Virus record (IMG/VR): IMGVR_UViG_3300025674_000476
Coordinates: 1-21,582 of that record
Direction: 5' to 3' (one strand)
DNA: 21,582 nucleotides
Source of the DNA: a virus
Below are positions 1-21,582 of the stretch, piece after piece. A program made the position numbers and the translations under genes. Each line of letters opens with the position of its first letter. The stretch's first letter is position 1. Under the pieces are notes generated by a model. That model saw nothing but the letters and a program-made list of their open reading frames with translations, did no database searches and was not told the origin of the DNA.

Positions 1-329
1 TGGTCGTCCACCGGCATGCCGCCGATGCGCAGGATGAACCACCCTGGCTGGCCGTCTACGGGCTGAAAATTGATGCTGCTGGTCGCGACAGAAACCACCG
101 TATCATCGAAGGATTCGGGGCAGAGTTCGCGCGGGTCCATCTGCAGGAAGTCCGCGAGCGTTTGCAGCCTACGGCCGCGTGGTAGGTGCAGGCCGCGCGC
201 CCAGCCAGATATGGCCTGCTGCGACAGTCCGGTGCTGCGTTGGATTTGCAGTTGCGTGAGATCGCGGTCACGCATGATGCGCTTGAGGCGAGCCGCAAAA
301 GCAGCGGCACGTTGCTGGTCGTATGCCAT
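1..329 (-). CDS. XRE-family repressor, partial at left edge
   Basis: This leftward reading frame starts at ATG 329 and is still open at base 1, so only the N-terminal 109 codons are visible. The start MAYDQQRAAAFAARLKRIM leads into an XRE-type helix-turn-helix at about residues 25-50 (LTQLQIQRSTGLSQQAISGW), followed by the third and fourth helices (LQTLADFLQMDP). From about residue 85 the chain becomes strand-like, with the motif PGWFILRIGGMPVDD, as expected for a linker and C-terminal domain of a phage repressor. A good ribosome site (GGGAG on the coding strand) lies about 8 bases before the ATG. It is the last gene of a leftward operon facing the early genes, the usual position of a CI-like lysogeny repressor. 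Whether it has a LexA-type self-cleavage domain cannot be seen. Confidence 0.85.
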   Translation of the reverse strand, partial: MAYDQQRAAAFAARLKRIMRDRDLTQLQIQRSTGLSQQAISGWARGLHLPRGRRLQTLADFLQMDPRELCPESFDDTVVSVATSSINFQPVDGQPGWFILRIGGMPVDD

Positions 330-434
330 AGAAGTGACTCCCAATATGTTGCAGTGATCACGGAGCGTTTTGCCGCTCTCTTCGTCACACAAAACAATAT
401 TTAGTCGTGGCAGCGTGACACGTCAACAAAATAC
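330..434 (-). promoter_or_regulatory. Repressor upstream region with inverted repeats
   Basis: This 105-base gap lies between the 86-residue gene and the repressor and is less GC-rich than the genes on either side. It contains a perfect 5-base inverted repeat, GAGCG/CGCTC, at 363-378 with a 6-base loop. It also has a TGATCA palindrome near 356-361 and two GTGACA/GTCACA-like elements around 385-420. These could be operators for the neighbouring repressor or a weak hairpin after the upstream gene. I see no convincing -35/-10 pair. Confidence 0.35.
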
Positions 435-695
435 CTAAGAACCAGCCGGTAAATCACGAAACCCGTTAATCGCCGCAGCTACCAAAGGTCTGCGGGACCG
501 GGCGTGCAGTTCGAGCACCAGCAGTTCGCGGGCGGGTATATCAGTGCCGCGCGCATAATCAAGCACTCCTGCGATTTCCGCTTCGATGGCAGGGCAGACG
601 TTTTCGACGGGCTGCTGTGCGGCGTCGCTGGCGGCAATGTACTTGCGCAGGCGGGTTACGAGCGGGTCGGTGCTGTTGGCGATGCGTGGGGTCAC
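435..695 (-). CDS. Hypothetical protein, 86 aa, in repressor operon
   Basis: This leftward gene starts at GTG 695, which overlaps the TGA of the upstream gene in a GTGA arrangement. That suggests translational coupling and decides the start; a much longer open frame continues upstream but is only a shadow of the Rap1a-like gene. The product is mostly helical, with a central segment NVCPAIEAEIAGVLDYARG and an Arg-rich C-terminus. It has no signal peptide, no transmembrane segment and no motif I recognise. Because it sits between a secreted Rap1a/Tai-like gene and the repressor, it is probably expressed in the lysogen. It could be a partner of either neighbour or a moron of unrelated function. 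Confidence 0.6.
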   Translation of the reverse strand: MTPRIANSTDPLVTRLRKYIAASDAAQQPVENVCPAIEAEIAGVLDYARGTDIPARELLVLELHARSRRPLVAAAINGFRDLPAGS

Positions 696-1072
696 AGCGC
701 ACCCCCGGCCGCTCCTGCGCACGGATAGGCCACCGCGAAGGCCGCCGGGACGACCGCTTCGAGGATCGCGTATTCGTTCAGTTCGATGTGGACGATGAAA
801 TCGAGGATCACGTTTCGCGTGCGTTCGACCTCGTCCATATGGTGCGCATCGCAGTACAGCGGTTCGCCGGTCGCGGCGAAATACGTGGCGTTGCCGCCCG
901 CTGCCAACCCACCGACGTAAAGCCAAAATGCTGATTCTGGTCCCGCGCTCAGTAGTTCCGGAAGCCAGTGCTCCGGCGGCGTGGCGAGTTGCTGTGCCAG
1001 CGCGTCGTAGGCTTGGCTGATCGCCGTAGCGCCTGCAATGGCGATGGCGGCTGGCAATAGGTGGCGTCTCAT
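692..1072 (-). CDS. Secreted Rap1a/Tai-like protein, 126 aa
   Basis: The ATG at 1072 is preceded by a GGGGAG ribosome site and starts a protein with a classical signal peptide: Arg-Arg-His, then a hydrophobic alanine-rich stretch (LLPAAIAIAGATAIS) ending near residue 26. The mature part resembles the Rap1a/Tai immunity fold. It has FWLYVGGLAAG at about 49-59, a Cys in PLYC (74), a helix-rich middle, and a final AFAVAYPC with Cys118, which could pair with Cys74. Rap1a proteins are periplasmic T6SS-effector immunity proteins in Serratia, and related small secreted proteins occur in phages. It is the first gene of the repressor operon, so a lysogenic conversion or exclusion role in the periplasm is plausible. 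The family call rests on pattern recognition only. Confidence 0.6.
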   Translation of the reverse strand: MRRHLLPAAIAIAGATAISQAYDALAQQLATPPEHWLPELLSAGPESAFWLYVGGLAAGGNATYFAATGEPLYCDAHHMDEVERTRNVILDFIVHIELNEYAILEAVVPAAFAVAYPCAGAAGGAL

Positions 1073-1098
1073 TGGCCGCTCCCCGTTGTTGTGCGGGG

Positions 1099-1127
1099 AC
1101 AGTACGGCGTGAGGTGCAGAAAGTCAA
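1099..1127 (-). promoter_or_regulatory. Candidate leftward promoter of repressor operon
   Basis: On the minus strand there is a -35-like TTGACT (1122-1127), a 17-base spacer, and a weaker -10-like TACTGT (1099-1104). Transcription would start near 1092, giving a leader of about 20 bases containing the GGGGAG ribosome site before ATG 1072. The inverted repeat CCCCG/CGGGG (1081-1098) lies over the predicted start site and could be an operator or a leader hairpin. Confidence 0.45.
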
Positions 1128-1146
1128 TATAACCCGCATACTCATA

Positions 1147-1175
1147 TTGCATTTGTAGTTTAGCTGCGCTATGAA
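1147..1175 (+). promoter_or_regulatory. Candidate rightward early promoter
   Basis: A -35-like TTGCAT (1147-1152) and a -10-like TATGAA (1170-1175) are separated by 17 bases. The ATG of the VRR-NUC gene is only 8 bases after the -10, and the bases between are CCGCCCCC with no ribosome site. If this promoter is used, the message would be leaderless or nearly so. The match to consensus is moderate (3/6 and 4/6), so the true early promoter could lie elsewhere in 1073-1183. Confidence 0.35.
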
Positions 1176-1183
1176 CCGCCCCC

Positions 1184-1585
1184 ATGACGCAGTCGGAAAG
1201 CCATATTCACACCGAAGTCGCCGACTGGCTGCGTTTCGTTGAGCGCGAATTGGGAGAGCCGCTGATTTGGACATCTGTCGTGAACGAAGGCCGTCGAGGC
1301 TGGAAGGCGCAACAGACGATTAAGCGGCACGGGCTGCGCAAGGGCTGGCCCGATATTACGATCCTGCACGGCGGCGATTTGCTCTGCATTGAGTTGAAAG
1401 CCGCGAAGGGTCGGTTGTCTCCCGAACAGCGCGTGGTTGGCGAAATCATCCAAGCCGCCGGTGGCTATTGGGCCATGGCGCGGTCGCTAGAGGAGACGCA
1501 GGAATGTCTACGGAACTGGGGTCGAAGCTGGCCGCGCCTCACATGGCAGGAGCTTGGCTTAGGGAACAAATCCTCGCGCACCTGA
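1184..1585 (+). CDS. VRR-NUC domain nuclease
   Basis: This 133-residue protein matches the VRR-NUC family, PD-(D/E)XK nucleases common in phages and in FAN1. Visible motifs are the helical Glu motif near residues 8-20, the VVNEG segment at 32-36, the GWPDITI motif with Asp57, the IELKAAKGRLSPEQ core with Glu70 and Lys72, and Gln82. Phage VRR-NUC proteins are usually stand-alone nucleases of about 100-150 residues; the known ones tested act on Holliday junctions or branched DNA. It is the first gene of the rightward early operon, and the next nuclease gene overlaps its 3' end by 82 bases. This supports a role in phage DNA recombination or processing. No Shine-Dalgarno sequence precedes ATG 1184. 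An upstream ATG at 1171 is out of frame. Confidence 0.88.
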   Translation: MTQSESHIHTEVADWLRFVERELGEPLIWTSVVNEGRRGWKAQQTIKRHGLRKGWPDITILHGGDLLCIELKAAKGRLSPEQRVVGEIIQAAGGYWAMARSLEETQECLRNWGRSWPRLTWQELGLGNKSSRT

Positions 1586-2580
1586 CGACACCGAAGACCT
1601 GGGAGCACGACCGCAACGCCTACGTCAGCGCGTCCACGGTTTACCGGTGCCAACGCGCGCTGAAATTCAGCCAGACCCGCGACGCGGCGGAATGGACCGG
1701 CAACGGTTTCACGGTACGCGGCGACACGATGGAAGAATGGCTCTGCAAGGTGTTCGCGCGTATCGAGCGCGAGTTCCGCGTGATCCAGCAGCAGGACATT
1801 TGGTTCACCGCGATAGGCGACCGCCAAGAAACCCTCCGCGATGAAGCGCTGCGGATTAGCGCCACCCCAGACGGGTTCATGCGCCTCGGCGACACCGGCG
1901 AAGTCGTGTACCTCGAAATTAAGTCCATCGACCCCCGCGTGGTGTTGAACGACCCGAAACCCGCCCACGTCGCGCAGTGCCAATTCGGTATGGAGCTGTG
2001 CCATAGGCTCGACCACAGCAAGCCGCAGCGGGCGTTGCTGATCTACGTGGACGCCAGCGACTACGCGGACATCACGATATTCGAGATACCCCGCGACCCG
2101 GTCGTGGCGCGTGAACTGCTGCGCCGCGCCCAGTTGACCCATGCCGCAAAGACCTACCGCGACCTACCGGCCGAAGGGCTGGCAGCGGGCGGGGCGGAAT
2201 GCTCCGACTGCAAGCTGCGTGACGAATGCACGGCCGAACGGGCGGCGACGATTGGAGCGCTGGACCCGGACAAGCCTGCCATGGCGGCGGACCTGCTGGA
2301 CGAGCTAGACGACCTGGCGCGGGACCGCGTGACGGCCGCGATAACCGAAGCGGAAGCCAAGCGAAGCAAGGAAGCGCTGGGCGACCGGATACGGAACATC
2401 CTCGAAGAACACGGCACGAGCGTCGCGCAGACGCCGGGCTACAAGATTCGCTACAGCGTGACGAAAGGTCGGGAAAGTTTCGACCGCGAAGCGGCTGAAG
2501 CGGATGGGCTGGACCTCAGCCCCTACATGCGCCGGGGCAACGGGTTCCCGCGCTTAACTGTTACCGAAAACAAGGACTGA
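1504..2580 (+). CDS. Cas4/RecB-like PD-(D/E)XK nuclease with probable Fe-S cluster
   Basis: The start is ATG 1504, 8 bases after an AGGAG; an in-frame ATG at 1468 lacks that support. The 358-residue product has RecB/Cas4-type nuclease motifs: RGDTMEEW (about 72-79), SATPDG with Asp123, YLEIKS with Glu138 and Lys140, and a Gln motif QCQFGM (158-163). One cysteine lies before the core (VYRCQRALKF, Cys49). Three follow it in ECSDCKLRDEC (233, 236, 242). This 1+3 arrangement matches the 4Fe-4S cluster of Cas4/AddB-type nucleases. A C-terminal helical extension ends in LTVTENKD. It is probably an early DNA-processing exonuclease that works with the SSB-like protein encoded next. The 82-base overlap with the VRR-NUC gene is long, but the ribosome site supports it. 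Confidence 0.85.
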   Translation: MSTELGSKLAAPHMAGAWLREQILAHLTTPKTWEHDRNAYVSASTVYRCQRALKFSQTRDAAEWTGNGFTVRGDTMEEWLCKVFARIEREFRVIQQQDIWFTAIGDRQETLRDEALRISATPDGFMRLGDTGEVVYLEIKSIDPRVVLNDPKPAHVAQCQFGMELCHRLDHSKPQRALLIYVDASDYADITIFEIPRDPVVARELLRRAQLTHAAKTYRDLPAEGLAAGGAECSDCKLRDECTAERAATIGALDPDKPAMAADLLDELDDLARDRVTAAITEAEAKRSKEALGDRIRNILEEHGTSVAQTPGYKIRYSVTKGRESFDREAAEADGLDLSPYMRRGNGFPRLTVTENKD

Positions 2581-2584
2581 ACAG

Positions 2585-3388
2585 ATGAACAGCGAACTAG
2601 CAAAACTGGATGATTTTAACCTCGACTTCCTCGACAGCGGCCCGGCGGAACGCCCACCGTTTGTAAAGTTCAAACAGGGCAGTTGGTACTGCCGCCCGCT
2701 GACCGGCGACGAAGAAGTGGACATCACGGGCAGCCTGTTCTGCGCCGCGCTGCCGACGTTCCGGCAAACGAAGACGGCTTGGAGCGACGACCAGCCCGCG
2801 CCGATTGAGGAACACGCAGCATATCTTGGCCTCGGCCAGCGGCTGCCGACGAACCTGACCAGCTACCCGGATCGTGCCAGCGGCGCGCCAGCTTGGCAGG
2901 ACGGTTTTGCGATTGACGGCATGCTGTTCGTAACAGGGCAGTGGCACCAGGCTACGTTCGCGACTTCAACGGTAACGTCGAATATCCAGCTGCGGCAGGC
3001 CATGCAGAACGTAAAGCAGCTCATGGGCCGGACGTTCCGCGCGGCGGACTGGTCGCCGGTCTGGGAACTCGATAAGCCAAGCACGATCCAGACGCGTGCT
3101 GGTGGCAACGTGAAGGTGCCGACCCTGACGTTCAAAGGCTTGGTTGACCCGACCGGCGAGGCGGCACTTAACCCCGACGCGCCGGACCTGTCCGGGATCG
3201 TGGAGCCGCTGGTTGGCCGCATTCCGTGCGACCCGAACACCGCAGCGCCGTTCCTGTTGCCGGAAGCCGCGCCTGCCGCAAGGCCCATGGGGACCAACAC
3301 GGAAGCGATGCTGGCGTCGGGCGTTGCCGTGCCGCAGTCGCCGGGCGGCGGTATGAGCGACACGCTGAACGACGAGATTCCGTTCTAG
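2585..3388 (+). CDS. Probable single-stranded DNA-binding protein
   Basis: This 267-residue protein begins 4 bases after the nuclease gene, with AAGGA (2572-2576) as ribosome site. The body is rich in beta-prone segments such as FVKFKQGSWYCRPL and VPTLTFKGLVDP, followed by a Pro/Ala/Gly-rich flexible linker from about residue 215. The last residues are LNDEIPF, closely like the acidic tip of bacterial SSB (DDDIPF) that binds partner proteins. With a tight linkage to two nucleases and a PrimPol-helicase, the best reading is an OB-fold ssDNA-binding protein for phage replication. I cannot confirm the OB fold without a structure prediction, and overall similarity to E. coli SSB is not obvious. 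A RecT or Erf annealing protein is less likely given this tail. Confidence 0.6.
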   Translation: MNSELAKLDDFNLDFLDSGPAERPPFVKFKQGSWYCRPLTGDEEVDITGSLFCAALPTFRQTKTAWSDDQPAPIEEHAAYLGLGQRLPTNLTSYPDRASGAPAWQDGFAIDGMLFVTGQWHQATFATSTVTSNIQLRQAMQNVKQLMGRTFRAADWSPVWELDKPSTIQTRAGGNVKVPTLTFKGLVDPTGEAALNPDAPDLSGIVEPLVGRIPCDPNTAAPFLLPEAAPAARPMGTNTEAMLASGVAVPQSPGGGMSDTLNDEIPF

Positions 3389-3397
3389 GGTCGCGCC

Positions 3398-3850
3398 GTG
3401 CCAAGAAAAACGAACTCTAAGCTAGAGTCGCCGCGTCGGGTCAGCCCGGCGCTGCGGCACTGGGCCGACAAGTGCGGCACCGCCAACATGATTGAGCTGG
3501 GCAACCGCATACGCGAGAAGCGCATCGCGTGCGGCATGACGGCTGGCGAAGCGGCGGCGCGTGCGGGTGACTACAGCGGCCGAACCTGGTGGCACTGGGA
3601 AGCGGGCGAACGCGCTATGGGCGTCGAGCAGCTGCTTGCGATTGCGTCGGTGTTTGACTGCAGCGTGAACGAGCTGGTGGCCGACCTGTCGATCCCAGCG
3701 ACGCACCCGATCAGCAAAGACCTGCAGCGGATTAGCATGCAGATGCTGCGCGAGTGGTGGCAGCTGCCGGAGCGCGAACGCAACGCGGTCCGCCGGATCA
3801 TTAAGACGCTCAAGCGCCGCGAGGCCAAGAATTTCAGGACGCTGGACTAA
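3398..3850 (+). CDS. XRE-family helix-turn-helix regulator
   Basis: This 150-residue protein probably starts at GTG 3398, just after an AGGG. An internal ATG at 3488 would give a shorter form that begins right at the helix-turn-helix but has no clear ribosome site. The DNA-binding domain spans about residues 31-90, with MIELGNRIREKRIACGMTA, then GEAAARAGDYSGRTWWHWEAG and VEQLLAIASVFDCSVNELV. The C-terminal part is a helix-rich segment (LREWWQLPERERNAVRRIIK), which may mediate dimerisation. It lies within the replication operon and its TAA overlaps the next ATG by one base. It could act as a Cro-like or late regulator. Its target sites are not known, but the repeat arrays in this window are candidates. 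Confidence 0.8.
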   Translation: MPRKTNSKLESPRRVSPALRHWADKCGTANMIELGNRIREKRIACGMTAGEAAARAGDYSGRTWWHWEAGERAMGVEQLLAIASVFDCSVNELVADLSIPATHPISKDLQRISMQMLREWWQLPERERNAVRRIIKTLKRREAKNFRTLD

Positions 3851-6105
3851 TGGGACACGCCGCCACGCATCTGCGTGAGCTATGGCGGAACGGGCTTCCC
3901 GACGGGCTGGTTATCGAGCTGCGCGACCTCACGAACGGCGCGGCTGCACAGCGGAGCGCGTGGCGCACGGCTGACGAACTGACCGCCATGCCGGACGCGC
4001 CCGCAACCGCCGCAACACCGCAGTTTCTAACCTATAGCCTCGCCGCCATGCGGGACCGCGCGCCGGTGCGTAACGACACCGCGCAGCTGCTGCCCTGTGC
4101 GTGGGTGGACATCGACCTGATCGCCAAAGACGACAAGGCCAGCACTGCACCCGACGCGGCCCGTGCCGCCGCTGCGCCCGTGGTTGCCAAACTGGCAGCG
4201 CTACCCATGCCGCCGTCAAGCGTGGTGTTTAGCGGCGCTGGGCTGCACGCATACTGGCGGTTGGACGACCCAGCGGACGACATTGCGCTGGTGCGCCGCG
4301 TGAACGAACACCTAGCGGGCGAGCTGGGCGGGGACCGCGCTGCCGTGAACCCTAGCCGCGTGCTGCGCCTGCCTGGCACGTACAACGGCCGCCTAGCGGC
4401 CCCGGTGCTATGCGAGCCGTGGCCCGACTACCCGCACTGGAAGCATGAGTATTACGTGGAAGACTTGCTGGACCTGCGTGCCGGTTGGGCGGCCGCTCCT
4501 GCGCTGGCACCGGCTGTCCCGGCCGACCCGGCGGCGATGGCGCTGCAGGCGGCTGGCAGTGGCGGCCCTAGCGACCGGGACTGGGCGGCGTGCGAGCAGC
4601 AGATACGCCAGGGCGTGAACTGGCACACCAACGGCCTAGCGCTGGTGGCGCACTGGGTGCAGCGTGGCGTGCCGGATGAACAGATCCACGCGCGGGCTGC
4701 GGAATGGACGCTGCCGGGCTACACCTACGATCAGACGACCCGCGAGGTGCAGGGGTTCATCGAAACAGCCGTGGCGCGCTGGGGCAGGCCCGGCGACCAG
4801 CTGCCAGCGAGCACGGACGCACCGGACGCCGCGCTAACGTATGAGCTATGGCGGGCAGAGCGCGCAGTGTTCGACGCGCGGAATGATCGCTACATCGACA
4901 CGCGGACGGGCGAGTACATGTCGCACCGGTCGTGGGAGACGGTGAACCGGCACTGGCACGACACGGAACTCACCGACAAGGGCGACGTTAAGCGGCTTAA
5001 ATGGATCGACCGCTACAAGGACGACCCAGAAAAAACGATTGTGCGCGGTACGGACGTGCTGCCTGGCGAGCCGATTATCTGCCGCGATGAACACGGCGTG
5101 GCGCGGCTGAACCTGTGGCGGCCGAATCCCGCAATCGAATGGGCGGCGGTTGGCGACCCGGACAGCGCGGCCGTGGCAAAGTTCCGGCAACTTGTGCTGT
5201 TCCTATGCGGCGACCGCCAAGACGTGGCGGACCACCTGCTGCATTGGATCGCGTGTTCGCTGTTCCGCGATGGCGAGCGCATGCGCTGGGCGATACTGCT
5301 AATCAGCGAGGAACGCGGCACCGGTAAGTCGCTGCTGGCCGACACCGTGCGCATGCTCCACTACGGCCCGGCGACCGCCTCGCTAGAAACGCTGGGGCAG
5401 CTGACCGGCAAGTTCAACGGATGGCTGGCGGGGAAGTCGTTGGTGATCTGCCAAGAGACGCTAGACGTGTCGCAGTCCGCGTTTACGGCGCTTGAGTCGT
5501 TGAAGTCGTCGATCACGGAAGAACAGACAATGATGGAGCTAAAGGGCCGCGACAAACAGATGGTCCGGGCGCACCACCGCTTTTGGTTCAACAGCAACAG
5601 CGTGGGCGGCCTGCCCTTCGATGCAAACGAGCGGCGCATCTACCCGATTGTGTGCACAGCGGCCAAGGCGTTGCCGGACGACTTCTATCTGCAGTTCGCG
5701 ATGTTCTGCAAGGCGTCGCAAGGGCTGGCCGATATTGCGGCGCACCTGCGCACGTATGCGGCCGAACCGTTGCCGCTGCGCGCCCCTGAAACGCCCGACA
5801 AGGCGCTGGTGCAGGAATCGCTAGTACCGCCGTTCGTGGAGCTGCTGAACGAGCATGCCGACAAGCGGCCCGGCCCGGTGGCGATACGTGGGCAGGCCAT
5901 GGCGGACATCGTGCGGCATCTCACGGGGCAGTCGTTCCGGGGTGGCGGGCAGGCCGAACAGCTGCGACGTGGCGGGTGGCGCAACGTAAAGGTGTATATG
6001 TCCGGGAAGCAGGTGCGGGTGTGGGTGCGGGGCGATGGGGTGCCGGACGAATGCGACGACAATCTGCGGGGCGAGATTGTGGACGGTGGGTCGCTTTGGG
6101 GTTGA
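3850..6105 (+). CDS. Primase-polymerase / SF3-like helicase
   Basis: This 751-residue replication protein has two enzymatic halves. The N-terminal half looks like an archaeo-eukaryotic (RepB/PrimPol) primase. It has the metal-binding WVDID (Asp87, Asp89), SGAGLHAYW with His133, and a D...NPSRVLRLPGTYNG motif (162-180). A helical middle segment with WTLPGYTYDQTTREVQGF (286-303) is typical of primase C-terminal domains. The C-terminal half is a DUF5906/SF3-like ATPase: Walker A EERGTGKS (487-494), a Walker B-like LVICQET (531-537), sensor FWFNSNS (578-584), and a probable arginine finger in NERRIYPI. The protein would prime and unwind phage DNA in the cytoplasm. No DNA polymerase is seen nearby, so the host replisome or distant phage genes probably extend the primers. 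Translation is coupled to the upstream regulator (TAATG). Confidence 0.9.
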   Translation: MGHAATHLRELWRNGLPDGLVIELRDLTNGAAAQRSAWRTADELTAMPDAPATAATPQFLTYSLAAMRDRAPVRNDTAQLLPCAWVDIDLIAKDDKASTAPDAARAAAAPVVAKLAALPMPPSSVVFSGAGLHAYWRLDDPADDIALVRRVNEHLAGELGGDRAAVNPSRVLRLPGTYNGRLAAPVLCEPWPDYPHWKHEYYVEDLLDLRAGWAAAPALAPAVPADPAAMALQAAGSGGPSDRDWAACEQQIRQGVNWHTNGLALVAHWVQRGVPDEQIHARAAEWTLPGYTYDQTTREVQGFIETAVARWGRPGDQLPASTDAPDAALTYELWRAERAVFDARNDRYIDTRTGEYMSHRSWETVNRHWHDTELTDKGDVKRLKWIDRYKDDPEKTIVRGTDVLPGEPIICRDEHGVARLNLWRPNPAIEWAAVGDPDSAAVAKFRQLVLFLCGDRQDVADHLLHWIACSLFRDGERMRWAILLISEERGTGKSLLADTVRMLHYGPATASLETLGQLTGKFNGWLAGKSLVICQETLDVSQSAFTALESLKSSITEEQTMMELKGRDKQMVRAHHRFWFNSNSVGGLPFDANERRIYPIVCTAAKALPDDFYLQFAMFCKASQGLADIAAHLRTYAAEPLPLRAPETPDKALVQESLVPPFVELLNEHADKRPGPVAIRGQAMADIVRHLTGQSFRGGGQAEQLRRGGWRNVKVYMSGKQVRVWVRGDGVPDECDDNLRGEIVDGGSLWG

Positions 6106-6337
6106 GATTGAGACGTTTGTCTCGTTTGGGCGGCTGAATGAGACGCTACAAGACACCTCAAGACACCTGCCTTATTTCGCTAACCCATTGAAAACATGGG
6201 CTACAAGACACCAAGACACCTAAGACACCCCATTTATTAGTAATAGAAAAAAGTAATAGGGTAACGCCGCTGTAAGCGTTTTTTCGGGTGTCTCAGGTGT
6301 CTTGTCTGTCTCGTCCTAAAAGTTGTGGTTAAGTCGC
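6106..6337. repeat. Iteron-like repeat array with inverted arms; candidate origin
   Basis: This 232-base gap between convergent genes carries AAGACACC five times in direct orientation (6150-6157, 6160-6167, 6205-6212, 6213-6220, 6222-6229). There are also two inverted copies, GGTGTCT at 6287-6293 and AGGTGTCTT at 6295-6303. A 13-base unit GCTACAAGACACC occurs twice (6145-6157 and 6200-6212). CAAGACACCTAAGACACCC (6212-6230) and GGGTGTCTCAGGTGTCTTG (6286-6304) form a 19-base inverted repeat with one mismatch around an AT-rich 55-base core. A separate GAGAC/GTCTC inverted repeat sits at 6110-6123. Such iterons beside a primase-helicase gene are typical of a replication origin. Operator or terminator functions are alternatives. 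Confidence 0.6.
6263..6284 (+). terminator. Candidate intrinsic terminator of replication operon
   Basis: The stem AACGC (6263-6267) pairs with GCGTT (6276-6280) across an 8-base loop, and a run of six T (6279-6284) overlaps and follows the stem. It lies 158 bases after the PrimPol-helicase stop, in the correct direction to end the early transcript. The stem is short. The surrounding 19-base inverted repeat could add a larger hairpin. Confidence 0.5.
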
Positions 6338-6628
6338 TTATTCGGGCGCGACACCCGCGTTTTGTTGGCGTTTCTGCTCTGCGGCCCAGTACGCAATTTC
6401 GCGCAATGCGTCGCGCCAATGCCGCGCGGCGACGGTCGCCTCTAGGTCTTGGTCGCTAACCGTCCCGGCGTCACAGACGCGCTTCATATCGGCATAGCCC
6501 CGCGCCGCGACTTCTGCGAGCGTGCGCAGCCCTTCCAGCGAAATGCTCAAGTGTGTGTCGCCCTGTGCATCCGCTGGGCCATAGCCGTGGATTTGGGAAT
6601 CGGCGAGCCAGTACATTGGTCGTTTCAT
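6338..6628 (-). CDS. Hypothetical protein, 96 aa
   Basis: This is the last gene of the leftward cassette, starting at ATG 6628 after GGAAGG on the coding strand and only 4 bases after the stop of the upstream gene. The protein starts MKRPMYWLADSQIHGYG and continues with a helical central part (SISLEGLRTLAEVAARGYAD) and another helix (ARHWRDALREIAYWAAEQ). I find no known domain, signal peptide or membrane segment. The bases next to the start (TAAACCA before ATG) are the same as for the upstream gene, suggesting a shared origin of the translation leaders. It is a soluble small phage protein of unknown role. Confidence 0.65.
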   Translation of the reverse strand: MKRPMYWLADSQIHGYGPADAQGDTHLSISLEGLRTLAEVAARGYADMKRVCDAGTVSDQDLEATVAARHWRDALREIAYWAAEQKRQQNAGVAPE

Positions 6629-6632
6629 TGGT

Positions 6633-6974
6633 TTAGCCTTCCCAGTCTTCCAGTAAATGTTCCAGCGCGCCGTACAAAACCTCGTTGAAGTGGTCCAGCT
6701 CCGAAGCGGCGCTCCCCGCGCCTTGCGCCTTCATCCGCATTAACCAAAGTTCGCTTTCATACTTCGCTAGAGGGCAGCCATCGCCGCCTTTGAACTCTGG
6801 CCGGGGTTCCGCGTCCTTTTCGACCATCTCGGCCGCAAGCGCTTTGAATCGGTCCTCGACGAGCCTTTGCGCGTGCCGCATGTTCTCAAGCAACAGCTTG
6901 GCTGTCGGTATGTCGATCTTCATCATAAGAAACGCGTCCTTGTCGTCGGTGTATATCTTGTCGATCAGGTTCAT
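6633..6974 (-). CDS. Hypothetical protein, 113 aa
   Basis: The start at ATG 6974 (MNLIDKIYTDDKDAFLMM) is chosen because an AAAAGGA ribosome site lies just upstream; a longer in-frame version to 7061 adds low-complexity basic sequence without support. The protein is largely helical with a central segment PTAKLLLENMRHAQRLVEDR and an acidic, leucine-rich C-terminus (EVLYGALEHLLEDWEG). It has no recognisable domain. It belongs to the leftward small-gene cassette and is separated from the next gene by 4 bases, so the two are very likely co-translated. Confidence 0.65.
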   Translation of the reverse strand: MNLIDKIYTDDKDAFLMMKIDIPTAKLLLENMRHAQRLVEDRFKALAAEMVEKDAEPRPEFKGGDGCPLAKYESELWLMRMKAQGAGSAASELDHFNEVLYGALEHLLEDWEG

Positions 6975-6999
6975 TGGTTTAGTCCTTTTCGGTCGTTGG

Positions 7000-7395
7000 T
7001 CAGTAGAAACGCATTTCTGCGTCGCGGCGGATTGCACGGACGCGCCGCGCAGACGCGCCACGGCTGTGCTTGTCGTCTAGGACTGGGCGGCGTTCTGCCT
7101 CGTCGTCCCATGGCATGCGCCGGGTGCCGTTGCGGTAGATGTTGCGGCCCTTGCGGGTCGTGGTCTGGCCCGGCGCTAGTGGATCGACGCCATGGCTCCA
7201 CAGCACTTGAAGCGTAAACGTGTGCTGCTGTTTGGCCGCGCCGTAGCTGTCGCGCAGCACCTTGGCGGCAATGGTCCGGTCGCCGACGCGGTAGGGCTTG
7301 CGGTAGCTGCCGCCCCAGACCGTTTCTGTGAACAGGATCGTGTCGCCGGTGCAGGCGTCGCCGGTGCAGTCGATGGTGAATTGTGCGGTTGTCAT
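7000..7395 (-). CDS. Hypothetical protein, 131 aa
   Basis: ATG 7395 follows the cassette leader GGGAGCACCGACA and starts MTTAQFTIDCTGDACTGD. An in-frame ATG five codons upstream would use up the ribosome site, so it is not chosen. The N-terminal half is beta-prone with paired cysteines (Cys10 and Cys15) and VWGGSYRKPYRVGDRTIAAK. The C-terminal half is strongly basic (RKGRNIYRNGTRRMPW and SARRVRAIRRDAEMRF), which may mean nucleic acid binding. I do not recognise a family. It is expressed leftward in the small-gene cassette, and the sequence around its stop (TTGGTCAGT on the plus strand) recurs beside two other genes of the cassette. Confidence 0.6.
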   Translation of the reverse strand: MTTAQFTIDCTGDACTGDTILFTETVWGGSYRKPYRVGDRTIAAKVLRDSYGAAKQQHTFTLQVLWSHGVDPLAPGQTTTRKGRNIYRNGTRRMPWDDEAERRPVLDDKHSRGASARRVRAIRRDAEMRFY

Positions 7396-7421
7396 TGTCG
7401 GTGCTCCCATTGGTTGCTTGG

Positions 7422-7517
7422 TCAGTACGGGGTGAGCGCCCAGACGTGCAGCGACCAAACGAGCACGCCCAGCAGTGCGCAGGTACAGGCGGCCATAACG
7501 GCCCGGTGGGTTGTCAT
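7422..7517 (-). CDS. Small single-span membrane protein, 31 aa
   Basis: This short frame starts at ATG 7517 directly after GGGAGCAACCGAC, the same leader used by its larger neighbours, and ends at TGA 7422-7424. The product starts MTTHRAVMAACTC and continues with ALLGVLVWSLHVWAL, a hydrophobic stretch of about 20 residues that could span the inner membrane once. The tip TPY follows. It fits exactly into the gap between two cassette genes, which together with the leader supports it as a real gene despite its size. Its function is unknown. Confidence 0.6.
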   Translation of the reverse strand: MTTHRAVMAACTCALLGVLVWSLHVWALTPY

Positions 7518-7582
7518 GTCGGTTGCTCCCAGGGTGCGGCGGGCCGCCGGTATGACGGCGCACCGGTTTGTTGTTGGTAGTG

Positions 7583-7945
7583 TTAGCAAGCGAAAAGCGT
7601 CTCGCAGGCGTCGTCGAGTTCTGCAGCGCCGTTGTTCTGCGGGTATTCAGCGACGGCAGTTTCGCCCCACCAATGCCCTTCGACGCGGCCTGTACGTGTG
7701 TCGACCCAAATATTCGGGCCGCCATAGGCAACGAGGATACGCGCGCCCAACATCTCTTTGCGGTCGGATGAAACGAGCCATTGAACGTCAAGCGCGTCTG
7801 CGATCCAGCTGAAGGCGTTGTTCTGCTCGTCGTATTCGTCGGCGCTGTCGAAGTCGGCTGCGGTCATGCCGTTGGTCCAATCCTCGTTGGCGATCAGCTG
7901 GGCGATATGGTTGCAGTGGTCCTGCAGTTGCGTATCGGTAGTCAT
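7583..7945 (-). CDS. Hypothetical phage protein, 120 aa
   Basis: The start is ATG 7945 (MTTDTQLQDHCNHIAQLI), placed after the cassette leader GGGAGAATCTGAC; five further residues upstream would cover that leader. The protein is acidic in the first half (FDSADEYDEQNNAF). Its C-terminal half has a characteristic motif, GARILVAYGGPNIWVDTRTG, followed by VEGHWWGE. I recall similar GGPNIWVDT...WWG proteins in other phages and plasmids, but their function is not known to me. It is a soluble cytoplasmic protein of the leftward cassette. It is followed by an intergenic sequence that recurs after the next gene upstream. Confidence 0.65.
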   Translation of the reverse strand: MTTDTQLQDHCNHIAQLIANEDWTNGMTAADFDSADEYDEQNNAFSWIADALDVQWLVSSDRKEMLGARILVAYGGPNIWVDTRTGRVEGHWWGETAVAEYPQNNGAAELDDACETLFAC

Positions 7946-8012
7946 GTCAGATTCTCCCATGTTGGTCAGTGCGACGCGCCGGGTTACCAGCGCGCCGGGT
8001 TGTTGTTGGTAG

Positions 8013-8186
8013 TTAAAGGCAAGGCGTCTCTACGTGGATGCTGAACCCCAAGGCCTTGATGCTCTCAATGTCACGGTGGGCCAGCGTCTTCGTGTTGGCG
8101 ATACGGGCGAAGGTCTTGGCGTACTCACAGACCGGGTAGATAAGTTCGTTGCCGTAGACGTTCTTGATGCGAACCTTGATAGCCAT
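8013..8186 (-). CDS. Small conserved phage protein, 57 aa
   Basis: This is the first gene of the leftward cassette. ATG 8186 follows GGAGAAACCGAC and the promoter candidate at 8217-8245. The product MAIKVRIKNVYGNELIYPVC continues with AKTFARIANTKTLAHRDIES and ends in IHVETPCL. The IKVRIKNVYGNELIYPVC and LGFSIHVET segments resemble a widespread family of 50-60 residue phage proteins of unknown function. The fold looks like a beta-hairpin, two helices and a final strand. It is probably the most strongly expressed gene of the cassette because of its position. Confidence 0.72.
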   Translation of the reverse strand: MAIKVRIKNVYGNELIYPVCEYAKTFARIANTKTLAHRDIESIKALGFSIHVETPCL

Positions 8187-8216
8187 GTCGGTTTCTCCGT
8201 TTTGTTGTGTGCAGTA

Positions 8217-8245
8217 TCTATATGACATATTGCCCTAACCGACAA
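8217..8245 (-). promoter_or_regulatory. Candidate leftward promoter of small-gene cassette
   Basis: On the minus strand TTGTCG (8240-8245) and TATAGA (8217-8222) are spaced by 17 bases. The transcript would start about 24 bases before ATG 8186, leaving room for the GGAGAAACCGAC ribosome site. The area is markedly AT-richer than the genes on either side. Confidence 0.5.
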
Positions 8246-8270
8246 CAAGTTTTGTTACCAGTTTTATCAA

Positions 8271-8298
8271 TTGCTTTTGCGTGACGTTCTGGCATAAT
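8271..8298 (+). promoter_or_regulatory. Candidate rightward promoter, possibly giving a leaderless message
   Basis: TTGCTT (8271-8276) and CATAAT (8293-8298, 5/6 to consensus) are spaced by 16 bases. Only six bases separate the -10 from ATG 8305, so transcription would start at or next to the A of the start codon. Two similar 12-base units, AGTTTTGTTACC and AGTTTTATCAAT (8248-8271), lie just upstream and may be operators in this divergent region. Confidence 0.5.
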
Positions 8299-8304
8299 CC
8301 CGGC

Positions 8305-8502
8305 ATGACATCGAAAGAACTACGCGCGGCCCGTGCCGCCCTGGGCATGACCGGCGACCAGTTGGCCGCAACGCTTGGCGTGACCGGCCGGACATATCGG
8401 CGCTGGGAACTAGACGAAACGCCGGTGCCTGCTATCGCCGCCCTAGCCGTGCGCCTGCTGCTACTCACCGACCCGGAGCGCTGGCCCGGCCATGACGGAT
8501 GA
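8305..8502 (+). CDS. Small helix-turn-helix protein, 65 aa
   Basis: The protein MTSKELRAARAALGMTGDQL is a minimal XRE/Cro-type DNA-binding domain. Its helix-turn-helix is at about residues 15-35 (GDQLAATLGVTGRTYRRWE), and a short helical C-terminus (AIAALAVRLLLLTDPERW) may form a dimer interface. ATG 8305 is chosen because the family typically begins there. A GTG at 8281 would give eight extra residues but lies inside the likely promoter. There is no ribosome site before ATG 8305, in line with a leaderless message. Its gene overlaps the probable small terminase gene by 11 bases. It could regulate this divergent region or the packaging genes. Confidence 0.75.
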   Translation: MTSKELRAARAALGMTGDQLAATLGVTGRTYRRWELDETPVPAIAALAVRLLLLTDPERWPGHDG

Positions 8503-9055
8503 CAACGCGACGCCGCCCGGCGGCCTGACACCGGACGAGCTGGCCGATGCACAGCGTTTAAGCGGTGTTGGCTGTACGCAGGAACAGATTGCACAATTTT
8601 TGGGCATGACGTCGGCGCGGTTTCAGTCGCGGCTCGAAAACACACCTGATGGGCGGGCGAGTCTCGCTAGATCGCGGATTGGGGCGTCTGCCAGCGTTGC
8701 CAATAGCCTGTACAAGCGCGCGACAGAGGACGGCGACACGGCAGCGGCCAAGTTCTGGCTTGAGCGCATGGGCGGCCCGCAGTGGCGCGGCACAGAGCAG
8801 CAGACCAACATAAACGTCTCACTCACCGGCGCGCTGCGCGATTTGGGCCGCGTGATCGACGGCGACGCGCGCGAAACCGGACACCGGCCGCCCATCGAGC
8901 CTAATATGGCGCGCGGATTTATCGAGCCAGATCAGCCACTTAGCGGCGACCCGAAAGTGGAGTCGCGTCTTGCCACTAGCAAGCGATACATCGTGAGGGA
9001 CGCTCTGGCCGTGGTGGACGCCTTGGCGGCAGAGGACGACGACCCCGACCCCTAG
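8492..9055 (+). CDS. Probable terminase small subunit (HTH protein)
   Basis: This 187-residue protein has an N-terminal helix-turn-helix around residues 18-50 (LSGVGCTQEQIAQFLGMTSA). It is followed by the helical segment SVANSLYKRATEDGDTAAAK with FWLERMGG (about residues 68-95). The pattern of a 'sensing' HTH followed by AxSLYxxAxxGDxxAAxFWL is common in phage proteins encoded just before the large terminase, often annotated as small terminase or HTH domain protein. The C-terminal third is Asp/Pro-rich and probably disordered, which would suit contact with the large subunit. Its role would be to recognise the packaging site on phage DNA. The large terminase lies three small genes downstream, so the assignment is by position and pattern, not by certain homology. 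Confidence 0.6.
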   Translation: MTDDNATPPGGLTPDELADAQRLSGVGCTQEQIAQFLGMTSARFQSRLENTPDGRASLARSRIGASASVANSLYKRATEDGDTAAAKFWLERMGGPQWRGTEQQTNINVSLTGALRDLGRVIDGDARETGHRPPIEPNMARGFIEPDQPLSGDPKVESRLATSKRYIVRDALAVVDALAAEDDDPDP

Positions 9056-9146
9056 ACCCCCCCGTCGCGCGCAGACCGACCGGTACTTATTATTTGATAC
9101 ACCCCCACACCCCCCCCCTGCGATTTTACGAAAGGACTACAGCCCC
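9056..9146. other. C-tract intergenic region after probable small terminase
   Basis: This 91-base gap contains a run of seven C (9057-9063) and a run of nine C (9110-9118), the latter following ACACCCCCA. Between them is the AT-rich stretch TACTTATTATTTGATACA, which has a -10-like part but no clear -35. AAAGGA at 9131-9136 is the ribosome site of the next gene. A packaging (pac/cos) site or promoter here is possible but unproven. Confidence 0.4.
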
Positions 9147-9410
9147 GTGATGACCCTCCGCGAATTACGCCACGAGCTAGTACACGAGCGCGAGAACGCA
9201 GACGCCGCGTGGGAAGCGTTCCATTGGGACGACGACGCCCACGACATCCGGTTCAGCCTCACCGCCCGCGGCCCGAACGGACGCTACAAACGCTTGGGCC
9301 AATTTGAGCTGCCTCCCGAACACGCGAAGCTCGCAATGGAGCGCGTCATCGCAAACCTATCCGACAGCATCCACACACTTGACGACGCATTGGCTAAGCG
9401 CGCCCCATGA
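9147..9410 (+). CDS. Hypothetical protein, 87 aa
   Basis: The frame starts at GTG 9147 or at the adjacent ATG 9150; AAAGGA at 9131-9136 fits the GTG slightly better. The product MTLRELRHELVHERENADAA has a helical start, a beta-prone middle (IRFSLTARGPNGRYKRLGQF) and a final helix (KLAMERVIANLSDSIHTLDD). No domain is recognisable. Its end overlaps the next start by four bases (ATGA), so it is co-translated with the DUF5664-like protein. Possibly it is a partner of that protein. Confidence 0.65.
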   Translation: MMTLRELRHELVHERENADAAWEAFHWDDDAHDIRFSLTARGPNGRYKRLGQFELPPEHAKLAMERVIANLSDSIHTLDDALAKRAP

Positions 9411-9712
9411 CGACCTTCCGCAAAAACGACGCCGACAAGCCGCAATGGTCCGGCCTGGTCCGCCTGCCGGGGCGCGACGCGCTCCTGCGCACGATTTGGC
9501 GCAACGACCACGGAGCGGCCCAGTACGGCCGTGACAACTGGCGCAACGTACCGGACCCCGCGCGCTACAAAGACGCGCTGCTGCGCCATGCGTTCGAGCT
9601 GTGCGACGACGTGATCGCCGACGAGCCGACGCAATGGGGCGACATCTGCCACGACGACGCCGTGATATGGAACGCGTTGGCCCTATCGGAGCTGCTACGC
9701 CATGGCGAATAG
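9407..9712 (+). CDS. dATP/dGTP diphosphohydrolase N-terminal (DUF5664)-like protein
   Basis: This 101-residue protein shows the pattern of the dATP/dGTP diphosphohydrolase N-terminal domain family. It opens with DADKPQWSGLV, followed by GAAQYGRDNWRNVPDPARYKDALLRH (about residues 44-69). The DEPTQWGDICHDDAVIWNAL segment is the equivalent of the family's final helix with conserved Asp/His. These HD- or MazG-like all-helical proteins are widespread in phages and are thought to hydrolyse deoxynucleotides, so a nucleotide-pool role in the cytoplasm is likely. The chain is short, consistent with a single-domain member. It overlaps its upstream neighbour (ATGA) and its downstream neighbour (11 bases). 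Enzymatic activity is inferred from the family name only. Confidence 0.7.
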   Translation: MTTFRKNDADKPQWSGLVRLPGRDALLRTIWRNDHGAAQYGRDNWRNVPDPARYKDALLRHAFELCDDVIADEPTQWGDICHDDAVIWNALALSELLRHGE

Positions 9713-10067
9713 ACCGGCCCGCCCAGCGTTCCACAAACCGTTCCACCAACTGTCGCCGCAGGAGCGCGTGTACTACATCGACTGGGTGGACCAGCACTAC
9801 CGCGCGTTCTTCGTTGGCGACGTACCGCGTCCCGGCCCACGCCCGGCGTACCCCGAGGTCATCCGCGCCGACAAGGCCTACAACTGGCGCAGCCCCGAAG
9901 CGGCGGCATACCTTGGCACGTATCCGCAGTCGCTAAACAGGCTCGCGACCCGCAGGCACGACCCGCTACCACGGATTAAGGACAACCGCTCTTCGGTCCA
10001 CTACTGCGAGGCGGACGTTGTCGCCTGGGCAGAGCGCAACGGATACGGCCCGAAAAAGAATGCTTGA
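9702..10067 (+). CDS. HTH/excisionase-like small protein, 121 aa
   Basis: The gene overlaps the preceding one by 11 bases and ends at TGA 10065-10067. Its N-terminus (MANRPARPAFHKPFHQLSPQ) is basic and aromatic, followed by ERVYYIDWVDQHYRAFFVGD. The C-terminal 55 residues resemble a winged HTH of the MerR/excisionase type: WRSPEAAAYLGTYPQSLNRL, then ATRRHDPLPRIKDNRSSVHY and a final CEADVVAWAERNGYG. In that family this is helix-turn-helix, wing and dimer helix. It could bind DNA near the packaging genes, act as a regulator, or be an excisionase-like remnant. No integrase is nearby, so an Xis role is not supported. Confidence 0.6.
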   Translation: MANRPARPAFHKPFHQLSPQERVYYIDWVDQHYRAFFVGDVPRPGPRPAYPEVIRADKAYNWRSPEAAAYLGTYPQSLNRLATRRHDPLPRIKDNRSSVHYCEADVVAWAERNGYGPKKNA

Positions 10068-10093
10068 CGTTACCCACCACAAGTTGGTACACC
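10064..10093 (+). promoter_or_regulatory. Weak promoter candidate upstream of large terminase
   Basis: TTGACG (10064-10069) overlaps the stop codon of the upstream gene and is followed after 18 bases by TACACC (10088-10093), a poor -10. The region also has near-repeats CACCACAAG and CACCACGAA. A promoter here would still lie upstream of the terminator at 10187-10226, so it would not by itself explain large terminase expression. Confidence 0.2.
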
Positions 10094-10186
10094 ACGAAAA
10101 CGCGCTGAGCTTTCCTCCGTTATCTCTCTTGTCTGCGCGTCTGCGGCCCGACTTGTCCTCCCATCAAGTTCAACGCTGCTGCACTG

Positions 10187-10226
10187 GCCCCGGCGGTTCC
10201 CACATTGGCCGTCGGGGCATTTTTTT
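10187..10226 (+). terminator. Strong intrinsic terminator or attenuator before large terminase gene
   Basis: GCCCCGGCGG (10187-10196) pairs with CCGTCGGGGC (10209-10218) over 10 base pairs, one of them a G-U wobble, with a 12-base loop. A run of seven T (10220-10226) follows after one A. The ribosome site GGAGG (10230-10234) of the large terminase gene comes four bases later. It has all features of a rho-independent terminator on the plus strand, in an unusual place between co-directional packaging genes. Confidence 0.8.
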
Positions 10227-10243
10227 ACCGGAGGTCCGCCGCC

Positions 10244-11755
10244 ATGGCTAAACCCCGCAAGCCCCGCAAACCCAAAGCCGCCGCACAGCCGACCGCTCCT
10301 GCGCCTGTACCGGCCGCCCCGGCCGCCCCGGACGCCGCGCTGCCAGCGCTGGATCAGCTGACCGACGAACAGCGCGCCCTGCTGCGGCTACGGGAAGACC
10401 CAGCGCTGTTTGTGCGGACCATCATTGGCGCGACCCCGCAGCGGTGGCAACGCGAGGCGCTAGAAGCGATCCGCGACAACGACCGCGTAGCGATCAAGTC
10501 GGGGCATGGCGTTGGCAAGACGGCGTTCCTGTCGTGGGTGCTGCTGTGGTGGCTGTGTACGCACTATCCGGTCAAAGCGGCCTGTACGGCCAACACGGCC
10601 AGCCAGCTTGGCGACGTGCTGTGGCCCGAAGTAGCGCGCTGGGCGCGGCAGATGCACCCCGCGTTTAAGGAGCAGCTGGAGTTCCGCAGCGACAAAATCT
10701 CGCTACGCGGCGGCGGCGAATCCTACGCAGTGGCTCGCACCAGTCGGCGGGATTCCCCTGAATCTCTGCAAGGGTTTCATTCCGAAAACATGCTGTTCAT
10801 CCTAGATGAAGCGTCGGGCATTCCTGATATTATCTTTGAAGTCGGGCAAGGGTCGCTATCCACGCCGGGCGCAAAAATCGTCATGTGTGGCAACCCGACC
10901 CGTAGTAGCGGGTATTTCTACGACGCGTTCAACAAAAACGCAGATCGCTGGGCCACGATGACGGTGTCGTGCGCCGACGCCGATTACGTCCGTCCCGGCT
11001 TTATCGAAGAAATGCGCGAGCAGTACGGCGAGGATTCCAACCAGATGCGGGTCCGCGTCTACGGGCTGTTCCCCGAGGCGGACGATGACACGATCATACC
11101 CCTACACTTGGTTGAAGCTGCGCTCACGCGAGACGTGGAACCTTTACAGGGTCTGCGACCGGTATGGGGCCTCGACGTTGCGCGTTATGGCAGCGACCGG
11201 ACTGCTCTAGCCAAACGACGCGGCAACAGCTTGGTCGAGCCGATCAAGGCTTGGCAGGGCAAAGACCTAATGGAAATCTGCGGTATCGTGCTGGAAGAGT
11301 TCGACGCCTGCAGCTACGACGACCGCCCCGCCGAAATCCTAGTAGACGTGATTGGCCTTGGCGCTGGCGTCGTGGACCGCCTCAAGGAAATGGACTTCGT
11401 GCCAGTACGCGGGATCAACGTCGCTGAATCCGCTGCGCTGTCACAGAAGTACCTACGCCTGCGCGACGAACTGTGGTTCCAGTGCCGCGAGTGGCTAGAG
11501 CAGCGCGATTGCAGCCTGCCCAAAGACGGCGGCGTACTGCAGGCAGAGCTAACCGCGCCACGGTTCAAGTTCCAGTCGAACGGTAAACTCAAGGTAGAGT
11601 CGAAGGAAGAACTCAAGCGCCGGGGCCAGCGCAGCCCCGACTTGGCCGACGCCCTGATGCTGACGTTTGCCAGCACAGCAGCCAAGGCGGGTAGCGGGAG
11701 ACACCGCTCCTATGGTAAGACATTATCTTACGACAACGGGCAACAATACGTCTGA
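10244..11755 (+). CDS. terL: Terminase large subunit
   Basis: This 503-residue protein is the DNA-packaging motor. The first 30 residues are Lys/Pro/Ala-rich (MAKPRKPRKPK). The ATPase domain has Walker A SGHGVGKT (86-93), Walker B LFILDE (184-189) with catalytic Glu189, and the coupling motif GNPT (216-219). The C-terminal RNase H-like nuclease domain has GLDVARYGSDRT with Asp311, ILVDVIGLGAG with Asp368, and SPDLADALMLTFA (464-476). The start ATG 10244 follows GGAGG by 9 bases; a longer in-frame start at 10205 would lie inside the terminator hairpin and is rejected. It acts with the portal to fill the procapsid and cuts the concatemer. The packaging mode (cos or pac) cannot be decided from this sequence. 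Confidence 0.95.
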   Translation: MAKPRKPRKPKAAAQPTAPAPVPAAPAAPDAALPALDQLTDEQRALLRLREDPALFVRTIIGATPQRWQREALEAIRDNDRVAIKSGHGVGKTAFLSWVLLWWLCTHYPVKAACTANTASQLGDVLWPEVARWARQMHPAFKEQLEFRSDKISLRGGGESYAVARTSRRDSPESLQGFHSENMLFILDEASGIPDIIFEVGQGSLSTPGAKIVMCGNPTRSSGYFYDAFNKNADRWATMTVSCADADYVRPGFIEEMREQYGEDSNQMRVRVYGLFPEADDDTIIPLHLVEAALTRDVEPLQGLRPVWGLDVARYGSDRTALAKRRGNSLVEPIKAWQGKDLMEICGIVLEEFDACSYDDRPAEILVDVIGLGAGVVDRLKEMDFVPVRGINVAESAALSQKYLRLRDELWFQCREWLEQRDCSLPKDGGVLQAELTAPRFKFQSNGKLKVESKEELKRRGQRSPDLADALMLTFASTAAKAGSGRHRSYGKTLSYDNGQQYV

Positions 11756-11757
11756 TT

Positions 11758-12018
11758 ATGGCAATTAAGCATCGCGGTATCACCTTCCAGGGTTACAATA
11801 AACCACGGCGCGCTGAACCAGGCTCGTCCAAGAAATTTGTCGTGGCCGCGAAAAAGGGCGACGAAGTCCGGCTGGTGCGCTTTGGCGACCCCAATATGTC
11901 GATCAAGAAAGACCAGCCAAAACGCAAGGCGTCCTACTGCGCCCGCTCCGGTGGGATCAAAGGGACAACCGATAAATTCTCGGCCAACTATTGGTCACGC
12001 AAGAAGTGGAACTGTTGA
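11758..12018 (+). CDS. Small basic conserved phage protein, 86 aa
   Basis: This 86-residue protein starts two bases after the large terminase stop; no clear ribosome site precedes it, so it probably relies on coupling. The motifs KHRGITFQGYNKPRR, VRLVRFGDPNMSIKKD and a C-terminal ANYWSRKKWNC match a family of small basic proteins found in many phages, which share YRGVxFEGYNKPKR and AAYWxxKxKW motifs. Its function is unknown. The high Lys/Arg content and beta-prone core hint at binding of nucleic acid or a virion role. It lies between the terminase and portal genes. Confidence 0.75.
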   Translation: MAIKHRGITFQGYNKPRRAEPGSSKKFVVAAKKGDEVRLVRFGDPNMSIKKDQPKRKASYCARSGGIKGTTDKFSANYWSRKKWNC

Positions 12019-12019
12019 T

Positions 12020-12088
12020 ATGTACGGAAAATCCAAAGCCAAAGGCACCAAGGGCGTCAAAATGAAGTCCGGCAAGTATTGCGGCTAA
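12020..12088 (+). CDS. 22-residue Lys/Gly-rich peptide
   Basis: This tiny frame starts at ATG 12020, one base after the stop of the preceding gene, and ends at TAA 12088. The portal ATG follows after a single base. It encodes MYGKSKAKGTKGVKMK followed by SGKYCG: seven lysines and no acidic residue. The perfect packing between two structural-region genes suggests a translated, coupled gene rather than chance. I recall similar short Lys-rich peptides at this place in other phages, but no function. A DNA- or portal-binding role is only a guess. Confidence 0.55.
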   Translation: MYGKSKAKGTKGVKMKSGKYCG

Positions 12089-12089
12089 C

Positions 12090-14075
12090 ATGCTCGACCG
12101 CGAGGAAATCCGCGCCCGCGTAGGCGCTGAACTTGACGCCGCGATAGGCTACAGCGACAGCGAACTGTCCGCAGATCGCATTGAGGCGACCGAGTTCTAT
12201 CTTGGCAAGCAGTTCAACACCGTGCCGGACGGCAAGTCGTCTATCGTGGCGACCGAAGTGGCGGACGTGGTCGAACACCTTATGTCGTCGCTGCTGGAAG
12301 TGTTCATGCGCTCCGGCGAAATCTTCCGCTTCCTGCCACGGCACCCTGACGACGCCAGCAAAGCGGAAGCTGCAACCGTGCTGGTCAACAGCATCTTTGC
12401 CTCGCAGAACAACGGCTACCTGATCCTTAGCGACCTGATTAAAGACGCGCTGCTGTATAAGACCGGCGTAGCGCGCGCGTTCTTTGACACCGACATCACC
12501 TACGCGGTCGAAACCTACGAAGGGCTGACCGAACTCGACGTGGCTGCATTGGCTGACGATCCAGACGTCGAAGTGCTGGAAGCCGTGTCGATCAGCACAG
12601 ACGCCGAACCAGCACTGTTTGAAACCTTTGACGTACAGCTGCGCCGCACCCGCCGGGACAGCCGCATTAAGATCGAGAACGTCGCCCCGGAAGACTTCCT
12701 GTTCAGCCCGCAGGCCACGTCGGTCGAAGACGCCACGTTCTTGGCTATGCGGACCTACCAGACCGTCGGCGACCTTGTCTCGCAGGGCTACGACCGCGAC
12801 GAGGTTGAGGCCCACGTTGGCCTTGGCGAAGGCTTCGACGAGCAGGAAACGCAAGTACGCCACGACGAAATCGACGGCGGCAGCACGCACAACTACGCCC
12901 TGCGCAACAACGAACTGGTCCGCGTTGTCGAATCCTACATGCCGCTGGATATGCACGAAACCGGCATTCCGACGCTGCATAAGGTGCTGACCATCGGCCA
13001 GTCCAACCACGTTCTGGACGTCGAGCCTGTAGACAACGCTCCGTTCGTATGCGCGACCCCGATCCGCGTCCCGCACCGGCTTGTTGGCCGCAGCGTCGCG
13101 GAAATGGTCACGGACATTCAGCGCGTGAAGTCCGTCGCCCTGCGCGGCGTGCTGGACAACCTGTACCTGACCAACGACGCCCGTGTCGCGGTTGTAGAAG
13201 GCCGCGTGAACCTCGACGACATGCTGCAGTCCCGCCCCGGCGGTATCGTGCGCATGGACGCGCCGGGCATGGTGCAGCCGCTGCCAGTGCCGCAGGTTGG
13301 CCCGCAAGGCATGTCGCTGCTTAACTACATGGATCAGGTTCGCGACCAGCGCACCGGCAGCAAAAACCTGCACCTCGACCCGGACGCACTGCAGTCCACG
13401 ACCGCAGCTGGCGTAAACGCCGCGATACAGGGCGGACAGGCCAAAGCGCTTATGATCGCGCGGACCATCGCCGAAACCGGCATCCGGCCCATGGCGCAGT
13501 TGCTGCTGCAGTTGGCGATCAAGCACCTCGACGGGCCGCAGCAGGTCCGCGTAGGCGGCGACATGTTTGAAGCCATTGACCCGGCCAGCATTGACGTGTC
13601 GTTTGACGTAGACATCGACGTTGGGCTTGGCACCGGCCGCGACGCAGAGCGCATGTCCGCACTACAGCAGATCGCTGGGCTACAGCGCGAAATCCTGCAG
13701 GAACTGGGCCTCGAAAACCCGGTCGTGTCGGTGGAGCAGTACCTGTCCACGGTACGGCGGCTTGGCATGATGGCGGGTATCAAAGACGTCGATACAATGT
13801 TCGCGACCGACCAGCAGTTGGCAGAGTTCCGTCAGATGCAGGCGCAGCAGCCGCCCAAGGAAGACCCGGAAGTCGCCCAGCGCCGGGCTGAGTTCGAGGC
13901 GGAAATCCAGCTGAAGCGCGAACAGCAGATCGCCGACCACCAGTTGGAACGCGAAAAGCTCGAAGCCGAACTGGCCCTCAAGCAGCAGGAAATGTCGGTC
14001 GAGCTTGAACTTCGCCGCGCGAAACTCGCCATGGGCGACGCGGCCGTATCTACGAATATTCCAGGCGTTGCATGA
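12090..14075 (+). CDS. P22-like portal protein
   Basis: This 661-residue protein fits the portal (head-tail connector) of podoviruses in the P22_portal family. After a helical start (MLDREEIRARVGAELDAAIG) comes the typical GKSSIVATEVADVVEHLMSS and LLEVF segment (about 48-73). Then follow a FRFLPRHPDDASKAEAATVL motif and the DALLYKTGVARAFF membrane-like clip region. A long middle beta/helix part contains LRGVLDNLYLTN and a SKNLHLDPDALQSTTAAGVN loop. The C-terminal 80 residues are a Glu/Gln-rich coiled coil (EFEAEIQLKREQQIADHQLE), like the barrel of P22 portal. It would form a dodecameric ring at one capsid vertex, used for packaging and ejection. It starts one base after the 22-residue peptide and ends in an ATGA overlap. 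Confidence 0.88.
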   Translation: MLDREEIRARVGAELDAAIGYSDSELSADRIEATEFYLGKQFNTVPDGKSSIVATEVADVVEHLMSSLLEVFMRSGEIFRFLPRHPDDASKAEAATVLVNSIFASQNNGYLILSDLIKDALLYKTGVARAFFDTDITYAVETYEGLTELDVAALADDPDVEVLEAVSISTDAEPALFETFDVQLRRTRRDSRIKIENVAPEDFLFSPQATSVEDATFLAMRTYQTVGDLVSQGYDRDEVEAHVGLGEGFDEQETQVRHDEIDGGSTHNYALRNNELVRVVESYMPLDMHETGIPTLHKVLTIGQSNHVLDVEPVDNAPFVCATPIRVPHRLVGRSVAEMVTDIQRVKSVALRGVLDNLYLTNDARVAVVEGRVNLDDMLQSRPGGIVRMDAPGMVQPLPVPQVGPQGMSLLNYMDQVRDQRTGSKNLHLDPDALQSTTAAGVNAAIQGGQAKALMIARTIAETGIRPMAQLLLQLAIKHLDGPQQVRVGGDMFEAIDPASIDVSFDVDIDVGLGTGRDAERMSALQQIAGLQREILQELGLENPVVSVEQYLSTVRRLGMMAGIKDVDTMFATDQQLAEFRQMQAQQPPKEDPEVAQRRAEFEAEIQLKREQQIADHQLEREKLEAELALKQQEMSVELELRRAKLAMGDAAVSTNIPGVA

Positions 14076-14308
14076 ACGAGCGCGAGTTTGTAGCGGGCGC
14101 GCAGCAGCTACTTCGCAGCGACGTCTGGGTAGAAATCGAACGCATCATGCGGGAGCGCGCAATCGCGCGTTTTGAATCGTCGTCTGCGGCGGACGATGAA
14201 GCCCGTAGAGAGGCGTATCACGCGATAACCGCGATCAAAGCAATCCGCCGTGAACTCGAAAATCGAATAGCTAAATTAGAGCATGACGATAAGGCACCCA
14301 AAAAATGA
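14072..14308 (+). CDS. Small coiled-coil protein, 78 aa
   Basis: This gene overlaps both neighbours with ATGA junctions, between portal and scaffold. The product starts MNEREFVAGAQQLLRSDVWV and is almost entirely helical and highly charged, with a likely coiled coil from about residue 50 (ITAIKAIRRELENRIAKLEH) and a basic tip APKK. Small proteins of this type are found between portal and scaffold genes in several podoviruses, with no known function to me. A role as scaffold accessory or connector-associated protein is an inference from position. Confidence 0.7.
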   Translation: MNEREFVAGAQQLLRSDVWVEIERIMRERAIARFESSSAADDEARREAYHAITAIKAIRRELENRIAKLEHDDKAPKK

Positions 14309-15309
14309 GCGACAACACCCTAAGCATGACCGAAGCGCTGGACCTGATCCGCGCCACTGCCCCAACAGATGAACCGACGCAGGACGCAGCACCGGCAGAA
14401 ACGCCAGTCGAGCCGCCCGCAGAGGTCGAACCGGCAGCGTTGGAGGAAGATGCGCCAGTCGAGACTGCTGCGCAGGACGTTGAGGAACCGGAGCAGACCG
14501 AAGAAGTTGAGGCTGAAGCCTCGGCAGAGCCAGACACCGTAGAACTACCCGAACGGCTGATCCAAGCCGAAGACGGCACTTGGCAGATGCGGGTCGTGGT
14601 GGACGGCGAAGAGCGTACCCTTGCCATTGACGATGTGGTCGAAAATGTGCAAAAAAGGGAGGCAACAGAGAACCGCTTCAAAGAGGCCCAAGCACGGGTC
14701 AAAGAAGCGCGTGACCTGCAAAACCAGATGACCGCCGAGTTGCAGACCTACCAGCAAACGCTGATGCAAATGCAACAGGAACTACAGGCCGTTCAAGCCG
14801 CGAGCCAGCTCACACCAGAGCAAGAAGCCCAGTTGAGCGAAGCCGATCCAAAGGCTCTTCTACAGATCAAACGCCTGCAGGAAGCACGGGAGCAAAAGCT
14901 CGCGGAAATCCATCAGCAGCAGGCAGAAGCGTTCCAGCAGCAGGTCCAACACCAGGCCCAGCGCGCGATGGAACTAATGCCTGAGTGGTCTGACCCAGAG
15001 ACGTTAAATCGCGAGCGACAAGGTATCGTAGACACGGCCCTCGCCGCAGGATTTACCGCCGAAGAAATCAATCAACTTAACGACGCCCGGATGCTGCCGG
15101 TGTTTCGTGCTGCTTGGCAATACCAGCAAATGCAGCAGGGAGCCACGGACACGAAGCAGAAGCGCACCGCGCCGCGAGTTGTGAAACGTAAAGCGCCTGT
15201 CGCTGCAGAGCCTGCAAAGTCGAAACGCCAACGCGAAGCGATGCAGAAACTCAGCAAGACCGGCAAATTCAATGATGCTCTGGACGCGCTTGTAGCCCGT
15301 CGGGGCTAA
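14305..15309 (+). CDS. Scaffolding protein
   Basis: This 334-residue acidic, helical protein sits directly before the major capsid gene, as phage scaffolds do. The first 80 residues are Pro/Glu/Ala-rich and disordered. A short beta-like unit follows (WQMRVVVDGEERTLAIDDVV, about 92-111). Then a long Gln/Glu/Ala coiled coil runs from about 115 to 225. The C-terminal 60 residues are basic (KQKRTAPRVVKRKAPV) and end in a helix (KLSKTGKFNDALDALVARRG). The charged C-terminal helix is the usual capsid-binding part of scaffolds. It would guide capsid assembly and leave or be degraded before maturation. No protease domain is seen. Confidence 0.85.
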   Translation: MSDNTLSMTEALDLIRATAPTDEPTQDAAPAETPVEPPAEVEPAALEEDAPVETAAQDVEEPEQTEEVEAEASAEPDTVELPERLIQAEDGTWQMRVVVDGEERTLAIDDVVENVQKREATENRFKEAQARVKEARDLQNQMTAELQTYQQTLMQMQQELQAVQAASQLTPEQEAQLSEADPKALLQIKRLQEAREQKLAEIHQQQAEAFQQQVQHQAQRAMELMPEWSDPETLNRERQGIVDTALAAGFTAEEINQLNDARMLPVFRAAWQYQQMQQGATDTKQKRTAPRVVKRKAPVAAEPAKSKRQREAMQKLSKTGKFNDALDALVARRG

Positions 15310-15330
15310 TACGCGAAAGGAGCCATTACA

Positions 15331-16323
15331 ATGGCTGTTGTATCCACCGCAAATGCGATTGGCGCACGGGAATCCCTCGCCGACGTAATTTATCGTATCG
15401 ACCCAGACGAGGTTCCCGTACTGTCCTCGCTGAAAAAAGGCACTCGCAAAAACACGCTGTTCGATTGGCAGGTGCAGGAGCTGGCCGCTGCTGACGCGAC
15501 CAACGCACAGGCCGAAGGCGCTACCATTTCGTCTTACGATGACAACCTGACGACCCGTCTGCAGAACCAAATGCAGATTGCGTTCAAGGCGTTCAAAGTA
15601 AGCGATACCATTGACGCTGTTGACACCGCAGGCCGTGAACGTGAATCCGCGTACCAGTCTCTGCTGGCCGGTATCACCCTGCGTCGCGACATCGAAAAAA
15701 TCCTGACCAGCGACCAAGCCAAGTCCACTTCGGGCAACCGCAAGTGTGGCACCCTGTCGTCGTTCATTCAGAACACCAGCCTGCCAGCTGACGCAGAAGG
15801 CACCGGCTCGTTCTCCGCGAACGGCACCAACCTGCCCGTAGCAGACGCCGACTCCCCGGCTGACACTTCGGACGACTTTGGTACGGCGCGCGCTCTGTCT
15901 GTAGACCTGCTGGAAACCGTTATGCAGGCTGCGTTTGAAGACGGCGGCAACCCATCCCTCATGGTCATGTCTCCGATCCAAAAGCGTAAGTTCAGCAGCG
16001 CAACCATCACCAACAACGACACCATCAACAACCAAGTCAACATGACCACGCCAAAGGCGGCAACCGCTGTCTCGGCTGTGTCTGTGTTCCTGTCCGACTT
16101 CGGCCAGCTCGAAGCAGTTGTTGACCGGTTCATGCCTAACGAACGCGTATACCTGCTGGACCCAGAGTTCGCAGAATACGTGACCCTGCCGGGTCGTGAT
16201 TTCATCAAGCAAGACCTCGCAAAAGAAGGCGACAGCACCCGCGGCTTCGTCCTTAGCGAGTTCTCGATGCAAATTTCGGCTCCACGCGCACACGGCGCAA
16301 TCTACTCGCTGACTACTTCCTAA
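15331..16323 (+). CDS. Major capsid protein, DUF5309/SU10 type
   Basis: The strongest ribosome site in the structural region, AAAGGAG (15316-15322), precedes ATG 15331 by 8 bases, as expected for the most abundant virion protein. The 330-residue product has the DUF5309 (SU10 major head protein) pattern: ARESLADVIYRIDPDEVPVL followed by SSLKKGTRKNTLFDWQVQEL in the first 50 residues. The DTIDAVDTAGRERESAYQ helix follows. A SADTSDDFGTARAL-like insertion precedes the MVMSPIQKRKFSSATITNND loop, and the end is RGFVLSEFSMQISAPRAHGA. It forms the HK97-fold capsid shell. The flexible middle part (SLPADAEGTGSFSANGTNLP) is a likely surface loop. It is followed by a hairpin at 16336-16360. Confidence 0.92.
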   Translation: MAVVSTANAIGARESLADVIYRIDPDEVPVLSSLKKGTRKNTLFDWQVQELAAADATNAQAEGATISSYDDNLTTRLQNQMQIAFKAFKVSDTIDAVDTAGRERESAYQSLLAGITLRRDIEKILTSDQAKSTSGNRKCGTLSSFIQNTSLPADAEGTGSFSANGTNLPVADADSPADTSDDFGTARALSVDLLETVMQAAFEDGGNPSLMVMSPIQKRKFSSATITNNDTINNQVNMTTPKAATAVSAVSVFLSDFGQLEAVVDRFMPNERVYLLDPEFAEYVTLPGRDFIKQDLAKEGDSTRGFVLSEFSMQISAPRAHGAIYSLTTS

Positions 16324-16335
16324 TCGGGGGACGGG

Positions 16336-16366
16336 CGGGGCGGCTGTAGTGGTCGCCCCGTTCTCT
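16336..16366 (+). terminator. Hairpin after major capsid gene, possible terminator
   Basis: CGGGGCGGC (16336-16344) pairs with GTCGCCCCG (16352-16360) including two wobbles, giving about ten pairs with a five-base loop. TTCTCT follows, a poor U-tract. It lies in the 48-base gap between the capsid gene and the next gene, so it could be a weak terminator or an mRNA-stabilising 3' structure that sets the capsid level. Confidence 0.55.
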
Positions 16367-16371
16367 ACAAA

Positions 16372-16692
16372 ATGACAGTCAAAACCCTAAGCGAAACTAC
16401 CGAGAAAAAGACGGTAGTCCGTGAAGATGACAAAGGTTTTGTAACCGACATTTTCACGATCCAGAAAGTCGATCCGCTGCTGGCGGCAAACCGTGACCTA
16501 CGGAACGCCGAAAAGCAGTCCATGATTGGCAACACCCAGCGGCATATGAAGCACGTCGCTGACATACCCTCGACGCTCTACTACGACCTCGTCGGGAAAC
16601 ACGGCACGCCGAAAGAAAACCCGCGTTTCTGGAAGGCTTGGCTTAACGACTACGACAACCGGTTCTTTAGGACGTCGGAAGGCACGATATGA
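16372..16692 (+). CDS. Conserved structural-region protein, 106 aa
   Basis: This 106-residue protein starts at ATG 16372 in the short gap after the capsid hairpin; no Shine-Dalgarno sequence is visible. The N-terminal third is charged (MTVKTLSETTEKKTVVREDD). The rest resembles a small family found in podovirus structural regions, with RHMKHVADIPSTLYYDLVGK and WKAWLNDYDNRFFRTSEGTI (the pattern HVAxIP...WLNDxDNRxFRT). I do not know its function; location between capsid and adaptor genes suggests a virion or head-completion role. It ends in an ATGA overlap with the adaptor gene. Confidence 0.72.
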   Translation: MTVKTLSETTEKKTVVREDDKGFVTDIFTIQKVDPLLAANRDLRNAEKQSMIGNTQRHMKHVADIPSTLYYDLVGKHGTPKENPRFWKAWLNDYDNRFFRTSEGTI

Positions 16693-17321
16693 ACACCTAC
16701 GCTGAACTGCAGTCGTTCGTCGCTGATTTCTTGGCTAGGGACGACCTGACCACCCAAATCCGCACGTTCGTCCGGCTCGCAGAACAGCGTATGTCCCGCG
16801 AACTCGACATTGCCCTGCTGGAAACCACAACCCAGTTGGCTGTAACCGCAAACGCTACAACCACGGCGCTGCCCACCGACCTGCGCAGTATCCGCGAAGT
16901 CGCGAAAATCGACGCCGACGGCACGCGGACGAACCTGTCGTACCTGACGCCGTCGCAGTTCGACCTACGCATCCGCGACGCGGGCCAGACGCAGACCGAG
17001 TTCTACACGATTGTCGCCAACAACATTAAGCTCGCCGCCGTACCCAGCGCGAACCTGACGTTGGAGCTAATCTACAACGAAGGCGTGGCGCAGCTGTCCG
17101 ACAGCGCAACCAGTAACACGCTGCTGACCCGCCACGGTGACTGCTACCTGCACGGCACGCTGAAGCAGGCGTTCGACTTTCTGCAGGATGAGCAGCGCTC
17201 GGTGTATCACGACGCGCAGTTTACCCGCTGCCTCGCTGAAATAGACCGCGACAGCGACAAGCAACGCTACGGCAACGCGGACTTGCAGGTTCGCCGCCGC
17301 AATGAACAGGCGGTGTTCTAG
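16689..17321 (+). CDS. Head-tail adaptor (T7 gp11-like)
   Basis: The 210-residue product has the profile of phage adaptor/tail tubular A-type proteins. An N-terminal helical part, TYAELQSFVADFLARDDLTT followed by RTFVRLAEQRMSRELDI (about 3-42), leads to a beta-rich middle. That middle contains TALPTDLRSIREVAKIDADG and LSYLTPSQFDLRIRDAGQTQ. The C-terminal helices contain GDCYLHGTLKQAFDFLQDEQ and a basic end. T7 gp11-like proteins form a ring linking portal and tail nozzle. The gene lies between the capsid-region protein and a large beta-propeller tail protein, in agreement. The stop TAG shares its final G with the next GTG start. Confidence 0.8.
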   Translation: MNTYAELQSFVADFLARDDLTTQIRTFVRLAEQRMSRELDIALLETTTQLAVTANATTTALPTDLRSIREVAKIDADGTRTNLSYLTPSQFDLRIRDAGQTQTEFYTIVANNIKLAAVPSANLTLELIYNEGVAQLSDSATSNTLLTRHGDCYLHGTLKQAFDFLQDEQRSVYHDAQFTRCLAEIDRDSDKQRYGNADLQVRRRNEQAVF

Positions 17322-18922
17322 TGCCGGTCGATTTCGGCCAGTGGCTGCCCGACCAGCCGTCGCTTAACAACCCCGGCGCAAAAGCGCTGATCAACGGGTT
17401 TCCGACCACGCGTGGGTTCTCGGCCGTTCCCAGCGCTACGGCCACCACGGCCCCGGAACAGGTCACAGGCGGCACGACTACGGCGATCCCCGAAATCCTT
17501 GGCATCTACAGCACGGTCGAAGTCACGGGCGCAGACATCGAAGCGCGCACCTATATCGGCACGGCATCGCGGTTGCTGAAGTTTGACACGCTGCAGTCCA
17601 AGTTCGCCGAGTTCACCGGCAGCGACCCGACATACACCAATATCCCGCGTTGGCAGTTCGTCGAGTTCGCTACGACTGGCGGCACGCGCTACGTGTACGC
17701 AGCAGGCGGTTCGTCTGTAACGCTACAGCGCTTCCCCAGCGACGGCACCGCAGCACCGGCCGCAGTGTCGGCAGTGTCCAGCGGCACGGCGACGCCCAAC
17801 GCAACACACTTGGCCGTAGTCGGCCGCTTCCTTGTTTGCGCCAATACCAGCAACTCCGAAGCCGAAGTACGCTGGTCACAGATTGACGACGGCGACAGCT
17901 GGACCATCGGCAGCAACCAAGCCGACGCCCAGATCATCGCAGACGCCTCGGAAGTCACGGGCTTGGTCGGCGGCGAAACTGGGCTGGTCCTGACCCGCGA
18001 AGGCTTGCTGCGAATGCAGTACGTCGGCGCTCCGTTGGTGTTTACGTTCGACAAGGTCAGCAACCTCGGCTGCGACTTTCCGGGGTCCGTGGCCGCACGC
18101 AGCTCCGACGAAGTATACTACCTGTCCGAAGACGGCTTCCACCGCTACGCAGGTGGGCAGGTCGCAAACATCGGCGCGCAGCGGGTCAACGACTTCTTTT
18201 TCAGCGACTTCGACCGCGACGCGGCATCACGCATCGCCTGCACCATCGACCCAGTGCGCAGCCTTGTGGTCTGGTCTTATGGCAGCAAGTCGGCCGACAC
18301 CGATACCAACGACACGCTTCTGGTCTACGACTACACGCTGGACCGGTGGGGCATGGCCCGCATCGACCACACCACCGTGGGCGTCACGCGGCAGGTTGGC
18401 CGGACGCTGGAATCCCTCGACACCGACGCGTCTGCAACGATTTTCGCCCGCGACGGCACCGAAGTGCAAGACCGCGCTGGCAACACCGTCCTGACCCGTG
18501 GCGGCGGCATTGACAGCCTGACCATCTCGTTCGACAGCGCGGCGTATCAGGGCGGCCAGTCCATCCTTGCGTTGGCGCAGGACACGACCGACGGCACGGT
18601 GCTGTCCACGTTGTCCGGCACACCGCTGCCGTTGACCGTACAGACCGGTGAGTTTGAACCCGTCGAAACACGGCACGCTATGCTGCGGTCGGTGTTTCCG
18701 CATATCGACGGCGCTGCCGACGCAGAAATCCGCGCGCAGGTATCGGCACGCACGCGACAGGTGGACAGCCAGATCTTCGGACAGGTCGCTACAGTCAACA
18801 GCGCAAACATCATACCGCTGCGCAAAGCTGGCCGGTACATGGCGCTCAAGTTCCTTGCCTCGGGCAACTGGTCCGAAGCGCATGGTTTCTCGTTCGACGC
18901 TACCGCGCAGGGCCGCCGATGA
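17321..18922 (+). CDS. Tail nozzle / DNA stabilisation protein
   Basis: This 533-residue protein starts at GTG 17321, overlapping the previous stop by one base. It is almost all beta structure, with Gly/Thr/Ser-rich repeated strands such as TYIGTASRLLKFDTLQSKF, ATHLAVVGRFLVCANTSNSE, VRWSQIDDGDSWTIG and SLVVWSYGSKSADTDTNDTL, followed by VYDYTLDRWG. These resemble the beta-propeller of P22 gp10 packaged-DNA stabilisation proteins and T7 gp12 nozzle proteins. The C-terminal part (DSQIFGQVATVNSANIIPLR, then KAGRYMALKFLASGNWSEAH) is conserved in podovirus tail tubular B-type proteins. It would form the hexameric tail nozzle below the adaptor. The exact subfamily is not determined. Confidence 0.82.
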   Translation: MPVDFGQWLPDQPSLNNPGAKALINGFPTTRGFSAVPSATATTAPEQVTGGTTTAIPEILGIYSTVEVTGADIEARTYIGTASRLLKFDTLQSKFAEFTGSDPTYTNIPRWQFVEFATTGGTRYVYAAGGSSVTLQRFPSDGTAAPAAVSAVSSGTATPNATHLAVVGRFLVCANTSNSEAEVRWSQIDDGDSWTIGSNQADAQIIADASEVTGLVGGETGLVLTREGLLRMQYVGAPLVFTFDKVSNLGCDFPGSVAARSSDEVYYLSEDGFHRYAGGQVANIGAQRVNDFFFSDFDRDAASRIACTIDPVRSLVVWSYGSKSADTDTNDTLLVYDYTLDRWGMARIDHTTVGVTRQVGRTLESLDTDASATIFARDGTEVQDRAGNTVLTRGGGIDSLTISFDSAAYQGGQSILALAQDTTDGTVLSTLSGTPLPLTVQTGEFEPVETRHAMLRSVFPHIDGAADAEIRAQVSARTRQVDSQIFGQVATVNSANIIPLRKAGRYMALKFLASGNWSEAHGFSFDATAQGRR

Positions 18923-19218
18923 CGTTACAGGCGAACAAGCTGCCACCGCAGGGCGGGTCGCCGCGTGACGTAGCTACGGCTGTCAATCAAGCCCTCGACG
19001 GCAAGCTGGCCTGCGTTGGCACGCACAGCTACCTGCTTGGCGACACGACCACCACCGTAACGGACACGCAAGTCACCGCCGCTTCGGCCGTGCTGATAGT
19101 CCCGACTTCCACAGACGCCCGTGACGCTACGGTTGCGATCAGCGACGGCCAGTTCGTCGTCACGTTCGCGTCTGCAACCGCAGCAGCAGGAACGCTTACA
19201 TATGCCGTGCTGGGTTAG
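18919..19218 (+). CDS. Small beta-rich virion-type protein, 99 aa
   Basis: The start ATG 18919 overlaps the upstream stop (ATGA). The N-terminal third is flexible and helical (SPRDVATAVNQALDGK). The rest is an Ig-like or decoration-type beta domain: THSYLLGDTTTTVTDTQVTA, then SAVLIVPTSTDARDATVAIS and DGQFVVTFASATAAAGTLTY, ending AVLG. This pattern (TTTTVTD...VLxxPxT...FTYxVLG) is frequent in small phage tail-region proteins. The following gene encodes a shorter, recognisably related protein, sharing D(A/T)RDATV and a G...TF...Y.V end. It may be a tail or head surface protein. Confidence 0.7.
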   Translation: MTLQANKLPPQGGSPRDVATAVNQALDGKLACVGTHSYLLGDTTTTVTDTQVTAASAVLIVPTSTDARDATVAISDGQFVVTFASATAAAGTLTYAVLG

Positions 19219-19432
19219 TTTCCCCGTGATCCCCGGAGCCTCGTATGTCCAAATCAAAGACCCCGACATTACCAACACAAGCCGCATCGAAATCGCCAAA
19301 GTCACAGCAGACACCAGGGACGCCACGGTCTCGAAGCAGGCGGAAGGCCGTTGCACGATCACGTTCAAAGAACCGGTCCGGCAGCAACAATACGTCCGTT
19401 ACAAAGTACGAAATTCTGCCGGTACGGCCTGA
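19202..19432 (+). CDS. Second small beta protein, 76 aa, paralogue of upstream gene
   Basis: This frame starts at ATG 19202 with AGGA (19188-19191) upstream, overlaps the previous gene by 17 bases and ends at TGA 19432. It encodes PCWVSFPVIPGASYVQIKDP and then DITNTSRIEIAKVTADTRDA, with a final GRCTITFKEPVRQQQYVRYK. The C-terminal 45 residues align with the end of the preceding 99-residue protein (TDARDATV against ADTRDATV, then TF and Y.V), showing a tandem duplication. From 19245 on it is overlapped in another frame by the start of the GNAT-like gene. It could be a real short virion protein, or part of a frameshifted product with the next frame. Confidence 0.55.
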   Translation: MPCWVSFPVIPGASYVQIKDPDITNTSRIEIAKVTADTRDATVSKQAEGRCTITFKEPVRQQQYVRYKVRNSAGTA

Positions 19433-19853
19433 CGTCCTGCCGTCCGTATGGGGCTTGGTCGCTCCGCATTTGCAGCGCGCAATCGACGTCTGCCATGGCC
19501 GCATTACCCTAGAGCAAGTCGCCGCCGCTGCGCTTGAAGGCGAGTACCTAGTCTGGGTTGTTACAAACGTATCTTCTGGTACAATCGTCGCTGCGTATAC
19601 CACGCGCTTGGGTTCCTACCCGAACCGCAACGCCCTCGCTGTCGATTTGGTCGGCGGCTCAGAGCTAAGCCGTTGGGTCGAGCAGGCTTTCCAAAAAATA
19701 GAACAGCACGCACGCCGGTGTGATTGCGACCTTATCGAAGGCTTTGGCCGTCCCGCATGGGGGCGGATATTGGCCCGAGACGGCTGGGAACCGGCGTACA
19801 TGACCTATCACAAGGAACTACGCCGTGAGTCTAGGCAAGGGCAACAGACGTAA
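19245..19853 (+). CDS. GNAT-like internal virion protein (T7 gp13-like)
   Basis: ATG 19245 follows GGAG (19235-19238) by six bases, a strong site, so a 202-residue protein is the best call. Residues 1-50 are Ser/Lys/Arg/Pro-rich with 13 basic and no acidic residues, and are encoded in the same DNA as the preceding 76-residue gene. The conserved part begins near residue 50 (KYEILPVRPDVLPSVWGLVA). It includes VWVVTNVSSGTIVAAYTTRL, ALAVDLVGGSELSRWVEQAF, and CDLIEGFGRPAWGRILARDG followed by WEPAYMTYHKEL. This matches the GNAT-like fold of small internal virion proteins in T7-like phages. There is no ATG or GTG start near residue 50. It overlaps the next gene by 29 bases. Confidence 0.68.
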   Translation: MSKSKTPTLPTQAASKSPKSQQTPGTPRSRSRRKAVARSRSKNRSGSNNTSVTKYEILPVRPDVLPSVWGLVAPHLQRAIDVCHGRITLEQVAAAALEGEYLVWVVTNVSSGTIVAAYTTRLGSYPNRNALAVDLVGGSELSRWVEQAFQKIEQHARRCDCDLIEGFGRPAWGRILARDGWEPAYMTYHKELRRESRQGQQT

Positions 19854-21258
19854 TAGAAGGCAGCCGCAGACGACGTCCATCGAGACGACGCGCAGCACCG
19901 CGCCTGCATTTGTGCAGAACCAAATTCAGCAGACGTTCCGTGAAGCGCAAGCACAGCAGCCGCTAGTCTACACCGGCCCGCGCGTAGCAGAGTCCAACCG
20001 CGACCAGGAACGGTTCTTCGACATGACGCGCGACTTTGTAGAGCGCACGCAGAACGAACCGCTGCCGACCATTGACACGTCTAACCTAGAAGCGCTGCAG
20101 GGCCGTGCAATCAACACCAGCGGCATCATGGGCATGCTTGGCCGCCAAGCCGACGTGGGCCAGCTGCAGGGCATGATTGGCAGCCGCGCCGACACCGGGC
20201 TACTGCAGGACGCGCAAGCCGCGACCACCGACCTCGGCGAACTCGGCGGCCTAATGGGCCAGCAAAACATCGCGAACGACATATTCCGCGATTTCACGAC
20301 CCGCGAAGTGACGCCCTACCTCGAAACTGCTGTTGACGACGCTGCAACCCGCGCGCTGCAGAACGTGAACAACCTATACGCTGGTAGCGGCCGACTCGGC
20401 TCTACGGCGTTCGCGGACGCGGCGGCACGGGGTGTAACCGCTGCGTCCGCCCCTATACTGCAGCAGGCAGCGCAGACCGACGCCGCCCGGCAGCTGCAAG
20501 CCGCTGGCCTGCTGGGGCAGGCGTTCCAGCAAGACCGCGCAGCGGACATTGGCCTTGCCACAACCCGCGCCGGTATGGAGCAAGCCGACCTTGCACGGCA
20601 GCTGCAGGGCGCTGGGATGCTGTCGAATCTGGAACAAGCCGCCCTGCAACGCGACGCGCAGTTGGCGAACCAGATCACCGGATACGAAGACGCCATGCTG
20701 GCCCGCGACTTGGCCGCGCAGCAGTCAATGCTGCAAGCCGAACAGGCCGACTTGGCGCGCGAACTGTCGATTGCACAGGGCCTCACCGGCGCGTCCGAAA
20801 CCCAAGCACGGCTGGCTCCGCAGATGCAGCAGATGCAGTTGCAGTCGCTGGGCATGCTTGGCGCAATCGGCGACGCGCAACAGGCGCAGCAGCAAGCCGA
20901 ACTGGAAGCACGCCGCCAGCAGATCGCGGAACTGAACGCGGCACGGCAAATGCGCATGCAGAACATGATTAACGCCAGCCAGCTTGGCCGCCAGTTCACG
21001 AACACCACGCGGACCACGCAAGAAACGCCAGAACAGCAACAGGGCGGCGGCCTGCTGAACACGCTTGGCGGGTTGGCGTCCACCTACATCGGCTTTGGAG
21101 CGCCGGGGCTGGAAATGGTGCCGGTGGTTGGCCCAGCGCTGAAAACAGCGGCCATAGGCGCAGGCATGCTTGGCGGCTTGGGCGGGTCCATGAACTTCGG
21201 CAGGGGCAACGAGCAGGTGCTTATGTACGGCCCGCAATACAATAGGAGCGCGTTCTAA
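19825..21258 (+). CDS. Helical internal virion / DNA ejection protein
   Basis: GTG 19825 follows AAGGA (19812-19816) by 8 bases and lies within the end of the previous gene. The 477-residue protein has a basic N-terminus (MSLGKGNRRNRRQPQ) and an Ala/Gln-rich helical middle. That middle has recurring units such as EQADLARQLQGAG and EQADLARELSIAQ, and a long coiled coil (QQAQQQAELEARRQQIAELN). The C-terminus is Gly/Ala-rich and hydrophobic (LLNTLGGLASTYIGFG, then PVVGPALKTAAIGAGMLGGL), like glycine-zipper membrane-active segments. Such proteins are stored in podovirus capsids and form an ejection channel in the host envelope, as T7 gp14 does. Direct sequence similarity to gp14 is not claimed. 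Confidence 0.68.
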   Translation: MSLGKGNRRNRRQPQTTSIETTRSTAPAFVQNQIQQTFREAQAQQPLVYTGPRVAESNRDQERFFDMTRDFVERTQNEPLPTIDTSNLEALQGRAINTSGIMGMLGRQADVGQLQGMIGSRADTGLLQDAQAATTDLGELGGLMGQQNIANDIFRDFTTREVTPYLETAVDDAATRALQNVNNLYAGSGRLGSTAFADAAARGVTAASAPILQQAAQTDAARQLQAAGLLGQAFQQDRAADIGLATTRAGMEQADLARQLQGAGMLSNLEQAALQRDAQLANQITGYEDAMLARDLAAQQSMLQAEQADLARELSIAQGLTGASETQARLAPQMQQMQLQSLGMLGAIGDAQQAQQQAELEARRQQIAELNAARQMRMQNMINASQLGRQFTNTTRTTQETPEQQQGGGLLNTLGGLASTYIGFGAPGLEMVPVVGPALKTAAIGAGMLGGLGGSMNFGRGNEQVLMYGPQYNRSAF

Positions 21259-21582
21259 TGAGCATGGGTCCAAATTCGTTTAGGATGCCGCAGATGCCGA
21301 AATTCAACCTCGGCGTAAACCTGCCCACGCCAAGCCCGCAGCTGCAAAACGCACTCAGCCGCGTGCCTGCCGTAGACCCCCGCATGGCGTTTGGCGGCAC
21401 CGCTGGCCGGGGCGTTCCCGCTTCCGCGATACCTGCTGCGGCGCTAGGAGCGTTGTCGTTTGGCTCTACTGTGCCACGGGCAGCGCCAGCCATGCCGCAA
21501 ATCCCAGCAGCAATCCAAGCGCCGCAGCTGCAGCCGCAGCCGGACTTTGGTGTGTTCAAGCCTGCGACAGCCCCAGCGATCC
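21258..21582 (+). CDS. Pro/Ala-rich virion-region protein, partial at right edge
   Basis: ATG 21258 overlaps the previous TAA by one base (TAATG) and follows AGGAG (21244-21248). The frame is open to the end of the window, showing 108 codons. The visible part is low in complexity: MSMGPNSFRMPQMPKFNLG, then Pro/Ala/Gln-rich stretches (AAPAMPQIPAAIQAPQLQPQ). This would be a flexible N-terminal arm. By position it may be a further internal virion or tail protein, often very large in podoviruses (including those with lytic transglycosylase domains). No catalytic motif is visible in this part. Confidence 0.7.
   Translation, partial: MSMGPNSFRMPQMPKFNLGVNLPTPSPQLQNALSRVPAVDPRMAFGGTAGRGVPASAIPAAALGALSFGSTVPRAAPAMPQIPAAIQAPQLQPQPDFGVFKPATAPAI

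What the first reader, a model, noticed from the sequence alone, without database searches (positions are those of the whole stretch)
6106..6337. Iteron array with a 19-base inverted repeat beside the primase-helicase gene
Seen: AAGACACC-type units occur seven times in 160 bases, five direct and two inverted. A 13-base unit GCTACAAGACACC repeats exactly, and 19-base arms with one mismatch flank an AT-rich core that contains a terminator. Known: iterons near an AT-rich stretch next to a replication initiator gene are typical of plasmid and phage origins. Inference: this is the origin recognised by the PrimPol-helicase or by the XRE protein at 3398-3850. If so, the short motif is a new initiator site.
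Basis: partly seen in the sequence, partly recalled or inferred. Interest (0 to 1): 0.78.

Follow-up and report, generated by a model that had tools for sequence, protein, structure and literature searches.

The report
Phage replication origin beside its initiator
This is most likely the replication start site of a bacterial virus, a cluster of short repeats read by the virus's own primase-helicase; the layout is already known from satellite phages, but close relatives have swapped both the repeats and the matching 24-residue 'reading finger' of the protein, which makes recognition directly testable.

Summary
The repeats are real. All six exact AAGACACC copies in the 21.6-kb window lie at 6150-6303, in the gap between a PrimPol-SF3-helicase gene (3850-6105) and a convergent ORF, around the window's most AT-rich 50 bases. 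Three relatives keep an array at this spot with the same layout but a different unit: GGGACACGTT/GGGACGGG (L006, L008) and GTGACGCGTT (L007). The XRE protein is 100% identical in window, L007 and L008, and TerS and the exonuclease are about 96% or more in both, so none of them sets the repeat sequence. Window and L008 PrimPols are 96% identical, but 13 of 29 differences fall in residues 712-735, the predicted beta-wing of a C-terminal winged helix; its DNA is 60% identical between 95-96% identical flanks. L006 and L008 share both wing and repeat type. Unrelated phages and plasmids with DUF5906 helicases mostly carry their own inverted iteron arrays directly 3' of the gene, as P4 (crr), SaPI/PICI and SCCmec do. 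Best reading: the replication origin of an SF3 self-loading initiator, bound by the PrimPol C-terminal winged helix, with the wing setting specificity. A new member of a known kind. No binding or origin activity was tested. The embedded terminator and GC-skew support were not found.

The parts
3850..6105 (+). PrimPol-SF3 helicase gene (751 aa), putative initiator: AEP-type primase motifs (VDID 86-89, SGAGLHAYW 128-136), SF3/DUF5906 helicase 484-596, C-terminal winged helix about 660-730
   Evidence: Pfam DUF5906 E=1.2e-18, RepB_primase below cut-off; PHROG primases; NrS-1 C-terminal helicase 6k9c E=1.4e-7; AF2 of residues 640-751
5980..6054 (+). DNA coding the beta-wing (residues about 711-735), the exchanged specificity patch
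   Evidence: 60% nt identity to L008 between flanks of 95% and 96%; 13 of 29 aa differences; hypergeometric P=4e-14, 0 of 20000 permutations; in AF2 strands E71-78/E81-88 of the 640-751 model and the loop after them
6111..6124 (.). 14-bp palindrome-like GAGACGTTTGTCTC just after the stop codon, shared with L006 and L008; role unknown
   Evidence: sequences; alignment
6145..6167 (+). iteron cluster A: two direct units (AAGACACC at 6150 and 6160)
6200..6230 (+). iteron cluster B: three direct units (6205, 6213, 6222); its last two form the left 19-nt arm 6212-6230
6231..6285 (.). AT-rich core between the inverted iteron groups (about 66% AT; first 35 nt 77% AT), proposed melting site
   Evidence: lowest-GC 50-mer of the window at 6208; composition
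6286..6304 (-). iteron cluster C: two inverted units (6287, 6296), right 19-nt arm
3398..3850 (+).
   Evidence: HTH_31 E=5.7e-9; 100% identical in L007 and L008, 98.7% in L006, although the arrays differ
6338..6628 (-). convergent ORF (96 aa) of unknown function bounding the array; 100% identical in L007, not found in L006/L008

Best explanation
The array at about 6145-6304 is the phage's replication origin. The PrimPol-SF3 helicase encoded immediately upstream binds the units as double-stranded iterons through its C-terminal winged-helix domain. Iterons in opposite orientation flank an AT-rich core, so two helicase rings can assemble facing each other, melt the core, and let the PrimPol domain prime there. 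A conserved recognition helix would read the shared GAC core and the beta-wing the variable flanks; relatives change wing and iterons together, so origin specificity switches as a linked cassette. Shown here: the repeats, their conserved position and layout, the co-change, the exclusion of other regulators, and the general association with DUF5906 helicases. Inferred: binding, double-ring assembly, melting, priming and the helix/wing division of labour.
For: (1) The array sits between the initiator stop and the next gene in the window and all three full-length relatives, with 19-nt inverted arms 54-55 nt apart in window, L006 and L008 despite different sequence. (2) XRE, TerS and exonuclease stay 95-100% identical while the unit changes completely. 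(3) Wing and array change together: window/L008 DNA is 60% identical at 5980-6054, 96% at 6055-6105, and homology ends at 6124 where the array begins; L006 and L008 have identical C-termini and the same units. In L007 nucleotide homology is lost from 5441 and regained at 6326, just past the array. (4) The C-terminus is a predicted winged helix (pLDDT 78); the clustered substitutions lie in the hairpin and just after it, while the recognition helix is identical between window and L008. (5) In 22 of 25 SF3-initiator loci, including P4 with its annotated crr type-1 repeats, the 450 nt 3' of the gene has the most repeated 7-mer of its locus and exceeds all 300 shuffles. (6) SaPI Rep and Cch2 bind downstream repeats with their C-terminal domain (PMC7581432); PICI origins are two iteron sets around an AT-rich region 3' of pri-rep (PMC6092414).
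Against: No binding, origin mapping or replication assay exists for this phage. Only four sequences, three of them closely related, show the co-change, amounting to two independent switches. Not every DUF5906 or AEP-SF3 phage has such an array: phiM5 and BPP-1 lack it, and Mcat7 and PCA1 are weak. GC skew does not turn at the array. The winged-helix model rests on a 4-sequence alignment and has no significant PDB fold match. C-terminal divergence between Moraxella phages Mcat1 and Mcat4 did not change their iteron.
Confidence: 0.84

Rival explanations
1. Stem-loop origin as proposed for pRN1: the 19-nt arms extrude a large hairpin with a loop of about 55 nt, and the PrimPol-helicase assembles on that structure rather than on duplex iterons.
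For: pRN1 has the same protein design (AEP, SF3, winged helix) and an essential 21-nt stem/58-nt loop 3' of the gene (PMC4234260). The window arms (19/55) and L006/L008 arms (19/54) are very similar in size. ssDNA fold z = -6.9.
Against: The arms consist of iteron copies, and three of the seven units lie outside the 19-nt arms as direct copies. L007 lacks the 19/55 hairpin (14-nt arms/72-nt gap, or 19/142), and in other families arm spacing varies widely while the iterons persist. BPP-1, cited for the stem-loop model, has no iterons, so it may be a different type.
Confidence: 0.1
2. Binding sites for the XRE protein (3398-3850) or another HTH regulator, acting as operator or origin-regulatory site.
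For: The XRE gene lies directly upstream of PrimPol; HTH proteins often bind short repeats (general knowledge).
Against: XRE is 100% identical in L007 and L008, whose repeats are different; the HTH ORF at 3-392 is 97.7% and that at 8281 is 98.5% identical in L008. The array lies at a convergent gene junction with no promoter-like site found.
Confidence: 0.03
3. Packaging (pac/cos) site read by the terminase small subunit.
For: Repeats near terS occur in phages (general knowledge); the putative terS is 2.2 kb away (8492).
Against: TerS is 97% (L008) and 96% (L007) identical although the arrays differ; the array tracks the primase-helicase gene in unrelated replicons including small plasmids.
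Confidence: 0.02
4. Non-functional repeat expansion or convergent-terminator DNA.
For: Intergenic position between converging genes.
Against: Mixed orientation, spacing of about one helical turn within clusters, conserved layout with turned-over sequence, no terminator found, excess over shuffles.
Confidence: 0.01

Closest known systems
SaPI/PICI pri-rep-ori replicons (SaPIbov1, EcCICFT073; PMC6092414, PMC7581432)
   Same: Iterons immediately 3' of the SF3 initiator gene, two sets flanking an AT-rich region, initiator C-terminal domain recognises them, element-specific iteron sequences.
   Different: Here the element is a tailed phage, the primase is an AEP PrimPol fused to the helicase, and the iteron (CAAGACACC) is different. 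The 2018 paper called the organisation unique to PICIs; the panel here shows it in many tailed phages and two small plasmids.
Satellite phage P4 alpha protein with ori/crr (X51522)
   Same: Primase-SF3 helicase with C-terminal winged helix binding 8-nt type-1 repeats in both orientations; crr lies directly 3' of alpha.
   Different: P4 has a second repeat cluster (ori) elsewhere and two 120-bp crr copies; its primase is TOPRIM type; no second cluster was found in the window or its relatives.
pRN1 ORF904 and its 3' stem-loop origin (PMC4234260)
   Same: Same domain order (AEP, SF3, winged helix); essential cis element 3' of the gene; similar arm and loop sizes.
   Different: pRN1 is described as lacking iterons; here the arms are iterons and further direct copies lie outside.
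NrS-1 phage PrimPol-helicase (6k9c; PMC7102993, PMC8718748)
   Same: Helicase region matches 6k9c; same enzyme class.
   Different: NrS-1 uses 5'-TTTGGTTA-3' and GTG as priming sites read by its primase half; TTTGGTTA occurs once in the window at 6741, within chance.
SCCmec Cch2 (PMC7581432)
   Same: Self-loading helicase binding direct repeats directly downstream of its gene through the C-terminal domain.
   Different: Three 5-nt iterons (AAGTG) and a separate A-family CCPol-MP primase instead of a fused PrimPol.

Membership tests
SF3 self-loading initiator with 3' iteron origin (SaPI/PICI type) | SF3-type helicase encoded directly upstream of the array | tested here: met
   DUF5906 E=1.2e-18; NrS-1 helicase match
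SF3 self-loading initiator with 3' iteron origin (SaPI/PICI type) | two iteron sets flanking an AT-rich region, immediately 3' of the gene | tested here: met
   clusters A/B and C around the window's lowest-GC 50-mer, 45 nt after the stop
SF3 self-loading initiator with 3' iteron origin (SaPI/PICI type) | C-terminal DNA-binding domain matched to the iterons | tested here: inconclusive
   predicted winged helix; wing and iterons change together; binding not assayed
SF3 self-loading initiator with 3' iteron origin (SaPI/PICI type) | rep-ori segment drives autonomous replication | not testable with these tools
   needs a plasmid assay
PICI (as an element class) | satellite lacking its own full set of virion genes | tested here: not met
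   window has terminase and SU10-type portal and lies in a phage genome, so it is not a PICI
P4 alpha replicon | GTGAACA-type repeats and a second ori cluster away from the gene | tested here: not met
   unit is AAGACACC; all six exact copies are in one cluster; no second cluster of the units in G004-G006
pRN1-type stem-loop origin | large stem-loop 3' of an AEP-SF3-wH gene, conserved as structure without iterons | tested here: not met
   arms are iterons; the 19/55 hairpin is absent in L007
NrS-1 polymerase priming site | TTTGGTTA recognition site at the proposed origin | tested here: not met
   absent from 6106-6337; one copy at 6741, expected 0.16
Rep-type iteron plasmid origin (RK2/pSC101) | RepA/TrfA winged-helix initiator plus DnaA boxes | tested here: inconclusive
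   no such initiator among the ten proteins scanned; the rest of the window and DnaA boxes were not searched systematically

The most novel reading that the evidence does not exclude
Tailed phages with DUF5906 initiators diversify origin specificity by exchanging two short linked patches, the roughly 24-residue beta-wing and the iteron array, while keeping the recognition helix. The wing would then be a modular specificity dial that lets closely related replicons avoid cross-recognition.
Probability: 0.35. Interest if true: 0.62.

Novelty: new member of a known kind. Interest (0 to 1): 0.46.

Why it matters
It gives a concrete origin and initiator for an uncultured phage group and extends to tailed phages and small plasmids a layout that was described as exclusive to PICIs. 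The window/L008 pair is a natural domain-swap experiment: two 96% identical initiators with different wings and different iterons, so the residues that read the origin can be tested with one binding assay. It also offers a simple rule for finding origins of DUF5906-helicase replicons: look for inverted iterons within about 450 nt after the gene.

Tried and rejected
XRE, other HTH proteins and TerS as readers of the repeats: rejected because they are conserved while the repeats change. Searching IMG/VR for three spaced AAGACACC copies gave 103 stretches, mostly in-frame tandem repeats inside coding sequence, not origins. An inverted-array pattern gave 3 hits; the two contigs with multi-cluster arrays (L046, L128) have no SF3 helicase detected, so they do not help. 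GC-skew inflection: the maximum lies about 1.8-2.8 kb downstream of the array in window, G004, G005 and G006, near terS, and is not informative. Rfam: no match. Full-length AF2 model failed (pLDDT 38); Foldseek of the C-terminal model gave no significant hit. Search of bacterial genomes for the PrimPol found none. Extra scans with helicase, C-terminal and exonuclease queries returned only the same full-length relatives, short fragments that stop before the array, and one distant contig without this initiator.

Full report
What is there. The window is a 21,582-base IMG/VR virus fragment. Between the stop of a 751-aa gene (3850-6105) and a convergent ORF (6338-6628) lie seven AGACACC units, five direct and two inverted. 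Every exact AAGACACC in the window lies in this array. Simulated genomes of the same length and shuffles of the 450-nt stretch do not produce such clustering. The core includes the lowest-GC 50-mer of the window.

What the neighbouring gene is. It carries AEP primase motifs visible in the sequence (VDID, SGAGLHAYW), a DUF5906 SF3 helicase that matches the NrS-1 phage polymerase helicase structure 6k9c (E=1.4e-7), and a C-terminal domain that AlphaFold2 models as helix-strand-helix-helix-strand-strand, a winged helix (mean pLDDT 78). The full-length model failed, but its C-terminal part shows the same order of elements. No fold match in the PDB was significant. Upstream are a VRR-NUC protein, a RecE-like exonuclease and an XRE protein.

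Relatives. Three IMG/VR contigs encode the protein in full at 76-96% identity. Each has an array at the same place, but the unit is GGGACACGTT/GGGACGGG in L006 and L008 and GTGACGCGTT/GTGACACGTT in L007. A shared GAC core can be aligned by eye (inference). The inner inverted arms keep their size and spacing between window (19/55) and L006/L008 (19/54) although the sequence is different. Elsewhere in G004-G006 the units do not cluster.

Which protein changes with the repeats. XRE is 150/150 identical in L007 and L008; exonuclease, TerS and the VRR-NUC protein are 95-99% identical. Window and L008 PrimPols differ at 29 residues, 13 of them in 712-735 (hypergeometric P=4e-14; 0 of 20,000 permutations). 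At DNA level this 75-nt stretch is 60% identical between flanks of 95% and 96%, and homology is lost again from 6124, where the array begins. Two short patches, about 70 nt apart, thus differ together. L006 and L008, which share repeats, are identical over the last 60 residues. In L007, nucleotide homology ends at 5441 and resumes at 6326, just beyond the array, so helicase C-terminal half plus array form one exchanged block. In the model the substitutions lie in the wing hairpin and the loop after it, while the recognition helix (GGGQAEQLRR region) is unchanged between window and L008.

How general it is. Eight phages and two plasmids were picked from DUF5906 hits before their 3' regions were looked at; most showed an array of their own unit in both orientations 3' of the gene. 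With further Pseudomonas and Moraxella relatives, Stenotrophomonas S1 and P4 as positive control, 22 of 25 loci had a more repeated 7-mer in the 450 nt after the gene than in any other stretch of the locus and than in 300 shuffles; phiM5 had none, Mcat7 and PCA1 were weak. An earlier run of the same test used a filter that hid two-letter units such as TGTGTTG and is superseded. Many of the 25 are related, so the number of independent lineages is about ten. The panel's primase halves differ (AEP, TOPRIM, PriCT-2) while the helicase family is shared, so the array goes with the helicase. BPP-1, an AEP-SF3 phage, has no array there.

Known systems. [quoted passage not shown] P4 crr has the same position with mixed-orientation repeats. 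pRN1, with the same domain order as this PrimPol, needs a 3' stem-loop and was said to lack iterons; [quoted passage not shown] The present array is a candidate for such motifs in this phage group, and its hairpin potential is explained by inverted iterons.

Mechanism and limits. The best reading is an iteron origin of a self-loading PrimPol-SF3 initiator, with the C-terminal wing reading the variable part of the unit. Position, layout, co-change and exclusion of other proteins are shown; binding, melting, priming and bidirectional loading are inferred from SaPI, P4 and SV40-type SF3 helicases. The co-change rests on four sequences and two switches, so the wing claim (0.35) is weaker than the origin claim (0.84).

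Noticed in passing
L046:5484-5723 and L128:13083-13325: Four inverted clusters of AGACACC around an alternating CGCGCG core just before an ORF that may be the terminase small subunit; no DUF5906, D5_N, DUF3987 or VapE helicase was found in either record. L046's phage has a Toprim/DUF7146 protein and a 651-aa protein of unclear family about 6 kb upstream.
   Followed up: partly
L127:4872-4967: AAGACACC pairs interleaved with GTGGATAAC (DnaA-box-like) repeats in a phage that appears to have a gp4-type primase-helicase.
   Followed up: no
window:6111-6124: Palindrome-like GAGACGTTTGTCTC directly after the PrimPol stop, kept in L006 and L008 although the array after it changed.
   Followed up: no
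L124, L147, L148, L120, L152 (3' of primase): Iterons of several families share a frame TGTGNNGGG with only the two middle bases changed (TT Lodos, AA Mcat9, CA Mcat1/4, CG S1), which could be a second specificity series.
   Followed up: partly
L116 and L117 (plasmids NZ_CP104987.1, CP058022.1): Plasmids of about 9 kb typed as non-mobilizable carry a DUF5906 protein followed by GGTTACA iterons, probably their replicon.
   Followed up: partly
L026:9447-9520: 32-bp tandem repeat in which GTGACACGTTTCGCAAG alternates with an inverted GGTGTCTTGCG.
   Followed up: no
loci L010-L112: Many (AAGACACC)n matches in viral contigs are spaced by multiples of three and look like in-frame coding repeats.
   Followed up: partly
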